64,000 nt of DNA from Empedobacter stercoris (GTDB taxonomy: Bacteria > Bacteroidota > Bacteroidia > Flavobacteriales > Weeksellaceae), in assembly GCF_020281205.1 (NCBI RefSeq), contig NZ_JACXZC010000001.1:124001-188000 (forward strand), in the 5' to 3' direction. Below are positions 1 through 64,000 of this stretch, in pieces. The translations under genes were made by a program, and so were the position numbers. Every line of letters begins with the position of its first letter. Position 1 is the stretch's first letter. A model generated the notes under the pieces. It was given only the letters and a program-made list of their open reading frames with translations. It was not told the DNA's origin and ran no database searches.

Positions 1-1017
1 TCGAGGACGATATTCTGGTTCTTTTGTATAAAAAACGTTGTAATCTTTGTATTCCTTTTTGATTAATGAACTTTCGTCATCAACTATATTGCGCGAATCA
101 GCATAGATATTGACCTTCCCAAAACGATATTGCGTAAAAGGAGTAATACTATCAATTTTCAACGAATCTTGACTAAGTTTATCAATAAACATTGTAACAT
201 CAAGGCGCTTATTGCTTTTTAATGTATCCGCTTCAAAGTATAAATCTTCTCCCGTGTCATTAAAATCATAGTAACCTCTGTTCTTTAATAAATCAACAAT
301 ACGATCACGTTCTTCTTCAAATTTATCAAAGTTGTATTGATCTCCAGCATGTAACACAGTTTGTTTTCCCAAAGGAGAATTTAAGTATTCTTCAATTTTA
401 ACGTCAGAAATTTTTTGAGTAAACGTTTCGATATAAGATGGTTCATCTAATTTTATATCATAAATGGTTTCTGCTTTTTTCGAAACCGAATCTTTGTCAT
501 AAGAAACAGCTACTTTCGAATCGAAATAACCTTTGTCATGAAATAATCGATTTAAGTTCTTTGCCGAAAATTCTGACTGTTCTTCGTCTAATAAAATTGG
601 TGCTTCACCTTGGCTAAAATAAAGACGTTCTTTCCACAAACTTTGTCCAACATATTGGTTCAGATTATTTTTTGTTAACAAACTATCCAATAACTTTTGG
701 TTACGGAAAGGGGCGTCTACACGATAATATTCCTGAAATGTCTCATCAAACTTTGCAGGCGACCAATTGTATACCCATTGCCAAAGAGGAAAAAATCCTA
801 AGAACTTTCCAGCAGGCTTTTGTTTTACATAATCACTTAAATCTTTGTTGATTATTGCCTTTTTCTTCTTTATATCAGGATCCTCTTTATCGTATTCAAA
901 TTTGTTTTTTACAAACAAATATTCTCCTTCAGGAACTTTTTTAGTTGTACTACAGCTATAAAAAAGTAATCCCAAACAAGAGATAAGTGCTATATTTGTT
1001 GTAATTTTTTTTTGCAT
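1..1017 (-). CDS. tamL: TamL-like outer membrane assembly lipoprotein (BamA/Omp85 family), C-terminus missing
   Basis: The reading frame is open from the ATG at 1017 to the window edge, about 339 codons, so the C-terminal barrel lies outside. The protein starts with a signal peptide and a lipobox (LLFYSC, lipidated Cys22). POTRA-like segments follow, with repeats of the type 'NRLFHDKGYFDSKV' and 'DLLKNRGYYDFN'. Omp85 proteins insert beta-barrels into the outer membrane; in Bacteroidota the lipidated BamA homologue is TamL, partner of TamB. The neighbouring methyltransferase gene is a common companion of this gene in flavobacteria. BamA proper normally has no lipobox, which favours TamL. The family is clear; TamL rather than BamA is likely but not proven without the C-terminus. 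Confidence 0.75.
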   Translation of the reverse strand, partial: MQKKITTNIALISCLGLLFYSCSTTKKVPEGEYLFVKNKFEYDKEDPDIKKKKAIINKDLSDYVKQKPAGKFLGFFPLWQWVYNWSPAKFDETFQEYYRVDAPFRNQKLLDSLLTKNNLNQYVGQSLWKERLYFSQGEAPILLDEEQSEFSAKNLNRLFHDKGYFDSKVAVSYDKDSVSKKAETIYDIKLDEPSYIETFTQKISDVKIEEYLNSPLGKQTVLHAGDQYNFDKFEEERDRIVDLLKNRGYYDFNDTGEDLYFEADTLKSNKRLDVTMFIDKLSQDSLKIDSITPFTQYRFGKVNIYADSRNIVDDESSLIKKEYKDYNVFYTKEPEYRPR

Positions 1018-1021
1018 AAAT

Positions 1022-1765
1022 ATGTTATCAAATAACGTTATTAAGATAATAACATCTCTCGGTTCTAAAAAATATAGACAAAAATATAATTTGTTTGTCG
1101 TAGAAGGTGTTAAAAATATTGGGGAAGTTATAAAAAGTTCTATAAATATTAAAGAATTATTTATAATTGAAGACTTTTGGCCCGAAGCAACACACATCAA
1201 AAAGACATTTATAGAAGAAAAAGAGTTGAAAAAGATCAGTTTCTTAACAACTCCTAATGTTGGCCTTGCACTTTGTGAATTACCAAATTATGATGAAAAT
1301 ATCCAATTAAAAGGTTTGTCGATTGCGTTGGATGATATTCGAGATCCAGGAAATTTAGGCACAATTATCCGTTTGGCTGATTGGTTTGGTGTAGAGGATA
1401 TTCTTTGTTCCAAAGAATCAGTTGATATGTACAACCCAAAAGTTGTGATGTCGACAATGGGATCTTTTACACGAGTGAAGGTGCATTATATTGATTTAGA
1501 AAAATATTTATCCCAATATAAAGGAAACATTTTCGGAACTTTTATGGAAGGAGAGTCTATATACGAGCAGATACTTCCACAAGAAGGTATATTGGTAATG
1601 GGGAACGAAGCAAATGGTATCTCAAAAGAAATTGAGGCGTTGACGACAAATAAACTAAGCATTCCGTTTTTTGGGACAAATGGTTCTACAGAAAGTCTAA
1701 ACGTTGCCGTTGCAACAAGTGTCATCTTAGGCGAGTTTAAGTCTCAACTTTCGCACAAATCATAA
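1022..1765 (+). CDS. TrmH/SpoU-family RNA 2'-O-ribose methyltransferase
   Basis: 247 residues. The N-terminus (residues 1-70) has the substrate-binding pattern of this family, with 'KKYRQKYNLFVVEGVK'. The SPOUT catalytic domain follows with its three motifs: 'DDIRDPGNLGTIIRLADWFG' (Asn and Arg for catalysis), 'VMGNEANGIS' and 'IPFFGTNGSTESLNVAVATS'. Such enzymes methylate a ribose 2'-OH in 23S rRNA or tRNA using S-adenosylmethionine; the exact target cannot be read from sequence. The gene is divergent from tamL with only four bases between the two ATGs, so its promoter and ribosome-binding region must lie inside tamL. The start fits the family N-terminus. Confidence 0.9.
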   Translation: MLSNNVIKIITSLGSKKYRQKYNLFVVEGVKNIGEVIKSSINIKELFIIEDFWPEATHIKKTFIEEKELKKISFLTTPNVGLALCELPNYDENIQLKGLSIALDDIRDPGNLGTIIRLADWFGVEDILCSKESVDMYNPKVVMSTMGSFTRVKVHYIDLEKYLSQYKGNIFGTFMEGESIYEQILPQEGILVMGNEANGISKEIEALTTNKLSIPFFGTNGSTESLNVAVATSVILGEFKSQLSHKS

Positions 1766-1853
1766 AAAAAACTTAATGTTTGCAAACGGGTTATTATTCC
1801 ACAAATAAATATATACTTTAGTGCTAACAAACAAATAGATTAAGAAAAAACAC

Positions 1854-3062
1854 ATGAAATATGTAGCGGTTGTTCTTGCTTCTGCCATGCTTTTTATGGG
1901 AAGTTGTAGCAAGAAAAACGAACAAAAAGAAGAACTTAGAAAGAAGGATCCGCATGCTTTGCGCTTTGATTCATTGGATTGGAAGGCAGATTTCAAGCCA
2001 ATGCACTACACACAAGCAGAGATTAATGATTACCGAAACAAAGTAAATACCTATTATCAAGACTTTTGGGTCAATGGAAATGTAAGTGGAGGTTTGCTGA
2101 TTGTGAAGAATGGTCAAGTACTTTTAGAGAAATATCAAGGGATGGCAGACCAAAGAAATCAGCGTCCTATCACACCTGAAACCCCTATTCATATTGCATC
2201 TATCTCGAAGGTTTTTACATCTGTTGCTATTCTAAAGTTGGTAGAGAAAGGTAAAATTACATTAGATCAAAAGGTAAATACACTGTTAAAAAATTTTCCT
2301 TACGAGGACATCACAGTTCGTCATTTGCTAAATCACCGCAGTGGTTTACCAAATTATGCCAACGTTTTGTGGAATGGTAAGAAGGTGATGATGGATCGCG
2401 AGAAGCCAATTTCTAATCAAGATGTGTTAGATATCTTCACCGAACACGATGTTAAACAAATTCGTTCAGCAGATAAAGGTTTTTATTACTCAAACACCAA
2501 TTATGCTTTTCTTGCTTTAATCATCGAAAAGATAATGAAAATGCCTTACCCTAAGGCGATGAAATACATGGTTTTTGACCCGCTTGAGATGAAAAACACC
2601 TTTGTTTTTGAGTATGACCGCGATAAAGATACAGTAGCTCGTTCGTACAAATACAATGGTTATGAGTGGGCTTGGGACGATTTTGACCGTACTTATGGCG
2701 ACAAAAACATCTATTCTACACCAAGAGATCTGTACAAATTAGACATTGCCATGTATTCGAACGATTTTTTACCAAAGAAAATCAAGAAAGAAGCTTTCAA
2801 AGGATATAGTTATGAGCAAAAAGGTTATAAGAATTATGGACTTGGAATACGTTTGTTAGAATACGAAGATGGTAAAAAATTGTTGTATCACAATGGTTGG
2901 TGGCACGGGAACAATACTGTTTTTGTACACGATGTTAACAATCAATTCACGATAATAGCTTTAGGAAATAAGCAGAACAAAAATATATATAGTGCCTTTA
3001 GATTAGTAGGGCTTACCGATACTTATCCTATAAAAGCACCCATAAAAGATTCGATAAAATAA
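1854..3062 (+). CDS. Serine hydrolase lipoprotein, beta-lactamase/penicillin-binding class C fold
   Basis: 402 residues with a lipoprotein signal (lipobox FMGSC, Cys18). The active-site motifs of the class C beta-lactamase/esterase fold are visible: SxxK as S116-I-S-K119, YxN as Y212-S-N, the fold motif HRSGLPNY near 161, and HNG in 'LLYHNGWWHG' near 357 in place of KTG. Members of this family include D-Ala-D-Ala carboxypeptidases, esterases and peptidases. The substrate is not predictable here, and nothing suggests a true resistance beta-lactamase. It is a single gene, 88 bases after the methyltransferase and followed by a strong terminator at 3128-3155. Confidence 0.85.
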   Translation: MKYVAVVLASAMLFMGSCSKKNEQKEELRKKDPHALRFDSLDWKADFKPMHYTQAEINDYRNKVNTYYQDFWVNGNVSGGLLIVKNGQVLLEKYQGMADQRNQRPITPETPIHIASISKVFTSVAILKLVEKGKITLDQKVNTLLKNFPYEDITVRHLLNHRSGLPNYANVLWNGKKVMMDREKPISNQDVLDIFTEHDVKQIRSADKGFYYSNTNYAFLALIIEKIMKMPYPKAMKYMVFDPLEMKNTFVFEYDRDKDTVARSYKYNGYEWAWDDFDRTYGDKNIYSTPRDLYKLDIAMYSNDFLPKKIKKEAFKGYSYEQKGYKNYGLGIRLLEYEDGKKLLYHNGWWHGNNTVFVHDVNNQFTIIALGNKQNKNIYSAFRLVGLTDTYPIKAPIKDSIK

Positions 3063-3127
3063 GACGAACAAAGAAGTATAAGGCTGCATATTGTGCACAA
3101 TCTTCATTAAATTTTATCATAAAAAGT

Positions 3128-3155
3128 AAAAGCTTTCATTCATTTGAAAGCTTTT
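3128..3155 (+). terminator. Intrinsic terminator after the serine hydrolase gene
   Basis: An 11-bp perfect stem (aaaagctttca / tgaaagctttt) with a six-base loop, followed by a T run. It lies about 65 bases after the stop codon. Confidence 0.85.
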
Positions 3156-3267
3156 TTTAATGCTCTTTTTTCGTATAATACTGATAATCAACAAATTTAT
3201 TTTGTGAATTAAATATAAAGTATTAATTTAGAGTTAATTAACTATTAATCTGAAAATACTTTTAATT

Positions 3268-3654
3268 ATGGCAATAAAATACAATGTTATTCAAAAAGCT
3301 TATCCAGGAGATCCTACTGGTCCTAAAAAGTTTTATGCAAATTCTATTGCAGATGGTGAAATCTCTCTTCGTAGATTAAGTAAAGAAATCGCTCAAACTT
3401 CTTCCGTTAGTGAGAGTGATGTCTATGCATCGTTGATTGATTTAGCAAAAATGTTAGCTAAACATTTGGCAGATGGTAAAATAGTTCGCTTAGGAGATTT
3501 TGGATCTTTTCAGATAAGTATAAGTAGCGAAGGTGCAGATTCAATTTCAAAAGTAACTTCTGCTTCTATTAAAAATGCTAAAATACTTTTTAGACCTGGC
3601 ATTGATCTTCGAGAGACTTTAGCGACTTTAAAGTATGAAAAAAAGAAAAGTTAA
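3268..3654 (+). CDS. HU-family DNA-binding protein (HU-HIG / histone-like type)
   Basis: 128 residues starting MAIKYNVIQKAYPGDP, the N-terminal signature of the Bacteroidota HU-related family often annotated as putative histone-like DNA-binding protein. An HU-like core follows: helices with 'RRLSKEIAQTSSVSESDVYA' and 'LADGKIVRLGDFGSFQ', then a beta-arm region and a Lys-rich C-terminus. Proteins of this type bind DNA as nucleoid components or modulators. It is monocistronic, and a repeat cluster with a long palindrome lies just downstream (3690-3773). Confidence 0.85.
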   Translation: MAIKYNVIQKAYPGDPTGPKKFYANSIADGEISLRRLSKEIAQTSSVSESDVYASLIDLAKMLAKHLADGKIVRLGDFGSFQISISSEGADSISKVTSASIKNAKILFRPGIDLRETLATLKYEKKKS

Positions 3655-3689
3655 TGTAATTTTTTCAACTTCTAATTGAGGCCAATAAA

Positions 3690-3773
3690 AAAACGTCAGT
3701 AGGTTTTGATTAAAACCTACTGACGTTTTGATTAAAACCTAACTACGTTTTGAATAAAACCTAACTACGTTTT
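3690..3773 (+). repeat. 18-bp perfect hairpin merged with three tandem 22-nt repeats
   Basis: 3690-3707 and 3712-3729 form a perfect 18-bp inverted repeat with a GATT loop, rich in A and T at the outer ends as in a terminator. The loop plus right arm (3708-3729) is the first of three 22-nt direct copies; 3730-3751 and 3752-3773 are variants ending in ctaactacgtttt. Only the first copy has its complementary arm. The hairpin likely ends transcription of the HU gene; the extra copies have no clear role. The rest of 3774-3901 shows nothing recognisable. Confidence 0.85.
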
Positions 3774-3901
3774 ATTATGAATGTTATATTGAACTATTTA
3801 TTACTTTATATTAAGTCAATAACAATGACATAATCTTATTAAAAATTAAACCTATGTTTCTGTGTGGTTAACTATAAAAAGTTTAAAGTTTAATTTGCTT
3901 C

Positions 3902-5014
3902 TTACTGTTTAATATCCATGATATCTCGCAAAACATTTCCGAAGATATTAAATCCAAGAACCAATAACATGATGGCTAAACCTGGTAGGATTGCCAAATG
4001 TTGTTTCCCAAGAATGATATGGTTGTAATGTTCTTTGATGATATTTCCCCAAGACGGAGTAGGAGGTTGTGCGCCAATTCCAAGGAAACTAAGCCCACTT
4101 TCTACTAAAATTGCCGAAGCAAAATTGGCTGCCGATATCACAATAATAGGAGCAACAACGTTGGGTAATATTTGATTGAAGATGATTCTTGCATCCGAAA
4201 AACCTAAGGCTTTTGCTGCTTCTACAAATTCTTTTTCTCTGTACGATAAGAATTGTCCACGTACAACACGGGCAACTTCTACCCACATCGTTAGACCAAC
4301 GGCAATAAATATCTGCCAAAATCCTTTTCCAATAGCCAAAGTAATAGCAATAACCAATAGTAATGTTGGGATAGACCACACTACGTTTATCAGCCACATA
4401 ATCATGTTATCGACTGTTCCCTTGTAATATCCTGCGATAGCGCCCAGGGAAACTCCTACAAGTAATGAGATGAATACTGCGATAAACCCGATAAGAAATG
4501 AAATTCTTGTCCCGATGATTAACCTCGAATAAAAGTCTCTTCCGTACGAATCTGTACCAAGAAGATAGGTTTTTGTATAGATATATTGTTTCTCTATATC
4601 TTTGGTTTTGATGTTATACTTTGTCCAAGTTGATGCATCTATGGTAATAGGTTCGCCACTAAGTCCGTTTCCTAAATAAGGAACATAGGTAATATTTTGT
4701 CCATTGATCTTGTAAGATGAGATACTTATTTGTTCCGAATCGATCTCTTTCCCGAATATATAATCAGTAAAACTTGTTTTTCCTGTATAATTAGGTAATG
4801 GAATTTCGATTGTTTTTTGCTGATAACCTATAGGTGCATATGCAATGGTTAGGTCTTGTCTGTTTGCATTTTCTGTTTTGTCTGTCGCGAAGATATAGGC
4901 AAAAATAGAGATGATTGCAGCCAATACTATTACACCAAAAGAAAGAACACCAAGGGTGTTCTTTCTTAATTTATTGAATACGATTTGTGAAAATGAACCG
5001 TTTTCTTGCTCCAT
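3902..5014 (-). CDS. ABC transporter permease, oligopeptide/dipeptide type (OppC/DppC-like)
   Basis: 370 residues. One N-terminal membrane helix (about 18-42) is followed by an extracytoplasmic insert of about 110 residues, then the permease core with several helices. The EAA loop that docks the ATPase is clear: 'EAAKALGFSDARIIFNQILP'. OppC-type permeases import peptides or other solutes together with an OppB-type permease, ATPases and a binding protein, none of which is encoded nearby. Its ATG overlaps the stop of the protease gene in a TAATG arrangement, so the two are probably translationally coupled. The substrate is unknown. Confidence 0.87.
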   Translation of the reverse strand: MEQENGSFSQIVFNKLRKNTLGVLSFGVIVLAAIISIFAYIFATDKTENANRQDLTIAYAPIGYQQKTIEIPLPNYTGKTSFTDYIFGKEIDSEQISISSYKINGQNITYVPYLGNGLSGEPITIDASTWTKYNIKTKDIEKQYIYTKTYLLGTDSYGRDFYSRLIIGTRISFLIGFIAVFISLLVGVSLGAIAGYYKGTVDNMIMWLINVVWSIPTLLLVIAITLAIGKGFWQIFIAVGLTMWVEVARVVRGQFLSYREKEFVEAAKALGFSDARIIFNQILPNVVAPIIVISAANFASAILVESGLSFLGIGAQPPTPSWGNIIKEHYNHIILGKQHLAILPGLAIMLLVLGFNIFGNVLRDIMDIKQ

Positions 5015-7164
5015 TATTTTAGATCTCTTAAAACGTTAACCGCTTCGTTTAAATAAAAGTCTTTTTGCATTGCTTTGAACCAATTGTTACGTTTTGCTTT
5101 TAAGACAGTATCAGTTTTAGTTGTTGTCAAGTCGTTTTGATTCATTGTAAACTTGAAGTTGTTTTTGTACTTATCTAAATTTTCGAACTTTTTGATTTTA
5201 TCTTCGCGTGTTTTACGGTATGTTTTATAATCTTCTAAGTTCAAAGGAATCTCTTTCATCTCTTCCATTGATTTGATGAATTTGAAACTTTCGTTCATTA
5301 GTTTCAAGTGAGTATTATTTTCTAAACGAGCTTTGCTGTTGGCTTTTACTTTTGTTAAATCGAAAGTTGTAGGCCATTTTGCAATAACCAATGGTTTGAT
5401 TTGATCCCAGTTCAAAGCTTCTGGTCGAGAAGCTTCGCTGATATCTTCGTAAGTGAACTGATCAACTAAAGAAATATCCGACTGAACTCCTTTTAATTGT
5501 GTTGATCCTCCGTTAACTCGGTAGAATTTTTGTATTGTTAACTTCACTGCTCCATACTCATCACTTCCCGTTTGACGGTCTAAAGGCAAGATAGTTTGTA
5601 CTGTACCTTTACCAAAGGTTTGAGGCGATCCCACGACAACAGCACGACCATAGTCTTGCATAGCTGCAGCAAAAATCTCTGAGGCAGATGCAGAAAGCTC
5701 GTTAACCATGACAACTAATGGTCCGTCGTATGCGATAGAATTATCTTTGTCTTCGTGAATTTTAAGCATTCCGTCACTACGTCTCACCTGTACAATTGGT
5801 CCTTCTTTGATGAACAATCCAGAGATTTTAACTACCTCTTCTAATGAACCACCACCATTGTTACGAACATCGAAAATAAGACCTTTGATGTTTTCCTTCT
5901 TCAATATTTCAATTTCTTTTTTGATGTCTTCGGAAGGGTAACGACCACCTTCTTTACCCATCGGGGTATAAAACTCAGGTAAATAAATCATTCCATATTT
6001 ATCTCCCTTGTCGTCGGTAATTACAGAGGAACGAGCAAACACTTCTTCAGCTTCGATTACTTCACGAATCAAAGAGATTTGTTGTTGAGAACCGTCTTTT
6101 TTCTTAATTGTTAAGACAACTTCTGTTCCTTTTTTCCCTTTGATTAGGCGAATGGCATCGCTCAAAATCATTCCAACAATGTTTTTCGCTTCACCGTCTT
6201 TCCCTTGAGCAACTTTTATAATTTGGTCTCCGACTTCTAATTTACCGCTTTTCCATGCTGGACCTCCAACGATAAGTTCTGCAATTGTTGCGTAACCTTT
6301 TTTATCTTGAATCTTGGCTCCAATACCTTCCATTTGTCCAGACATTTCGAATTCGAAATCTTCTTTGCTCGTTGGTGAGAAGTAAGTTGTGTGGGGATCG
6401 TATTGTTCTGTGTGCGAATTCATGTAAATAGAGAAATAATTTTCGCGTTTTGTTTGCTTGATGCGACGGAAATAATCAGAAATTAAATCTTTTACTTCTT
6501 CACGTGCTATCTTTTCAACTTCTGCAAAAGGAGTATCTTTTGTGATTTTCTTTTTGTCTTTGTCAGCCAAAGGATCTTTAGCATCTTTTAACGAAGTAGA
6601 ATTGTTCAAGGTGTCTTTCTTTTCACCTTTTACGTCATCTTGCATAGAAATGATTTCCAGCATTACGTTGTATTTCAGGTATTTGCGCCATAAATCTTTT
6701 GCTTCGTTTTTATCTTTAGCGTATTTAGACGTTTTGTAATCGATATTGAAATTCTCTTTTTGATTGTAATCAAAAGGTTTCGATAATGCTTCCATCGAAT
6801 ATTTTTCCGCTTCAGCAATACGTTTGTAAATTGTATCTACAGATGCATTGTAAAAGTTTAAATTTTCTGTTTTATAATAATCATCTAAATTGTGAAAATC
6901 TTTTTTGAATAAATCATAATCAGATTGCAAAAGAAAGCGTTTGCTTGGATCTATATATTCTAAATATTTATTGAATACATTTTCTGAAAATTTATCATCA
7001 ACTGTTGCAGGTTTATAGTGTAGATAAGTTAAGGTATTTCGTGTGTTTTTTACAATTAACTTTTCTCTTTCTTCGTCAGTGTCTAACATGGGTTTGCAAA
7101 AGCAAAAAGCAAGTAAACTCATTGATAAAAACGATAGTAAAACATACGTTTTTTTAATTAACAT
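5014..7164 (-). CDS. prc: Carboxy-terminal processing peptidase (Prc/Tsp, S41 family)
   Basis: 716 residues with an N-terminal hydrophobic export signal (residues 8-24) that is not a good lipobox. It has the long Tsp-type N-terminal region, a PDZ domain at about 280-355 ('GGPAWKSGKLEVGDQIIKV'), and the S41 catalytic core. In 'NELSASASEIFAAAMQDY' and 'GSPQTFGKGT' the nucleophile is likely Ser493 and the general base Lys519. A C-terminal region typical of Tsp proteins follows. These periplasmic proteases trim or degrade proteins from their C-termini and help control envelope and peptidoglycan hydrolase turnover. Length and motif order match the Tsp subfamily rather than the shorter CtpA. Confidence 0.93.
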   Translation of the reverse strand: MLIKKTYVLLSFLSMSLLAFCFCKPMLDTDEEREKLIVKNTRNTLTYLHYKPATVDDKFSENVFNKYLEYIDPSKRFLLQSDYDLFKKDFHNLDDYYKTENLNFYNASVDTIYKRIAEAEKYSMEALSKPFDYNQKENFNIDYKTSKYAKDKNEAKDLWRKYLKYNVMLEIISMQDDVKGEKKDTLNNSTSLKDAKDPLADKDKKKITKDTPFAEVEKIAREEVKDLISDYFRRIKQTKRENYFSIYMNSHTEQYDPHTTYFSPTSKEDFEFEMSGQMEGIGAKIQDKKGYATIAELIVGGPAWKSGKLEVGDQIIKVAQGKDGEAKNIVGMILSDAIRLIKGKKGTEVVLTIKKKDGSQQQISLIREVIEAEEVFARSSVITDDKGDKYGMIYLPEFYTPMGKEGGRYPSEDIKKEIEILKKENIKGLIFDVRNNGGGSLEEVVKISGLFIKEGPIVQVRRSDGMLKIHEDKDNSIAYDGPLVVMVNELSASASEIFAAAMQDYGRAVVVGSPQTFGKGTVQTILPLDRQTGSDEYGAVKLTIQKFYRVNGGSTQLKGVQSDISLVDQFTYEDISEASRPEALNWDQIKPLVIAKWPTTFDLTKVKANSKARLENNTHLKLMNESFKFIKSMEEMKEIPLNLEDYKTYRKTREDKIKKFENLDKYKNNFKFTMNQNDLTTTKTDTVLKAKRNNWFKAMQKDFYLNEAVNVLRDLK

Positions 7165-7205
7165 ATTGCGATGGTGTTATATAAATTAATAATTTAAGTA
7201 TCCTT

Positions 7206-7213
7206 CAAATATA
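7206..7213 (-). promoter_or_regulatory. Bacteroidota-type -7 box for prc
   Basis: Reads TATATTTG on the minus strand, matching TAnnTTTG, about 42 bases before the prc ATG. No good -33 TTTG was found, so support is moderate. Confidence 0.5.
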
Positions 7214-7242
7214 AAACAAAAAGAAATTAGAAGGAAGTTTTT

Positions 7243-7250
7243 TACATTTG
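7243..7250 (+). promoter_or_regulatory. Bacteroidota-type -7 box for surE
   Basis: Reads TACATTTG, matching TAnnTTTG, about 31 bases before the surE ATG. It faces away from the prc box in the 117-base divergent intergenic region. Confidence 0.5.
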
Positions 7251-7281
7251 TATAAATGATGAATAAAAGTAATAAATAAAT

Positions 7282-8046
7282 ATGGAAAGACCGCTAATTT
7301 TAGTTACAAATGATGATGGGGTAACTGCGCCTGGAATAAGAGCGTTAATAGAAGTTGCAAAAGAGTTTGGGGAAGTTTACGTTGTAGCGCCTGATAGTCC
7401 ACAAAGTGGAATGGGGCATGCGGTTACGATTAATTCGACTTTATTTTGTGATGAGATTGAAGTTGATGCAGAAGTAAAAGAATATGCGTGTTCGGGAACA
7501 CCGGTAGATTGTGTAAAATTAGCTGTTTCGCAAATTTTACCTCGTAAGCCAGATTTGTGTATTTCTGGAATTAATCATGGATCGAATTCGTCTGTGAATG
7601 TGATTTATTCCGGAACTATGTCTGCCGCTGTAGAAGCTGGAATAGAAGGGGTTCCTGCAGTTGGATTTTCGTTGTGTGATTTTTCGTACAATGCAGATTT
7701 TAAAGCAGGAGAAAAGTTTGTTAAAACAATTATTGCACAAGTTTTGGAACATAAATTACCAAAAGGAGTGGTGTTGAATGTTAATATTCCGAAATTGAAA
7801 GAAGAGGAAATTAAAGGAATTAAAGTTTGTCGACAAGCTGATGCGAAATGGGAAGAAAAATTTGATCGTCGCGAAGATCCTCGTGGTAGAAAATATTATT
7901 GGATGAGTGGAGAGTTTAAAAACTTAGACAAAGGAGAAGATACCGATGAACGAGCTTTAGCAGAAGGTTATATTTCTGTTGTTCCTGTTCGTTATGATTT
8001 AACAGCGCATCATTTCTTGACAGATTTAAGAAACTGGGAGTTGTAA
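7282..8046 (+). CDS. surE: 5'/3'-nucleotidase SurE
   Basis: 254 residues. SurE enzymes are cytoplasmic metal-dependent phosphatases that remove phosphate from nucleoside 5'- and 3'-monophosphates, linked to stationary-phase survival. The metal-site motif 'ILVTNDDGVTAPGI' sits at residues 6-19 (Asp11, Asp12), and the rest of the active site appears as 'PDSPQSGMGHAVT', 'CSGTPVDCVKL' and 'SGINHGSNSSVNVIYSGT'. Full family length. The ATG directly precedes the conserved core. Single gene, divergent from prc. Confidence 0.95.
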   Translation: MERPLILVTNDDGVTAPGIRALIEVAKEFGEVYVVAPDSPQSGMGHAVTINSTLFCDEIEVDAEVKEYACSGTPVDCVKLAVSQILPRKPDLCISGINHGSNSSVNVIYSGTMSAAVEAGIEGVPAVGFSLCDFSYNADFKAGEKFVKTIIAQVLEHKLPKGVVLNVNIPKLKEEEIKGIKVCRQADAKWEEKFDRREDPRGRKYYWMSGEFKNLDKGEDTDERALAEGYISVVPVRYDLTAHHFLTDLRNWEL

Positions 8047-8050
8047 CTTT

Positions 8051-8088
<38 letters not shown>

Positions 8089-8184
8089 TTTAGTGGAATC
8101 ATTTTGAGTTTGTCGAGGAATCTATGAGCTTTTAATGATTTAGAAGAATATGAATGAATGCAGAAATAGAAATGAGTTAATTCA

Positions 8185-8220
8185 AATAAAAAAGGACTTC
8201 ATTTGAAGTCCTTTTTTATT
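8185..8220. terminator. Bidirectional terminator between surE and the TPR gene
   Basis: A 17-bp perfect inverted repeat (8185-8201 with 8204-8220) with a two-base loop, A run on one side and T run on the other, placed between convergent genes. Confidence 0.9.
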
Positions 8221-8238
8221 GTTATATAATTGTGAGAA

Positions 8239-9435
8239 TTATTTTAAAGTTTTTTTCTCAGCTTCACGATAGAAAGTTTCTTTCTGATCGTTTCCTAATG
8301 TTTTGTATGCTTGAATTAAGTTACGAATAACCAAACGATTTTCTGGTTGAATTTCGTACATTTTTTCAAGATAAGGAACTGCTTCTGTAAACAAAGCTTT
8401 ACGTTTTGTTTCGTTTGCATTGTAAATTTCCTTCTCTTTTTTTGATGTTCCTAAATTGTTGTTCATCGCTTCAACAATTTCTTTGTCTGCTTGTAAAATA
8501 GCTAACACTAAATTGTTATAAGATTCGAAATGTTTTGGGTTTAACTCAATCGATTTTTGGAACATTTTTTTAGCCTCTTCTGTTTTAGATTTATCATCTA
8601 AATATAAAACGCCTAAGTTGTAATAGTTTTGCGCATCATTTGGATTAATTTTAATCGCTTCTTCGATATGTTTTAACATTTTGTCAGAATTTCCAGATAC
8701 TTGGTAGATTGCAGTCGCAATGGTGTTGATGTCAGCATCAGTAGGGTATTTATCAATAGCTTCTTCTACAATTGCATCGTGTTTTTTTGCATTGTATAAA
8801 CCATTAAGAGCTAAAATATACATATCACGGTTGTAATCTTTTGTCTGATTAGCAGATTTACCTGTGAATCCTTTTGCAGCTAATTCTTTCAAAATCGTTA
8901 ACGATTTGTCGTAATCATTTGCATTGTAAAAACAGATAGCAGCTTGGTATTTATAGATATCTTCTTTTGTACCTAAAGCTTCAACTAAATTATAAACGTT
9001 CAAGAATTTTGTTCCTGCTTCTGTGTATTGTTTAGCATCCATTGCTTTGTTAGCAGCGTCTAATTCTTTGTTCGCTAAAGTAGAAACTTCTGATTGCAAT
9101 AAGAAACCATATTTTGGTTGTAATGCAACTTCTTTTGCTTTTGCATAATTACCAGCTGCAGTTGCTTTATCTAAATCAGCTTGAGAATAGTAAAACTCAT
9201 CTTTTTTAGTGTCTTTATTTTTGACTTGCCAAACTTTGCCGTTTTCGTATTTAGATAATTTTGCTAAATCTTGACTTGCTTTTGTAACGTCACCTTTTGC
9301 TAAGTTTTCTTTTGCTGATTTATTGTATTTTTCAGCTAAAACTGTAGGTTCTGTTGTTAATTCTTCTGAGTTTGTTTGAGCAAATGATGTTGACATTGCT
9401 AAAACTAAACTTAAACTAAATAATAATTTTTTCAT
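8239..9435 (-). CDS. Exported tetratricopeptide-repeat protein
   Basis: 398 residues with a signal peptide (residues 1-19, ending SFAQ). The mature part is helical with TPR units; the clearest is 'NDAQNYYNLGVLYLDD' followed by 'AKKMFQKSIELNPKHFESYN' at about 270-312, with others toward the C-terminus ('LEKMYEIQPENRLVIRNLIQ'). TPR proteins are protein-interaction scaffolds; the partner is unknown. It starts three bases after the gyrA stop, so the two are probably cotranscribed, an arrangement I recall from other flavobacteria. It ends at the shared terminator 8185-8220. Confidence 0.8.
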   Translation of the reverse strand: MKKLLFSLSLVLAMSTSFAQTNSEELTTEPTVLAEKYNKSAKENLAKGDVTKASQDLAKLSKYENGKVWQVKNKDTKKDEFYYSQADLDKATAAGNYAKAKEVALQPKYGFLLQSEVSTLANKELDAANKAMDAKQYTEAGTKFLNVYNLVEALGTKEDIYKYQAAICFYNANDYDKSLTILKELAAKGFTGKSANQTKDYNRDMYILALNGLYNAKKHDAIVEEAIDKYPTDADINTIATAIYQVSGNSDKMLKHIEEAIKINPNDAQNYYNLGVLYLDDKSKTEEAKKMFQKSIELNPKHFESYNNLVLAILQADKEIVEAMNNNLGTSKKEKEIYNANETKRKALFTEAVPYLEKMYEIQPENRLVIRNLIQAYKTLGNDQKETFYREAEKKTLK

Positions 9436-9438
9436 TGA

Positions 9439-12012
9439 TTATTCATTATTTGGATCCTCAGCAGGTGTTTCATTTGCTTGAGTTTCGTTGTTTTCGTTTG
9501 TATTTTCTACAATAATTGGATTTCCTTCTTCATCAAGTTCTACTTCGTCTTCCAATTCTTCTTCAACTTGCACTTTTGCAATAGCTGCAATTTCATCGTT
9601 CTTTTTCAGGTTAATCAATCGAACACCTTGCGTTGCGCGACCCATTACACGAATTTCATCTAAACCTGTTCTAATTGCAACTCCAGATTTATTGATAATC
9701 ATTAAATCATCTTCATCTGTAACCGCTTCAATTGCGATTAATTTACCTGTTTTGTCAGTGATATTTAAAGTTGTGACACCTTTTCCACCACGATTTGTTT
9801 CACGGTAATCTTCTATAGATGAGCGTTTTCCATAACCTTGTTCAGAAACGACTAATACAGTCTCTTTTTCTATATCAGTTACAACAATCATTCCGACAAC
9901 TTCATTATCAGGTTGATCACCTAAGTTAATTCCACGAACACCTGAAGCAGTACGACCCATTGGACGAACTTTTTCATCTTCGAAACGAATTGCTTTACCA
10001 TATTTAGAAGCGATCATAATTTGGGATTTACCATTTGTTAATAATGCTTCTAATAATGTATCACCTTCACGAACTGTAATTGCGTTAATACCATTTGCAC
10101 GTGGACGAGAATAAGCTTCTAAAGATGTTTTCTTGATGATACCATTTTTAGTTACCATAATTACGTAATTATTATTTACGTATTCTTCGTTCATTAAATC
10201 GTGTGTTAAGATATAAGCTTTTACTTTGTCATCTGGTTCGATGTTGATTAAGTTTTGTATAGCTCTACCTTTAGATGTTTTAGAACCTTCTGGAATTTCA
10301 TATACACGCATCCAAAAACATTTACCTTTTTCTGTAAAGAATAACATGTATTGGTGATTAGATGCTGAAACCATATATTCTAAGAAATCTTCGTCACGAG
10401 TTGTAGCAGCTCTGTTACCAACTCCTCCGCGAGATTGTTTGCGGTATTCTGAAAGTGGTGTACGTTTGATATAACCCATGTGAGAAATTGTTAAAACAAC
10501 TTGTTCATCAGGAATTAAATCTTCTATATTTAAATCACCACCTGCATAATCGATCTCTGTACGACGTTCATCACCATATTTTTTACGAACTTCTAATAAT
10601 TCGTCTTTGATAATTTGCATTCGTAAATCTTCGTTTGCTAAAATATCTTTTAAGTGATTAATCATTTTCATGATTTCTTCGTACTCTTCACGAATCTTAT
10701 CAATCTCAAGACCAGTTAATGTACGTAAACGTAAATCTAAGATGGCACGTGCCTGAATTTCTGATAACTCAAAAGCTTCCATTAATCCTGTACGAGCATC
10801 CTCTGGTGTTGCAGATTCACGAATAATTTTAATTGCACGGTCCAAATCATCTTGTGTTCCGATTACTTTCATGTAACCTTCTAAGATGTGTGCTCTTTCT
10901 TGTGCTTTTCTTAATTCGTATTCAGTACGACGAATAACAACTTCGTGACGGTGTTCTACGAAATGATAAATCATATCTTTCAAGTTCAATTGCTCTGGTC
11001 TTCCATTTACCAAGGCAATATTGTTTACACTGAAAGATGATTGTAATTGAGTGAATTTAAATAATTTATTTAAAACTACGTTAGGAACTGCGTCCATTTT
11101 TAAGACATAAACGATACGCATACCTTTACGGTCAGATTCGTCACGAATCTCAGAAATACCATCTAATTTACCGTCTTTTACCAACTCAGCAGTTTTTGCA
11201 ATCATGTCTGCTTTGTTAACTTGGTAAGGAATTTCTGTTACGATAATACAATCGCGCCCATGTACTTCTTCGAAATTAGTTTTTGCACGTAAAACAACAC
11301 GTCCACGTCCAGTTTCGAAGGCTTGTTTTACTCCGTCGTAACCATAAATAGTACCTCCAGTTGGGAAGTCTGGTGCTTTGATATATTGTGTTAATTCGTC
11401 AATTGTAATTTCACGATTATCAATATAAGCGATAGTTCCGTCAATAACTTCTGTTAAGTTGTGCGGAGCCATATTTGTAGCCATACCAACTGCAATACCA
11501 GATGCACCATTCACTAATAGGTTAGGAACACGTGTTGGTAAAACCGTAGGTTCTTGGATTGTATCGTCGAAGTTTAGTTGAAAATCAACTGTTTCTTTAT
11601 CTAAATCAGCTAATAATTCGTCTGATATTTTTTGAAGTCTTGCTTCAGTATAACGCATTGCAGCGGGTGGATCTCCATCTACAGAACCGTAGTTACCTTG
11701 TCCGTCAACTAGTAAGTAACGCAAAGACCAAGGTTGTGCCATACGTACCATAGTGTCGTAAACAGAACTGTCGCCATGTGGGTGAAATTTACCTAAAACT
11801 TCCCCTACAATACGTGCCGACTTTTTGTAAGAACGATTAGAAAAAACACCTAATTCATACATTCCGAATAATACTCTACGGTGTACAGGTTTTAAACCAT
11901 CACGCACATCCGGAAGCGCACGAGATACGATTACCGACATCGAATAATCGATGTAAGCGGATTTCATTTCATCCTCAATGTTAATTGGGATTAGTCTTTC
12001 TCCTTCAGTCAT
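9439..12012 (-). CDS. gyrA: DNA gyrase subunit A
   Basis: 857 residues, full length. GyrA cuts and rejoins DNA in the GyrA2GyrB2 complex that introduces negative supercoils. The catalytic tyrosine is Tyr121 in '[12 protein letters not shown]'. The quinolone-resistance region reads '[20 protein letters not shown]'; the positions matching E. coli Ser83 and Asp87 are Ser82 and Asp86, the wild-type susceptible state. The C-terminal beta-pinwheel carries a GyrA box 'TNRGGKG', which separates gyrase from topoisomerase IV. It ends in an acidic, Asn/Glu-rich tail of about 40 residues. Confidence 0.97.
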
Positions 12013-12197
12013 ATTGTTTTGTTATATAAGGTGGCTAATATACGAATTTTAAGCAAAAAAAAGACTGCTAAAAACAAGATATTTGATGTTTTATGAAACT
12101 TTTAAGGATTCATTTTACATCGTTCCGAAAATTGGTTGATTTGATTAAGTGAAACAAAATGTTGATAAGTTTTAATTGTTATTGTTTTAATTTTCTC

Positions 12198-12228
12198 TTG
12201 CTTAACAAAAAAAATGTTTTTATATTTG
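12198..12228 (+). promoter_or_regulatory. Upstream rpmH promoter (P1)
   Basis: TTG at 12198-12200 and TATATTTG at 12221-12228, spaced 20 bases, fit the Bacteroidota consensus TTTG-N(17-20)-TAnnTTTG. The transcript would start near 12235, at the first arm of the leader hairpin. Confidence 0.65.
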
Positions 12229-12234
12229 CACTTC

Positions 12235-12296
12235 GAAAATTACAAAGTGTAGAACGGAACGCGGTTTACTATTAATTCAGCTTTTTTGTAATTTTC
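12235..12296 (+). other. Inverted repeat in the rpmH leader
   Basis: gaaaattacaaa (12235-12246) is exactly complementary to tttgtaattttc (12285-12296), enclosing 38 bases. It sits between the two rpmH promoters, so it would be the 5' end of the P1 transcript and absent from the P2 transcript. It could be a leader regulatory element; there is no T run, so it is not a simple terminator. The rest of 12013-12376 holds only the two promoters. Confidence 0.6.
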
Positions 12297-12310
12297 TATC
12301 AATTTGATTT

Positions 12311-12339
12311 TTGAATTAATAATATTAACTGTATATTTG
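12311..12339 (+). promoter_or_regulatory. Downstream rpmH promoter (P2)
   Basis: TTG at 12311-12313 and TATATTTG at 12332-12339, spaced 18 bases, a close match to the Bacteroidota consensus. The expected start is about 30 bases before the rpmH ATG. Confidence 0.7.
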
Positions 12340-12376
12340 CAACCCATTCGAGTAATGGATTAGAAACTTAGTAAAG

Positions 12377-12535
12377 ATGAGTAAGAGAACATTTCAACCA
12401 AGTAACAGAAAAAAAAGAAACAAACACGGATTCCGTGAGCGTATGGCTTCTAAAAACGGGCGCAAAGTATTAGCTGCTCGTAGAAAGAAAGGAAGAAAAG
12501 CATTAACTGTTAGTGAAGTAAGAGCTAAAAGATAA
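12377..12535 (+). CDS. rpmH: Large ribosomal subunit protein bL34
   Basis: A 52-residue protein beginning [20 protein letters not shown] and ending in a basic tail with SEVRAKR. It matches the universal L34 pattern with KRTFQPSN at the start and '[20 protein letters not shown]' in the middle. L34 binds 23S rRNA in the large subunit. The gene is monocistronic, served by two tandem promoters and closed by a terminator at 12557-12590. Unlike in many bacteria it is not beside dnaA or rnpA. Confidence 0.97.
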
Positions 12536-12556
12536 TCGCTACAATTCATAAAAAAT

Positions 12557-12590
12557 AAGCTTGAAGGTCGTTCTTTCAAGCTTTTTTTTT
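12557..12590 (+). terminator. rpmH terminator
   Basis: A 9-bp stem (aagcttgaa / ttcaagctt) followed by a T run. It lies 22 bases after the rpmH stop and rules out translation of ftsE from the upstream TTG at 12561. Confidence 0.85.
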
Positions 12591-12617
12591 ACATTTGTTT
12601 TAAAGACTGTAATAAGT

Positions 12618-13310
12618 ATGGAAGCTAAAAATGTAATTGAGTTAAGTCAATCATCTATATATCAAAGAAATCATTTAGTATTATCGGACGTTAATTTTAC
12701 ACTAAACGAAGGTGAATTTGTTTATCTAATCGGGAAAACGGGAAGTGGAAAAAGTAGTTTGTTAAAAGTACTTTATGGTGATTTACCACTACAATCAGGG
12801 CAAGGAGCTGTGGTTGGAATGGATTTGAAATCATTAAAAACAAGTAAAATTCCAGACCTTAGAAGGCATTTAGGGATTGTCTTTCAGGATTTCCAATTAT
12901 TAACAGACCGTACAGTTGAACAAAATTTAATCTTTGTTTTGAAGGCTACAGGTTGGAAAGATAAAGCGACAATTGATAAACGTATCGATGAGGTTTTAGA
13001 TGCAGTAGGTATGTTGTCTAAAAAGAAAATGATGCCATTCCGTCTTTCAGGTGGTGAGCAGCAGCGTGTTTCTATTGCTCGTGCTTTGTTGAATCATCCA
13101 GAATTGATTTTAGCTGATGAGCCGACAGGAAACTTAGATCCAGAAACTTCAAATGATATTATGGATTTGTTGTTGTCTGTGTCAAAACAAAATAATTGTG
13201 CAGTTTTAATGGCTACACATGATTACGAAATTATTCGTCGTTATCCTGCTCGTAAAGTACGTTGTGAAGACGGTAAATTATTTGAGGTTACTGAAGCAAT
13301 CACAGAATAA
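12618..13310 (+). CDS. ftsE: Cell division ATP-binding protein FtsE
   Basis: 230 residues from the ATG at 12618. FtsE is the ATPase of the FtsEX complex, which couples septal ring assembly to activation of peptidoglycan hydrolases. Walker A is 'GKTGSGKSSLLKVLYG', the ABC signature 'LSGGEQQRVSIARAL' and Walker B 'LILADEPTGNLDPE', all close to FtsE. ftsX is not adjacent. An in-frame TTG start at 12561 would add 19 residues but falls inside the rpmH terminator stem, so the ATG is preferred. A terminator follows at 13338-13371. Confidence 0.9.
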   Translation: MEAKNVIELSQSSIYQRNHLVLSDVNFTLNEGEFVYLIGKTGSGKSSLLKVLYGDLPLQSGQGAVVGMDLKSLKTSKIPDLRRHLGIVFQDFQLLTDRTVEQNLIFVLKATGWKDKATIDKRIDEVLDAVGMLSKKKMMPFRLSGGEQQRVSIARALLNHPELILADEPTGNLDPETSNDIMDLLLSVSKQNNCAVLMATHDYEIIRRYPARKVRCEDGKLFEVTEAITE

Positions 13311-13337
13311 AAATTTATATACAATATAATTTTAAAG

Positions 13338-13371
13338 AAAGAGTTTACTTAGTTGTAAACTCTTTTTTTAT
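13338..13371 (+). terminator. ftsE terminator
   Basis: An 11-bp perfect stem (aaagagtttac / gtaaactcttt), six-base loop, then a T run. Confidence 0.85.
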
Positions 13372-13387
13372 ATATTAAACTAATAAA

Positions 13388-14503
13388 ATGTTTAGAGATA
13401 AACCATTACATTTTGTAAGCATGGATACGCCTTTTCCTCCAAGTTATGGAGGAGTGATTGATGTGTTTTTTAAATTACAGGCTTTTCATCAATTAGGGGT
13501 AAAAGTGTATTTACATATTTTTGGATTTAAAGAAAATAAAGAGAGTGGTTTAGAAAAGTATGCTGAAAAAGTCTACTATTATCCTATCAAGCAAAATCCT
13601 TTTTTGGTTTTTAATAAATCTCCATTTTCAGTTTGTTCAAGAAATGGAAATAAATTATTTGAAAATATAACCAAAATTGACGCACCAATTTTTTTTGAAA
13701 GCCTTAAAACGACAGATATTATTCGAAAATTTAATTTATCAAATCAAAAAAAATATTTAAGATTACATAATATTGAGCAAAATTATTTTGAAGGTTTAGC
13801 TTTAAGTGAAACAAATATTCTTAAGAGAGTGATGTATTACTTAGAAGCTAAAAAGTACATTAAATATGAGCCGATTATGAGTCATTTTGATCAAATTTTC
13901 ACGTTGTCTAATTATGAACAAGATTATATATATCAAACGTTTTCTAAAGGTAAATTTATACCTGTTTTTCATGGGAATAATACCTTTTGTAATTTAAAAG
14001 GTTGTGGTCATTATGCCTTGTATCATGGGGATTTAAGAGCAGCAGATAACCGTAGAGCTGTAGAATTTTTGATTGATGTTTTTAACGATATAGATTATCC
14101 TTTAATCATCGCTTCAAGTTCTAAACAAGCATGGGTTGAAGATAAAATAGTTGGTAGAAAAAATATTAAATTTATTTACTTAGAAGATTTTAAACATCTG
14201 TTAACGTTGTTTAAAAATGCTCAAATGAATATTAGTTGGTCTTTTCAGCAGTCTGGAACGAAATTGAAAGTTGTAAATGCATTATTTAATAGTCGATATT
14301 CTATTATTAATGACAATGTGATAGATGACGATCATATTCGTCAATTATGTATTGAAGTTAAGAATGAAAAGGAGCTTATTGAACAAATTAATTTATTGAA
14401 AAATAAACCATTTATTGCTTCTGAAACTTACAAATCTATTTTAGAAACTTATTTAAATGACAGAATGAATGCAGAAAATATTTTAAACGAAATTTTTTCT
14501 TAA
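13388..14503 (+). CDS. Glycosyltransferase, GT-B fold (family 4/1-like)
   Basis: 371 residues, no signal peptide or membrane segment. The start 'LHFVSMDTPFPPSYGGVIDV' is the N-terminal nucleotide-sugar transferase pattern in which a Gly-rich loop binds the substrate. The second half has 'YHGDLRAADNRRAVEFLIDV', a family pattern seen in GT4-like enzymes. It probably adds a sugar to lipopolysaccharide, capsule or a glycoprotein; donor and acceptor are unknown. It leads a short locus with the oxygenase 24 bases downstream and a second glycosyltransferase converging from the right. Confidence 0.75.
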   Translation: MFRDKPLHFVSMDTPFPPSYGGVIDVFFKLQAFHQLGVKVYLHIFGFKENKESGLEKYAEKVYYYPIKQNPFLVFNKSPFSVCSRNGNKLFENITKIDAPIFFESLKTTDIIRKFNLSNQKKYLRLHNIEQNYFEGLALSETNILKRVMYYLEAKKYIKYEPIMSHFDQIFTLSNYEQDYIYQTFSKGKFIPVFHGNNTFCNLKGCGHYALYHGDLRAADNRRAVEFLIDVFNDIDYPLIIASSSKQAWVEDKIVGRKNIKFIYLEDFKHLLTLFKNAQMNISWSFQQSGTKLKVVNALFNSRYSIINDNVIDDDHIRQLCIEVKNEKELIEQINLLKNKPFIASETYKSILETYLNDRMNAENILNEIFS

Positions 14504-14527
14504 ATTTAAATACAATTAACAACGAAT

Positions 14528-15349
14528 ATGCGCAGAGAAAATTTTGCAGATTTAATTTTACAAAAAATTAAAGACCAAAAAGACACTATAAAACAGCAAT
14601 ATCATACTTCTAAAAATAAAATTGGATATTTTTGGATAGATGATTTATTGCCAAACGATTTAGCATTGGAAATTAATGAAAACTTTCCTTCTAAAGATGA
14701 AATGGTTTTGAAAAAAAGTTTGAAAGAAGATAAATATATCGCTGTTCAAATGAACCAATATCATCCTATTTTGGAAGAGATTATTTATGCTTTTCAAGAC
14801 GAAAGAATTGTGAGTTTGATTGCAGAAATATGTGATATAAAGCAACCTATTCCAGATTCTTCTTTGTATGCTGGTGGATTGTCGATGATGGGAAATAAAC
14901 AATTTTTACAACCACATTTAGATAATTCTCATGATGCAAAAAGAGAATTATGGCGCGTATTAAATTTATTGTATTATGTGACACCAGATTGGAGAGAAGA
15001 ATATGGAGGAAATTTAGAAATTTGGCCAAATGGATTGAAGAATGAGCAGATTACAATTTTTAGTAAATTCAATCGATTAGCTGTAATGGCGACGCATAAT
15101 GAATCGTTGCATTCGGTTTCACTAATAAAATATGAAGGGTTTAGAAAATGTGTGTCGAATTATTATTTTTCGAAAGAACCTTTAAGAGAAACAGATTCGT
15201 TTCATGTTACATCTTTTAGAGGGCGTCCTGAACAAAAAGTGTTGGATCAAGTTTTACAAGTTGATAATGCGTTGAGAATGGGGGTTAGAAAGGTTTTTAA
15301 GAAAGGAGTAGTCGAAAATCCGCATGTATATAAAAAAGAAAAAGAATAG
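14528..15349 (+). CDS. 2-oxoglutarate/Fe(II)-dependent oxygenase (prolyl-4-hydroxylase-like)
   Basis: 273 residues. The iron triad is visible: the HxD pair in 'QPHLDNSHDAKRELWR' and the distal His in 'MATHNESLHSV', followed by the 2-oxoglutarate-binding Arg in 'EGFRKCVSNYYF'. The strand pattern 'LNLLYYVTPDWREEYGGNLEI' between them is typical of the double-stranded beta-helix fold. These enzymes hydroxylate proteins or small molecules. Its place between glycosyltransferase genes suggests action on a glycan or glycoprotein, which is inference. It follows the first glycosyltransferase by 24 bases, so likely the same transcript. Confidence 0.8.
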   Translation: MRRENFADLILQKIKDQKDTIKQQYHTSKNKIGYFWIDDLLPNDLALEINENFPSKDEMVLKKSLKEDKYIAVQMNQYHPILEEIIYAFQDERIVSLIAEICDIKQPIPDSSLYAGGLSMMGNKQFLQPHLDNSHDAKRELWRVLNLLYYVTPDWREEYGGNLEIWPNGLKNEQITIFSKFNRLAVMATHNESLHSVSLIKYEGFRKCVSNYYFSKEPLRETDSFHVTSFRGRPEQKVLDQVLQVDNALRMGVRKVFKKGVVENPHVYKKEKE

Positions 15350-15364
15350 GTTAAGGAGATTAAC

Positions 15365-16483
15365 CTATTTTTTTATTTGTTCAAAAATTGCTTTAAGTTT
15401 TATTTCTTCGTTTTCCCAACAAAGTTCTTTTGCAGCTTTTGCAAGATTTTCTTGGTAACTTCGTTTTCCTTCGTTTAAGATCTCTTGTAATGTTTCGGCT
15501 AAATGTTTTGGTTCATGGTTTATAATCACTTTACCTACGTTGTATTCTTCTACCATTTTTTTTATCTCTGGTAAATTTGTCGCTAAAATAGGAACTCTTG
15601 CTTGAATAAAGTCGAATAGTTTATTCGGTAGAGCATAGCGATAGCTTAAACCTAAATCTTCTTCCAAACTCATTCCTACATCAGCTAAAGGTGTTATGGT
15701 TTTTAAAGTTTTTGGGGGAATATTTCCTAAAAAATGAATGCGATTTGTAAGGTTTAAATTTTTTACCAATTGCTCGTATTCTGCTTTTTTTGGACCTTCT
15801 CCAGCAATCCAAAATTGACAATTTTCGACATACTTAAATGCTTCAATCATTTTATCGATTCCTCGACTCATATTGATTGCACCTTGATACATTAAAATTT
15901 TGTCATTCGTTGGATTTTCGGGTAAGCGAAAGAAAATAAAATCTTGTTTATCATTCAGTTTTGTTCGATTGGGAACATTTCTAATCACAACCGGATTAGC
16001 GCCATATTCTTTATGAAACCAATTAGCATATCCATCACTAACGGTGTAAAAATGATTGATTTTTGGAAGTAAGAATTGTTCTAAAGTTTTCCATATTTTT
16101 TTTGTTTTTGGACGATTCTGAAGTGATGGTAACTCTGAAAAAATCTCATGACTATCAAAAACTAAAGGTCTATTTTTGATTTTGCTGACCAAGTAAAAAG
16201 GGAATAAACTGTCCAAATCATTCGCTAATAAAATGGTCTTTTTATCTGTTTTTTTTAATAAAGTAAAAAATAATTTCCAATTAAATTCGGCATACATTTT
16301 CATCGTTGATTGATTATTCATCTCAATCAAATGCGTTTTGTATGGTTTATTCAAATTTGGCTTTCCTTTTAATGTTGCGCCAATTAATTCTACATCATAT
16401 CCAAATTTCAATAAAGAATGACAAACTTTATCTAATCGTTGATCCGTTTCAATATTATTTAATACTGCAGAAAGAATTTTCAA
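15365..16483 (-). CDS. Glycosyltransferase family 4 protein
   Basis: 372 residues. The C-terminal half has the GT4 pattern 'FWIAGEGPKKAEYEQLV' and the EX7E-region equivalent 'SLEEDLGLSYRYALPNKLFD', followed by 'QARVPILATNLPEI'. The N-terminal half starts 'SAVLNNIETDQRLDKVCHSL', common in bacterial surface-polysaccharide transferases. The only usable in-frame start is TTG at 16483, since no ATG lies between the upstream stop and this point. It converges with the oxygenase gene, 15 bases between their stop codons. Donor and acceptor are unknown. Confidence 0.82.
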   Translation of the reverse strand: MKILSAVLNNIETDQRLDKVCHSLLKFGYDVELIGATLKGKPNLNKPYKTHLIEMNNQSTMKMYAEFNWKLFFTLLKKTDKKTILLANDLDSLFPFYLVSKIKNRPLVFDSHEIFSELPSLQNRPKTKKIWKTLEQFLLPKINHFYTVSDGYANWFHKEYGANPVVIRNVPNRTKLNDKQDFIFFRLPENPTNDKILMYQGAINMSRGIDKMIEAFKYVENCQFWIAGEGPKKAEYEQLVKNLNLTNRIHFLGNIPPKTLKTITPLADVGMSLEEDLGLSYRYALPNKLFDFIQARVPILATNLPEIKKMVEEYNVGKVIINHEPKHLAETLQEILNEGKRSYQENLAKAAKELCWENEEIKLKAIFEQIKK

Positions 16484-16501
16484 TGTTGTGGTTTTTAAAG
16501 G

Positions 16502-16735
16502 TTATTTTCCAGGTTTAAAAGCAATATAATAAGCCTGTACTAAAAATAATAACGCATTCGGAATAAGAACTGGCCAAGCCTCAATCATTGCAGCATAAAT
16601 TACAAAACATATACACCCTATTGCATTGATAATACGAATGGTTGTGATTTTTGAAAAAAAGAATGCTAGTACAATAAAGACTGAAGCTAAATAGCCAAAA
16701 ATATCAGCTATACCAATGTTAGATAAAAAATCCAT
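16502..16735 (-). CDS. Small inner-membrane protein, YgjV/CBU_0592-like
   Basis: 77 residues, almost all hydrophobic, with about three membrane helices and the pattern 'IFGYLASVFIVLAFFFSK' then 'RIINAIGCICFVIYAAMIEA'. Proteins like this are widespread in flavobacteria and are sometimes wrongly labelled uroporphyrinogen decarboxylase; the pattern instead recalls the YgjV/CBU_0592 membrane family. Function unknown. It lies 18 bases upstream of the GT4 gene on the same strand and is probably cotranscribed with it. Confidence 0.7.
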   Translation of the reverse strand: MDFLSNIGIADIFGYLASVFIVLAFFFSKITTIRIINAIGCICFVIYAAMIEAWPVLIPNALLFLVQAYYIAFKPGK

Positions 16736-16799
16736 AAAATGATAAATAAGAATGATAAAGTATAGGCAAAATTATGAAAAATAAGTCGATAACTTTGTG

Positions 16800-16807
16800 T
16801 AAATTTG
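16800..16807 (+). promoter_or_regulatory. -7 box directly before kdsA
   Basis: TAAATTTG matches TAnnTTTG and ends only four bases before the kdsA ATG. If used, the mRNA would start at or next to the start codon (leaderless). There is no obvious -33 match. Confidence 0.5.
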
Positions 16808-16811
16808 CACA

Positions 16812-17621
16812 ATGATAGAAACTTTATCAAAGATAAAACACAAAGATTCGCCAAATTTCTTTTTACTTGCTGGTCCATGTGCCATCGAGAATGAGGATAT
16901 GGCTTTGAGAATTGCTGAAAAAGTAATTAACATTACTGATAAATTAGAGATTCCTTATGTTTTTAAAGGATCTTTCAGAAAAGCAAACCGTTCTCGTATT
17001 GATAGTTTTACAGGAATTGGAGATGAAAAAGCATTGAAGATTATTCAAAAAGTAGGCGAAACATTTGATGTTCCTACAACAACGGATATTCATGAACCTT
17101 TTCATGCAGAAATGGCTGCAGCTTATGTAGATGTTTTACAAATTCCTGCTTTTTTGGTTCGTCAAACGGACTTAGTTGTTGCTGCAGCAAAAACAGGGAA
17201 GCATGTTACGCTGAAAAAAGGACAGTTTCTTTCGCCAGAAGCAATGAAATTTCCTGTTGAAAAAGTGACAGATTCAGGTAACAATAATGTAGCTATAATC
17301 GAACGAGGAACAATGTTAGGTTACGGAGATTTAGTGGTAGATTATCGTGGAATTCCTGTGATGCAAAATTATGCACCAGTTATTTTAGATATCACACATT
17401 CTTTGCAACAACCAAATCAAGCTTCGGGTGTTACAGGAGGAAAACCAGAGTTAATCGAAACGATTGCAAAAGCTGGAATTGCTGTAGGTGCTGACGGAAT
17501 TTTTATCGAAACGCATCAAGATCCTAAAAATGCAAAAAGTGACGGAGCAAATATGTTACAATTAGATTTGTTAGAAGGATTATTAACGAAATTAGTTAGA
17601 GTTCGTCAAGCAATTCTTTAA
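16812..17621 (+). CDS. kdsA: 3-deoxy-8-phosphooctulonate synthase (Kdo-8-phosphate synthase)
   Basis: 269 residues. KdsA condenses phosphoenolpyruvate with arabinose-5-phosphate to Kdo-8-phosphate, the precursor of the inner-core sugar of lipopolysaccharide, in the cytoplasm. Diagnostic segments are 'FLLAGPCAIENEDMALRIAE', 'VFKGSFRKANRSRIDSFTG', 'TTTDIHEPFHAE' and 'DITHSLQQPNQASGVTGGKP'. It keeps the KANRS motif that separates KdsA from DAHP synthase. Single gene, with a terminator at 17653-17679 before hemN. Confidence 0.96.
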   Translation: MIETLSKIKHKDSPNFFLLAGPCAIENEDMALRIAEKVINITDKLEIPYVFKGSFRKANRSRIDSFTGIGDEKALKIIQKVGETFDVPTTTDIHEPFHAEMAAAYVDVLQIPAFLVRQTDLVVAAAKTGKHVTLKKGQFLSPEAMKFPVEKVTDSGNNNVAIIERGTMLGYGDLVVDYRGIPVMQNYAPVILDITHSLQQPNQASGVTGGKPELIETIAKAGIAVGADGIFIETHQDPKNAKSDGANMLQLDLLEGLLTKLVRVRQAIL

Positions 17622-17652
17622 ATTTTTTTTTTAGAATTCAATAATATTAAAT

Positions 17653-17679
17653 AATACTTAATCAATTTGATTAAGTATT
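17653..17679 (+). terminator. kdsA terminator
   Basis: A 12-bp perfect stem (aatacttaatca / tgattaagtatt) with a three-base loop, followed by TTTAATTTTTT. Confidence 0.7.
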
Positions 17680-17694
17680 TTTAATTTTTTAGAT

Positions 17695-19056
17695 ATGAAT
17701 AATTTAATCCAAAAATACAATATTCCAGGACCTCGTTACACAAGTTATCCTACAGTTCCATTTTGGGACAATAATGGATTTACAAAACAAGGATGGGTGG
17801 AAACTTTCCAACGATCTTTTGATGAAAGTAATGCAGAAGAAGGAATATCAATTTATATTCACTTACCTTATTGTGAGTCTTTGTGTACATTTTGTGCATG
17901 TAACAAACGTATTACTAAACAACATTCGGTAGAAATTCCTTATATTGATACAGTTTTGAAAGAATGGAAATTGTATGTAGATTTATTTTCATCTCGACCA
18001 AAAATTAAGGAAATTCATTTAGGAGGAGGAACACCAACTTTTTTCTCTTCAGAAAATTTGAAGAAATTAATTGATGGTATTTTTGAATATGCGGATGCTG
18101 CCGAAGGACACGAATTTAGTTTAGAAGGACATCCGAATAACACAACAAAAGAACATTTACAAGTATTATACGATTTAGGCTTTAGACGTATTTCGTATGG
18201 TGTACAAGACTATGATCTTAAAGTTCAGAAAGCGATTAATCGTGTTCAACCTTTCGAAAATGTGAAAAGAGCAACAGAAGAAGCGCGTGAAATTGGTTTT
18301 TCATCGATTTCTCATGATTTGATTTTTGGGCTTCCTCATCAAACAATGGAAGGAATGTTAGAGACGATTAATTTGACAAAACAACTTAATCCAGATCGTA
18401 TTTCTTTTTATAGTTATGCACATGTACCATGGATAAAAGGAGTTGGACAACGTGGTTTTCATGAAGAAGATTTACCTACGCCAGAATTGAAACGTGCTTT
18501 GTACGAAGAAGGAAAAAAAATGTTCGAAGAAATGAATTATTTCGAAATAGGAATGGATCACTTTGCATTAGAACACGATTCGATGTATCAATCAATGAAG
18601 GAGCATACATTACACCGTAATTTTATGGGATATTCTTCTTCGAAAACACAATTAATGGTAGGCTTAGGAGTTTCTTCTATTAGCGATTCTTGGTATAGTT
18701 TCGCACAAAATGAAAAAACAGTAGAAGAGTACGAAAAATCAATCCAAAACGGAGAATTATCCGTTTTCAAAGGTCATATTTTATCAGAAGAAGATTTAAT
18801 TATGCGTCGTCATATTCTAAATTTAATGTGTAATTTAGAAACTTCTTGGGCTGATGAAAGTATGAGATTTGATGATGTAGAGCGAATTAAAACGATGTTA
18901 CAAGGCATGGTAGACGATAATTTGATTGAATTTGTAGAAAATGGTTTAATCGTGAAAGAACAAGGACGTCCATTTGTTCGAAATGTATGTATGACATTCG
19001 ATAAGAGAATGATAGATAACGAGCCTGAAACACGTATTTTCTCAATGACAATCTAA
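17695..19056 (+). CDS. hemN: Oxygen-independent coproporphyrinogen III oxidase
   Basis: 453 residues. HemN is a radical-SAM enzyme that decarboxylates coproporphyrinogen III to protoporphyrinogen IX in heme synthesis without oxygen. The start 'YNIPGPRYTSYPTVPFW' is the HemN N-terminus, which distinguishes it from HemW. The iron-sulfur motif is 'LPYCESLCTFCACNKRITK' (CxxxCxxC plus the extra Cys). 'EIHLGGGTPTFFS' follows. Length matches true HemN. Heme supply is relevant to the di-heme enzyme encoded at 49580. Confidence 0.95.
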   Translation: MNNLIQKYNIPGPRYTSYPTVPFWDNNGFTKQGWVETFQRSFDESNAEEGISIYIHLPYCESLCTFCACNKRITKQHSVEIPYIDTVLKEWKLYVDLFSSRPKIKEIHLGGGTPTFFSSENLKKLIDGIFEYADAAEGHEFSLEGHPNNTTKEHLQVLYDLGFRRISYGVQDYDLKVQKAINRVQPFENVKRATEEAREIGFSSISHDLIFGLPHQTMEGMLETINLTKQLNPDRISFYSYAHVPWIKGVGQRGFHEEDLPTPELKRALYEEGKKMFEEMNYFEIGMDHFALEHDSMYQSMKEHTLHRNFMGYSSSKTQLMVGLGVSSISDSWYSFAQNEKTVEEYEKSIQNGELSVFKGHILSEEDLIMRRHILNLMCNLETSWADESMRFDDVERIKTMLQGMVDDNLIEFVENGLIVKEQGRPFVRNVCMTFDKRMIDNEPETRIFSMTI

Positions 19057-19095
19057 TAAAATAGATAAATGTTTTAAACTTTATCAAAAAAAGTA

Positions 19096-19103
19096 TATAT
19101 TTG
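19096..19103 (+). promoter_or_regulatory. -7 box for hpt-adk
   Basis: TATATTTG, a full TAnnTTTG match, 13 bases before the hpt ATG. Confidence 0.5.
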
Positions 19104-19116
19104 AATATCTCAAACA

Positions 19117-19653
19117 ATGAAAGAAATAGAAATTCACGGTAAAAAATTTATTCCGTACATCGCATTTGAAGAAATAGAACACGCCATCAAAAATATGGCA
19201 AACGAAGTTTATGAAGAATACAAAGACGAAAGGCCGATTTTTGTCGGAGTTTTAAACGGAGTTGTCATGTTCTTTAGCGATTTCTTAAAACAATATCAAG
19301 GAGAATGTGAGATTTCTTTCTTGAAGTTAAAATCTTACGAAGGAACAGAATCAACAGGAAAAGTTCAAATTGAGATGGATATTCCGATGAGTGTTGAAGG
19401 ACGTCATGTAATTATTTTAGAAGATATTGTAGATACAGGTAATACGTTAGTAGAATTGCACCGTATCTTGAAAGAGAAAAAGGTGAAATCTTTGAAAGTA
19501 GCTACTTTATTATTTAAACCAGATGCTTACAAAAAAGAGTTGAAAGTAGATTTAGTAGGAATTTCTATTCCTGACAAATTTGTAGTAGGTTATGGATTAG
19601 ATTTTGACGGATTAGGAAGAAATTTACCAGATATTTATCAAATAAAACATTAA
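19117..19653 (+). CDS. hpt: Hypoxanthine phosphoribosyltransferase
   Basis: 178 residues. It transfers phosphoribose from PRPP to hypoxanthine (or guanine) in purine salvage. The PRPP-binding motif is 'VIILEDIVDTGNTLVEL' at about residue 105, with 'VGVLNGVVMFFSDFL' before it and 'KFVVGYGLDFDG' near the C-terminus that holds the base. It sits five bases before adk, so both nucleotide genes are probably one transcript. Confidence 0.94.
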   Translation: MKEIEIHGKKFIPYIAFEEIEHAIKNMANEVYEEYKDERPIFVGVLNGVVMFFSDFLKQYQGECEISFLKLKSYEGTESTGKVQIEMDIPMSVEGRHVIILEDIVDTGNTLVELHRILKEKKVKSLKVATLLFKPDAYKKELKVDLVGISIPDKFVVGYGLDFDGLGRNLPDIYQIKH

Positions 19654-19658
19654 ACAAC

Positions 19659-20237
19659 ATGCTAAACATTGTATTGTTCGGACCTCCTGGCAGTGGTAAA
19701 GGAACACAAGCTAAATTTTTAGAAGAAAAATACCAAACTCCTCAAATTTCTACAGGAGACTTGTTCCGTTTCAACTTAAAAAATGAAACAGAATTAGGTG
19801 CACTTGTAAAATCTTACATGGACAAGGGGCAGTTAGTTCCAGACGAGGTGACAACAAATATGTTGGTTGATCATTTAGACAATAATCCAAATGAACAAGG
19901 ATATATTTTTGATGGATATCCACGTACTACGTCTCAAGCAGAGGCTTTAGATAAAATCCTTGCTGATAAATATAACAACGAAGTTTCGATTACATTGGCA
20001 TTAGTTGTCGATGACGAAATTTTAGTAGAACGTTTATTAGAGCGCGGAAAAACATCTGGACGTGCAGATGATGTAGACGAAAAAATAATTCGTGATCGTA
20101 TTACTGAGTATTACCAAAAAACTGCAATTGTAGCTGAACACTACAAAGCACAAGGAAAATGGGTTGAGATTGATGGAGTAGGTTCTATTGAAGATATTAC
20201 TGAAAAGTTAAACGCAGCAATTAAAGAAGTTTTGTAA
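19659..20237 (+). CDS. adk: Adenylate kinase
   Basis: 192 residues. It interconverts ATP + AMP and 2 ADP. The P-loop is 'LFGPPGSGKGTQAKFL' at residues 5-20, the AMP-binding part 'QISTGDLFR', and 'GYIFDGYPRTTSQAEAL' follows. The lid is the short form ('ERGKTSGRADDVDEKIIRDR') with no zinc cysteines, as usual in Bacteroidota. It is the second gene after hpt and ends at a bidirectional terminator shared with pyrD. Confidence 0.96.
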   Translation: MLNIVLFGPPGSGKGTQAKFLEEKYQTPQISTGDLFRFNLKNETELGALVKSYMDKGQLVPDEVTTNMLVDHLDNNPNEQGYIFDGYPRTTSQAEALDKILADKYNNEVSITLALVVDDEILVERLLERGKTSGRADDVDEKIIRDRITEYYQKTAIVAEHYKAQGKWVEIDGVGSIEDITEKLNAAIKEVL

Positions 20238-20257
20238 GAACAACTTTATATAGAAAT

Positions 20258-20287
20258 AAAAAGGATTCTCGATTGAGAATCCTTTTT
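20258..20287. terminator. Terminator between adk and pyrD
   Basis: A 13-bp stem (20258-20270 with 20275-20287) with a four-base loop and A/T runs on both sides, between convergent genes. It probably works in both directions. Confidence 0.85.
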
Positions 20288-20328
20288 TTATTATCAAGTT
20301 TAATTTATTTAGTCAAACTTTGTACGAG

Positions 20329-21360
20329 TTATTTATCTTCAGCCAATCCTTTGCAAATATTCTTTACAACAGCAGGACCTTCGTAAATAAAACCTGTGTA
20401 AACCTGTAATAAACTTGCACCAGCTTCCAACTTTTCTTTTGCATCTTCGGCTGTATGAATACCGCCAACACCAATAATAGGAAAGGCTTTGTTCGATTTT
20501 TCTGAAAGATAACGAATGACTTCTGTCGAACGCTTTTTAAGTGGTTTTCCTGAAACGCCGCCTGTTTCTTTTACAATCTCTGGATCAGAATTTAATCCTT
20601 CTCTTGAAATGGTTGTATTAGTAGCTATAACTCCAGCAATTTTAGATTCTAACACGATTTCAATAATATCGTCTAATTGAGAATTGGTCAAATCAGGAGC
20701 GATTTTAAGTAAAATAGGCTTTGGTATTTCGTGTTGGTGATTGTATTGTTGCAAATATTTTAAGATGTACAATAAGGGGTCTTTTTCTTGTAAATCCCGT
20801 AATCCTGGTGTGTTTGGCGAACTTACGTTCACGACAAAGTAATCAACATAATCAAACAAAGCATTGAAACATTTCACATAATCATCAACCGCATCTTCGT
20901 TTGGAGTGACTTTATTTTTACCAATATTTCCACCAATGATATAACGCTCGCGATGAGGTAATTCTTTTATTTTTTTAACAGCATAGTCAACACCTTTATT
21001 ATTAAATCCCATTCGATTAATAATTGCTTCATCTTCAACTAAACGAAACATTCGAGGAGCTTCGTTTCCGGGTTGAGGTTTTGGTGTAACGGTCCCAATT
21101 TCGATAAAACCAAATCCGAAGTGGTTCAATTCTTCGATGTATTCAGCATTTTTATCAAAACCTGCAGCTAAACCAATTGGATTTTTGAACTTAATTCCAA
21201 AAACTTCACGTTCTAAACTTGGATGATTGAATTGATAAAATTTATCTAATAGTTTTCCAACACCAGGAAATGCAACATAATTTTTTAGGTTACGCATAAC
21301 AAAATGATGCGCATCTTCAGGCTGTAATTGAAATAGAATTTGTTTGACTTGTTTGTACAT
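20329..21360 (-). CDS. pyrD: Dihydroorotate dehydrogenase (quinone), class 2
   Basis: 343 residues. It oxidises dihydroorotate to orotate in pyrimidine synthesis, passing electrons to quinone at the membrane. Class 2 features are the N-terminal amphipathic extension ('[19 protein letters not shown]') that docks on the membrane, '[17 protein letters not shown]', the catalytic serine in '[16 protein letters not shown]', and the FMN-binding '[20 protein letters not shown]'. Single gene on the minus strand. Confidence 0.95.
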
Positions 21361-21465
21361 GTTGCAAAATTAAACATATCCGATAAATATTCAACTCAAC
21401 TATCCATCAGTTTCACAATATTTTGAAACTTAGCAATTAGATTTTAATAAACAAATTAGAAATCG

Positions 21466-21473
21466 TACTTTTG
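21466..21473 (+). promoter_or_regulatory. -7 box for obg
   Basis: TACTTTTG, a TAnnTTTG match, about 24 bases before the obg ATG. Confidence 0.5.
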
Positions 21474-21497
21474 CAGACTAATTAAAAGAGAAAAAAT

Positions 21498-22484
21498 ATG
21501 CAATCAAATTTTGTTGACTACGTAAAAATAAATTGTAGAGCCGGACATGGAGGTGCGGGTTCAGCAAGTTTGCATCGCGAAAAATATATTGACAAAGGAG
21601 GACCAGATGGTGGAGATGGAGGACGTGGAGGAAACATCACACTTGTAGGAAACTCAAATCTTTGGACATTGTTAGAATTTCGATTTAAAAAACATTTCCG
21701 TGCGCAAAATGGTGGTCGAGGAGGTAAATCTCGTTCAACTGGTGCTGATGGTGAAGATATTATTTTGGAAGTTCCGATTGGAACAATTGCCAGAGATGAA
21801 GAAGGAAATATTATTGGCGAAGTAACAGAAAATGGACAAAAATTAATTATTGCAAAAGGAGGAAAAGGAGGTTTAGGAAACTGGCATTTCCGTTCTGCAA
21901 CACGTCAAACACCTCGTTATGCACAACCAGGTATAGAAGGAGATGAACTTTATGTTACATTGGAGTTGAAAATTTTAGCTGATATTGGATTAGTAGGTTT
22001 TCCAAATGCTGGTAAATCGACTTTGTTATCGGCTGTCTCGGCTGCAAAACCTAAAATTGCAGATTACGCATTTACAACTTTAACACCTAACTTAGGGATT
22101 GTTGATTATCGTAATCACCAGTCATTTATTATGGCAGATATTCCTGGGATTATCGAAGGAGCAGCAGAAGGAAAGGGACTTGGACATCGCTTCTTACGTC
22201 ATATCGAGCGTAATTCGAATCTCTTGTTTTTGATTCCTGCGGATGCAGAAGATTATAAAAAAGAATATGAAATTCTGTTGAATGAATTGAAAAAATTTAA
22301 TCCAGAATTATTAGATAAAGGACGTGTTTTAGCTATCTCTAAATCAGATATGTTAGATGATGAATTGGAAGCTGAAATTAGAGCACAATTACCAACTGAT
22401 ATCGAAACAATATTTATTTCGTCAGTTTCTGGAAAAGGAATTACAGAATTGAAAGATTTATTGTGGAAAAAATTACATGAATAA
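21498..22484 (+). CDS. obg: Obg/CgtA GTPase
   Basis: 328 residues. Obg is an essential GTPase involved in 50S ribosome maturation and stress control. The Gly-rich Obg fold covers residues 1-155 ('[19 protein letters not shown]', '[19 protein letters not shown]'). The G domain has G1 '[13 protein letters not shown]', G2 '[11 protein letters not shown]', G3 '[16 protein letters not shown]', and a G4-like 'ISKSDML' in place of NKxD. There is no long C-terminal extension. It is followed by the ybaB gene after 22 bases. Confidence 0.95.
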
Positions 22485-22506
22485 TTAATTATTAAAGATA
22501 AAAAAA

Positions 22507-22827
22507 ATGTTTGGAAATTTTGGAGACATCATGGGAATGATGGGAAAAATCAATTCATTTAAAGATAAATTTTCTGATTTAAAGAATGAATTAGACGGAG
22601 AAAATTTTACAACTACTTCTAACGACGGAAAAGTAAAAATTACCATGTCTAAATTGGCAACAGTAAAAGATATTGAACTTGCTGAAGGAATGGAGAAAGA
22701 AGAGATTGAGGATTTATTAGTAATGACGTTAAACAAAGCGTTAGAGCAAGTAAAAACAGAAGCAATCGATAGAGCGAAGAAAACTGCTCAAGAAAACTTA
22801 CCAAACATTCCTGGAATGCCTTTCTAA
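22507..22827 (+). CDS. YbaB/EbfC-family nucleoid-associated protein
   Basis: 106 residues. This family forms dimers shaped like tweezers that bind DNA. The pattern 'GKVKITMSKLATVKDIEL' and 'LEQVKTEAIDRAKKTAQENL' with a Met/Gly-rich N-terminus ('GNFGDIMGMMGKI') fits. It follows obg closely and probably shares its transcript. In many bacteria ybaB is next to dnaX or recR; recR is elsewhere in this window (36844). Confidence 0.85.
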   Translation: MFGNFGDIMGMMGKINSFKDKFSDLKNELDGENFTTTSNDGKVKITMSKLATVKDIELAEGMEKEEIEDLLVMTLNKALEQVKTEAIDRAKKTAQENLPNIPGMPF

Positions 22828-22848
22828 AAAGAGATTGACTACAAGATA

Positions 22849-22878
22849 AAAACCCTGAAAATTAATTTTCAGGGTTTT
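22849..22878. terminator. Palindromic terminator overlapping the end of the rhomboid gene
   Basis: A 15-bp perfect palindrome with no spacer (22849-22863 with 22864-22878), flanked by A and T. The stop codon of the minus-strand rhomboid gene (22862-22864) lies at its centre, so its right arm encodes the C-terminal NPEN residues. Confidence 0.85.
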
Positions 22879-23662
22879 GTTTTATGTAATAATTTGGTTT
22901 TTCATCTTCTTCATTCAAAGATTCTAAATATTCTGCTCTCAAACGTTCTTGTTCTTGGTAAACTTCCCATAAATGCTCGGCTTGTGGGTCATAATAATTT
23001 TCTTGATCCCATTTCGGAACTTCTTTTTGTGGACCAATTTTTCGAAATAAATAGGCGAAAAACGCACCTGAAATAAATCCGCTCAAATGACCTTCCCATG
23101 AGATAGAATTACTACTTGTATCTGTTTTTAGTTGAGGTAAAATTTCTTGCGGAACCATCCCCCAAATCATTCCACCATATAATAAAATAATAATTAATGA
23201 TATTGCCATCAAACCACGTTCTTTTCTGATAATACCACTAAAAAAGATAAACGAAGCCAATAAATAAACAATAGAACTTGCACCAATATGACAACTTACG
23301 TTATCATCTAAAAATGAGGGATTTCCAATAATCCATAAGATTGTTCCTGATAAAATCCAACCAAAGAAAATAACGTAATAGGCCAATCTATCATACATTA
23401 ACAAGGCGATAAAACTTAGAAATGTCAATGGAAAAGTATTGCTAATAATGTGTTTCCATCCCGAATGGAAAAATGGTGAAAATAAAATACCTTTCAAGCC
23501 TACAAAAGTTCGAGGAATAACACCATAACAACCATCAAAGCTGTATCCATTTTGTTGAAATAGAAAGATAATCCACATGGGGATAAGTAATAATAACGGG
23601 ATTATAATTGTTTTCTTTGGAAAGGGATACCTCATATAAATGGTTTCAGATGTTGCTTTCAA
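22862..23662 (-). CDS. Rhomboid-family intramembrane serine protease
   Basis: 266 residues with about six membrane helices between 20 and 210. Rhomboids cleave membrane proteins inside the bilayer. The catalytic pair appears to be Ser129 in 'HIGASSIVYLL' and His192 in 'WEGHLSGFISG', with 'HSGWKHIISNTFPL' as the L1 region. The usual GxSG motif is GASS here, a conservative change that should keep the nucleophile. The soluble C-terminal tail (210-266) is charged. The substrate is unknown. Its last codons lie in the terminator shared with ybaB. Confidence 0.85.
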   Translation of the reverse strand: MKATSETIYMRYPFPKKTIIIPLLLLIPMWIIFLFQQNGYSFDGCYGVIPRTFVGLKGILFSPFFHSGWKHIISNTFPLTFLSFIALLMYDRLAYYVIFFGWILSGTILWIIGNPSFLDDNVSCHIGASSIVYLLASFIFFSGIIRKERGLMAISLIIILLYGGMIWGMVPQEILPQLKTDTSSNSISWEGHLSGFISGAFFAYLFRKIGPQKEVPKWDQENYYDPQAEHLWEVYQEQERLRAEYLESLNEEDEKPNYYIKQNPEN

Positions 23663-23708
23663 TCTTTATTCCTTTCGAGAAATACTGCCAAAATTGGTTA
23701 AATTATGA

Positions 23709-24689
23709 TTAAAATCGTTTGACTAATTCTTTTGCAAGTAATTTCCAATCCGTCCATTTTACACCTAATTGATGATTTTGTATAGCAATGGTATGTTGAT
23801 AATCTAAATGCTTAATCACTTCTTTATAAGCTTTTATGAGGTTGAATGAAGGATCGTAGATGTGTGTTGCTTCCGAATTAGCTCCATTAACTTCGAGTAT
23901 GACAAAATTTCCGTTTTGAAAATCTTCTAAACTTTTTGCTTTCAAATCAATTCGCCCATAATAAAATCCATCAATTTTTTGAGCGATTTGATCAATGGTT
24001 TCTTCTAATTTTATCGTTTTTAAATATGATCCGTCCAAAAATGTAGTTCCACGACTATGATTACCAATAGGCTCTACTAATAATTGTTCACCTTTTGCAA
24101 GAATAGAATTTAACTCGTTTTGATAGCGTTTAGTTAAATAATCTTTTCGGTAAAATGCTCTTAAATTTTGATCGATTAATTCTTTTAACGTTGACTTTCC
24201 ATCGCCTGTAAATGTTAAAAAATCTTTTGTTGTAATCGAAAGTATTTTACCATTTTTTTCTTTTGGTAATCGAACGTAAAATACACCAAATTCAAAATTT
24301 GATTGAATATATTCTTGTAAAATTAAATCACGATTATTTTGTTTTAAATAATGATTCCAGTCAAAATTATTTCGAATTAATTCGACTCCAATTCCACGTT
24401 CACCAAGATTTGGTTTGGCAATAAAAGGAAAATTAAACGGAAGTTTTTGTGTTGTAAATTCCTCAAAAAAAACAGTTTTTGGTTTGTAATCTTCTTCAAT
24501 TTGATTCAATAAATCTATTTTCGAATAATCGATAAATCCGCCCCATTTCATTTTTGGATTTACGGAACAAAAGTAAGCTGGTGCACCTGCCTGAAAAATT
24601 TTATAGATGTACCAAGGTGTTAATGGTCCATAGAATAGCCAGAATGGCCAAAATTCGTATTGTGTCCATTTCGCAATATTTGGTTTCAT
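23709..24689 (-). CDS. ATP-grasp domain protein (D-Ala-D-Ala ligase-like)
   Basis: 326 residues. The ATP-grasp pattern is visible as 'FPFIAKPNLGERGIGVELI' (phosphate-binding loop and Lys), 'DLILQEYIQSNFEFGVFYVR' and the metal-binding 'FVILEVNGANSEATHIYDP' near residue 265. The family makes amide or thioester bonds through acyl phosphates, but the substrate here is unknown. The N-terminus (residues 1-60, with 'YEFWPFWLFYGPLTPWYIYK') is aromatic-rich and not typical of D-Ala ligases. The start codon overlaps the upstream DinB-like gene by four bases (ATGA), so the two are coupled. Confidence 0.75.
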   Translation of the reverse strand: MKPNIAKWTQYEFWPFWLFYGPLTPWYIYKIFQAGAPAYFCSVNPKMKWGGFIDYSKIDLLNQIEEDYKPKTVFFEEFTTQKLPFNFPFIAKPNLGERGIGVELIRNNFDWNHYLKQNNRDLILQEYIQSNFEFGVFYVRLPKEKNGKILSITTKDFLTFTGDGKSTLKELIDQNLRAFYRKDYLTKRYQNELNSILAKGEQLLVEPIGNHSRGTTFLDGSYLKTIKLEETIDQIAQKIDGFYYGRIDLKAKSLEDFQNGNFVILEVNGANSEATHIYDPSFNLIKAYKEVIKHLDYQHTIAIQNHQLGVKWTDWKLLAKELVKRF

Positions 24690-25183
24690 TTTTCTTGATT
24701 TTGAAAAGCAATTGTTGAAGAAGCAATTCCAAAATTTTGTGGAATTTTAAATGTGGGAAAATGAGTTTCAATGGCGATTTTAATCAATGCAAAATGATGA
24801 ATACTATGATCAAAACAATACATTATTTCACGATAATTTGTGGTATTAATCATAAAATGTTCACCATAATAATTCTGTTTGAGTTGAATAGTTATGTCTA
24901 AATCTAAAGCTTCAATTTTAGTTTTTAAATGATTTAAAGTTGTCAAACTTTCAACAACAGAATTTTCTAACGAATGCTTACGTTGTCGATCATCATAAGA
25001 AATACAACGATTTTCCTGAGCTTGTAGCAAACAAGAGTAAAACTCAATAATATGACGAAAATGTTGACCAACAGAAGCGTTTGAAATAATTTTTAATTCT
25101 TGTTGAAAAGACGTATCGTCAAATTGCAAAAGAATTGATTTCATTTCATCAAAAGAATGCGATATAGTTTTCTGAATACTCAT
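24686..25183 (-). CDS. DinB-like four-helix-bundle protein
   Basis: 165 residues from the ATG at 25183; a TTG four codons upstream is less likely. The helical protein carries His residues placed as in the DinB/YfiT metal-binding bundle: 'VGQHFRHIIEFYSCLL' near residue 42 and 'FDHSIHHFALIKIAIE' near residue 130. Family members are metal-binding proteins, some of them thiol transferases; the role here is unknown. The four-base overlap with the ATP-grasp gene suggests a joint function. The start lies about 50 bases from that of the divergent NRDE gene. Confidence 0.65.
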   Translation of the reverse strand: MSIQKTISHSFDEMKSILLQFDDTSFQQELKIISNASVGQHFRHIIEFYSCLLQAQENRCISYDDRQRKHSLENSVVESLTTLNHLKTKIEALDLDITIQLKQNYYGEHFMINTTNYREIMYCFDHSIHHFALIKIAIETHFPTFKIPQNFGIASSTIAFQNQEK

Positions 25184-25233
25184 AATTCTTTGCAAAGATA
25201 AATTTTTACATTTGAACTAAATTGAAAAATGAG

Positions 25234-25884
25234 ATGTGTATAGTCAGTTTTTATAGAAATGATGATGAATTTGTGTTGACCCACAACCGAGACGAAGAAA
25301 TTAGTCGATCTTCTTCAAATGAAATTGTAGAACAAATGCGTTTCGGAAAAACCTATTTTTCGCCTGTTGATGAACGTGCAAAAGGTACTTGGATGTTTTA
25401 TTCGGAGCAATATGTTGCTTGTATTTTGAATGGTGGAATCGAAAAACCATTACATCTTAAAGAGCAATACAGAGAAAGTCGAGGAATTATTTTATTAGAT
25501 TTGTTGAAGTATAATACTGTAAAAGAGTTTGTTAATTCGGAAAATTTGTCAGAAATTGCACCTTTTACCATTTTTGTTTTTGAAAGAACAACTAAAAATG
25601 CTTACCTTTTGTTTTGGAATGAAAATGAATTGAGTGTAAAAGACGTTTCACAAGAAAAAATTGTAACATGGTGTTCGTCTACTTTATACAGTCCTGAAAG
25701 AAGAAATGAAATTGATCAAATTATACAATCAAATTCTACACTTTCTTCAGAAGAAATAATTGATTTACATGATCAATTAAAGATGAATAAAGGCGATTTA
25801 TACGATTTCTTAGCGACTACATCTATTTCTCAAATTTTTATGAATTCATTAAGAATTGATATGAAATATTGTCAGCTATTTTGA
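25234..25884 (+). CDS. NRDE-family protein (TANGO2-like)
   Basis: 216 residues starting MCIVSFYRNDDEFVLTHNRDE. The name-giving Asn-Arg-Asp-Glu motif is at residues 18-21, and Cys2 directly after the start Met is characteristic of the family (TANGO2, Ntn-hydrolase-like fold). A TTG at 25222 would add four residues and bury that cysteine, so the ATG at 25234 is chosen. TANGO2 proteins have been linked to heme and lipid handling in eukaryotes; the bacterial role is unclear. Divergent from the DinB-like gene. Confidence 0.8.
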   Translation: MCIVSFYRNDDEFVLTHNRDEEISRSSSNEIVEQMRFGKTYFSPVDERAKGTWMFYSEQYVACILNGGIEKPLHLKEQYRESRGIILLDLLKYNTVKEFVNSENLSEIAPFTIFVFERTTKNAYLLFWNENELSVKDVSQEKIVTWCSSTLYSPERRNEIDQIIQSNSTLSSEEIIDLHDQLKMNKGDLYDFLATTSISQIFMNSLRIDMKYCQLF

Positions 25885-25972
25885 AATTAATAGACAATAA
25901 TTCCCTATTTTAGGGATTCATCAAATCATTTCGGACATAGGCATAATTTATGCTATAGTCTACCAGAATAAT

Positions 25973-25980
25973 TATATTTG
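25973..25980 (+). promoter_or_regulatory. -7 box for clpC
   Basis: TATATTTG, 23 bases before the clpC ATG. Just upstream lie two small inverted repeats (tccct/aggga at 25902-25916 and gcata/tatgc at 25941-25953) that could be operator sites; no known CtsR or HrcA site was recognised. Confidence 0.5.
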
Positions 25981-26003
25981 TTAAAGACAGCTTAAATAAT
26001 AAA

Positions 26004-28529
26004 ATGAACGATAATTTCTCACAACAAGTAAAAGACGTTATTTCTTACAGTAAGGAAGAAGCGTTGAGATTAGGCCACGACCAAATAGGAACGGAACACC
26101 TTCTGTTGGGGATTATTCGCGACGGTGAAGGGAAAGCCATTTCTGTCTTAGAAGCATTAAATGTTGATTTAGACGAAATGCGTCAAAAAATAGAAAACCT
26201 AAACCCAGCTAAAGAAACTCCGGTTAATAATATAAAAAATTTGAGTTTGACAAAACAAGCCGAAAGAGCGTTGAAAACCACATTCTTAGAAGCAAAATTG
26301 TTTAAAAGTCCGACTGTAAATACAATTCACTTATTATTGTGTATCCTTCGTAATGAAAACGATCCGATTACCAAGTTAATGAATAGGTTAGATATTGATT
26401 ACAATACAGTAAAGGAAGAATTCAAATTTCAATTTCAAGATGAGGAAATTCAATCTCCTCGTGCAGAAAATCCATCTTTTGATGGAGGGGATTCTGATAG
26501 CGATTTTGAACGTGCGTCTACAAGTAAATCAACTTCGAAAAGTAAAACACCTGTTTTAGATAATTTCGGACGAGATTTAACAGCGATAGCACAAGAAGGA
26601 AAATTGGATCCTGTTGTTGGGCGTGAAAAAGAAATAGAACGTGTTTCTCAAATTCTTTCTCGCCGCAAAAAGAATAATCCATTGTTAATTGGAGAACCAG
26701 GTGTTGGTAAATCTGCAATCGCAGAAGGTTTAGCCTTACGAATTGTACAACGTAAAGTTTCGCGCGTTTTGTTCAACAAACGTGTAGTTACATTAGATTT
26801 AGCTTCGTTAGTTGCTGGAACTAAATACCGTGGGCAATTTGAAGAAAGGATGAAAGCCATCATGAATGAATTAGAGAAAAATGATGACATTATTCTTTTC
26901 ATTGATGAATTACATACGATAGTTGGAGCAGGAGGAGCAACAGGTTCTTTGGATGCTTCTAACATGTTTAAACCAGCATTAGCTCGTGGAGAATTACAAT
27001 GTATTGGTGCAACAACGTTGGATGAATATCGTCAGTACATCGAAAAAGATGGCGCATTAGTTCGTCGTTTTCAAAATGTGATGGTAGAGCCAACAACGCC
27101 TGAAGAAACATTACAGATTTTGCAGAACATCAAAGATAAGTACGAAGCGCATCATAATGTAAATTATACAGATGAAGCGTTGCAAGCGTGTGTTAATTTG
27201 ACAACACGTTATATCACAGATCGTTTCTTGCCAGATAAAGCGATTGATGCTTTAGATGAAGCTGGTTCTCGCGTTCACATCAAGAATATAAAAGTACCAC
27301 AAGAAATTTTAGATCTTGAAGCAAAATTAGAAGAGGTTCGTGAGGAAAAAACGAAAGTTGTGAAATCTCAGAAATACGAAGAAGCAGCTCGTTTACGTGA
27401 CTCAGAAAAGCAATTAGAAAGCGATTTGAAACGTGAACAAGCAAAATGGATGCAAGAATCAAAAGAGAATCGCGAAACGGTTACAGAGGAAAATGTAGCG
27501 GAAGTAGTTTCGTTGATGTCAGGAGTTCCTGTTCATCGTGTTGCTGAAAAAGAATTGAAAAAATTAGCTCAAATGAATGAGTTAATGAAAGGAAAAGTAA
27601 TTGGACAAGATGAAGCAGTAACGAAAGTTGTGAAAGCAATTCAACGTAATCGTGCAGGATTAAAAGATCCGAACAAACCAATAGGTTCATTCATTTTCTT
27701 AGGAACAACAGGTGTTGGTAAAACACAATTAGCGAAAGTTTTGGCGAAGGAAATCTTTGATTCTAATGATGCTTTAATTCGTATCGATATGTCAGAATAC
27801 ATGGAGAAATTTGCGGTTTCTCGCTTAGTAGGAGCACCTCCGGGCTATGTTGGCTATGAAGAAGGTGGTCAGTTGACAGAAGCAGTGCGTCGTAAACCAT
27901 ATGCAGTAATTTTGCTTGATGAGATCGAAAAAGCGCATCCTGATGTATTCAATATCTTATTACAAATTTTGGATGATGGTCATGTAACAGATAGTTTAGG
28001 TCGTAAAGTTGATTTCCGTAATACGATTATCATTTTAACATCTAACATTGGTACAAGACAATTAAAAGATTTTGGTGATGGCGTTGGATTTGGAACTTCA
28101 TCGAAGAAAGATTCTGCAGATGAACGTGCAAAATCAACAATTGAAACAGCATTAAAACGTGCTTTTGCTCCAGAATTCTTAAATCGTATTGATGATATTA
28201 TTTTCTTTAATTCATTAACAAAAGAAAATATCATGAAGATTATTGATATTGAGTTAGCAAGTTTAATTGAGCGTCTGACAGCATTAGATTATCATATCGA
28301 ATTAACTGAAGAAGCGAAAAATTTTATTGCTGACAAAGGTTTTGATAAAGATTACGGTGCTCGTCCATTGAAACGTGCTATTCAGAAATATATTGAAGAT
28401 CCGATGGCAGAGGAGATTATCAATGCGGTAATAAGTGAAGGTGATCAATTAATCCTTGACTTGAATGAAGCAAAAGATGGTGTTAAAATTTCTGTAAAAG
28501 GAAAAACGAAAGAAGAAAAATCAGAATAA
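26004..28529 (+). CDS. clpC: ClpC-type AAA+ unfoldase of the Clp protease
   Basis: 841 residues. ClpC unfolds substrates and feeds them to ClpP. Domains in order: Clp N-domain repeats (1-145), a Ser/Lys-rich linker, AAA1 with Walker A 'GEPGVGKSAIAEGLA' and Walker B 'IILFIDELHTIVGAGG', a short middle domain with a UVR-like motif 'KYEEAARLRDSEKQLESDLK' that marks ClpC rather than ClpA or ClpB, and AAA2 with 'LGTTGVGKTQLAKVLA' and 'VILLDEIEKAHPDVFN'. Single gene with a clear terminator. Confidence 0.95.
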   Translation: MNDNFSQQVKDVISYSKEEALRLGHDQIGTEHLLLGIIRDGEGKAISVLEALNVDLDEMRQKIENLNPAKETPVNNIKNLSLTKQAERALKTTFLEAKLFKSPTVNTIHLLLCILRNENDPITKLMNRLDIDYNTVKEEFKFQFQDEEIQSPRAENPSFDGGDSDSDFERASTSKSTSKSKTPVLDNFGRDLTAIAQEGKLDPVVGREKEIERVSQILSRRKKNNPLLIGEPGVGKSAIAEGLALRIVQRKVSRVLFNKRVVTLDLASLVAGTKYRGQFEERMKAIMNELEKNDDIILFIDELHTIVGAGGATGSLDASNMFKPALARGELQCIGATTLDEYRQYIEKDGALVRRFQNVMVEPTTPEETLQILQNIKDKYEAHHNVNYTDEALQACVNLTTRYITDRFLPDKAIDALDEAGSRVHIKNIKVPQEILDLEAKLEEVREEKTKVVKSQKYEEAARLRDSEKQLESDLKREQAKWMQESKENRETVTEENVAEVVSLMSGVPVHRVAEKELKKLAQMNELMKGKVIGQDEAVTKVVKAIQRNRAGLKDPNKPIGSFIFLGTTGVGKTQLAKVLAKEIFDSNDALIRIDMSEYMEKFAVSRLVGAPPGYVGYEEGGQLTEAVRRKPYAVILLDEIEKAHPDVFNILLQILDDGHVTDSLGRKVDFRNTIIILTSNIGTRQLKDFGDGVGFGTSSKKDSADERAKSTIETALKRAFAPEFLNRIDDIIFFNSLTKENIMKIIDIELASLIERLTALDYHIELTEEAKNFIADKGFDKDYGARPLKRAIQKYIEDPMAEEIINAVISEGDQLILDLNEAKDGVKISVKGKTKEEKSE

Positions 28530-28549
28530 TTTCTAAGTTTCTATAAAAG

Positions 28550-28583
28550 AAAGGCTTAAACATTTTTGTTTAAGCCTTTTTTA
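28550..28583 (+). terminator. clpC terminator
   Basis: A 12-bp perfect stem (aaaggcttaaac / gtttaagccttt), six-base loop, then a T run. Confidence 0.85.
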
Positions 28584-28601
28584 TTTCGGTAACTTTTGCC
28601 G

Positions 28602-28609
28602 TACATTTG
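28602..28609 (+). promoter_or_regulatory. -7 box for rnpB
   Basis: TACATTTG, ending five bases before the predicted 5' end of the RNase P RNA, as expected for a -7 box. Confidence 0.55.
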
Positions 28610-28613
28610 TGCT

Positions 28614-28917
28614 CAGCAAGCCACTTTGTCGCTTCATGTACATGAAGAGGAAAGTCCGGGCTCCAAAGAGTAAGCATAGCGGGTAACGCCCGTCCGTCGA
28701 GAGGCGAGGACAAGTGCAACAGAAAGTATGTACAGTTCGGCTGTAGTGAAACCAGGTAAACTCTATGCGGAGCAATGCCATGTATACCAGCAGTTAAGAG
28801 CTACTCGTTCGTTGCTGGGGGGTAGGCAGATTGATGTTTCAGGCAACTGAAACACTAGATAAATGACAAAGCATTTTAAATCATTAAGATGACAGAACCC
28901 GGCTTATCGGCTTGCTT
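28614..28917 (+). ncRNA. rnpB: RNase P RNA, bacterial class A
   Basis: About 304 nt. RNase P RNA is the ribozyme that trims the 5' leader of tRNA precursors. The conserved P4 strand gaggaaagtccgggc is at 28647-28661 and its 3' partner acagaacccggctta at 28892-28906. The ends pair as P1: agcaagcc (28615-28622) with ggcttgct (28909-28916), directly followed by a T run that ends transcription. The size and P4 pairing fit class A. Ends are accurate to a few bases. Reading frames across this stretch on either strand are spurious. Confidence 0.96.
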
Positions 28918-28919
28918 TT

Positions 28920-29693
28920 TTACTTTTTAAAGTAAAGACTAAACAATTCAGATGTATTTGAACAATGGTTTTTCTTCAAAATATTTCTTCGATGCGTATC
29001 TATTGTATGTTTACTCAAACCAATAGCATCAGCAATATCTTGGCTTGTATAACCTCTGAACAAATATTCTACAATTTCTTTTTCTTTTTTCGTTAACAAT
29101 AATGAAGAATCTGTTTTCGGATGAAGCAAGTTACTTAAACCATTTTCGATGTTATAAATTTGCATAGTTGGAATTCCACCAACTTTTATTTGTGTAATAT
29201 CATTTGCTAAGCAAAAAACACGATTAGGTAATAGATTTTCGCTCAATTCATAAAAAAAATGTTGAAGATGTATTTGATGAATAATTCCTTTTTTATCTAT
29301 CACACGAAAGTTATACATAAATTTATAATTGACTCTTTCCTCTGGCGTAATTTCTGTGTTAAAATTTGCAATTTTTTGTTGGATATCAATGACATTTTCT
29401 AAATCATCAGGATGTACAATTTTTACACAAAGTTCTGCGGTATATTCAGTCGGATGATAACCTAAAATAGATTCAGCTTGTGGAGAAACATACTCGAAAA
29501 CAGCCGAATTAGGATTGATTACATACATAAAATATTCACCAATAGATAAACTTGCGAATGCTTGTAATGATTCTTCAATCGATTTAAAACAATCTTCCTT
29601 TTCTTCTTTATTTCTACAATCAGTATTTTCACTCCAAAGTTGTTTGACGATTGTAGTATATTCTATTAAAGATTTTTGATCAGATTTATTCAT
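28920..29693 (-). CDS. PAS-domain LuxR-type transcription regulator
   Basis: 257 residues. The middle (about 50-175) is a PAS sensor fold with 'VFEYVSPQAESILGYHPTEY' and 'VHPDDLENVIDIQQKI'. The C-terminus (195-257) is a LuxR/GerE helix-turn-helix: 'LLTKKEKEIVEYLFRGYTSQ' followed by 'IADAIGLSKHTIDTHRRNIL'. The arrangement is common in Weeksellaceae. The signal bound by PAS and the regulon are unknown. Single gene that converges on rnpB; its stop codon abuts the rnpB T run. Confidence 0.88.
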   Translation of the reverse strand: MNKSDQKSLIEYTTIVKQLWSENTDCRNKEEKEDCFKSIEESLQAFASLSIGEYFMYVINPNSAVFEYVSPQAESILGYHPTEYTAELCVKIVHPDDLENVIDIQQKIANFNTEITPEERVNYKFMYNFRVIDKKGIIHQIHLQHFFYELSENLLPNRVFCLANDITQIKVGGIPTMQIYNIENGLSNLLHPKTDSSLLLTKKEKEIVEYLFRGYTSQDIADAIGLSKHTIDTHRRNILKKNHCSNTSELFSLYFKK

Positions 29694-29830
29694 AAAATTA
29701 GATTTATTGCTTCTTCAAAATACCGATTGATGAGTATTTTTTGAATAAGCAAGATAACTTATTTTTGCAAAATAAATATATAGTAGAAGCAGTTTTGCTT
29801 TTATAACCAACCTAAATAATCTAAAACAAT

Positions 29831-29862
29831 AAAAAAGGGAGCTTTTAATAAGCTCCTTTTTT
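29831..29862 (-). terminator. Terminator after the transketolase operon
   Basis: A stem of ggagctt/aagctcc extended by A-T pairs on both sides, five-base loop and a run of T on the minus strand, 17 bases after the C-subunit stop. Confidence 0.8.
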
Positions 29863-29878
29863 ATTTTATTGAAAGGTA

Positions 29879-30823
29879 TTAAAGTAAAGATTTTACTTTT
29901 TCGATTACTGCAGTAGAATCAATACCATATTTTTTCATCAAATCTGAAGGTGTTCCAGATTCACCGAATGTATCATTAACTGCAACAAAAGCTTGTTTTG
30001 TTGGTAATTTTTGAGCTAAAACTCGTGCAACAGACTCTCCTAAACCTCCTAAGATATTGTGCTCTTCAGCTGTAACAATTTTACCTGTTTTTTTGACAGA
30101 GTTTAAGATTATTTCTTCATCCAAAGGTTTAATTGTATGAATATTGATTACTTCACAAGAGATTCCCTCTTTTTCTAATTCAGCAGCTGCAACCAAAGAT
30201 TCCCAAACCAAATGTCCAGTAGCAACGATTGTTACATCAGAACCTTCGTTCATTAAAATTCCTTTACCAATTTCAAATTTTTGATCAGCTGGTGTGAAAA
30301 CTGGAACCGCAGGACGTCCGAAACGCAAGTATACAGGACCTTCATATTCAGCAACAGCAAGTGTAGCCGCTTTTGTTTGATTGTAATCACAAGGATTAAT
30401 CACAACCATTCCTGGTAACATTTTCATCAAACCAATATCTTCTAAAGTTTGGTGAGTTGCACCATCTTCCCCTAATGTTAAACCAGCATGTGATGCTGCA
30501 ATTTTTACATTTTTGTTTGAGTAAGCGATAGATTGACGAATTTGGTCGTATACACGTGCTGTAGAAAACTCAGCAAATGTTCCAGTGAAAGGAATTTTAC
30601 CACCAATTGTTAATCCTGCTGCAATTCCCATCATGTTTGCTTCTGCAATACCAATTTGGAAAAAACGCTCTGGATTTTCTTTGATAAATTGATCCATTTT
30701 TAATGAACCAATCAAGTCGGCACATAATGCAACAACGTTTGGGTTAGTTCTCCCTAACTCTGTTAATCCATCTCCAAATCCACTACGTGTATCTTTTTTT
30801 TCTGTGTATGTTAAGTCTATCAT
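29879..30823 (-). CDS. Transketolase, C-terminal subunit
   Basis: 314 residues. Together with the N-terminal subunit (33049-33894) it forms a two-piece transketolase that moves two-carbon units between sugar phosphates in the pentose phosphate pathway. The pyrimidine-binding domain shows 'ERFFQIGIAEANMMGIAAGL' with the catalytic Glu, and 'ASHAGLTLGEDGATHQTLED'; the C-terminal domain follows from about residue 185. Its ATG overlaps the upstream hypothetical gene by four bases (ATGA). The two halves are usually adjacent, but here two other genes lie between them. Confidence 0.93.
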   Translation of the reverse strand: MIDLTYTEKKDTRSGFGDGLTELGRTNPNVVALCADLIGSLKMDQFIKENPERFFQIGIAEANMMGIAAGLTIGGKIPFTGTFAEFSTARVYDQIRQSIAYSNKNVKIAASHAGLTLGEDGATHQTLEDIGLMKMLPGMVVINPCDYNQTKAATLAVAEYEGPVYLRFGRPAVPVFTPADQKFEIGKGILMNEGSDVTIVATGHLVWESLVAAAELEKEGISCEVINIHTIKPLDEEIILNSVKKTGKIVTAEEHNILGGLGESVARVLAQKLPTKQAFVAVNDTFGESGTPSDLMKKYGIDSTAVIEKVKSLL

Positions 30824-31518
30824 TTTTTTTGTTTTTTGTATTCGTTTTTGTATTCTTCTACTTCTTTTTTCTCATCAAATTGATACATAAAATCAGTTGG
30901 TGAAATCGTTTCGTTTTCGTCAGAATTATTTTTTAACCAATTTTCTAAAGTTTCTACATTTTCTAACACAATATTCTGTCCAACTCGGTATACCAAACCT
31001 TTCAAATTTAATTCAGAATTGATAAACGGAACAGAGTTGATAGTAGATGTTGTATCAATACACATTTCAGTTCCATTATCATTGTCGTTATCTTTTCTAA
31101 AAATAGTATAAACTTCGCACAATTGATTTTGAATAGTTTCTTTTTTACCCGTTTTGTTTGCTACATAGTTGTTTCCGAACTCTTGATTAGTTAAACTTGG
31201 ATGATTGGTAAGAAGAAATTTATTTCCTAATAAATCTTTTGTTCCTTCGAAATCTATTTTAAAAACCTTTGGATTTTTTTCTTCGCTGTAAACAGAATAC
31301 ATGTTTTCGTTTACTTTTAACGAAGCGAAATTTCCCATTGGTGTTCGTGTTATCATCAAATGCGCTTTGTAATCTTTGGTTGATAAAATATCTAAAAAAT
31401 CTGAATAAAAATCACTTTTGATGCGATATTGTATGACGTTTTCAAATGTATACGTTTGCATTTGAGCAAAAGTAAAACTGGTGAAAAACATTAGAATAAA
31501 GCTGATTGATTTTTTCAT
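30820..31518 (-). CDS. Secreted protein of unknown function, paralogue of the upstream gene
   Basis: 232 residues with a signal peptide (1-18, ending TFAQ). It resembles the first half of the 493-residue protein encoded just upstream: both begin with a TYTFENVIQYRIK-like strand, both have two cysteines separated by exactly 18 residues (here 'CEVYTIFRKDNDND' to 'GTEMC'), then an xxGLxY-type strand. The pattern recalls GLPGLI-like periplasmic proteins but the signature is absent. Function unknown. Coupled to the transketolase C gene by a four-base overlap. Confidence 0.75.
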   Translation of the reverse strand: MKKSISFILMFFTSFTFAQMQTYTFENVIQYRIKSDFYSDFLDILSTKDYKAHLMITRTPMGNFASLKVNENMYSVYSEEKNPKVFKIDFEGTKDLLGNKFLLTNHPSLTNQEFGNNYVANKTGKKETIQNQLCEVYTIFRKDNDNDNGTEMCIDTTSTINSVPFINSELNLKGLVYRVGQNIVLENVETLENWLKNNSDENETISPTDFMYQFDEKKEVEEYKNEYKKQKK

Positions 31519-31540
31519 GATCGATGAGTTTGATAAATAA

Positions 31541-33022
31541 TTAATCCAAAGAATTAAAGAAAGTTGTTAACTTCTCTTTGTCTTCTTTTTTCAGTTTATC
31601 GAATTTATTTGTAATCTCTAAAACACTTTTTCTCATTGCATCAATTGTTTCAGTTAATCCAACACTTCCGCTTTGATAGATGTACAAATCACATATTTGA
31701 CCAGCGTAATTGTAAACCAAGTTCCCTAATTCTTTGTCTGTGAAAGCCGGAATTTTAGTTTTTAAATCTTTACAATGTGCTGGTGCAATTTTCAAGTAAC
31801 TCTGTACATTAGGATTGTCGATTGCTAAATCAATTACACTAATATCAGTCGTTTTGTAAGTCGAAGTGTAAGGATCATAATAATCTGCAATATCTACAGC
31901 TTCGTAAGCAGAATCTACCGCATCGGCAGCTTCATCATAAGCTGTTGATACCTCAGTTAATTTAAAGTTTTTTGCATCTTCAAAATACGTTTTGAAAAGG
32001 TTGTTTAACTCTTTTACTTCTCCTTTATTTGCTAATTTATTCTTTTTGAATTGCTTAATTAATTGATTCGTAGAACCTTCTGCTGTTGTAAGTGCAGTTG
32101 ATCGTTCCAAATCAGGATTGCCATCATAATCAGCATCTGTATAAACTAAATTGTAGTTTAAACCTGCAATAGTCGAAAAAAGTTGATTAACATTATCATT
32201 TTCAGATGTTTGATAGGTATAAAAGTTAATTATCGGATCTTCGTAACGATTGTCTGTGTTGTATGCTGTATAGGTAGAATCTACAACTGTATTAGCGTAC
32301 AAATCTTCGTAATACGTTTTACTTTTTTCTAATTTTTCGGCGAACTTCTCAATTTCTTTTGCTTGATCAAAAGTTAATTTTGCATTCGCTTTTCCTATTT
32401 TATCAACGGTAAAACCAAATGTAGCTTCATCGTTCGTTGTTAAATTAACGAGCAAACCTTTTATATTTTGTTTAGACAGCAGAAAACTAATATTATCAAT
32501 CGAGTTTTTTTCATCAACACAGATAGAAGTAGTCGTTTCGAAATCATCTTTTTTCGAGATTACTTCGTAATTATTACAGGTATATCCGTTGATTGTTGAT
32601 GTTTTATTTAGATTAACAACATTGGTAATGTTAGAAAAATAATGATCTTGATAAGGCTTTATTTCCTCTTCACCAATCCCCTCGTAATATGAAGGAAGTT
32701 TTATCGAAAGATTATTTTCAAGCGTATTTGCAGTAACATCAAAATATTTATGATCAGTTATTAAGAATGATTCCCTAAAAAAAGTATTCCCTGTACTGTA
32801 ATAATTTAAGAAATTTTGTGTGTTCTCTGCCGTTCCTAAAACAGCCTCTTTTGATAGATACATCACAAATTGAAAATTATCATTTTGTATGCTGACCAGC
32901 TCTTTGTACTCTTCAGGTAAATTAACTTTGTACGTTATTTTTTTGTCAAAAGAAAATGTTTTCTCTTGTCCAAAAGCAGTTAAAGAACAAAGTGCAAGTA
33001 TAGAATAAACTATTTTTTTCAT
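31541..33022 (-). CDS. Secreted protein of unknown function, two-part
   Basis: 493 residues with a signal peptide (1-18, ending AFGQ). Residues about 20-200 are related to the 232-residue neighbour, including the Cys pair with 18 residues between ('CNNYEVISKKDDFE' to 'SIC'). Residues 210-493 are helical, rich in Lys, Glu, Asp and Ala, with low-complexity stretches ('AYDEAADAVDSAYEAVDIAD'). Nothing identifies the function. It lies 26 bases after the transketolase N gene and 22 before the next gene, so it belongs to the same transcript. Confidence 0.75.
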   Translation of the reverse strand: MKKIVYSILALCSLTAFGQEKTFSFDKKITYKVNLPEEYKELVSIQNDNFQFVMYLSKEAVLGTAENTQNFLNYYSTGNTFFRESFLITDHKYFDVTANTLENNLSIKLPSYYEGIGEEEIKPYQDHYFSNITNVVNLNKTSTINGYTCNNYEVISKKDDFETTTSICVDEKNSIDNISFLLSKQNIKGLLVNLTTNDEATFGFTVDKIGKANAKLTFDQAKEIEKFAEKLEKSKTYYEDLYANTVVDSTYTAYNTDNRYEDPIINFYTYQTSENDNVNQLFSTIAGLNYNLVYTDADYDGNPDLERSTALTTAEGSTNQLIKQFKKNKLANKGEVKELNNLFKTYFEDAKNFKLTEVSTAYDEAADAVDSAYEAVDIADYYDPYTSTYKTTDISVIDLAIDNPNVQSYLKIAPAHCKDLKTKIPAFTDKELGNLVYNYAGQICDLYIYQSGSVGLTETIDAMRKSVLEITNKFDKLKKEDKEKLTTFFNSLD

Positions 33023-33048
33023 GGTATTTTGATGATGTTAGATTGTTT

Positions 33049-33894
33049 TTAGTAATCTTTTAATTCAGTTTCTGGATTTTGCTCTAATGCAGAAGCTAAT
33101 TGCTCGTCGTTAGGTGCTTTCCCATGCCAAGAATGACTTCCCATCATGTAATCAACACCGTTCCCCATCTCTGTATATAATAAGATAGAAACTGGTTTTC
33201 CGTTACCTGTTAATGTCTTTGCTTTTTCTAAAATAGCAATAACTTTTTCTAAATTATTCCCCTCTTTTTCTTCCAAAACAATCCATCCAAAAGCTTCTAA
33301 TTTCGCTTTCAAATCACCCAAAGGCATTACAACATCAGTATCTCCATCTATCTGGCGACCGTTATAATCAATTGTAGCAATTACATTATCCACTTTTTTA
33401 CCAGCAGCGTACATAAATGCTTCCCAAACTTGACCTTCTTGCAATTCACCATCACCGTGTAAGGTATAAACTAATTTGTCGTCGTTGTTTAATTTTTTTG
33501 CTTGTGCAGCTCCCAATGCAACAGATAATCCTTGTCCCAAAGACCCTGATGCAATACGAATACCTGGCAAACCTTCGTGTGTTGTTGGGTGACCTTGTAA
33601 ACGTGAATCTAATTTTCTGAATGTAGCCAATTCGCTTACTGGGAAAAACCCTGTACGAGCCAATGTGCTGTAGAAAACTGGTGAAATGTGTCCGTTTGAT
33701 AAGAAAAATAAATCTTCTCCTTTTCCATCCATAGAAAAATCTGTCGAATAGCTCATTATTTTACCGTATAATGCAGCAAAATATTCTGCACAACCCAATG
33801 AACCACCTGGGTGTCCACTGTTTACGGCATGTACCATTCTCAAAATATCTCTCCTTGTTTGTTGTACTTGTGTTTGAAGTTCTTGAAGTGTCAT
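33049..33894 (-). CDS. Transketolase, N-terminal subunit
   Basis: 281 residues. It binds thiamine diphosphate: 'VHAVNSGHPGGSLGCAEYFA' at residues 22-41 and the metal/cofactor motif 'GDGELQEGQVWEAFMYAAGK' near 150 with the downstream 'IDYNGRQIDG'. It pairs with the C-terminal subunit at 29879-30823. It is the first gene of a four-gene minus-strand operon. Confidence 0.93.
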   Translation of the reverse strand: MTLQELQTQVQQTRRDILRMVHAVNSGHPGGSLGCAEYFAALYGKIMSYSTDFSMDGKGEDLFFLSNGHISPVFYSTLARTGFFPVSELATFRKLDSRLQGHPTTHEGLPGIRIASGSLGQGLSVALGAAQAKKLNNDDKLVYTLHGDGELQEGQVWEAFMYAAGKKVDNVIATIDYNGRQIDGDTDVVMPLGDLKAKLEAFGWIVLEEKEGNNLEKVIAILEKAKTLTGNGKPVSILLYTEMGNGVDYMMGSHSWHGKAPNDEQLASALEQNPETELKDY

Positions 33895-34101
33895 TGTTTG
33901 TTTATAAAAATTTGAACAAAAATAATTCTTTTTTAATCGGCAAAAAAATGATAGGACATAAATCGCTACAAATAGGGGGAATAATGACCAATGAAACTTA
34001 AGTTGCTGATGCGTTAATGAAAAACTGCGTAAGAGTTGAAAAACAAGAAGCCTCTGTTTGTACTTCTAATTTTATAGGTTATAAATTATATTCATCATAC
34101 A

Positions 34102-34135
34102 AAAAAATGGAGAAACCTAAGCTTCTCCATTTTTT
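34102..34135 (-). terminator. Terminator after the proC operon
   Basis: A 13-bp perfect stem (34102-34114 with 34123-34135) with an eight-base loop and A/T runs, just beyond the stop of the 80-residue gene. The rest of 33895-34141 shows nothing recognisable. Confidence 0.85.
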
Positions 34136-34141
34136 CTGTAC

Positions 34142-34384
34142 TTATTCTTCTACGTGCCATTCGCCACGATGTGGTATTAGGGCATCGCGCACTTGTATCA
34201 TTTCTGATTCTATGACTACCAAATAAGCAACTGCATATTCAGGTTCAACCTCAACAAATTCTGCAAACGTACTTTGTAATTTTTCTTTCTCTGCGTATTG
34301 CTTTAGATGAATGGCGTGATGTTTTGCCGTTGGTATAGCATCGGGACCATAAAAATCCCAGATTAATTTTAATTTTTTTTCCAT
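34142..34384 (-). CDS. Conserved small protein, unknown function
   Basis: 80 residues starting MEKKLKLIWDFYGPDAIPTA, soluble and acidic toward the end. I recall similar proteins beside proC in flavobacteria but no function. The ATG at 34384 is one base after the proC stop (TAA-A-ATG); an in-frame TTG at 34399 would overlap proC and is less likely. The tight spacing suggests translational coupling. Confidence 0.7.
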   Translation of the reverse strand: MEKKLKLIWDFYGPDAIPTAKHHAIHLKQYAEKEKLQSTFAEFVEVEPEYAVAYLVVIESEMIQVRDALIPHRGEWHVEE

Positions 34385-34385
34385 T

Positions 34386-35168
34386 TTAAATTTTTTCAAA
34401 TGAGGTTTTAATTCCTTTAATCAAAGCAGAACTAAATCCTTGATGTTCCATTTCGTTTAATCCTGCAATCGTACAACCTTTTGGTGTTGTAACTTTATCA
34501 ATTTCTTGTTCTGGATGTAAACCGTTTTCTATTAAAAGTTCAGCGGCTCCTTTAACTGTTTGAGTTACAATTTTGGATGCAGTTTGTGTATCGAAACCAA
34601 TCTCTATTCCACCTTGTATCATAGCTCTTATAAAACGTAAAACATAAGCAATTCCACACGCACCGATAACAGTTGCTGCGTTCATCAATTCTTCATTAAT
34701 AACCACGGTTTCACCGATAGGATTAAAAATTGCTTTTATTTCGTTGACTAAGGTACTATCGGTTTTATTCCCACAAATACAAGTTATCGATTCTTCTACA
34801 GAAGCTGCTGTATTTGGCATAGCACGAAAAATAGATATTCCATTAGGCAAAAGTTTTTGGTACGTTTCCAATGAAATACCTGTTGCCACAGATACTAATA
34901 TTGTATTTGTACTAAAATCATTTTTTAGTTGAGTTAAAATCTCATCTACTTTGTAAGGTTTTACACATAGTAAGATGTAATTAGCTTCTTTTACTGCAAA
35001 ATGATTGTCATTTGTAATTGTAACTCCCAGTTTTTTAAGATGTTCAATTTTAGTTAAATTGTTTCGAGTTGCAATAATTTGTTTACCATCAAAAGCTTTG
35101 TTTTTTATAAGACCTTCTATAATTGAGATTCCTAGATTTCCTGCTCCGATAACTGCAATTTTTTTCAT
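34386..35168 (-). CDS. proC: Pyrroline-5-carboxylate reductase
   Basis: 260 residues. It reduces pyrroline-5-carboxylate to proline with NAD(P)H. The Rossmann start 'IAVIGAGNLGISIIEGL' is at residues 4-20, 'FRAMPNTAASVEESIT' follows near 130, and the C-terminal dimer domain ends with 'TTPKGCTIAGLNEMEHQGF', the ProC signature. Length is normal. It is coupled to the small gene downstream. Confidence 0.94.
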   Translation of the reverse strand: MKKIAVIGAGNLGISIIEGLIKNKAFDGKQIIATRNNLTKIEHLKKLGVTITNDNHFAVKEANYILLCVKPYKVDEILTQLKNDFSTNTILVSVATGISLETYQKLLPNGISIFRAMPNTAASVEESITCICGNKTDSTLVNEIKAIFNPIGETVVINEELMNAATVIGACGIAYVLRFIRAMIQGGIEIGFDTQTASKIVTQTVKGAAELLIENGLHPEQEIDKVTTPKGCTIAGLNEMEHQGFSSALIKGIKTSFEKI

Positions 35169-35202
35169 AAGTAGTATAGTATTAGATTTTTAGATTAATA
35201 GT

Positions 35203-36735
35203 TTAGTAAGAAACTTCTTTTTCTTTGGTAGAGCTTACAAGCCACAATCCAATAAAAGTTAATAAACCATTTAGTATGATTAATTCAACACCAATTCTAT
35301 AGTCGCTAAAGTTAATGACTAATTCGTTGATGATATAAGTTAAGACAGGTGCTGAAAGTGCTACTGTAATGATTGCGTATTTTTTGTAAATATTACGTTT
35401 GGTTAAAATTCCGAAAGCGAACAAACCTAATAGTGGTCCATACGTGTAACCAGCAACTTCCATCACAAGATATACAATAGATTTGTTGTTGATCGCTTTA
35501 AAAACCATGATTAAAATAAAAAAGACAACCGTAAAAACTAAGTGAACACGAATACGAATCTTTTTCTTTTCCTTTTCCGATTTTACTTTGTCCTCGTTGA
35601 TGTTTAATAAATCGACACAATAAGAACTTGTTACCGCTGTTAATGCACCATCGGCAGAAGGGAATAGGGCAGAGATTAAACCGATAATAAAGATAATCGA
35701 AATAATCATAGGGAAATGTTCTCCTAAAAGAGAAAGTGCAGGGAACATATCATCACCCATAATATTTTGCCCACCTTGTTGCATAAAGAAACCATCGGCG
35801 GTGTAAAAACCACCTTCGCTCATCGCATATAAATACAGTAATCCACCTAAGAAAAGGAATGCTAAATTGACAATTAACAATGTTCCTGCAAAGGTTAACA
35901 TGTTCTTTTTGGAGTTGTGTAGATTGTCAACCGAAATATTTTTCTGCATCATTTCTTGGTCCAAACCAGTCATTGCAATCGTGATAAACATACCACCCAA
36001 TATTGTTTTTAGGAAATAAGTTTTCGAGTTTGGGTCAAGATTAATCAAATGTGTGTAGTTCTTGTCTTGCATCATATCGTAAGCTTCGCCAACAGATAAA
36101 TTAAGGTGCGATAAGATGAACCAAATACAAGCAATCAAACTAATAATCATGAAAGATGTTTGTAAGGTATCTGTAACCACAATTGTTTTTACACCACCTT
36201 CGAAGGTGTATAATAATATCATCAATAATAAGACGAATGTTGTTGCCCAAAACGGAATGCCAAGATTATCTAACAAAAAGATTTGTAAGACATTTACAAC
36301 TAAATACAGGCGAGCAGTAGCACCAATCCCTCTTGAAATAATGAAGAAAACAGATCCCATTTTGTGTGCTTCGACATTGAAACGTTTCCCGAGATAGGTG
36401 TAAATTGAGGTTAAATTCATTCGGTAATACAACGGAAGTAAAACTCCGGCTACGATAAAGTAACCAAGGAAAAACCCTATGACCATCATATAATATTCGA
36501 ATCCTCCGTAAATATATTCCGATCCAGTTAGCTTACCAACAGTACCCGGAACCGAAATAAAAGTAACACCACTAAGACTTGTTCCAATCATACCGAAGGC
36601 TACCAACCACCATTTACTTTTCTTGTTTCCGTTAAAGAAAGATTGATTGTCAGAATTTCGGCTGGTATAGTAAGAGATAACTAAAAGTCCTACAAAGTAT
36701 ACGATAACACAAAGTAGTAAAATTGTTGAGTTCAT
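35203..36735 (-). CDS. Sodium:solute symporter (SSS family)
   Basis: 510 residues with about 13 membrane helices. The fold follows the SSS pattern: 'SKWWLVAFGMIGTSLSGVTF' in the second helix, where SSS proteins bind sodium, and 'ISALFPSADGALTAVTSSYC' further on, the site of the conserved serines of the Na2 site. The substrate could be a sugar, sialic acid, amino acid or other solute and cannot be told from sequence. Single gene, 34 bases upstream of proC on the same strand. Confidence 0.88.
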   Translation of the reverse strand: MNSTILLLCVIVYFVGLLVISYYTSRNSDNQSFFNGNKKSKWWLVAFGMIGTSLSGVTFISVPGTVGKLTGSEYIYGGFEYYMMVIGFFLGYFIVAGVLLPLYYRMNLTSIYTYLGKRFNVEAHKMGSVFFIISRGIGATARLYLVVNVLQIFLLDNLGIPFWATTFVLLLMILLYTFEGGVKTIVVTDTLQTSFMIISLIACIWFILSHLNLSVGEAYDMMQDKNYTHLINLDPNSKTYFLKTILGGMFITIAMTGLDQEMMQKNISVDNLHNSKKNMLTFAGTLLIVNLAFLFLGGLLYLYAMSEGGFYTADGFFMQQGGQNIMGDDMFPALSLLGEHFPMIISIIFIIGLISALFPSADGALTAVTSSYCVDLLNINEDKVKSEKEKKKIRIRVHLVFTVVFFILIMVFKAINNKSIVYLVMEVAGYTYGPLLGLFAFGILTKRNIYKKYAIITVALSAPVLTYIINELVINFSDYRIGVELIILNGLLTFIGLWLVSSTKEKEVSY

Positions 36736-36843
36736 AATTTATTTAGTAAATAAGCCCAAATTTAATATTTTTGAGTTAATGATGACCGATTAAATTTAAG
36801 AAGATAATATTGTAAATTTGTCGTCTATAATTTTTTTGAACGA

Positions 36844-37458
36844 ATGAATTACCCAAGCAAGGTTTTAGAGCGAGCTGTAGAAGAGATGTCAAATTTGCCA
36901 GGAATAGGGAAGAGAACTGCATTACGACTTGTTTTACATATGTTAAATCGTCCCAAATCTCAGACAACTGCTTTATCTGAAGCACTTTCTCATCTGGTGA
37001 ATGATGTGAAGTATTGTCAGCATTGTCATACGATTTCTGATGATGAGGTTTGTGATATATGCAATAATCCTTTACGAGACGAAACAACGATTTGTGTAGT
37101 AGAAGATGTGCGTGATGTCATGGCAATTGAAAACACAGGACAATTTAAAGGACAATATCACGTTTTAGGAGGAAAGATTTCTCCAATGGAAGGCATCGGT
37201 CCAGGACAATTAAATATTCAAACCTTGGTTGATCGTGTTCAGAATGAGAATGTAAAAGAAATAATTTTTGCCTTAAGTTCGACAATGGAAGGTGACACAA
37301 CTGTTTTTTATTTGTACCGACAATTAAAGAATACTGAAATTATTTTTTCAGCTATTGCGAGAGGACTTGGTGTTGGTGATGAATTGGAATATGCAGATGA
37401 AGCTACATTGGTTCGATCTATTCAGCATCGAATACCGTATTCTGAAAATAAATTTTAA
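36844..37458 (+). CDS. recR: Recombination mediator RecR
   Basis: 204 residues. RecR works with RecO (and RecF) to load RecA at gaps. Order: helix-hairpin-helix '[18 protein letters not shown]' (residues 18-35), a four-Cys zinc finger '[16 protein letters not shown]' (59-74), and the Toprim domain with '[17 protein letters not shown]' and '[17 protein letters not shown]'. A -7 box TAAATTTG lies at 36813-36820. The next gene starts immediately after its stop. Confidence 0.95.
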
Positions 37459-38535
37459 ATGAAAGTATCGATAATTATTGTTAGTTATAATGCACCAAAA
37501 CATCTAGAGCTTTGCCTTGATTCGTGTCAACAAGCTTTACAAAACATAGATGGCGAAATCATTGTAATTGATAATAATTCATCAGAAATAGATTTTACAG
37601 TTCTACAAAACCTTTTTCCAGAGGTTAAGTTTCTGCTTCAAAAAGAGAATCATGGTTTTGCAAAAGCGAATAATATAGCTGTTGAAAAGGCTTTGGGTGA
37701 ATATATTTTGATTCTTAATCCGGATACTGTTCTACCAGAGAATTTGTTTAAACCTTTAATAGAACTTCATCAATCGAAAGAAAAAATTGGATTTATAGGC
37801 GTTCGTTTGATGGATACAAATGGTAATTTTCATCCAGAATCTAAACGAAATATCCCCACAGCAAAAAACTCTTTTTCTAAACTATTTAATCGATTTAATC
37901 ATTCACAAAAGAATAATTATTATAAATTAGAAGTGGAGGAGTTTGAAACGGCACCTTGCGAAATTTTGGTTGGTGCTTTTATGTTTACTACGAAAAAGAT
38001 TTACCAACAAATAGGAGGGTTTGATCCACGTTATTTTATGTATGGTGAAGACATCGATTTATCTTTCAGTGCTGAATTAGCGGGCTATAAAAACTATTAT
38101 AAAGGAGATATAACCGTTTTACATTATAAAGGAGAAAGTACAAAGCGAGATAAAAAATATTACAAACATTTTTTTGAAGCAATGATGATTTTTTTGGCGA
38201 AATACTATAAAAATAATAGGTTGAATTATCAACTTTTACGTTTAGGAATTTCGATTAAATATTTGTTAGAAATCTTGAAGTTTTCAATCAATCCATCAAA
38301 TAATAAACTCAAAGTTGATATAAATGAGGAAGATTTTTATTGGTTAAATCCTACTTCTGAACTACATTCGTTAACTGAGAATCATATAGTATTAGAAGCA
38401 GAGGAGTTTTCTTATCAACAAATATTATCCATTATATCAAAAAATAATTCGAATACTCGATCATTTTACATTCGTCCCAAGAATTGCAATTATGTGATTG
38501 GAGATGATAAGAAAATTATTAAAATAAATGAATAA
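37459..38535 (+). CDS. Glycosyltransferase family 2 protein (rhamnosyltransferase-like)
   Basis: 358 residues. The GT-A domain shows 'VSIIIVSYNAPKHLELCLDS' at the start, 'IIVIDNNSSEIDF', 'NHGFAKANNIAVEKALGEY' and the DxD-equivalent 'LILNPDTVLP'. Later 'GGFDPRYFMYGEDIDLSF' is the ED motif typical of WbbL-like rhamnosyltransferases. The last 90 residues lack known features. It starts at the base after the recR stop, so it is cotranscribed; it likely works on a surface glycan. Confidence 0.83.
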   Translation: MKVSIIIVSYNAPKHLELCLDSCQQALQNIDGEIIVIDNNSSEIDFTVLQNLFPEVKFLLQKENHGFAKANNIAVEKALGEYILILNPDTVLPENLFKPLIELHQSKEKIGFIGVRLMDTNGNFHPESKRNIPTAKNSFSKLFNRFNHSQKNNYYKLEVEEFETAPCEILVGAFMFTTKKIYQQIGGFDPRYFMYGEDIDLSFSAELAGYKNYYKGDITVLHYKGESTKRDKKYYKHFFEAMMIFLAKYYKNNRLNYQLLRLGISIKYLLEILKFSINPSNNKLKVDINEEDFYWLNPTSELHSLTENHIVLEAEEFSYQQILSIISKNNSNTRSFYIRPKNCNYVIGDDKKIIKINE

Positions 38536-38536
38536 A

Positions 38537-38564
38537 AAAAGCTGAATCTTATTGTTCAGCTTTT
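38537..38564. terminator. Terminator overlapping the 3' end of the small lipoprotein gene
   Basis: A 10-bp stem (aaaagctgaa / ttcagctttt) with an eight-base loop that contains the minus-strand stop codon (38549-38551). It lies between convergent genes and encodes the C-terminal KAEQ of the lipoprotein. Confidence 0.8.
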
Positions 38565-38803
38565 AAAGTATCTTTTTTCTCAACTTTCGGAGTTTCTACA
38601 GTTTTTGTAGAATCTTTCACTTCCTCTTGTTTTTCTTCAACTACTTCTTCATGTTTTTCATGAGGAGCTTCAGCTTTATGATGCATTTCTTCAGCAGTAG
38701 CAGGTTCGTGAACTACAGGAAGTACAGCGTGGTTACCACCAGCTTTAGAGTTACAAGAAGTAGCAAATGCAGCAACAGCTACTAAAAGAATTAATTTTTT
38801 CAT
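38549..38803 (-). CDS. Small His/Glu/Lys-rich lipoprotein
   Basis: 84 residues from the ATG at 38803. It has a lipoprotein signal (lipobox FATSC, Cys17), then a low-complexity, charged tail rich in His, Glu and Lys ('EEMHHKAEAPHEKHEEVVEE'). Such tails may bind metal ions or peptidoglycan, but nothing proves it. A TTG three codons upstream was rejected because it gives no better signal. Its end is inside a terminator stem. Confidence 0.7.
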   Translation of the reverse strand: MKKLILLVAVAAFATSCNSKAGGNHAVLPVVHEPATAEEMHHKAEAPHEKHEEVVEEKQEEVKDSTKTVETPKVEKKDTLKAEQ

Positions 38804-38888
38804 GACGTACAAAATTTATTGTATGGGTATATGATTAATATATTGTTTTGACAAAATTAGTTAAAAACATTGAGTTCAACTAACTGAT

Positions 38889-39539
38889 TTATTTCAATTG
38901 TGCAATTTTCTGAATTCCGCCTTTTGTTTTATCACCAACTTTTACATTGATTTCTGTATCAAGTGGTAAAAAGATATCAACACGTGAACCGAATTTGATA
39001 AAACCGTATTCTTTACCAGCAACAGCTGTGTCATTTTCTTTACTATAACAAACAATTCTTCTCGCAACAGCACCAGCAATCTGTCTAAAAAGAATTTTTG
39101 TATGGTCAGCATTTTCTACTACAACCGTTGTTCTTTCGTTTAATTCTGATGATTTTGGATGAAAAGCAACTAAAAATTTTCCTGGATGATATTTTGAATA
39201 AATGACTTTTCCATTTACTGGATAACGTGTAACGTGTACATTAAGTGGTGTCATGAAAATAGATAATTGAATGCATTTCTGATTCAAAAATTCACTTTCA
39301 TATACTTCTTCTAATACAACAACTTTTCCGTCTACAGGTGCAATAACGCAGTTTTCAGATGAGTCTGATTCTCGAATTGGATTTCTGAAAAACCAAACGA
39401 TAAAGCCGTAAAGTATCCATAAAGGCAAGGCAAAATAAAAGCCATAAACAGGGAAAAAGTAATTTAATACTCCTGTAGCGATTGCAAATAAAATTAAGCA
39501 ACCGATCAAAATTGCTGTTCCTTCTCTGTGAAGTTTCAT
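38889..39539 (-). CDS. psd: Phosphatidylserine decarboxylase, short type
   Basis: 216 residues. It decarboxylates phosphatidylserine to phosphatidylethanolamine. The autocatalytic cleavage site that makes the pyruvoyl group is in 'EYGFIKFGSRVDIFLPL' (Gly-Ser), as in the short bacterial/archaeal class. Two N-terminal helices (10-50) anchor it to the membrane. The start overlaps the cdsA stop by four bases, joining two steps of phospholipid synthesis. Confidence 0.92.
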   Translation of the reverse strand: MKLHREGTAILIGCLILFAIATGVLNYFFPVYGFYFALPLWILYGFIVWFFRNPIRESDSSENCVIAPVDGKVVVLEEVYESEFLNQKCIQLSIFMTPLNVHVTRYPVNGKVIYSKYHPGKFLVAFHPKSSELNERTTVVVENADHTKILFRQIAGAVARRIVCYSKENDTAVAGKEYGFIKFGSRVDIFLPLDTEINVKVGDKTKGGIQKIAQLK

Positions 39540-40384
39540 AAAATATATACGAATAAATAATACAAATAAACAAATGGGACGACAAATATAAAACTATCTA
39601 ATCGATCTAAAAAACCACCATGACCAGGAATTAAATTGCTACTGTCTTTTACATTGAAAAAACGTTTCAATTTAGACTCTGTTAAATCTCCTACTGGACC
39701 TAATGCAGCAACGATTAAACCTATAATCATCCAATTTCCATGTAAGTTATCTCCAAAATAGTTCTGAATCAAAAATCCAGCTATTAACGTAAAAACGATT
39801 CCTCCAAAAAATCCTTCCCATGTCTTAGCTCCCGATATTTTTGGTGCTAATTTATGTTTTCCGATTAAGTTTCCTGTCAAATAAGCAAATGTATCACTAC
39901 ACCAAAGTAATAAGAAAACAAAGAAAACTTCGTTATGCATTACCTTTTCGCCTAAAGCATAATCAAAACTTGGTAAGGTTAGTGCGACAGCAAAAGGAGC
40001 GATAACGTATGTTAAACCCAAAGTAACTTTTCCAAAATCATTCAATAACTCATTTGTAGATTTGAAAATAACATAAATGCTAAAAACAAATAAAACAGGT
40101 ATAATGAAATATAAACTTCTTAAGTGAAAATAATAATGGTTAGATGTTTCGAAGGCTTCTAAAAACTCTTTTCCATAATAACCAAAAACAATTAATGCAG
40201 CTAACAAAGCTCCTAATTTGTAAAGTTTATTGGTAAGGTTTGTGATTTTAAAGAATTCGTACAAACAAAAAAGTCCGAAAACCATCATTAAGACGATTAA
40301 CCCTTTTGGATGTATTGTTGTTCCGAAAAATATAATAAGTGCATATATAAGTCCCGAGAAAGCTCTAATTGCTAAATTTTTCAT
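39536..40384 (-). CDS. cdsA: Phosphatidate cytidylyltransferase
   Basis: 282 residues with about eight membrane helices. CdsA makes CDP-diacylglycerol, the precursor of all major phospholipids. The signature near the C-terminus is visible as 'KRFFNVKDSSNLIPGHGGFL' followed by 'DRLDSF'. It overlaps psd by four bases and starts two bases after the LUD gene, so the three are one operon. Confidence 0.94.
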   Translation of the reverse strand: MKNLAIRAFSGLIYALIIFFGTTIHPKGLIVLMMVFGLFCLYEFFKITNLTNKLYKLGALLAALIVFGYYGKEFLEAFETSNHYYFHLRSLYFIIPVLFVFSIYVIFKSTNELLNDFGKVTLGLTYVIAPFAVALTLPSFDYALGEKVMHNEVFFVFLLLWCSDTFAYLTGNLIGKHKLAPKISGAKTWEGFFGGIVFTLIAGFLIQNYFGDNLHGNWMIIGLIVAALGPVGDLTESKLKRFFNVKDSSNLIPGHGGFLDRLDSFIFVVPFVYLYYLFVYIL

Positions 40385-40386
40385 CG

Positions 40387-40992
40387 CTATTCTTCAACCA
40401 ACAACAAATAAATATTCTTCGCATTCTGTATATTAGGAAATTTGTGCATGTTTTTCCCGCGAATAGAAGTTATTTTAGATGGAAGGTTGTCTTTTTTTAA
40501 TGTTCGTAATTTTTGTAATGCCGCCCCAACATTTTCTACTAATTGAGATGGGCGTGCATAGATAATAAAATTTGATGGAAAATCATCTATATTTCTACCA
40601 CAAGTTTGATGTGCAGATAACATAATACTACCATCAAACGCAATTAAGAATTCGCAATTCAGAAAACTAAGTGTGTAACGCGAGTCACATGGGTTTTCTA
40701 CATATGGAATCTGATTATTTGTTAACATCTCTTGAAGTTTCGGATCAAGACAAATTAATTCGGTTACATTTTCGTAATTGATGATTTCTTTTAAGTTTTG
40801 AAAAGCTTCTTGATTGTTATCACAGAATAAAAAATGACCACCACCAGCGTTGAAGTTTGTAGCAAAAACTTCGTCCATAGAAATTTTGTTTTCAGAAAAA
40901 TTGGGATGAAATAAATCAATATGATTATCATCGTCAATATTTTCAGATTTCTCTGTCGCTTTTTTAAGTAGGTTTTTAATTGCTTTCCACAT
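40387..40992 (-). CDS. LUD-domain protein (LutC-like)
   Basis: 201 residues, soluble. The C-terminal half fits the LUD/LutC fold: 'LSFLNCEFLIAFDGSIMLSA' and 'FIIYARPSQLVENVGAALQK'. LutC belongs to the lactate oxidation complex LutABC, but no lutA or lutB is near and its place between ftsH and cdsA is a conserved flavobacterial arrangement, so a role in lactate use is doubtful. Function unknown. Confidence 0.7.
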   Translation of the reverse strand: MWKAIKNLLKKATEKSENIDDDNHIDLFHPNFSENKISMDEVFATNFNAGGGHFLFCDNNQEAFQNLKEIINYENVTELICLDPKLQEMLTNNQIPYVENPCDSRYTLSFLNCEFLIAFDGSIMLSAHQTCGRNIDDFPSNFIIYARPSQLVENVGAALQKLRTLKKDNLPSKITSIRGKNMHKFPNIQNAKNIYLLLVEE

Positions 40993-41070
40993 GGGAATGT
41001 ATAATTTTTGTACGGGTTTAATACAAATTTACCCTAAAGGTAATAATTTTTAACAATATAATAAGAAGTA

Positions 41071-41103
41071 AAAAAAAATCGCCTATTTAAGGCGATTTTT
41101 TTT
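41071..41103 (-). terminator. ftsH terminator
   Basis: A 14-bp stem (aaaaaaaatcgcct with aggcgatttttttt), five-base loop, 19 bases beyond the ftsH stop on the minus strand. Confidence 0.85.
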
Positions 41104-41121
41104 GAAAATTATATGGTTTGA

Positions 41122-43134
41122 TTAAATATCATTTCCAGATTCTGGTTGAACTACTTGTTGCGGTTCAGTTTCGAAAGTTTTTTCATCTTTCTCTTCCATT
41201 TGATCTAATTCGCTGACATATTTTCTTGGGCCGAAGATTTCTTCTAAATCTTCTCTGAAAATAACTTCTTTCTCAATTAATTTTTGAGCCAATAAGTCAA
41301 CTTTATCACGATTAATATCTAAGATTTCTTTTGCTCTTACATATTGCTCTTCAATCATTTTCTTAATTTCCTTGTCAATAACTTGAGCTGTTTGTTCAGA
41401 ATATGGTTTACTGAATCCGTATTCGTTTTGCCCAGAAGAATCGTAGTACGAAACATTTCCGATTTCTTTATTAAGACCATAAATACTAATCATTGCATTG
41501 GCTTGTTTTGTCACTTTTTCTAAGTCGCTTAACGCTCCTGTAGAAATATTACCAAAAACAACTTCTTCCGCAGCACGACCACCCATTGTCATACACATTT
41601 CGTCTAACAATTGTTCTGTTGTTGTAATTTGTCTTTCTTCTGGCAAATACCAAGCGGCTCCTAATGAACGTCCACGAGGAACGATAGTTACCTTAACTAA
41701 AGGTGCAGCATGTTCTGTTAACCAACCGATTGTTGCGTGACCAGCTTCGTGATAAGCGATACGTTTTTTCTCAGATGGTTTGATTACTTTACTTTTCTTC
41801 TCTAAACCGCCGATAATACGGTCTACAGCGTCTAAGAAGTCTTGTTTTTCAACTACTTCTTTATTTTTACGAGCAGCAACTAAAGCTGCTTCGTTACAAA
41901 CATTGAAAATATCTGCTCCAGAAAAACCTGGTGTTTGTTTCGCTAAAAATTCTATTTCAACATCTTCACCTAATTTTAAAGGACGTAAATGTACCGCGAA
42001 GATTTCTTTACGTTCGTTTAATTCAGGTAAATCGACGTGAATAATTCTGTCAAAACGACCTGGGCGCATTAAGGCTTTGTCCAATACATCGGCACGGTTT
42101 GTTGCAGCAATTACAATTACGTTAGATTCTGTTCCGAAACCATCCATTTCTGTTAATAATTGGTTTAATGTATTTTCGCGTTCGTCATTAGATCCTGTAA
42201 AGTTTGATTTTCCACGTGCACGACCAATTGCATCAATCTCATCAATAAAGATGATTGACGGAGATTTTTCTTTTGCATTTTTGAATAAGTCACGTACACG
42301 AGATGCACCAACTCCCACAAACATTTCTACGAAATCTGATCCTGACAATGAGAAGAAAGGAACTTTTGCTTCTCCTGCAACAGCTTTTGCTAATAAGGTT
42401 TTCCCTGTACCTGGAGGTCCTACTAATAAGGCTCCTTTTGGTATACGTCCACCTAATTTTGTGAATTTATCTGGGTGTTTTAAGAATTCTACAATTTCTT
42501 CTATTTCTTCTTTGGCACCTTCTAAACCAGCTACATCATTAAAAGTTGTTTTGATGTGATCATCACCTTCAAACAATTTTGCTTTAGATTTACCCACAGA
42601 GAAGATTCCGCCACCTCCGCCAGTAGATCCACCTCCACCCATTCTTCTGAATAGTAAGAAGTAGATTAATCCGAAGAAAATTAATGAAATGAAAAGATTC
42701 ATAAATAATCCTCCAAAACCGTTTGATACAAGTGTATTAAGTTTTGCAGTTTTATTTGGACTTTTTTCAACATTTTCGTAAAAATCTTTTTCAAAATTTC
42801 CAGCATCTGCTACATTAAAAGTGAAGTTTGGAGCTCCTGTTGCAAAAGGATTTAAATTTTCCTTTGTATTTTTGAACTTTTTAAATTCTTCATTATTCAA
42901 GGCCTCTTCTGTTAAGTAAACACTTACACGACCTGTTTCTTTTTCTAAATCTGCCTCTTTAACATAGCCTTTTTCTACATAAGTAAGGAATGTAGTACGG
43001 TCAATATTTTTAGTAGTTCCGCCTACACCTCCAATATTATCAGAAAATAATAAAAAGGCAATCAGCAATAATCCTATAATACCATATATCCATGTAGGAT
43101 TAAATCCCGAAGGTTTAAAATTATTTTTTTTCAA
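41122..43134 (-). CDS. ftsH: ATP-dependent zinc metalloprotease FtsH
   Basis: 670 residues. FtsH extracts and degrades membrane and soluble proteins. Two membrane helices (about 14-34 and 142-163) flank a periplasmic domain. A Gly-rich stretch follows (165-178), then the AAA domain with Walker A 'GPPGTGKT' (239-246) and '[15 protein letters not shown]', and the zinc site His462-Glu-Ala-Gly-His466. A Glu/Gln-rich tail closes it. It lies 21 bases after rsfS. Confidence 0.97.
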
Positions 43135-43155
43135 TTTTTTTGGTTTCAGTTATGA

Positions 43156-43524
43156 TTAATATTCCATTTCGATACGTGTCTCTACAGCATCACCCCAAAG
43201 ACTTTCGATATCGTAATATTCTCTGTATTCTTTTTGAAAAACATGGACAATAACATTTGTGTAATCCATTAAAACCCATTGGTTATTTTGTCTTCCTTCT
43301 ACATGAAAAGGTCTTTCTGACATTTCAGATTTTACAGTTCTTTCTATAGAACCTGTTATTGCACTAACTTGAGTGTTAGAATTTCCTGTACAAATAACAA
43401 AGTATTGGCAAATTGCATTTTCAATTTCTCGAAGATCCAAAATCGTAATTTCTTCTCCTTTCACATTTGTAATTCCATCAACAATGCTATCTAGCAAGTC
43501 TTTTGTATATTGAGTATCTATCAT
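43156..43524 (-). CDS. rsfS: Ribosomal silencing factor RsfS
   Basis: 122 residues. RsfS binds ribosomal protein uL14 and blocks joining of the subunits in poor growth conditions. Matching segments are 'GEEITILDLREIENAICQYF', 'VICTGNSNTQVSAITGSIER' and 'QWVLMDYTNVIVHVFQKEYR'. It is the first gene of the rsfS-ftsH-LUD-cdsA-psd run and divergent from birA. Confidence 0.94.
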   Translation of the reverse strand: MIDTQYTKDLLDSIVDGITNVKGEEITILDLREIENAICQYFVICTGNSNTQVSAITGSIERTVKSEMSERPFHVEGRQNNQWVLMDYTNVIVHVFQKEYREYYDIESLWGDAVETRIEMEY

Positions 43525-43617
43525 CTTTTATTTTGTGATTCGCAAATTTAGTGAATCCTTATTAAAGTTTAAACTTTTTAAAATAACTTTAACCACTCTT
43601 TAAAAATAGTAAAAAAA

Positions 43618-44331
43618 ATGTATTTAATTAGTTTTGATTCTTTGCCTAATACGAACGAGTTCTTGGTCGAATTGTCCAAAAAAGATGCCAATAGTTGGAC
43701 TGTCATACATGCTAAAAATCAAACAAAAGGAAAAGGTTACGCTGGGAATGAATGGAAAGTTGTGGCAGGAGAAAATTTGACCTTTAGTTTTTTACTGAAA
43801 ACGGATTATAGTTTTCAAGAGTTAATTTATTTTAATCAATGGGTTTCAAATGCTATTTGTCTATTTTTAAAACAATTTCACCCGAAAACTAACGTAAAAT
43901 GGCCAAATGATATCATTTTGAAGGATAAAAAAGTTTGTGGAATTTTAATCGAAAATCACCGATCAAATGGAGTGATGAATTCTATAATTGGTATAGGAAT
44001 AAATGTTAATCAAACTGATTTTAATCACTTACCAAAAGCTACATCAATCTGTAAAGTAACTGACAAAACATATGACATTGAGGAAATTTTGTCAGATTTA
44101 ATGCGTTTTTTTGAACAAGAATATAGAGACTTAGAACACAAGAATTTCGAAAAAATACATCAAACCTATTTAGATAATTTATTTCGAAAAGATGAAATTT
44201 CAACATTTAGAGTAGATGGTGAATTAGTTGAAGGAACCATTTTGGATGTAAATGAGGCAGGAAATTTACTGATTGAGATCAATCAAGAATTAAGAGAATT
44301 TAAACACAAAGAAATCGAACTTCTTTTTTAA
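43618..44331 (+). CDS. birA: Biotin--[acetyl-CoA-carboxylase] ligase
   Basis: 237 residues without an N-terminal DNA-binding domain, so a class I ligase that only attaches biotin to carrier proteins. The ATP/biotin loop 'TKGKGYAGNEWKVVAGENL' replaces the usual GRGRxGRxW form (Gly-Lys-Gly-Tyr here). 'VKWPNDIILKDKKVCGILIE' and 'IGIGINVNQTDF' are clear family motifs, and a small C-terminal beta domain ends it. It leads a run with idi, queD and a peroxiredoxin. Confidence 0.92.
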   Translation: MYLISFDSLPNTNEFLVELSKKDANSWTVIHAKNQTKGKGYAGNEWKVVAGENLTFSFLLKTDYSFQELIYFNQWVSNAICLFLKQFHPKTNVKWPNDIILKDKKVCGILIENHRSNGVMNSIIGIGINVNQTDFNHLPKATSICKVTDKTYDIEEILSDLMRFFEQEYRDLEHKNFEKIHQTYLDNLFRKDEISTFRVDGELVEGTILDVNEAGNLLIEINQELREFKHKEIELLF

Positions 44332-44346
44332 TCCTATTTAAAAGGT

Positions 44347-44354
44347 TATTTTTG
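44347..44354 (+). promoter_or_regulatory. -7 box directly before idi
   Basis: TATTTTTG, a TAnnTTTG match, ending four bases before the idi ATG, the same spacing as before kdsA. It suggests a leaderless transcript; idi could also be read through from birA. Confidence 0.45.
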
Positions 44355-44358
44355 TTAC

Positions 44359-44874
44359 ATGAAAGAATTCGTAGTTTTAGTTGATCAAGATGATCAAAAA
44401 TTAGGATTGATGGAAAAACAACAAGCACATGTCGCAGGTTTGTTACATCGGGCATTTTCTGTTTTTGTATTCAATTCGAAAGGTGAATTGATGATTCAGC
44501 AACGAGCTGCAAGTAAATATCATTCGCCTACGTTGTGGACCAATACGTGTTGTAGTCATCCGCGTGATAACGAAACATACGAAGAAGCAGCACATAGAAG
44601 ATTGCAAGAAGAAATGGGGTTTGATTGTGAATTAGAGTATAAATTTAATTTTATTTACAAAGCTCATTTAGAAAACGATTTGATCGAACATGAATTGGAC
44701 CATGTGTTTATCGGCACATTTGATGAAGACCCAAAATTGAATCCAGAAGAAGTGATGGCTTATCGTTGGGTTGAATTGGATGATTTGAAAAAGGATATGG
44801 AAAAAAATCCTCAAAATTATACCGCTTGGTTCAAAATTATTTTTGAACATTACGTTTCGTATATCGAAGAATAA
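44359..44874 (+). CDS. idi: Isopentenyl-diphosphate delta-isomerase, type 1
   Basis: 171 residues. It interconverts isopentenyl and dimethylallyl diphosphate in isoprenoid synthesis. The Nudix-fold pattern with metal ligands is present: 'HRAFSVFVFNSKGELMIQQR', the catalytic Cys in 'LWTNTCCSHPRDNETYEEAA', 'RLQEEMGF' and 'IEHELDHVFIGTFDED' with the catalytic Glu. The full short type 1 length. Confidence 0.95.
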   Translation: MKEFVVLVDQDDQKLGLMEKQQAHVAGLLHRAFSVFVFNSKGELMIQQRAASKYHSPTLWTNTCCSHPRDNETYEEAAHRRLQEEMGFDCELEYKFNFIYKAHLENDLIEHELDHVFIGTFDEDPKLNPEEVMAYRWVELDDLKKDMEKNPQNYTAWFKIIFEHYVSYIEE

Positions 44875-44886
44875 AAATTATACCAG

Positions 44887-45297
44887 ATGAAAGTTACTGT
44901 CAACAGAAAAGCACATTTTAACGCTGCCCACCGATTATTTAATAAAAATTGGAGCGAGGAACAAAATTTTGAAGTTTTCGGAAAATGTTCTTATCCCCAT
45001 TATCACGGACATAATTACGAAATTATTGTTGCGGTGAAAGGTGAAGTTGATCAAGAAACAGGATTTGTTATGAATTTAGATGAATTACGAAAAATCATTG
45101 CGGTTGAAGTGGAAGATTATTTAGACCATAAAAATCTGAATGTAGACATCGAAGAATTCAAAAATGTAAATCCAACAGCCGAGAATATTGTGATTTTAAT
45201 ATGGAATAAAATTCGTGCAAAATTAGCTTCAGATTTAGAATTGAAAGTGACTTTATACGAAACTCCACGTAATTTTGTAGAATATACAGGCGAATGA
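44887..45297 (+). CDS. queD: 6-carboxytetrahydropterin synthase family (QueD-like)
   Basis: 136 residues. QueD makes 6-carboxy-tetrahydropterin on the path to queuosine. Zinc-binding His residues are in 'RKAHFNAAHRLFNK' and 'CSYPHYHGHNYEIIVAVKG'; the catalytic Cys is in 'EVFGKCSYPHYHGHNY'; 'DYLDHKNLN' and 'TLYETPRNFVEYTGE' complete the pattern. A true 6-pyruvoyl-tetrahydropterin synthase is the main alternative. The stop overlaps the next gene by four bases. Confidence 0.88.
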   Translation: MKVTVNRKAHFNAAHRLFNKNWSEEQNFEVFGKCSYPHYHGHNYEIIVAVKGEVDQETGFVMNLDELRKIIAVEVEDYLDHKNLNVDIEEFKNVNPTAENIVILIWNKIRAKLASDLELKVTLYETPRNFVEYTGE

Positions 45298-45746
45298 AAA
45301 TAGGTGATCACATCCCAACTTTTTCGTTGGAAGATAACAAAGGAAATTGGTTTAATTCGGACGAATTTTTATACAAAAAATATTTTGTCTTGTTTTTTTA
45401 CCCAATGGATTTTACGCCAATGTGTACCAAGGAAGTGTGTCAATTCCGAGATGTGAATGCAGATTTTAAAGCATTGGATACTGTTGTCGTTGGGATTAAT
45501 GGACAATCAACATCATCTCACGAAAAGTTTTATACCAAACATCAACTTAACTTTCCGCTACTTTCTGATAAAGGTGCAAAATTGACAAAGTTATTGGGAA
45601 TCAAAAAGAAATTAGGACTGATTACGCCACGCGAAACATTTGTCTTTAATAAACAAGGAAAATTAATTAAACATATTGTTTCTAATACAGCAGATCTGCA
45701 TATAGAAGAAGCGATGAACGCAATAAAAAAAGACCAAGGAAATTAG
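45294..45746 (+). CDS. bcp: Peroxiredoxin, BCP/PrxQ type
   Basis: 150 residues. It reduces hydrogen and organic peroxides with thioredoxin. 'FYPMDFTPMCTKEVCQFRD' holds the peroxidatic Cys44 and resolving Cys49, the CxxxxC spacing of PrxQ. 'LLSDKGAKLTKLLGI' is also typical. It overlaps queD by four bases. Its C-terminal codons form the left arm of the terminator shared with the convergent small gene. Confidence 0.92.
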   Translation: MKIGDHIPTFSLEDNKGNWFNSDEFLYKKYFVLFFYPMDFTPMCTKEVCQFRDVNADFKALDTVVVGINGQSTSSHEKFYTKHQLNFPLLSDKGAKLTKLLGIKKKLGLITPRETFVFNKQGKLIKHIVSNTADLHIEEAMNAIKKDQGN

Positions 45747-45761
45747 TTTTCTTGGTCTTTT
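45728..45761. terminator. Bidirectional terminator with two stop codons in its loop
   Basis: A 15-bp stem (45728-45742 with 45747-45761, one G-T pair) with loop TTAG. The loop holds the TAG of the peroxiredoxin gene (45744-45746) and the TAA of the opposite gene (45743-45745). Both proteins therefore end in related peptides, KDQGN and KDQEN. Confidence 0.9.
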
Positions 45762-45925
45762 TGTTTGTATAATTTTTGTCTAATTATAGCACGGTAAATA
45801 AAAAAGATTGCCGTACCAATTCCCGAACTAATCAACATGGATTGCATGTCGCTTTTATCGAAAAAATATTTTAGCCCAAACAAGACACAAAAAAATAGAA
45901 CAGAATAAATAATGTTTTGTTTCAT
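45743..45925 (-). CDS. Small membrane protein, unknown function
   Basis: 60 residues with two hydrophobic helices (about 5-20 and 30-48) and a Lys-rich tail ending KQKDQEN. No family is recognised. It converges with the peroxiredoxin gene and shares its stop-codon region. The ATG at 45925 gives a clean hydrophobic start. It may be a real small gene because its frame ends precisely in the terminator loop. Confidence 0.55.
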   Translation of the reverse strand: MKQNIIYSVLFFCVLFGLKYFFDKSDMQSMLISSGIGTAIFFIYRAIIRQKLYKQKDQEN

Positions 45926-45957
45926 CTGGTAAAAGTAGGGATATTTTCTTTACAACT

Positions 45958-46275
45958 TCAAGTCTCTATTTTTTGATAGACTAAGAATGATAAGTGAGTT
46001 TTTTCATCTATTTCTGTCACTCTGAGTTTGTCGAAGAGTTTTTTTATATAATACCCTTTTTCACTTGTTTTGTTATTTTTGATTATTAAAATATATCCAA
46101 GGCAATAAAGAGTTTCATCGCTAGAAATATTCACATCTCTATTTAATGTATCTCCAACATGGTATCCATTTCTATATTTCCAATTCTGATTATTTATGTA
46201 AAGGTTGGAATTAAAAAATAGAAATGCGCTACATATAATTAGAAATGTAATTGCTAATATTCTTTTTTTATTCAT
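45958..46275 (-). CDS. Small protein with N-terminal membrane anchor, unknown function
   Basis: 105 residues with one hydrophobic helix at 5-24 and a polar remainder. No family is recognised. The C-terminal part KKLFDKLRVTEIDEK is encoded by a segment containing tgagtttgtcga (46023-46034), a motif also present in non-coding DNA at 8105-8116, so a dispersed repeat may have entered the gene. The start overlaps the upstream lipoprotein gene by four bases. Confidence 0.55.
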   Translation of the reverse strand: MNKKRILAITFLIICSAFLFFNSNLYINNQNWKYRNGYHVGDTLNRDVNISSDETLYCLGYILIIKNNKTSEKGYYIKKLFDKLRVTEIDEKTHLSFLVYQKIET

Positions 46276-46946
46276 AATCTCAACGCCCCAATTCGAATTA
46301 ATTTCTCAGAAGTTGCTAATTGATTTGGATTTGTTCCAGGTTCATCTTGTGGAACTTCTTTTCCTTTTTTACGATAAAAATCTATCCAAAAATCATCAAT
46401 AATTCCAGTTTCTTTATTTTTGAAATTCATAGGAATCAATTCAAAAACTTTATCATCACGAAAAGCCCTTTCTACAAAATCTGAACAATATAATTCGTCA
46501 TCATTCAAAATATATAACCAATTATAAGGTTTTCCTAACATGGTTTTCGCTCTTGCAATTGCGTTCGGAATCGTCGATTGGTATTCTTTTTTTAAACGAT
46601 AAATAACAATTTGATTATTTTTTTCTGTTTGCGCGTTGTAAAAATGATGAATTTCTTCGCGTTGCGATCCGCCCATTGGCGCAGCATGCAAAACAAAAAT
46701 AGAATCAGTCGTTTTTTCAATTAATCCAACATGATCAAAATTTGTTTGATCCGAAATTTTTGTTGCTCTACTTATTGCACCCGAAAGTTCTTCGGTTAAT
46801 GCTCCAACAAAGATTAAATCTCCATTTTGGATATTTTTGATGGATACATGCTCTTTTTCTGTCGTAATTTTTGCCTTTGTACAACTATTCATTATCAATG
46901 TAAATAGGACTAAAAAGATAGGAAATAAAATGAATATTTTTTTCAT
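46272..46946 (-). CDS. YiiX-like permuted NlpC/P60 lipoprotein
   Basis: 224 residues with a lipobox (IMNSC, Cys22). The YiiX/YebB permuted papain-like fold shows 'NGDLIFVGALTEELSGAISR', the catalytic His in 'TNFDHVGLIEKTTDSIFVLH', and the Cys in 'GKPYNWLYILNDDELYCSDF'. Members are predicted amidases or peptidases, possibly acting on cell-wall or lipid amides; the substrate is unknown. It is the first gene of a pair coupled by a four-base overlap. Confidence 0.85.
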   Translation of the reverse strand: MKKIFILFPIFLVLFTLIMNSCTKAKITTEKEHVSIKNIQNGDLIFVGALTEELSGAISRATKISDQTNFDHVGLIEKTTDSIFVLHAAPMGGSQREEIHHFYNAQTEKNNQIVIYRLKKEYQSTIPNAIARAKTMLGKPYNWLYILNDDELYCSDFVERAFRDDKVFELIPMNFKNKETGIIDDFWIDFYRKKGKEVPQDEPGTNPNQLATSEKLIRIGALRL

Positions 46947-46989
46947 TCAGAATGAATTATTACTTTTAAACTACGAATTAACCAAAAAG

Positions 46990-47352
46990 ATGGACTTTAA
47001 AAAAATTTTAACCTTATCAATTGTCGTTTTATTGATTTTAGTTGGTATCGCAATTATTATTGGTAGCAATAAAAATCGTCAAGTTTTTTTTGTAAATAGC
47101 TTTGACCGACCAATTGAAAATACCATTAATTCTCGTTTGGATACAGATTATTCGTACGAAATTGTAAAAGTAAAAGGAAAAGTAAACGATACTATTTTGA
47201 TTATTCCTTGCGAAGGTTGTCAACCTAAAAAATTATCAGGTCAGATAAACGAAAAGTTTATGAACAAATTTGGTGAAGGAAAATCAATAATGCGTTTTGA
47301 GCCTTATAAAGCAACTAAAGGAGATTTGAAAATTATTCATAAAATTAGATAA
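46990..47352 (+). CDS. Small anchored protein with a CxxC motif, unknown function
   Basis: 120 residues from the ATG at 46990. It has one membrane helix (8-27), then a soluble part with 'IIPCEGCQPKKLSG', a CxxC that could bind metal or be redox active. An earlier in-frame start at 46837 would lie inside the divergent YiiX-like gene and is rejected. No family is recognised. Confidence 0.55.
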   Translation: MDFKKILTLSIVVLLILVGIAIIIGSNKNRQVFFVNSFDRPIENTINSRLDTDYSYEIVKVKGKVNDTILIIPCEGCQPKKLSGQINEKFMNKFGEGKSIMRFEPYKATKGDLKIIHKIR

Positions 47353-47432
47353 ACTTAGTATTTAAGAAATTTTCCTAACAATTATTTCTTTATTTTTGGG
47401 AGAATTATAAACTTATTCAAAGCAAACAAACA

Positions 47433-48509
47433 ATGAAAGTAACTGCATTAAACCAAAAGCACAAAGATTTAGGTGCGAAAATGGTTCCTTTTGCTGGATA
47501 TGAAATGCCAGTGCAATACGCAGGTGTTAACCAAGAACACTTTGCGGTTCGCGAAAAAGTTGGTGTTTTTGATGTTTCTCACATGGGACAATTCTTTATC
47601 AAAGGAGAGAAATCAACAGAATTATTACAACATTTATTGACGAATGATGTAACGAAAGTTGCGATTGGTCAAGCGCAATATAATGCAATGCCAAACGAAA
47701 AAGGAGGTATTGTAGATGATTTGATTATCTATAAAATGTCTGATGACGAATGGTTAGCAGTTGTAAATGCCTCTAATATCGATAAAGATTGGGAATGGAT
47801 GAACAAACACAATACGTTTGGAGCTGAGTTAACAAACAAATCAGATGAAATGTCTTTGTTAGCGATTCAAGGACCAAAAGCAATCGAAGCTATGCAAGCG
47901 TTAACAGATATCAATTTAGCAGAAATTCCTTTTTATCATTTTGTTGTAGGAAAATTTGCAGGAATTGACAATGTAATAATTTCAGCAACTGGTTATACAG
48001 GTTCTGGTGGTTTCGAAATTTATTTCGCAAATGAAGCAGCTAACGAAATGTGGGATAAAGTGATGGAAGCAGGTCAGTCTTTTGATATCGAACCTTGTGG
48101 ATTGGCATCACGCGATACGTTACGTTTAGAGAAAGGATATTGTTTGTATGGAAATGATATCAACGATGATACAAATCCGTTTGAAGCAGGATTAGGTTGG
48201 GTGACGAAATTGGATACAAATTTTATCTCTTCGGATATTCTAAGCGCAATAAAAGAAGCTGGAGTGGAGAAGAAGTTGGTTGGATTTAAAATGATTGAAA
48301 GAGGAATTCCTCGTCACGATTATAAAGTAGTTGATGATAACGAAAATACAATTGGTATCGTAACTTCTGGAACGCAATCTCCGATGTTGAAACAAGGGAT
48401 TGGTTTGGCGTATGTTCATACAGATTTCGCGAAAGTTGGTACAACAATTAGAATCCAAATTCGTGATAAAAATGTATTAGCAGAAGTTGTTAAAACACCT
48501 TTTGTTTAA
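47433..48509 (+). CDS. gcvT: Glycine cleavage system T protein (aminomethyltransferase)
   Basis: 358 residues. GcvT transfers the methylene group from the H protein's aminomethyl-lipoyl arm to tetrahydrofolate, releasing ammonia. Motifs include '[20 protein letters not shown]', '[14 protein letters not shown]', '[14 protein letters not shown]' and '[19 protein letters not shown]'. Single gene, ending at a terminator. Lipoate for the partner H protein depends on LipA, encoded at 59076. Confidence 0.95.
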
Positions 48510-48533
48510 ATAAAATTTACACTTCAAATCATA

Positions 48534-48566
48534 AAAAAAGCTTTCGAATATCTCGAAAGCTTTTTT
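48534..48566. terminator. Terminator between gcvT and the copper-like operon
   Basis: A 14-bp perfect stem (aaaaaagctttcga / tcgaaagctttttt), five-base loop, between convergent genes. Confidence 0.85.
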
Positions 48567-48602
48567 ATTAAATCACATTTTCCACATTTTTTTTATTGGA
48601 TT

Positions 48603-49568
48603 TTATTGATTTTTAGATTGAAATAAATTATAATTTAAAAAGAAACCTATTCTGTTTTTCACTTCAATTTCTCCAGAATTTAGATTGGAATGTAAAGGTT
48701 GAAAATATTCTATTCCAAAATTTATTTTTTGAACAGCCGCTTCCAATCCTAATTTTACAAATTGAGCATTTCCAGACGAATTAGGAATAGATTCTTCAAA
48801 TTGTTCATTTTTATTATAAAGTTCGTTTTGGAAACCGATTTTTCCAAGAAACTTATTGTCATTTCTTACTAAAAGATGTTGCAGTTGTATCAATTGATTC
48901 CATTGATTTCCGAACTTATATTTGTTCTTATTTTCTCCTTTCAAATTGTAATCTGTGACCAATTGTATAGCCGAATTTTTATACGTTAGTTGATAATTTA
49001 AACCAAATTGAGTATCCCAACTTCCTGTACCTAATTGAAAACTTGGATTGGTCGTTTGAGCATTTTTTTGATCGAATTTTGCAATAGGAATTTTAACGCC
49101 AACTGCTGCACTTAATCCATGTTTTAATTCGTTTGAGTTCGAATTGGAATTTACAATTTTAACAATCCCCATCATATTCAAATCGCCGATACCAGAAATA
49201 GAGGTTGAGTTTTCACCATCTTTTTGATGAAAATGATAAGGGATACTCGCATTGATATCGATTTTAGAATTGATTGGAATTCTCGTCCATAATAAAATGG
49301 TATTGAAATGTTGTTTCTGCGTACGTTTAGTAGAAAAAGCATCTTCTTTGGCTTTGTAATATTGATGAAGGTATCGAACACCAATATAGTTTGAATTGAT
49401 AAGGTTTTCAATTCCATTGGAAGTTGAAGTTGCTGAACAACCGCAAGCATCACAATCTAATTCTAATTCATTAGGAGAAGACACTAAGATAGAATCATTA
49501 TCTGTATGTGCTAATAATGAAACAGGAAAAATGATTAGAGCTAAAATTAGATTTATATAGACTTTCAT
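48603..49568 (-). CDS. Predicted outer-membrane beta-barrel with a CDACGC motif
   Basis: 321 residues with a signal peptide (1-20, ending LLAH). The mature N-terminus has a Cys cluster, 'ELELDCDACGCSATSTS' (about 36-52), a likely metal-binding site. The rest alternates polar and hydrophobic residues in strands and ends 'RIGFFLNYNLFQ', with a terminal aromatic as in outer-membrane barrels; it resembles the MetA-type phenol-degradation/transporter family. It is the last gene of the mbnP-mbnH operon, 11 bases after the di-heme gene, so it may export or admit copper. This role is inference. Confidence 0.7.
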   Translation of the reverse strand: MKVYINLILALIIFPVSLLAHTDNDSILVSSPNELELDCDACGCSATSTSNGIENLINSNYIGVRYLHQYYKAKEDAFSTKRTQKQHFNTILLWTRIPINSKIDINASIPYHFHQKDGENSTSISGIGDLNMMGIVKIVNSNSNSNELKHGLSAAVGVKIPIAKFDQKNAQTTNPSFQLGTGSWDTQFGLNYQLTYKNSAIQLVTDYNLKGENKNKYKFGNQWNQLIQLQHLLVRNDNKFLGKIGFQNELYNKNEQFEESIPNSSGNAQFVKLGLEAAVQKINFGIEYFQPLHSNLNSGEIEVKNRIGFFLNYNLFQSKNQ

Positions 49569-49579
49569 TTGAATAGTTT

Positions 49580-50620
49580 TTAGAATTCTGCATAAGCAGG
49601 ATTATGAATAAAAGAGTAATCGTTTAATGTTTTTAGAAAAGCAATAATTGCCTTTTTTTCTTGATCGGTCATAGGTATTCCAATTTGACCATTTTGTTTA
49701 AGCTGAGGATCCAAATGTTGATTATTTTGTACACCATCCGAGTAGAAGTCCAAAACAGCTTCTAAACTATAGAAACGACCATCATGCATATAAGGTTTAG
49801 TCATTTCAATATTACGTAAACTTGGAACCCTAAATTTCATAAAATCAGCAGAATCTAATGTGACGCGATACAACCCTCCATCTTTATGTTGTTTGTTATA
49901 ATACATTCCAGTATTTCGAAAAGATTCATCCGTTAAAAGAGCACCTTTATGACAACTCGAACATTTTTGTTGAAAGAGTTGTAACCCTTTACCTTCGGTT
50001 TCAGTTAAATTTATTTCTTTCCTCAAAAATTGATCGTATCTGGAATCCTTTGAAACCACAGAAGCCATAAATTGTCCTAAAGCACTAAGAATTCGATTGG
50101 CATTAATTTGATCATCTCCAAAAGCATTTCTAAACATATTTCGGTAGTTAGCATCATCGGAGAGTTTTTTAATGATTTCGGGGAAAGTGCTATCCATTTC
50201 TTCTTCAGCTGTGATAGGTGAAATTGGTTGTTGAGCTAAATCATGAATCACGCCATCCCACATAAACCGATTTAGAAATGCCAAGTTTTGAATAGGTGGA
50301 GCATTTCGAATTCCTACTCGATCATCAATTCCATGGCTGACAGGATGCCCGTGATGGGTAAATGCATCTTCCTGAATATGACAAAAAGCGCACGAAATTG
50401 TATTGTTTCGAGATAATCGACCTTCATAAAATAATTTTTTCCCTAATGCAACTCCATTTTTAGTGAGTGGATATTTATCCGTGTCAAAGGTTAGTTGAGG
50501 AAAATAAGAAGGGAATTCTAATTGGTAAGGTTCATCTACAATTTGACCATAATCAATATCATCGTCATTACAACTAAATAAGATGAATATCCCCAGTATA
50601 ATTGTTATAATTTTATTCAT
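49580..50620 (-). CDS. mbnH: MbnH/MauG-like di-heme oxidase
   Basis: 346 residues with a lipoprotein signal (lipobox LFSC, Cys17). Two c-type heme sites are visible: C77-A-F-C-H81 and C220-S-S-C-H224, as in bacterial di-heme cytochrome c peroxidase and MauG. 'KPYMHDGRFYSLEAVLDFY' near 275 is the distal region of the second heme. In the methanobactin system MbnH oxidises a tryptophan of its partner MbnP to kynurenine. Its position 42 bases after an MbnP-like gene is why I call it MbnH rather than a peroxidase. The residue that decides between MauG-like and peroxidase chemistry was not settled. Confidence 0.85.
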   Translation of the reverse strand: MNKIITIILGIFILFSCNDDDIDYGQIVDEPYQLEFPSYFPQLTFDTDKYPLTKNGVALGKKLFYEGRLSRNNTISCAFCHIQEDAFTHHGHPVSHGIDDRVGIRNAPPIQNLAFLNRFMWDGVIHDLAQQPISPITAEEEMDSTFPEIIKKLSDDANYRNMFRNAFGDDQINANRILSALGQFMASVVSKDSRYDQFLRKEINLTETEGKGLQLFQQKCSSCHKGALLTDESFRNTGMYYNKQHKDGGLYRVTLDSADFMKFRVPSLRNIEMTKPYMHDGRFYSLEAVLDFYSDGVQNNQHLDPQLKQNGQIGIPMTDQEKKAIIAFLKTLNDYSFIHNPAYAEF

Positions 50621-50662
50621 TGTGATAGAATTTAGCGGTGTTTAAAAACACCGCTGTGAACA

Positions 50663-51508
50663 TTATTGATATTGTTGATCGTTGTGTACATGACTAACTC
50701 GAAACATCTTTTGCATGTTATCTGTAACCAATTGAGCAAAGTTGGAAGACCCCATTACATTGTTGTTAGATTCATCTAATGTTAATTGATGATCACCACT
50801 TAAATACGTATTCAAATTTGCCATAATATGAATAGATGGTTTAATTTTAGAAGTCACTCGCGCAGAAGTTGGTAAATCTAACGTGACTTCTCGGTACAGA
50901 TCTGGTACATTATTTTTGTCAATATCTCCCATATTTCCTGTATGAGTTAGGAAGAATGTATCAGGTGTATTTTTACCATAAAAACCTTCTATTTTAAAGA
51001 AAACATAACCTGCAGCCCAAGCCCAAGTCATTCCATTTTTCTTGGCTATTTCCCAAAAAGTAGCCTGTCCAGTTTGACCTAATAAATAAGCTTTTTGTGA
51101 TACACCAAGTCCAAATCGTACTTTAGTGTACTTGTTTTGTGGAATATCATCTAAATTTAAATAAACCACATTTGCTATTGCAGAATCTTGATTAACAACA
51201 AAAGCACCTTTATCAGGGTCATTTTTATGGTAATCAAATTCGTTTCCTTTCTCGTCAATTAATGTAACGTTAGAAATAATATATTTTAACATGGTGAATT
51301 TATGTTTCTGCCCGTTAGATGAAGTTTGTGTTGTTTGATCTAAAACAATTCCTCCTAAATTATCAAATCCATTTTCAAACTTTAATTGAATTTTACCTGT
51401 TTCTGTTGAATTGATTTCAGAGAAATCATCATCGTCTGTATTACAAGAAGTTAATAAAGTAAATAATGAGATAAATGATAAATGGAGAAAATATTTAATT
51501 GTTTTCAT
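50663..51508 (-). CDS. mbnP: MbnP-like periplasmic protein
   Basis: 281 residues with a lipoprotein signal (lipobox LLTSC, Cys22). The MbnP family pattern is present: 'KIQLKFENGFDNLGGIVLDQ', 'KHKFTMLKYIISNVTL', and 'NGMTWAWAAGYVFFKIEGFY' with Trp162 and Trp164. MbnP binds copper after MbnH turns one Trp into kynurenine; which Trp applies here is unknown. 'FFLTHTGNMGD' and the C-terminal 'RVSHVHNDQQ' give further His residues. It is third in a five-gene minus-strand operon. Confidence 0.85.
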   Translation of the reverse strand: MKTIKYFLHLSFISLFTLLTSCNTDDDDFSEINSTETGKIQLKFENGFDNLGGIVLDQTTQTSSNGQKHKFTMLKYIISNVTLIDEKGNEFDYHKNDPDKGAFVVNQDSAIANVVYLNLDDIPQNKYTKVRFGLGVSQKAYLLGQTGQATFWEIAKKNGMTWAWAAGYVFFKIEGFYGKNTPDTFFLTHTGNMGDIDKNNVPDLYREVTLDLPTSARVTSKIKPSIHIMANLNTYLSGDHQLTLDESNNNVMGSSNFAQLVTDNMQKMFRVSHVHNDQQYQ

Positions 51509-51592
51509 TTTGATATTTGTTTTAATTTTTTTTAATAAAAATGCTTTCCAAAAACAATCATAGTTTTCAGAGAATAATTAGTTGTATAAAAA

Positions 51593-51982
51593 TTAAACAA
51601 TAGGAGGTTTTAAATACTCAAAAACCCAATTGATAGAATAGAATGATTGCCAAAAGTACCGATGTTTTATGGTAACGATAAAATCGTTTATAAATGGAAT
51701 TTCTAAGTATTCGAAATGCAGATAATTTTCCGTAAATCGAATATTTTTAACCAAAAGAGAATCAGCATGCTGTTCTGTTTCGTTTAATTGCTTAGACAAA
51801 TAACATTTTCCATTGCATTGCATTTCTGGTCGTTCTTTATTTATACAATATTCTTCAACAATTTTTTCTTGTACACTAAAAAACACAGTGAAAGGAATTA
51901 ATGAGCGAAAGCCAATTAAAAGCACAAACGATGCAATCATAAAACAATTGAAGCTTTTAACAAATCTTATATGAAATGTCAA
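51593..51982 (-). CDS. Small anchored Cys protein with CNGKC motif, copy 2
   Basis: 129 residues. A hydrophobic segment (about 14-35) is followed by 'EEYCINKERPEMQCNGKCYL', with three cysteines, and a tail ending YLKPPIV. It is a clear paralogue of the next gene (52029-52397): aligned pattern RxLxP, EYCxNxERPExxCNGxCYLxxQ, and PPI at the end. Start is TTG at 51982, or the ATG at 51940. I recall similar small proteins in Bacteroidota, but no function; metal binding by the Cys triad is inference. It lies 84 bases before the mbnP gene. Confidence 0.75.
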   Translation of the reverse strand: MTFHIRFVKSFNCFMIASFVLLIGFRSLIPFTVFFSVQEKIVEEYCINKERPEMQCNGKCYLSKQLNETEQHADSLLVKNIRFTENYLHFEYLEIPFINDFIVTIKHRYFWQSFYSINWVFEYLKPPIV

Positions 51983-52028
51983 ATTGATAAAATGTTAATG
52001 ATAAAAAAATATAATAATCAAGGGTTTT

Positions 52029-52397
52029 TTAACAAATTGGAGGTTGTAGTTGTTGATCCAATTGATATTGAGTTTCGAAAGCTAATTGAAAAGTAGAAAC
52101 TCTTTCAGTAGGTTCAATGATATGAAGTATAGGTATTAGTACAGTGGGTTGATATACAAAATAATCAATAGTACGTAAAGAAATTTGAGTTTTATTTGTG
52201 TCATTTTGTTCATCATCAATAGTTTTAGAAATCTGTTCTTTTAGGTAGCAAACTCCATTACACATTAATTCTGGACGTTCTATATTAACACAATATTCAT
52301 TCGAAATCGTTTCATAATTCACCAAATAGTCGATAACCGGTAGTAATGGTCTACACGTTATCAGGACAACAGTAATGATGAATAAGTAAGATTTCAA
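52029..52397 (-). CDS. Small anchored Cys protein with CNGVC motif, copy 1
   Basis: 122 residues. A hydrophobic start (5-25) is followed by 'NEYCVNIERPELMCNGVCYL', then an acidic, Gln-rich part ending 'QLDQQLQPPIC'. The final cysteine is not shared with copy 2. The only start is TTG at 52397, as no ATG is available upstream in frame. First gene of the operon. No promoter box was found on the minus strand upstream with confidence. Probable metal-binding membrane protein; function unknown. Confidence 0.72.
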   Translation of the reverse strand: MKSYLFIITVVLITCRPLLPVIDYLVNYETISNEYCVNIERPELMCNGVCYLKEQISKTIDDEQNDTNKTQISLRTIDYFVYQPTVLIPILHIIEPTERVSTFQLAFETQYQLDQQLQPPIC

Positions 52398-52524
52398 TCG
52401 TTTAAAATTTTTATAAAATTAGTTAGTTTTTATTAATTTTAGAATGAACATTATCAGTTTTCCTACAAAATTCACTTTCAATTAATCGGATAAGTGTTGT
52501 GTTTTTTATCTCATAAAGAAATCG

Positions 52525-52532
52525 TAACTTTG
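52525..52532 (+). promoter_or_regulatory. -7 box before the structured leader of the Gre-like gene
   Basis: TAACTTTG, a TAnnTTTG match. A transcript from here would carry about 305 bases before the Gre-like ATG. No other good box lies nearer that gene. Confidence 0.5.
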
Positions 52533-52552
52533 AAGTTCATATGATAAAAATT

Positions 52553-52666
52553 ATGGCAAATTATATCGACATATACAGAAGAAACAACCAATCTTGGTTG
52601 TTTTTGTCGTTGGCATATTTGCATGATGATACTTTCTTAAGACGCTCGAAAGAGTTTATAAAATAG
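52553..52666 (+). CDS. Candidate leader peptide or small ORF
   Basis: A 37-codon frame reading MANYIDIYRRNNQSW, then a hydrophobic centre LFLSLAYLHDD and a basic end RRSKEFIK. It starts 21 bases after a -7 box. Two hairpins are tied to it: one inside (52582-52603) and one starting right after its stop (52667-52691). No family is recognised. It may be a leader peptide controlling the Gre-like gene, a free small protein, or chance. The rest of 52398-52842 shows only short weak inverted repeats. Confidence 0.4.
   Translation: MANYIDIYRRNNQSWLFLSLAYLHDDTFLRRSKEFIK
52582..52603 (+). other. Terminator-like hairpin inside the small ORF
   Basis: A 9-bp perfect stem (aaacaacca / tggttgttt) with loop ATCT, followed by TT then G. 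It looks like an attenuator stem. Confidence 0.6.
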
Positions 52667-52691
52667 TCCCTGTCACGATCCAAGACAGGGA
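52667..52691 (+). other. Hairpin directly after the small ORF stop
   Basis: An 8-bp perfect stem (tccctgtc / gacaggga), nine-base loop, beginning at the base after the TAG codon. No T run follows, so it is a structured RNA element rather than a terminator. Confidence 0.6.
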
Positions 52692-52842
52692 ACCTCCGTA
52701 TTTATTTTAATTATCAATTATTTTCAATTTTCTGAAAGGAGATTTGTATCAAATTGTAGCGTTCTAAACTTTAATATCATTTGATAGTTGGGTCTTAAAA
52801 GTCGACTTCGAAATATTGAAAAAAAACTAAGAATTTATCACA

Positions 52843-53220
52843 ATGACAACAAATATTATTTTAACAACAGGTGTATACGATTTAATTAAAGACCATTTAA
52901 GAAGAAAAAAAGTAACAGCAGAACAGGAAGATATTTTAACGCAAGAATTAAGACATGCAGAGCAAATTCTTCGTCGCGATATGGCTGATAATATTGTTTC
53001 TGTTGGGAAAAAAGTAACGATTAAAGAATTGAATTCAAATCAAGAATATCAATTAAACTTCGTAGGTCCAGATAAAGCAAAACCAAAAAAGAATCGTCAC
53101 TCAATTTTGATGGACGAAGGTTTAGCAACAGTTGGTTACAAAACAGGTGATGTAGTAGAATGGCCAACAATTGATGGAGCAAAAAAATATGAAATTTTAA
53201 ATGTAGAAACTGTAGCTTAG
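52843..53220 (+). CDS. GreA/GreB C-terminal-domain (Rnk-like) protein
   Basis: 125 residues. A short N-terminal helical part (1-50) is followed by the FKBP-like domain of Gre factors: 'VSVGKKVTIKELNSNQEYQL' and 'HSILMDEGLATVGYKTGDVV' with the C-terminal 'KKYEILNVETV'. The coiled-coil tip needed for transcript cleavage is short or missing, so it may act as an Rnk- or Gfh-type RNA polymerase binder. It is preceded by a long structured leader and followed by a terminator. Confidence 0.8.
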   Translation: MTTNIILTTGVYDLIKDHLRRKKVTAEQEDILTQELRHAEQILRRDMADNIVSVGKKVTIKELNSNQEYQLNFVGPDKAKPKKNRHSILMDEGLATVGYKTGDVVEWPTIDGAKKYEILNVETVA

Positions 53221-53236
53221 TTTCTTAATTGAATAG

Positions 53237-53264
53237 AAAAACCGAGCAACTTTGCTCGGTTTTT
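53237..53264. terminator. Terminator between the Gre-like gene and murI
   Basis: A 13-bp stem (aaaaaccgagcaa / ttgctcggttttt) with a two-base loop, between convergent genes. Confidence 0.85.
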
Positions 53265-53287
53265 TGTTTTATATATTGGAAAAAAAA

Positions 53288-54097
53288 TCAAACTTCTAAA
53301 TGCGATGCTTTAATAGGTTGACCATAAAAAATAGTCGTATTCGCCTCAAAGTTTTCAGCATTGTCAGTTGTATAAAAGGTTAGCGAACTATTTTTAGAAC
53401 AATTATTCTCAATTTCTGGATGACGTTTCAAATAATCCATTAATTTATTCGCGACCAATTCTCCTTGCGAAAGAATCGTCACATGATTAGGAACGTATGT
53501 TTTGATAACTGGTAACAACAAAGGATAATGCGTACATGCTAAAACAATAGTATCAATTTCTGAAGATTGAGAAAATAAGCGTTTAATGTCTTTTTCCACA
53601 ATATCATGCGCAGCTTTACTGTTAATTTCATTGTTTTCGACCAAAGGAACCCAAAGTGGACATGCGTGTTGAAAAACATCTATTGTTGGATGAAATTTAT
53701 TAATTTCGATTTTATACGATTTAGACAAAACAGTTCCTTGTGTCGCTAAAATTCCAACTTTATTGTTGATCGTATATTCATTTATAGATTCGGTTGTTGG
53801 CCGAATAACGCCTAAAACTTTTTTCCCTCCGGGCAAATCATTTTGTTGAATTGTTCTCAACGCTTTGGCGGAAGCTGTGTTGCAAGCTAAAATTACCAAG
53901 TTGCAACCTAAGTCAAATAGTTTAAACACACATTCTTTTGTGTATTCATAAACCGTTTCAAACGAACGAATTCCATATGGAACACGTGCATTGTCACCTA
54001 AATAGATATAATCGTATTGAGGCATTTTTTTCTGAATTTCCTTAAAAACAGTTAAACCTCCATAACCAGAGTCAAAAACACCGATTGGTCCTTGCAT
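53288..54097 (-). CDS. murI: Glutamate racemase
   Basis: 269 residues from the ATG at 54097. MurI makes D-glutamate for peptidoglycan. Motifs: 'IGVFDSGYGGLTVFKEI' at the start, 'YLGDNARVPYG', catalytic Cys in 'VILACNTASAKAL' and the second Cys in 'VLACTHYPLLLP'. A TTG at 54121 would add eight residues, but the -7 box at 54119-54126 overlaps it, so it would lie before the transcript start. Confidence 0.94.
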   Translation of the reverse strand: MQGPIGVFDSGYGGLTVFKEIQKKMPQYDYIYLGDNARVPYGIRSFETVYEYTKECVFKLFDLGCNLVILACNTASAKALRTIQQNDLPGGKKVLGVIRPTTESINEYTINNKVGILATQGTVLSKSYKIEINKFHPTIDVFQHACPLWVPLVENNEINSKAAHDIVEKDIKRLFSQSSEIDTIVLACTHYPLLLPVIKTYVPNHVTILSQGELVANKLMDYLKRHPEIENNCSKNSSLTFYTTDNAENFEANTTIFYGQPIKASHLEV

Positions 54098-54118
54098 TTT
54101 AGCTTTTTTTATAGAGCA

Positions 54119-54126
54119 CAAAACTA
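54119..54126 (-). promoter_or_regulatory. -7 box for murI
   Basis: Reads TAGTTTTG on the minus strand (TAnnTTTG), 21 bases before the chosen ATG, and settles the start-codon choice. Confidence 0.5.
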
Positions 54127-54309
54127 CAAAATCTATTCAGCAATTGAAGATAAATTATATAGAGAACAAGTTTTTATTCTAATAGAAAATCATTTTACGA
54201 AAATTATATACATCATCTTCCGAATTATATAAATTATAAAGCTAAAAGAAGAACGAAATTTGTAATAGATAAATTGTAGATTTAATAGGACTCACAAAAA
54301 ATAATTCAA

Positions 54310-54882
54310 ATGGAAAATGTAAATAAATTATTTATAAAAAATATGGTTTGTCATCGCTGTAAAGTGGTGGTTGGACGAATTTTGAAAATGAATGCAATCG
54401 AAGCAAATCATATCGAATTAGGTGAAGTTGAGTTAACAAATCCAATCGATTCTGAAAAATTGAATCAAATAAAAGAAGAGTTAGAAGAAGTTGGTTTTGA
54501 ATTGATTGATGATAAGAGAAGTAAGTTAATCGAGCAAATTAAAACATTGATTATTCAATTAGTTCATCAAGAAAATAGCGAACTGAAAGTGAATTTATCA
54601 GATTTTTTGAGCGAGAAAACATCTGCAGATTATAAATATATTTCCAATCTTTTTTCGGAAATGGAAGGACAAACAATCGAGAAGTATTTTATTCAGCAAA
54701 AGATAGAAAAAGTCAAGGAGTTGATGGTTTATGACGAATTATCATTGAGCGAAATAGCTTTTCAATTAAACTATTCGAGCGTGGCGCATCTCAGTGCTCA
54801 ATTTAAAAAAGTAACAGGTTTAACGCCTTCTGTTTTTAAACAATTAAGTAAACACAACAGAAAGTCAATTGATAAAATATAA
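54310..54882 (+). CDS. AraC-type regulator with N-terminal heavy-metal-binding-like domain
   Basis: 190 residues. Residues 1-75 look like a heavy-metal-associated (HMA) domain: 'KLFIKNMVCHRCKVVVGRIL' has the CxxC at Cys14 and Cys17. The C-terminal AraC helix-turn-helix runs from about 105 to 185: 'SLSEIAFQLNYSSVAHLSAQ' then 'FKKVTGLTPSVFKQL'. The architecture suggests the regulator senses copper directly, which is inference. It opens the operon with the copper proteins downstream. The site 54198-54231 upstream carries two copies of a cgaa-ttatata-like motif that could be its operator. Confidence 0.83.
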   Translation: MENVNKLFIKNMVCHRCKVVVGRILKMNAIEANHIELGEVELTNPIDSEKLNQIKEELEEVGFELIDDKRSKLIEQIKTLIIQLVHQENSELKVNLSDFLSEKTSADYKYISNLFSEMEGQTIEKYFIQQKIEKVKELMVYDELSLSEIAFQLNYSSVAHLSAQFKKVTGLTPSVFKQLSKHNRKSIDKI

Positions 54883-54886
54883 AAGT

Positions 54887-55711
54887 ATGATAAAATATAG
54901 TTTGTTTTTAATCGTCAATCTTTTTGCTTTTGTGGTAAATGCGCAAAGCAAAAATCTTGAAACGAAATCATTCGAGGTAAGAAGTAATTGTAATTCAGCT
55001 AAGGAATTAATCGAAAATGTAGGAAATCAAAAACGTATTTCGAAAGTATCTTACGACACGACTTCTCAAATCGCCACGATTTCTTATGATCCAACCAAAA
55101 CAACTTCAAACGAAATTTTAAAGAATATCGCTTTGTCAGGTTTTGATAATTCTGAATATTTTGCTCCAGATGAAGCGTATCTAAAATTAAGACAAGATTG
55201 TCAATACCCACGCGATAAAAAAATGGTAATAAATTATCAAGAAATGAATCATGCTGACCAACATCAAGTGAAAAATGAAGTGAATCAAAATCAACTTTCT
55301 TTGGTTTTTGATGCATATTTTTTATTAAAAGATGCTTTTGTTGCAGGGAATGCAAATGAAATTTCAACACAAATAACGGCTTTTTCTCAATCAATTTCTA
55401 AAGTAGAAATGAGAAAACTTTCGCATGAAACACATATGGTTTGGATGGATGTTTTAAAGGATTTAGAATCCATTTCAAAACAAATTTCTCATGAAAAAAA
55501 CATTGAAAAACAACGCGAATTGTTTGCGAAATTATCTGAACCAATGTACAAATTAGCTCAAAAAGAAAATTTAGGTTATTCCATTTATTACCAAAATTGT
55601 CCCATGTTTAAAGGAGGTTCAAATTGGTTGAGTAAAGATTCATCCATCAAAAATCCTTTTTACGGGAATCAAATGTTAACATGTGGAAGTACAATAGAAA
55701 CTCTAAAATAG
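54887..55711 (+). CDS. DUF3347 protein with HMA-like domain, periplasmic
   Basis: 274 residues from the ATG at 54887, giving a signal peptide ending VNAQ. Residues 25-90 resemble an HMA fold ('TISYDPTKTTSNEILKNIAL') but 'VRSNCNSAKELIENV' has one Cys only. From about 120 to 274 the DUF3347 pattern follows: 'LSLVFDAYFLLKDAFVAGNA' and 'IYYQNCPMFKGGSNWLSKDS', the site seen in copper-efflux proteins of Bacteroidota. A TTG at 54869 would overlap the regulator and is rejected. Likely periplasmic copper binder. Confidence 0.78.
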   Translation: MIKYSLFLIVNLFAFVVNAQSKNLETKSFEVRSNCNSAKELIENVGNQKRISKVSYDTTSQIATISYDPTKTTSNEILKNIALSGFDNSEYFAPDEAYLKLRQDCQYPRDKKMVINYQEMNHADQHQVKNEVNQNQLSLVFDAYFLLKDAFVAGNANEISTQITAFSQSISKVEMRKLSHETHMVWMDVLKDLESISKQISHEKNIEKQRELFAKLSEPMYKLAQKENLGYSIYYQNCPMFKGGSNWLSKDSSIKNPFYGNQMLTCGSTIETLK

Positions 55712-55717
55712 AAACAA

Positions 55718-56152
55718 ATGATAAATATACAATCACTTTTAGGAATCGCTTTTTTATCAACAATAGTTTTGGTTTCTTGTCAAAATAAAGCCGATGAAAA
55801 TCAAACAGAAATTTCTCCTACCGAACATATAGTTGCTCACCAAGACGTATCGAATCTTGTTGCTTATAATGTAGGAGATAAAGTACCAAATAGTCAAGTT
55901 TGTATGGTAAACAACGCTTATATGGGAAAAGATCAGTTCGAAGTGCCTTATGACGGGAAAACATATTACGGTTGTTGTAATATGTGTGTAGAAAGAATTC
56001 CAAATGATGAAAGTGCTCGTTCTGCAATTGATCCGTTTACGAATAAAAAAGTTGATAAAGCAAATGCGTATATCGTTTTGAAGGATCAAATGGGAAATGT
56101 TGATTATTTTGAGAATGAAGAGAATTATAGAAAGTTTAATCAGATAAAATAA
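55718..56152 (+). CDS. Cys-rich lipoprotein, TRASH/NosL-like
   Basis: 144 residues with a lipobox (LVSC, Cys21). The core 'VCMVNNAYMGKDQFEVPYDG' followed by 'KTYYGCCNMCVERIPND' contains four cysteines arranged as C...GCCNMC, like a TRASH/YHS metal-binding domain. It probably binds copper in the periplasm; function by context only. Six bases after the DUF3347 gene, five before the oxidase. Confidence 0.68.
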   Translation: MINIQSLLGIAFLSTIVLVSCQNKADENQTEISPTEHIVAHQDVSNLVAYNVGDKVPNSQVCMVNNAYMGKDQFEVPYDGKTYYGCCNMCVERIPNDESARSAIDPFTNKKVDKANAYIVLKDQMGNVDYFENEENYRKFNQIK

Positions 56153-56157
56153 AAGTT

Positions 56158-58371
56158 ATGAGAAAATTTATTTTTATTTCTATTATTGCTTTTTCTATAT
56201 CTGTTATTGCTCAAAAACGTGTCGAATATGATTTGTATGTACATGATACCATTGTTAATTATTCGGGAAAAGAACGTAAAGCAATTGCAGTAAATGGTCA
56301 AATTCCAATGCCAACTTTAGAGTTTACTGAATGCGATACGGCTGTTATTCGTGTACATAATCAATTGAAAGAAGATACCTCGTTGCATTGGCACGGCTTG
56401 TGGTTGCCAAATAAGGAAGATGGTGTACCTATGTTAACACAAGACGGAATAAAACCTGGTGAAACGTTTACCTATTCGTTTCCAATTATTCAGAACGGAA
56501 CACACTGGTATCACAGTCATTCGGGTTATCAAGAACAGATTGGAATGTATGGATCGATGGTGTTGAAAAAACATGCCAACGACCCAACGTTCAGAAAAGG
56601 AATTGATGATCTACCTGTTGTTAACGTGATGTTGAGCGAATGGACAGATCTTAATCCAAGAAATATTCAACGAATGTTACACAATGCAAACGATTGGGCA
56701 GGAATCAAAAAAGGATCTACGCAAAGTTATGCAGAAGCAATACGAGAAGGTCATTTTGGAACGAAAATCATCAACGAATGGAAGCGTATGCTGGCTATGG
56801 ATGTGAGTGATGTGTTTTATGATAAATTTTTGATAAACGGAGCAAATGAAAGTCAATTAAAGCAATTTAAAGCTGGCGATAAAGTCCGCCTACGAATTTC
56901 GAATGGTGGTGCATCATCTTATTTTTGGTTGCGTTATGCGGGAGGAAAAATTACAGTAGTTGCCAACGACGGAAATGATGTAGAGCCTTTAGACGTAGAT
57001 CGTTTGATTATTGGTGTTTCCGAAACCTATGATGTGGTTGTGACGATTCCAGAAGAAGGTATTTCATATGAATTTCAAGCAACTTCGGAAGACAGAACAG
57101 GTTCAGCTTCGTTATTTCTTGGTGATGGAAAAAAACAACTGATAGAACCACTCCCGAAATTAAAATACTTTGAAGGAATGAAGATGATGAACGACATGAT
57201 GAACATGGACGGTTCGATGAATGATATGGGTATGAAAATGAGTTTGCAACAAATGGATATGAATACGGTAATGTATCCTGAAATTACAGGCGAATCGAAT
57301 AAAAAAACTCGAAAAAAGAATAAAGAAAGTGATCATTCTGCTCATGGAAATTCATCTTCAAATATTGTGACCTTAAATTACGGAATGCTAAAAGCTCCTG
57401 AAAACACAGAACTTCCAAAAGATGCACCTGTAAAAGAAATGCGTTTTGAATTAACAGGAAATATGAACCGGTATGTATGGAGTATGGACAATAAAGTATT
57501 GTCTGAAGTAGATAAAATTCCAGTTAAAAAAGGCGAAATTTTACGCATTACGTTGTACAATAATTCCATGATGCGCCACCCAATGCATTTACATGGTTTC
57601 GATTTTCGAGTGATTAATAAAAATGGCGCATATTCACCGTTGAAAAATGTATTGGATATTATGCCAATGGAAACGAATGTAATCGAATTTCAAGCAAATA
57701 CAGAAGGTGATTGGTTTTTCCATTGTCATATTTTGTATCACATGATGGCAGGAATGAACCGTGTTTTTGAAGTTGGAGATTATCAGAATCCATATATTCA
57801 CGATCAAGCAAAAATGTATAAAATGTTGCAAATGGATAGCAATATGAAACATTTTATGGCTGAAAATGACTTTGCAACAAATGGTTTAGATGGATCGTTT
57901 ATGGTACAAGATGCACGTTGGGCACTGACTTCGGAATGGGGAATTGGTTACAAACCTGAACATGGCTACGAAGTGGAAACACATTTGGGAAGATATTTTG
58001 GGAAGAATCAGTTTTTACAAGCGTTCATTGGATTTGATTGGAATCAACATCGAACGAAACGTCACAAAGTAGAAAAAAATATTTTTGGACAAAAAACAGC
58101 TCGAAATAAAGGTTTATTCAGTGCAGGTTTTGTGTATAAATTACCAATGTTGATTGATTTTCAGACCGAAATTTACCACACAGGAAAAGTGCGTTTACAA
58201 TTAATGCGCAAAGATATTCCGATTTCAAAACGTGTAAGAGCAGGTTTTATGTGGAATACTGATAAAGAATATATGGGAGAATTAAGTTACATCTTAAATA
58301 AAAATATGCACATCCGAACACATTATGACAGCGATATGAAATTTGGTGTAGGATTAAAATTGGTGTATTAG
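56158..58371 (+). CDS. Multicopper oxidase, CopA-type, with Met-rich linker and C-terminal barrel-like extension
   Basis: 737 residues with a signal peptide (1-18). Copper ligands of the four motifs: HWHG (77-80), HWYHSH (116-121), HPMHLH (474-479) and HCHILYHMMAGM (522-533), which includes the type 1 site. A Met-rich stretch at 341-372 ('MKMMNDMMNMDGSMNDMGMK') likely binds Cu(I). The oxidase should convert Cu(I) to less toxic Cu(II). Residues 560-737 are an added domain with CopB-like features ('LTSEWGIGYKPEHGYEVETH') and a final 'GVGLKLVY', resembling an outer-membrane barrel. Last gene of the unit. Confidence 0.9.
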   Translation: MRKFIFISIIAFSISVIAQKRVEYDLYVHDTIVNYSGKERKAIAVNGQIPMPTLEFTECDTAVIRVHNQLKEDTSLHWHGLWLPNKEDGVPMLTQDGIKPGETFTYSFPIIQNGTHWYHSHSGYQEQIGMYGSMVLKKHANDPTFRKGIDDLPVVNVMLSEWTDLNPRNIQRMLHNANDWAGIKKGSTQSYAEAIREGHFGTKIINEWKRMLAMDVSDVFYDKFLINGANESQLKQFKAGDKVRLRISNGGASSYFWLRYAGGKITVVANDGNDVEPLDVDRLIIGVSETYDVVVTIPEEGISYEFQATSEDRTGSASLFLGDGKKQLIEPLPKLKYFEGMKMMNDMMNMDGSMNDMGMKMSLQQMDMNTVMYPEITGESNKKTRKKNKESDHSAHGNSSSNIVTLNYGMLKAPENTELPKDAPVKEMRFELTGNMNRYVWSMDNKVLSEVDKIPVKKGEILRITLYNNSMMRHPMHLHGFDFRVINKNGAYSPLKNVLDIMPMETNVIEFQANTEGDWFFHCHILYHMMAGMNRVFEVGDYQNPYIHDQAKMYKMLQMDSNMKHFMAENDFATNGLDGSFMVQDARWALTSEWGIGYKPEHGYEVETHLGRYFGKNQFLQAFIGFDWNQHRTKRHKVEKNIFGQKTARNKGLFSAGFVYKLPMLIDFQTEIYHTGKVRLQLMRKDIPISKRVRAGFMWNTDKEYMGELSYILNKNMHIRTHYDSDMKFGVGLKLVY

Positions 58372-58388
58372 AAGATAATCAAAAACAA

Positions 58389-58420
58389 AAACGGTAAAGT
58401 TTTCTTTTCCGTTTTTTTTT
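58389..58420. terminator. Terminator after the multicopper oxidase gene
   Basis: An imperfect stem (aacggtaaag / cttttccgtt with one mismatch) followed by a long T run. Confidence 0.65.
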
Positions 58421-58451
58421 TGATTAAAAAACTTATTAACAATATATCTAA

Positions 58452-58922
58452 CTACTTTTTAGTCAAAATATAATTGTTTGCTAAAGGTCCATCAATTTCC
58501 TCGCCTTCTTGCGATAAAACAATTAATTTATTTTCTCCTACTTTGTAAAAATACCTGTTTTTATCTTTTGTATCCAAAAATATTGCGTTGTTATCTGCTG
58601 TCCATTCAAACTGTCCTTGCTCTTCAAATGTTGTATTTCCTTTCATGTAGTCAGAAACAATTTTTATTGTTTCATCTTTATTTAAAGTAACAGTTGTTTT
58701 AATTCCAGGGCAATCGGCACAAGGTAGTACACCTTCGTAAGTTCCTACCCAATCAATAGATGTTTTTGAATTGTGTATATCCGCTATGGTATCATTTTGA
58801 ATGATTGATGCACTTGAATCACTTATTACTTCTTTTGTATTGTTAATACTTTCTTCTTTTTTTGTTTCGCAGCTCATCATAATAGAAACAGTAAAGAGAG
58901 TTAGGATAATCGATTTTTTCAT
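58452..58922 (-). CDS. NlpE-like copper-resistance lipoprotein
   Basis: 156 residues with a lipobox (IMMSC, Cys18). The NlpE N-domain pattern 'GTYEGVLPCADCPGIKTTVT' with the CxxC is present near 62-81. In E. coli NlpE reports surface contact and envelope or copper stress. Here it lies convergent to the oxidase gene. It has no second (OB-fold) domain, so it is a short version. Confidence 0.83.
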   Translation of the reverse strand: MKKSIILTLFTVSIMMSCETKKEESINNTKEVISDSSASIIQNDTIADIHNSKTSIDWVGTYEGVLPCADCPGIKTTVTLNKDETIKIVSDYMKGNTTFEEQGQFEWTADNNAIFLDTKDKNRYFYKVGENKLIVLSQEGEEIDGPLANNYILTKK

Positions 58923-59075
58923 CTGAATATAGTTTTGATTTTCTTGTGTAGTTCAAATAATATTCCAAAAACGGTTAAGAATAAGATATAGATTTTATTT
59001 GAAGCATAATCTATTATTTAGGATGTAAAATCTTTCAAAAAAACATTGTAAATTAGCCAATCAGAAAAGTAATGT

Positions 59076-59945
59076 ATGAGTGTTGAGCTATTGCCAGATG
59101 GAAGAGTAAAGAAACCTGAATGGTTACGTGTGAAATTACCAACAGGAAAAAAACATCGTGAATTAAGAGGTTTAGTCGATAAATATAAATTGAACACCAT
59201 TTGCCAAAGTGGAAGTTGTCCAAATATGGGTGAATGTTGGGGTGAAGGAACTGCAACATTTATGATTTTGGGTAATGTATGTACACGTTCTTGTGGATTT
59301 TGTGGTGTAAAAACGGGGCGCCCAGAACAAGTAGATTGGGCAGAGCCAGAAAAAGTAGCACGTTCTATTAAATTGATGCAGATCAAACATGCTGTTTTAA
59401 CGTCTGTAGATCGTGATGATTTAAAGGATATGGGGTCAATTATTTGGGCAGAAACGATACATGCAGTGCGTAGAATAAGTCCAGGAACTACAATGGAAAC
59501 ATTGATTCCTGATTTTCAAGGAATCGAAAAACATATCGATCGTATTGTGGAAGCTGGACCAGAAGTTTTATCTCATAATATGGAGACTGTTCGTCGTTTA
59601 ACAAGAGAAGTTCGTATACAAGCCAAATATGATCGTTCGTTAGACGTTTTACGTTATGCGAAAGAAGCTGGTCAACGTCGTACAAAGACAGGAATAATGC
59701 TTGGTTTAGGAGAGTTTGAAGATGAGGTTTTTGAAACAATTCAGGAAGTAGCAGATGCAAATGTAGATGTAATTACAATTGGACAATATTTGCAACCAAC
59801 AAAAAAACATTTACCTCTAAAAGAATTTATCACACCAGAACAATTCAAAAAATATGAGGATTTTGCTCGCGGATTAGGATTCCGTCATGTGGAATCTGGA
59901 CCATTGGTTCGTTCTTCTTACCACGCTGAGAAACATATTTTATAA
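59076..59945 (+). CDS. lipA: Lipoyl synthase
   Basis: 289 residues. LipA inserts two sulfurs into octanoyl chains on lipoyl proteins. It has both iron-sulfur motifs: 'CQSGSCPNMGECWGEGTATF' (auxiliary cluster) and 'CTRSCGFCGVKTGRP' (radical SAM CxxxCxxC). 'RSSYHAEKHIL' closes it with the typical RSSYHAE. Lipoate is needed by GcvT's partner GcvH and by 2-oxoacid dehydrogenases. Confidence 0.97.
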   Translation: MSVELLPDGRVKKPEWLRVKLPTGKKHRELRGLVDKYKLNTICQSGSCPNMGECWGEGTATFMILGNVCTRSCGFCGVKTGRPEQVDWAEPEKVARSIKLMQIKHAVLTSVDRDDLKDMGSIIWAETIHAVRRISPGTTMETLIPDFQGIEKHIDRIVEAGPEVLSHNMETVRRLTREVRIQAKYDRSLDVLRYAKEAGQRRTKTGIMLGLGEFEDEVFETIQEVADANVDVITIGQYLQPTKKHLPLKEFITPEQFKKYEDFARGLGFRHVESGPLVRSSYHAEKHIL

Positions 59946-59969
59946 AAATAATTTAAATTTAATATTTAG

Positions 59970-60000
59970 AAGAGTTGCAATGATTTGTAACTCTTTTTTT
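59970..60000 (+). terminator. lipA terminator
   Basis: An 11-bp stem (aagagttgcaa / ttgtaactctt, one G-T pair) then a T run. Confidence 0.75.
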
Positions 60001-60025
60001 TATTTTTAAAATATAAATTACAATT

Positions 60026-60814
60026 ATGAAAAACTTCTTAACACTAATTATCATTTTTTCAAGTTTTGCGCAAGCGCAAGTTTATGAAGTGAAAGTAAGA
60101 TTTAAACATCATACAAAGTATACTTCAGAATATATTGAAAAAGTTTTTTCAGATATTAAAAATGAAGAACAAAGAAAATGGAATATTGAACAGAATGAAA
60201 ATCCAAAACCAATAGATTTTTTAATTTATTCTTCTAAAAATGAGCAAAATTCTGTTGAACAAGAAAAAATTAATAACGATCAAAATTATCAGGGAGAAAT
60301 TAAAAAATCAGTTGTAGGACTGCCTTTAGGAGTGACATATTCAGATTTTAGATTGAATGAAAATTATAAAGAAGAAGATGTTTACGGTAAAAAATATATT
60401 GTCAAAAATCCAATAGAAGAGTTAGTTTGGGAATATTCAAACGAAACAAAAGAAATATTGGGTTATAAAGTTTATAAAGCAACTTCTGATTTTAAAAAAT
60501 ATAAAGTAGAAGCATGGTATACCAAAGAAATTGATTTTGATTTTATGCCGATAAATGTAAAACCAATTGAAGGATTTGTTTTAGAGATGAATTTATTTGT
60601 TGAAAGTGAAAAAGTTGGACGAATGGATAATATTATTTGTGTAGAAGCTATTCAACCAAATGTAAAAAAATATAAATTCAAAAATCCTCTTAAAGCTGAT
60701 AAAGCTTCAAAATTACCTATTGTATCTCAACAAGAAATAGCAAAAATTTATGACGAAGCCAACAAGAAACGTAACGAAATGTATAATAACACTCAAGGAA
60801 TTGATAAAAAATAA
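60026..60814 (+). CDS. GLPGLI-family secreted protein
   Basis: 262 residues with a signal peptide (1-18, ending AQAQ). The family signature region 'VEAWYTKEIDFDFMPINVKP' then 'IEGFVLEMNLFVE' is a divergent form of the GLPGLILE motif. Members are periplasmic or surface proteins of unknown role, common in flavobacteria. A paralogue follows two bases after its stop codon, with a nearly identical first 20 codons, so the pair arose by duplication. Confidence 0.8.
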   Translation: MKNFLTLIIIFSSFAQAQVYEVKVRFKHHTKYTSEYIEKVFSDIKNEEQRKWNIEQNENPKPIDFLIYSSKNEQNSVEQEKINNDQNYQGEIKKSVVGLPLGVTYSDFRLNENYKEEDVYGKKYIVKNPIEELVWEYSNETKEILGYKVYKATSDFKKYKVEAWYTKEIDFDFMPINVKPIEGFVLEMNLFVESEKVGRMDNIICVEAIQPNVKKYKFKNPLKADKASKLPIVSQQEIAKIYDEANKKRNEMYNNTQGIDKK

Positions 60815-60816
60815 AT

Positions 60817-61575
60817 ATGAGAAAGCTATTAACACTAATTATCATCATTTCTAGTTTTGCGCAAGCTCAGTTTTATGAAATAGCATAGGAAGTTCAACCT
60901 CAAATTCATTTTACAGATAAAGCTTTAGAAAATTTGAAACAATATTATCCAGATCAAAAACAACGTGAAGAATTCTTAGAGTCTGCAAAAAAAATTCCTT
61001 CTCAGTTTTATAGTTTTAAGTATAATGAATCACAAAGTCAATCAGAATACATTGATAAAGTAGATAACTCTCAAGAAGCACCGCAAAGCTTTATGGGAAT
61101 TAGTCCTGATATTGGAGCTAATCCAATTTTTAATTATGAAGACAATTTATATTTTAACGAAGTAGATATGTTTACAGGGAATAAATTCCTTGTTTACGAT
61201 TCTTTAGAAAAAGTAAATTTTGTAGAAACAGGAAAAACAAAAACTATCCTTGGGATTGAAACGAAAGAAGCGACAGCTAAATATAAAAACTATGATTTAA
61301 TTGCTTGGTATGCTCCTCAAATTTCTTATTCATATTCACCAGATAAATTTTATGGTACAAAAGGTTTGATTTTAGAATTGCATTATAAATATTTGAGAGA
61401 TGATATTGAAGTCATGATTTCGTGGAATGCAACGAAGAAAAAAGAATTAAAAAAATCTCCTGTTTTCAAAATCAATAACAAATTGAAAAAAGTTTCTCAA
61501 GCAGAATTTCTTCAAATGATTGATGATTCAACCCAAATTCAGCGAGAAGCCTATAATCAAGGAGTTGAAAAATAA
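60817..61575 (+). pseudogene. Second GLPGLI gene, interrupted by an in-frame amber stop
   Basis: The ATG at 60817 begins a frame with a signal peptide almost identical to its neighbour (MRKLLTLIIIISSFAQAQFY) but meets TAG at 60886-60888, codon 24. The same frame then runs open to 61575, with 'LIAWYAPQISYSYSPDKFYG' and 'TKGLILELHYKYL', a clear GLPGLI region. Without the stop it would be about 252 residues. A C-to-T change (CAG to TAG) would explain it. Translation from TTG at 60934 would lack a signal peptide. Probably a recent pseudogene. Confidence 0.8.
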
Positions 61576-61588
61576 TTATTAAAACACT

Positions 61589-61618
61589 AAACTTGCTTAA
61601 CTTTAAGCAAGTTTTTTT
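61589..61618 (+). terminator. Terminator after the GLPGLI pair
   Basis: A 12-bp perfect stem (aaacttgcttaa / ttaagcaagttt), two-base loop, then a T run directly before cinA. Confidence 0.85.
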
Positions 61619-61623
61619 ATATC

Positions 61624-62886
61624 ATGCAAACAAAAGCAACTTTATTAACGATTGGAGACGAAATCTTAATCGGACAAATTGTCGATACTAATTCAGCATT
61701 TATTGCGCAACAATTAAATAAAATAGGAATTGAAGTCGAAGAAATTATTTCAGTTCAAGACGAGTTAAATCATATTATTGAAGCATTTCAAAGGGGAATT
61801 TCAACGTCGGATATTGTTATTGTAACAGGAGGTTTAGGACCAACAAAAGATGATAAAACTAAAATGGCTTTATGTCAATTTTTAGAGTGCGAATTGATAA
61901 GAGAAGAAAAAGTAATTGAAAATATCATCCATTTATTTGCCACGCGTGGTTATAAAAAAGAATTAAATAACCTCAATCAAGATCAAGCATTGATTCCTGA
62001 AAAATCAACATTTATTCAAAATAAATACGGAACTGCACCATGTTTATGGACAACAATTGAAAACAAAGTTTTGATTAATCTTCCTGGTGTTCCATTTGAA
62101 ATGAAAGGGTTGATGAGAGATGAAATTATTCCTCGTTTAAAAGATAATTTTCAAACAGATATTATTGTGCACCGAGATATTTTAGTCAGTGGAATTCCAG
62201 AGAGCGATTTAGCAATTTTAGTTGAAGATTGGGAAAGTCAATTACCAGAATTTATTCATTTAGCTTACTTACCAAATCGTACGTCAATCGATTTACGATT
62301 CTCAGCAACTGGAGATGATGAGGTTGTTTTGAGAAATTTGATTCAACAAGAAATTGAGAAATTTAAATTGATTGCAGGGAAATATTTAGTTTCTGAAAAT
62401 TCTGGGAAAGCGCAACAAGTTTTAGGAGATCTTTTGAAACAAAAAGACTTAACAATTTCGACAGCCGAAAGTTGTACTGGTGGAAATATTTCAACTTTAA
62501 TTACTTCTGTTTCGGGAAGTTCTTCTTATTTTATTGGTAGTGTTGTTTCGTATGCTACTTCGGTTAAAACTTCTGTTTTAGGTGTTAATCAAAAAGATAT
62601 TGATCAGCATTCGGTTGTTTCAGAACAAGTCGCAAAGCAAATGGCTTTAGGAGCTTGTAAGGTTTTAAAGACCAATTTAGCTGTTTCAACGACAGGAGTG
62701 GCTGGACCAAACAAAGGAGAAGATGACAATGAAGTAGGAACGGTTTGGGTTTCGGTGACAAATGGTCAACAAACCATTAACAAAAAGTATTTTTATCCCT
62801 ATTTGGATCGTGAAGATTTCATCAAAATTGTTTCTACTAATGCTTTGAATTTGGTGATTCAGTTTGTTAATCAAAATTATCAGTAA
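61624..62886 (+). CDS. cinA: CinA-family NMN deamidase / ADP-ribose pyrophosphatase-like protein
   Basis: 420 residues, two domains. The N-terminal molybdopterin-binding-like fold has 'TIGDEILIGQIVDTNSAFIA' and 'IVIVTGGLGPTKDDKTKMAL'. The C-terminal PncC amidase domain (about 265-420) has 'STAESCTGGNISTLITSVSG' and 'TGVAGPNKGEDDNEVGTVWV'. Two-domain CinA proteins recycle pyridine nucleotides; the old competence name is historical. Full length, with its ATG 6 bases after the terminator run. Confidence 0.93.
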   Translation: MQTKATLLTIGDEILIGQIVDTNSAFIAQQLNKIGIEVEEIISVQDELNHIIEAFQRGISTSDIVIVTGGLGPTKDDKTKMALCQFLECELIREEKVIENIIHLFATRGYKKELNNLNQDQALIPEKSTFIQNKYGTAPCLWTTIENKVLINLPGVPFEMKGLMRDEIIPRLKDNFQTDIIVHRDILVSGIPESDLAILVEDWESQLPEFIHLAYLPNRTSIDLRFSATGDDEVVLRNLIQQEIEKFKLIAGKYLVSENSGKAQQVLGDLLKQKDLTISTAESCTGGNISTLITSVSGSSSYFIGSVVSYATSVKTSVLGVNQKDIDQHSVVSEQVAKQMALGACKVLKTNLAVSTTGVAGPNKGEDDNEVGTVWVSVTNGQQTINKKYFYPYLDREDFIKIVSTNALNLVIQFVNQNYQ

Positions 62887-63007
62887 TCGATTGTTTGATG
62901 TTATCATTTTTAATTGATAAACATTTTAAAAACTAATAGTTTATAGTGATGTTTTGATAATTTTATTTTTTGTTTATTTGTAAATGAAGTAATTTAAAAT
63001 CAAAACT

Positions 63008-63844
63008 ATGACGAAAAATATGTACAAAATGCTATTTGTTTTATCTTTTTTTGGATTATCATTTATTGGACAAGCACAGATATTGAATTCTATTTCAAGA
63101 AAATTAGAGGATAAAGCAGATAAATTAATTAATACTAAAAGAAATAAGTCGACTACCGAATCTGTTCAGACTAAAAAAGGTAAAGAGAATTCTACAACTA
63201 TCCAAAGTGGACCATTTCAAGAAAATTCAGTGATGTCCTATGATTTTGTGAGTGGAAATCAAATCATTTTTGAAGATGATTTTTCAGCAAATTCGGTTGG
63301 TAATATGGCAACAAAATGGACAAGTAATGGAATGGGTAGAGTAGAGAATGTTTCTGGTTATCCTGGAAAATGGTTACGTTTATATGACGATAACACTTAT
63401 AAAATAAAAGAACTTGTTCATATACCTGAAAATTTTACGCTCGAATTTGATGTGGTTGTCTTATCAGATACTTCCAAAGAAATTAATTTGGATTTCGGAT
63501 TTGATTACGTGAAAGGTGTTACACAACATTATTATATAGGAAGTCGTAATCCGATTAATATCAGAGCATCGTATCGTTTTGATAATTTCGAATTTACAAG
63601 TAAAGAACTTGATGGAACCAAAAGAAGTAGTGTAGATGCTAATATGTCTTATTTTATCAACAATAAAATGAATGTAAAAATAAGTGTAGAGCAAGATCGT
63701 ATGAAAACTTATGTAAATAATTATAAGATTTTGGATACTGAAATGGTTAATCCTCAAACTAAAAAATATTTTTATTTAGCATTGGATAATGATAAAAATC
63801 CAGCTCAAGTCTACTTAGGTAATTTTAAGATTACTCAATTATAA
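63008..63844 (+). CDS. Secreted protein like the N-terminal half of flavobacterial OmpA-family proteins
   Basis: 278 residues with a signal peptide (1-23, ending GQAQ). A Lys-rich helix follows, then a jelly-roll/LamG-like domain from about 75: 'SYDFVSGNQIIFEDDFSANS' and 'VSGYPGKWLRLYDD'. I recall flavobacterial OmpA-family proteins with this front part and a C-terminal peptidoglycan-binding OmpA domain, which is missing here. It may be a natural short form or a truncation. Function unknown. Start is ATG at 63008, with another Met at codon 5. Confidence 0.65.
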   Translation: MTKNMYKMLFVLSFFGLSFIGQAQILNSISRKLEDKADKLINTKRNKSTTESVQTKKGKENSTTIQSGPFQENSVMSYDFVSGNQIIFEDDFSANSVGNMATKWTSNGMGRVENVSGYPGKWLRLYDDNTYKIKELVHIPENFTLEFDVVVLSDTSKEINLDFGFDYVKGVTQHYYIGSRNPINIRASYRFDNFEFTSKELDGTKRSSVDANMSYFINNKMNVKISVEQDRMKTYVNNYKILDTEMVNPQTKKYFYLALDNDKNPAQVYLGNFKITQL

Positions 63845-63872
63845 TATTAATTTCTTAATATAGTTATTAAAG

Positions 63873-63905
63873 AAAAAAATCACTTCATTACGAAGTGATT
63901 TTTTT
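63873..63905. terminator. Terminator between convergent genes at the window end
   Basis: A 14-bp perfect stem (aaaaaaatcacttc / gaagtgattttttt) with a five-base loop. Confidence 0.85.
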
Positions 63906-63909
63906 GATG

Positions 63910-64000
63910 TTATTTTCTTCTCCCTCGATGAGGATTTTTCGGTTTTGTGTCTTTCTTTGGTTTGAAACCTGTGTTTGTTTTTTTGAAATTATTGTTGCTA
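63910..64000 (-). CDS. C-terminal end of a gene with a basic tail
   Basis: On the minus strand an open frame enters from beyond the window and ends at TAA (63910-63912). About 29 residues are visible, rich in Lys, Arg and Asn, ending KPKNPHRGRRK. Such tails are common on pseudouridine synthases and DEAD-box RNA helicases of Bacteroidota. Too short to identify. Confidence 0.45.
   Translation of the reverse strand, partial: SNNNFKKTNTGFKPKKDTKPKNPHRGRRK

Follow-up and report, generated by a model that had tools for sequence, protein, structure and literature searches.

An operon of Empedobacter stercoris for probable copper acquisition, headed by two candidate copper-sensing leader ORFs

What do two small cysteine-containing proteins do at the head of an operon for an MbnP/MbnH pair? 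This question is raised by a locus of Empedobacter stercoris within the window, the whole stretch of 64,000 nucleotides analysed here (contig NZ_JACXZC010000001.1, positions 124,001 to 188,000). MbnH oxidises a Trp of MbnP to kynurenine, making a copper site. In the literature consulted, the sensing of copper shortage in Bacteroidota is little described. The original prediction of five minus-strand genes with gaps of 11-84 bases was borne out; all five ORFs are real where they were first placed (48603-52397), and the gaps between successive ORFs, from cysA to the barrel gene, are 46, 84, 42, and 11 nt. The features of the operon are as follows.

52029..52397, minus strand: CysA, 122 aa, TTG start; predicted copper-sensing upstream ORF (arrest peptide)
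51983..52100, minus strand: 3' end of cysA and cysA-cysB gap; C-rich, G-poor, without stable structure; candidate attenuation region
51593..51982, minus strand: CysB, 129 aa, paralogue of CysA, TTG start; predicted copper-sensing upstream ORF immediately 5' of mbnP
51509..51592, minus strand: cysB-mbnP gap, 84 nt; stem-loop not beyond chance; candidate attenuation region
50663..51508, minus strand: MbnP-like lipoprotein (PF20243)
49580..50620, minus strand: MbnH/MauG-like di-heme lipoprotein with two CxxCH sites
48603..49568, minus strand: outer-membrane beta-barrel of the COG4313/FapF type (predicted fold and N-terminal CDxCGC)

A multicopper oxidase cluster is located near the operon, methanobactin genes were noticed neither within the operon nor beside it, and a gene for Rho is present in the genome.

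The MbnP-like protein matched Pfam PF20243 with an E-value of 4e-34 and 118.5 bits, passing the gathering cut-off of 27 bits. Residues W162 and W164 of its TWAW segment were invariant in 22 out of 22 sequences, and the GMxWxW segment aligned to 7L6G. The four-Cys motif of the metallo-mystery pair protein was absent from it, with no conserved Cys outside the lipobox. The MbnH-like protein matched CCP_MauG with an E-value of 8e-54 and carries two CxxCH sites, both invariant in 22 sequences, while its profile matched 6E1C (E 2e-62) and also bacterial cytochrome c peroxidases. The assignments made originally, an MbnP-like lipoprotein with TWAW and a di-heme MbnH/MauG-like lipoprotein with two CxxCH sites, were thus confirmed. 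The PF20243 match, the GMxWxW segment, and the two CxxCH sites are what the pair has in common with the solved MbnP/MbnH structures 7L6G and 6E1C. On the other hand, MbnP scored 30.2 bits against the NCBIfam MbnP_like_WxW equivalog (TIGR04052), for which the cut-off is 140, and the best NCBIfam match of MbnH, TIGR04039 'MbnH family di-heme enzyme', scored 228.6 bits against a cut-off of 362.85. As these scores are far under the equivalog cut-offs, the two proteins were considered to represent a divergent branch, which differs from the known pair also in that both are lipoproteins.

In MbnP the lipobox Cys22 is followed by NTDDDD, which resembles a surface-export signal, and in MbnH the lipobox Cys is followed by NDDD. 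At least two acidic residues at lipobox positions +2 to +7 were present in 73 of 78 MbnP and 74 of 76 MbnH sequences, compared with 2 of 65 YHS proteins. Such an acidic surface-export signal of lipoproteins has been described (PMC5080379). Since both MbnP and MbnH carry it, copper capture probably takes place at the cell surface, and the periplasmic step assigned to the pair by the original prediction gives way to a location that, judged from the lipobox sequences, is probably the cell surface. Functional parallels are offered by CorA/CorB and MopE/SACCP. Of these, MopE and CorA reside on the cell surface. Nothing useful came from literature searches on Bacteroidota MbnP or on copper limitation in Flavobacterium.

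The last gene product has DCDACGC after its signal peptide, of which CDxCGC is invariant and lies in the disordered mature N-terminus. Its model is a barrel of 12-13 strands (pLDDT 79) that VIA-align superposed on 4RL8 and FapF with a Z of 24.6 and an rmsd of 2.2-2.3 over about 240 residues (rmsd 2.3 over 241 residues for 4RL8); sequence and modelled fold together confirm the proposed outer-membrane barrel with CDACGC at its mature N-terminus. The fold is common to the COG4313/Phenol_MetA_deg channels (4RL8) and FapF, whereas the identity to these is about 14-17% and the invariant N-terminal CDxCGC tag is the barrel's own. Pfam Phenol_MetA_deg (PF13557) left the barrel of the window unmatched and matched 7 out of 20 relatives (best E 1e-10), and a PDB sequence search with the barrel profile gave no credible match.

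Among 80 loci collected via the barrel, the mbnP-mbnH-barrel block kept its order in all 80, and the same loci contained the small Cys family in at least 77, Sco in 69, and YHS in 69. The arrangement was found in Empedobacter, Algoriella, Weeksella, Vaginella, Chryseobacterium, Elizabethkingia, and Epilithonimonas, and because it recurs across these seven genera it is not a product of chance. The earlier idea that MbnP and MbnH form a copper system served by its own outer-membrane barrel is supported, and the operon very probably encodes a bacterial cell-surface copper-capture system.

The sequences of CysA (EYCVNIERPELMCNGVCYL) and CysB (EYCINKERPEMQCNGKCYL) confirm that the two are paralogues with Cys motifs. 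CysA has a single N-terminal hydrophobic helix, followed by C36-x-N...C46-N-G-V-C50 and a C-terminal QPPIC, while CysB has CIN...CNGKC and ends in KPPIV. Across 79 non-redundant family members the only invariants were the Cys triad ending in CxxxC and a Pro-Pro at the extreme C-terminus. By alignment the Pro-Pro was present in all 79, in 74 of them inside the last eight residues; in the full set (n = 249), 97% had it in this position, compared with 0.5% of 2308 other ORFs. The preceding residue was H, R, K, or Q in 69/79, the distance from CxxxC to Pro-Pro was 64-69 in 68/79, and conservation between the two motifs was near background. Beyond the N-terminal helix, the only confident part of an AF2 model with a mean pLDDT of 59, the family is predicted to be disordered. 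An ATG start was unavailable in 39 of 76 members. Pfam and NCBIfam scans of 55 members gave scattered chance matches and no family model, a PDB search gave no credible match, and a plasmid search with CysA returned one weak match.

Small Cys genes and MbnP genes are frequent neighbours across Bacteroidota, and the family itself is distributed over the phylum. Their co-occurrence, the lack of which had been named as refuting in the original prediction, was positive, with 56 genomes having both (Fisher p 2.5e-11). The Cys ORFs lie directly 5' of several kinds of copper cassettes, namely MbnP/MbnH, YHS-Sco, and OprC/NosA-like TonB receptors. A downstream gene on the same strand followed 72 of 79 Cys ORFs at a median gap of 95 nt, and the genes behind were mostly copper genes or TonB receptors (MbnP, YHS(-Sco), TonB receptors), several of the receptors matching TIGR01778 TonB-copper. 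Some members are surrounded by nos genes, and in two genomes (loci L154 and L164) the order is Cys ORF-TonB receptor-PepSY_TM. In E. stercoris, where CysA and CysB stand in tandem in this operon, a third copy heads YHS-Sco; a TonB-copper receptor as partner gave just weak matches, on other contigs of this genome. In Chryseobacterium, CysB-type genes lie inside the operons, away from the transcript start; the operons of this genus include an SOD-containing protein. The family tree, poorly resolved and used solely for this purpose, suggests that the cassettes behind the family have been switched repeatedly.

To our knowledge, copper control by ribosome stalling has so far been proven only outside Bacteroidota, CruR and CutF being from Proteobacteria. 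CruR of the Bordetella pertussis cruR-bfrG-bp2921 operon (bp2923, DUF2946/PF11162) is predicted to be exported, senses copper by a CXXC, and arrests by a C-terminal RAPP at a fixed spacing, and operons of its family include MbnPH-like, OprC, and Sco genes (PMC9426467). The study that demonstrated the arrest in vitro found no copper-related RAPP/RGPP leaders among Bacteroidota (PMC12992588). The Cys family resembles CruR as a small exported or anchored ORF immediately 5' of copper-uptake genes, with a Cys pair, predicted disorder, and a Pro-Pro that lies within a few residues of the C-terminus and at a fixed distance from the Cys; in addition, the TonB receptor-PepSY_TM order at L154 and L164 is that of cruR-bfrG-bp2921 (PMC9426467). 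It differs in having CxxxC with a third Cys and an Asn instead of CXXC, [HRKQ]PP at a spacing of 64-69 instead of RAPP at about 45, a median gap of 95 nt instead of 162, and a Bacteroidota host. RAPP/RGPP was absent from the Cys-family C-terminus. Homology to DUF2946 was not detectable either, with none among the matches listed for 55 members at E-values up to 10 and an HHalign probability of 0.1% against five Bacteroidota DUF2946 proteins. CutF of Rhodobacter capsulatus cutFOG has a CxxxC and a Pro motif, and copper switches its operon on (PMC9973294). The likeness to CutF comprises the CxxxC, the C-terminal Pro motif, the signal sequence, and the short gap to a copper gene. As a filter-based survey of CutF-like proteins reports many Bacteroidota members (PMC9973294), some of the Cys family may be in its lists. 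The family has the features typical of CruR and CutF: an N-terminal segment, a Cys pair, a terminal Pro-Pro, fixed spacing, and a position 5' of copper genes.

CysA and CysB are best read as cis-acting copper-sensing arrest peptides rather than copper carriers, and we consider, with confidence somewhat above even, that they head a copper-acquisition operon as copper-sensing leader ORFs. This explanation is built on the protein families, the order of the genes, the invariant motifs, the disorder predictions, and the position at the head of cassettes; the oxidation of Trp, the location at the surface, the binding of copper, the stalling, and the direction of the response are inferred. Counting against it, the motif is [HRKQ]PP where arrest is proven for RAPP/RGPP, homology to DUF2946 is not detectable, CysA and CysB stand in tandem, the CysB-type genes of Chryseobacterium are internal to their operons, and the MbnP/MbnH pair, for which Trp oxidation is taken over from the family, falls short of the strict NCBIfam cut-offs. 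As in its family, MbnH would oxidise a Trp in the WxW segment of MbnP to create a copper site, the two lipoproteins with their acidic export signals probably working at the cell surface. The barrel channel, with its free CDACGC N-terminus, would move copper across the outer membrane, and Sco and YHS proteins, found in related operons and elsewhere in the E. stercoris genome, would receive it onward. CysA and CysB would be synthesised at a low level and inserted into the membrane via the N-terminal helix. Under copper shortage, the ribosome would stall at the [HRKQ]-Pro-Pro of the C-terminus, some two codons ahead of the stop, and the transcript would stay open for downstream expression, while Cu(I) bound to the CxxxC triad would relieve the stall, so that the genes behind are expressed less.

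Alternatively, CysA and CysB could be stable Cu(I) chaperones or reductants, anchored in the inner membrane, whose three Cys pass copper from MbnP and the barrel, or from a TonB route, to Sco. This would fit a membrane helix followed by three invariant Cys, and a family strictly associated with genes for the uptake and delivery of copper; the conserved tail could then serve a stable protein for binding or sorting. However, there is hardly any further conservation, the predicted structure shows no fold past the helix, half of the family is without an ATG start, and the invariant Pro-Pro with its fixed distance to CxxxC is left unexplained. Moreover, each kind of cassette, several of them unrelated, has its own copy at the head rather than a single common one. 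We therefore regard this reading as unlikely, and the inner-membrane copper step proposed originally for the small proteins is not favoured as the best one.

The leaders might also act as CutF does, copper strengthening the arrest and opening a structure in the gap, with the cassette ON in copper as a tolerance system. CutF has the same CxxxC and Pro-rich C-terminus, and the multicopper oxidase cluster is in the vicinity. Nevertheless, when the gaps that follow cysA and cysB were folded as RNA, no more structure was obtained than expected by chance, an argument against a stem-loop of the CutF kind over the next start in this operon. The downstream genes (TonB copper receptors, MbnPH, Sco) are those of copper acquisition, and it is such genes that CruR turns off in response to copper. 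This mode of action is quite improbable. Base content at 52022-52099 was C 0.24 and G 0.06. Such a Rho-type excess of C over G was found at the 3' ends of 76/79 Cys genes relative to neighbours (p 1.5e-14), but was given little weight in favour of the leader reading because about three quarters of it (0.045 of 0.061) follows from amino-acid content. Least probable is a non-copper cassette, such as a di-heme peroxidase defence against peroxide with the Cys proteins as redox partners, which would suit the cytochrome c peroxidase matches of MbnH and the SOD-containing protein within Chryseobacterium operons but not the adjoining MbnP with its conserved WxW or the Sco, TonB-copper receptor, and nos genes around the family.

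Whether the arrest-leader reading extends to the phylum is evenly balanced: the Cys family could represent new Bacteroidota copper-sensing arrest leaders, unrelated to DUF2946, with a new arrest core, [HRKQ]-Pro-Pro at two residues from the stop, and a Cys-triad sensor, separately controlling MbnP/MbnH, Sco/YHS, OprC/NosA-type TonB, and nitrous-oxide-reductase-adjacent receptors. If true, a single short ORF family would explain the copper control of uptake, delivery, and nitrous-oxide-reductase-linked loci phylum-wide, and would be a second, independent nascent-chain solution to metal sensing. Such leaders would occupy the place that the copper-related RAPP/RGPP type was reported to leave empty in Bacteroidota (PMC12992588), and a testable role would be available for 'hypothetical proteins' about 120 aa long that lack annotation. 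The operon would also provide an MbnP/MbnH pair at the cell surface outside methanotrophs, tied to a dedicated Cys-tagged channel.

The five open reading frames of the operon were found as the original prediction had described them, on the minus strand and separated by gaps of 46, 84, 42, and 11 nt. The features of this genome that bear on the analysis are the following (L numbers denote compared loci, G:C numbers a genome and its contig; G000 is the window's genome):

Window 48603-52397, minus strand: operon of cysA, cysB, mbnP, mbnH, and the barrel gene
L032 5690-7160 (G000:C65), same genome: third Cys-family copy, heading genes for a YHS lipoprotein and SCO1/SenC, without MbnP
Window 54310-58371, plus strand: second copper cluster, about 2 kb from the operon and on the opposite strand, with an AraC-type regulator (N-terminus with CHRC), an HMA/DUF3347 protein, a 144-aa protein, and a multicopper oxidase

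The genome collection was scanned with the barrel, and the order MbnP-MbnH-barrel was kept in all 80 loci returned, from Empedobacter, Algoriella, Weeksella, Vaginella, Chryseobacterium, Elizabethkingia, Epilithonimonas, and further relatives. A CysA-type gene was present in at least 77 and a CysB-type gene in 72 of them, and common neighbors were Sco (69), YHS (69), a SOD-containing protein (64), and a metal P-type ATPase (59). The typical order in Chryseobacterium is Cys-YHS-Sco-SOD-Cys-MbnP-MbnH-barrel, which the window's genome splits into Cys-Cys-MbnP-MbnH-barrel in the window and Cys-YHS-Sco on another contig. The operon is a real, conserved cassette of predicted copper role. In one genome the Cys-Cys-MbnP stretch is present twice with identical match scores and spacing (G032:C1 436895-439472 and 524251-526828). 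Some copper operons contain an Fe/Mn superoxide dismutase with an extra C-terminal domain (L040 6738-7826, L049 6780-7778); this domain had no Pfam match in L040, and a similar one stands alone in L039 (11060-11485). A polyphosphate kinase 2-like gene, recognized by eye at L032 9014-9818, is seemingly split into two ORFs of 114 and 151 aa, and the relatives from L035 and L036 each form one ORF of about 270 aa. Between the operon and a divergent GreA/GreB-like gene lies a perfect short hairpin (window 52667-52691, TCCCTGTC / GACAGGGA, 9-nt loop), and the folding energy of the stretch around it was not beyond that of shuffles.

The expected co-occurrence of the small Cys family with MbnP was confirmed in a phylum-wide sample of 296 genomes, of which 118 had the Cys family, 78 MbnP, and 56 both (Fisher p 2.5e-11). 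A Cys gene lay within 6 kb of 43 of the 98 MbnP places, mostly about 1 kb off. In the window's own bacterial family, one of 68 MbnP genomes was among those listed as lacking a Cys match, and the list left eight further no-match genomes unnamed. Since many Cys genes lack an MbnP neighbor, the Cys family extends beyond the MbnP system. Outside MbnP operons, Cys genes adjoin TonB-dependent receptors, several matching the TonB-copper model, and the surroundings sometimes include NosZ and other nos-type genes. In L056 (6233-7138), L059 (6818-7759), and L183 (8749-9687), a gene for a YtkA-like lipoprotein separates the Cys ORF from the TonB copper receptor. The order Cys ORF-TonB receptor-PepSY_TM in L154 and L164 is that of the cruR-bfrG-bp2921 operon of Bordetella pertussis (PMC9426467). 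In L165 (6472-7476), tandem Cys ORFs stand ahead of a TonB receptor, like the window pair ahead of mbnP. When members were made non-redundant at 60% identity, 72 of the resulting 79 had a same-strand gene directly downstream (median gap 95 nt), mostly encoding MbnP, YHS(-Sco), or TonB receptors. The family tree, which is poorly resolved, showed repeated switching among these cassette types.

Conservation in the non-redundant set (n = 79) is confined to few positions: all three Cys and both residues of the Pro-Pro are invariant (100%), G48 is 99% and N38 91% conserved, and residues 60-110 are conserved near background only. Pro-Pro falls within the last eight residues in 97% of all 249 members, compared to 0.5% of 2308 other ORFs of the same loci, and the C-terminus lies exactly two residues past it in 191 of the 249. 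The preceding residue is H, R, K, or Q in 69 and the spacing from CxxxC to Pro-Pro is 64-69 in 68 of the 79 non-redundant members. A single hydrophobic helix precedes the Cys residues in 76 of 79, and AlphaFold2 prediction with 49 sequences (mean pLDDT 59) was confident in this helix only. In 39 of 76 members the region required for the start offers no ATG, so these members use TTG or GTG; in the window's genome, TTG is the start codon of each of the three copies.

The small Cys proteins had originally been read as part of a copper route with MbnP, MbnH, and the barrel. A role as carriers is the less likely reading, as the traits of the family are those of the copper sensors CruR and CutF. In both of these, a small exported protein is encoded by an upstream ORF, and copper bound to its Cys pair changes the arrest of the ribosome at a Pro motif in its C-terminus (PMC9426467, PMC9973294); the arrest by CruR has been demonstrated in vitro (PMC12992588). 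The small Cys proteins are better explained as predicted cis-acting copper sensors. No homology to DUF2946 was detected, which together with the shared traits suggests that the Cys family works like CruR, yet outside DUF2946. True DUF2946 proteins with RAPP or RGPP at the end do turn up occasionally in Bacteroidota (L192-L196), in genomes that also have the Cys family. No copper-related RAPP/RGPP leaders were found in Bacteroidota in a previous screen (PMC12992588), which the Cys family would escape as it carries (H/R/K/Q)PP instead. With looser filters, the survey in the CutF paper reports many CutF-like proteins in Bacteroidota (PMC9973294), so its lists may already hold part of the Cys family. 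Copper would turn the cassette off, as with CruR; this sign is inferred from two points: the genes downstream serve uptake and delivery, and RNA folding gave no stem-loop beyond chance in the gaps behind cysA and cysB. A C-rich, G-poor 3' region is typical of Rho-dependent attenuation; nearly all Cys members have one, largely as a by-product of amino-acid content, and the window's genome encodes Rho.

The proposed identities of MbnP and MbnH were upheld: MbnP passed the Pfam MbnP cut-off, and MbnH is a CCP_MauG protein with the MbnH family as its best NCBIfam model. Both score well under the strict NCBIfam equivalog cut-offs, and mature MbnP has no conserved Cys beyond the lipobox, whereas 7L6G is a "four-Cys motif" protein; the pair therefore forms a divergent branch of lipoproteins. 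The WxW segment of MbnP keeps both W162 and W164 in all 22 relatives and can be aligned to 7L6G, with a weak overall profile match (E 0.63). Among solved structures, the di-heme enzyme 6E1C was matched by the MbnH profile (E 2e-62). Acidic residues follow the lipobox in 73 of 78 MbnP, 74 of 76 MbnH, and 2 of 65 YHS lipoproteins of the same operons, and in MbnP and MbnH they match the Bacteroidetes surface lipoprotein export signal (SDDFE in Flavobacterium johnsoniae, PMC5080379). In methanotrophs, MopE and CorA are likewise located at the surface (PMC3912023).

The last gene is predicted to encode a barrel of 12-13 strands (pLDDT 79), to which the COG4313 channel 4RL8 and FapF are the closest solved folds (Z 24.6 each); its invariant CDxCGC sits in a disordered N-terminal segment ahead of the barrel. 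The window's genome yielded no strong TonB-copper receptor. Copper would likely be captured at the surface by MbnP, pass through the barrel channel, and be delivered by Sco/YHS proteins encoded elsewhere in the genome. Regulators of the kind predicted here for the small Cys proteins are already known from other phyla; as a variant, this one is new in the family concerned, in the motif it carries, and in being linked to MbnP/MbnH in Bacteroidota.
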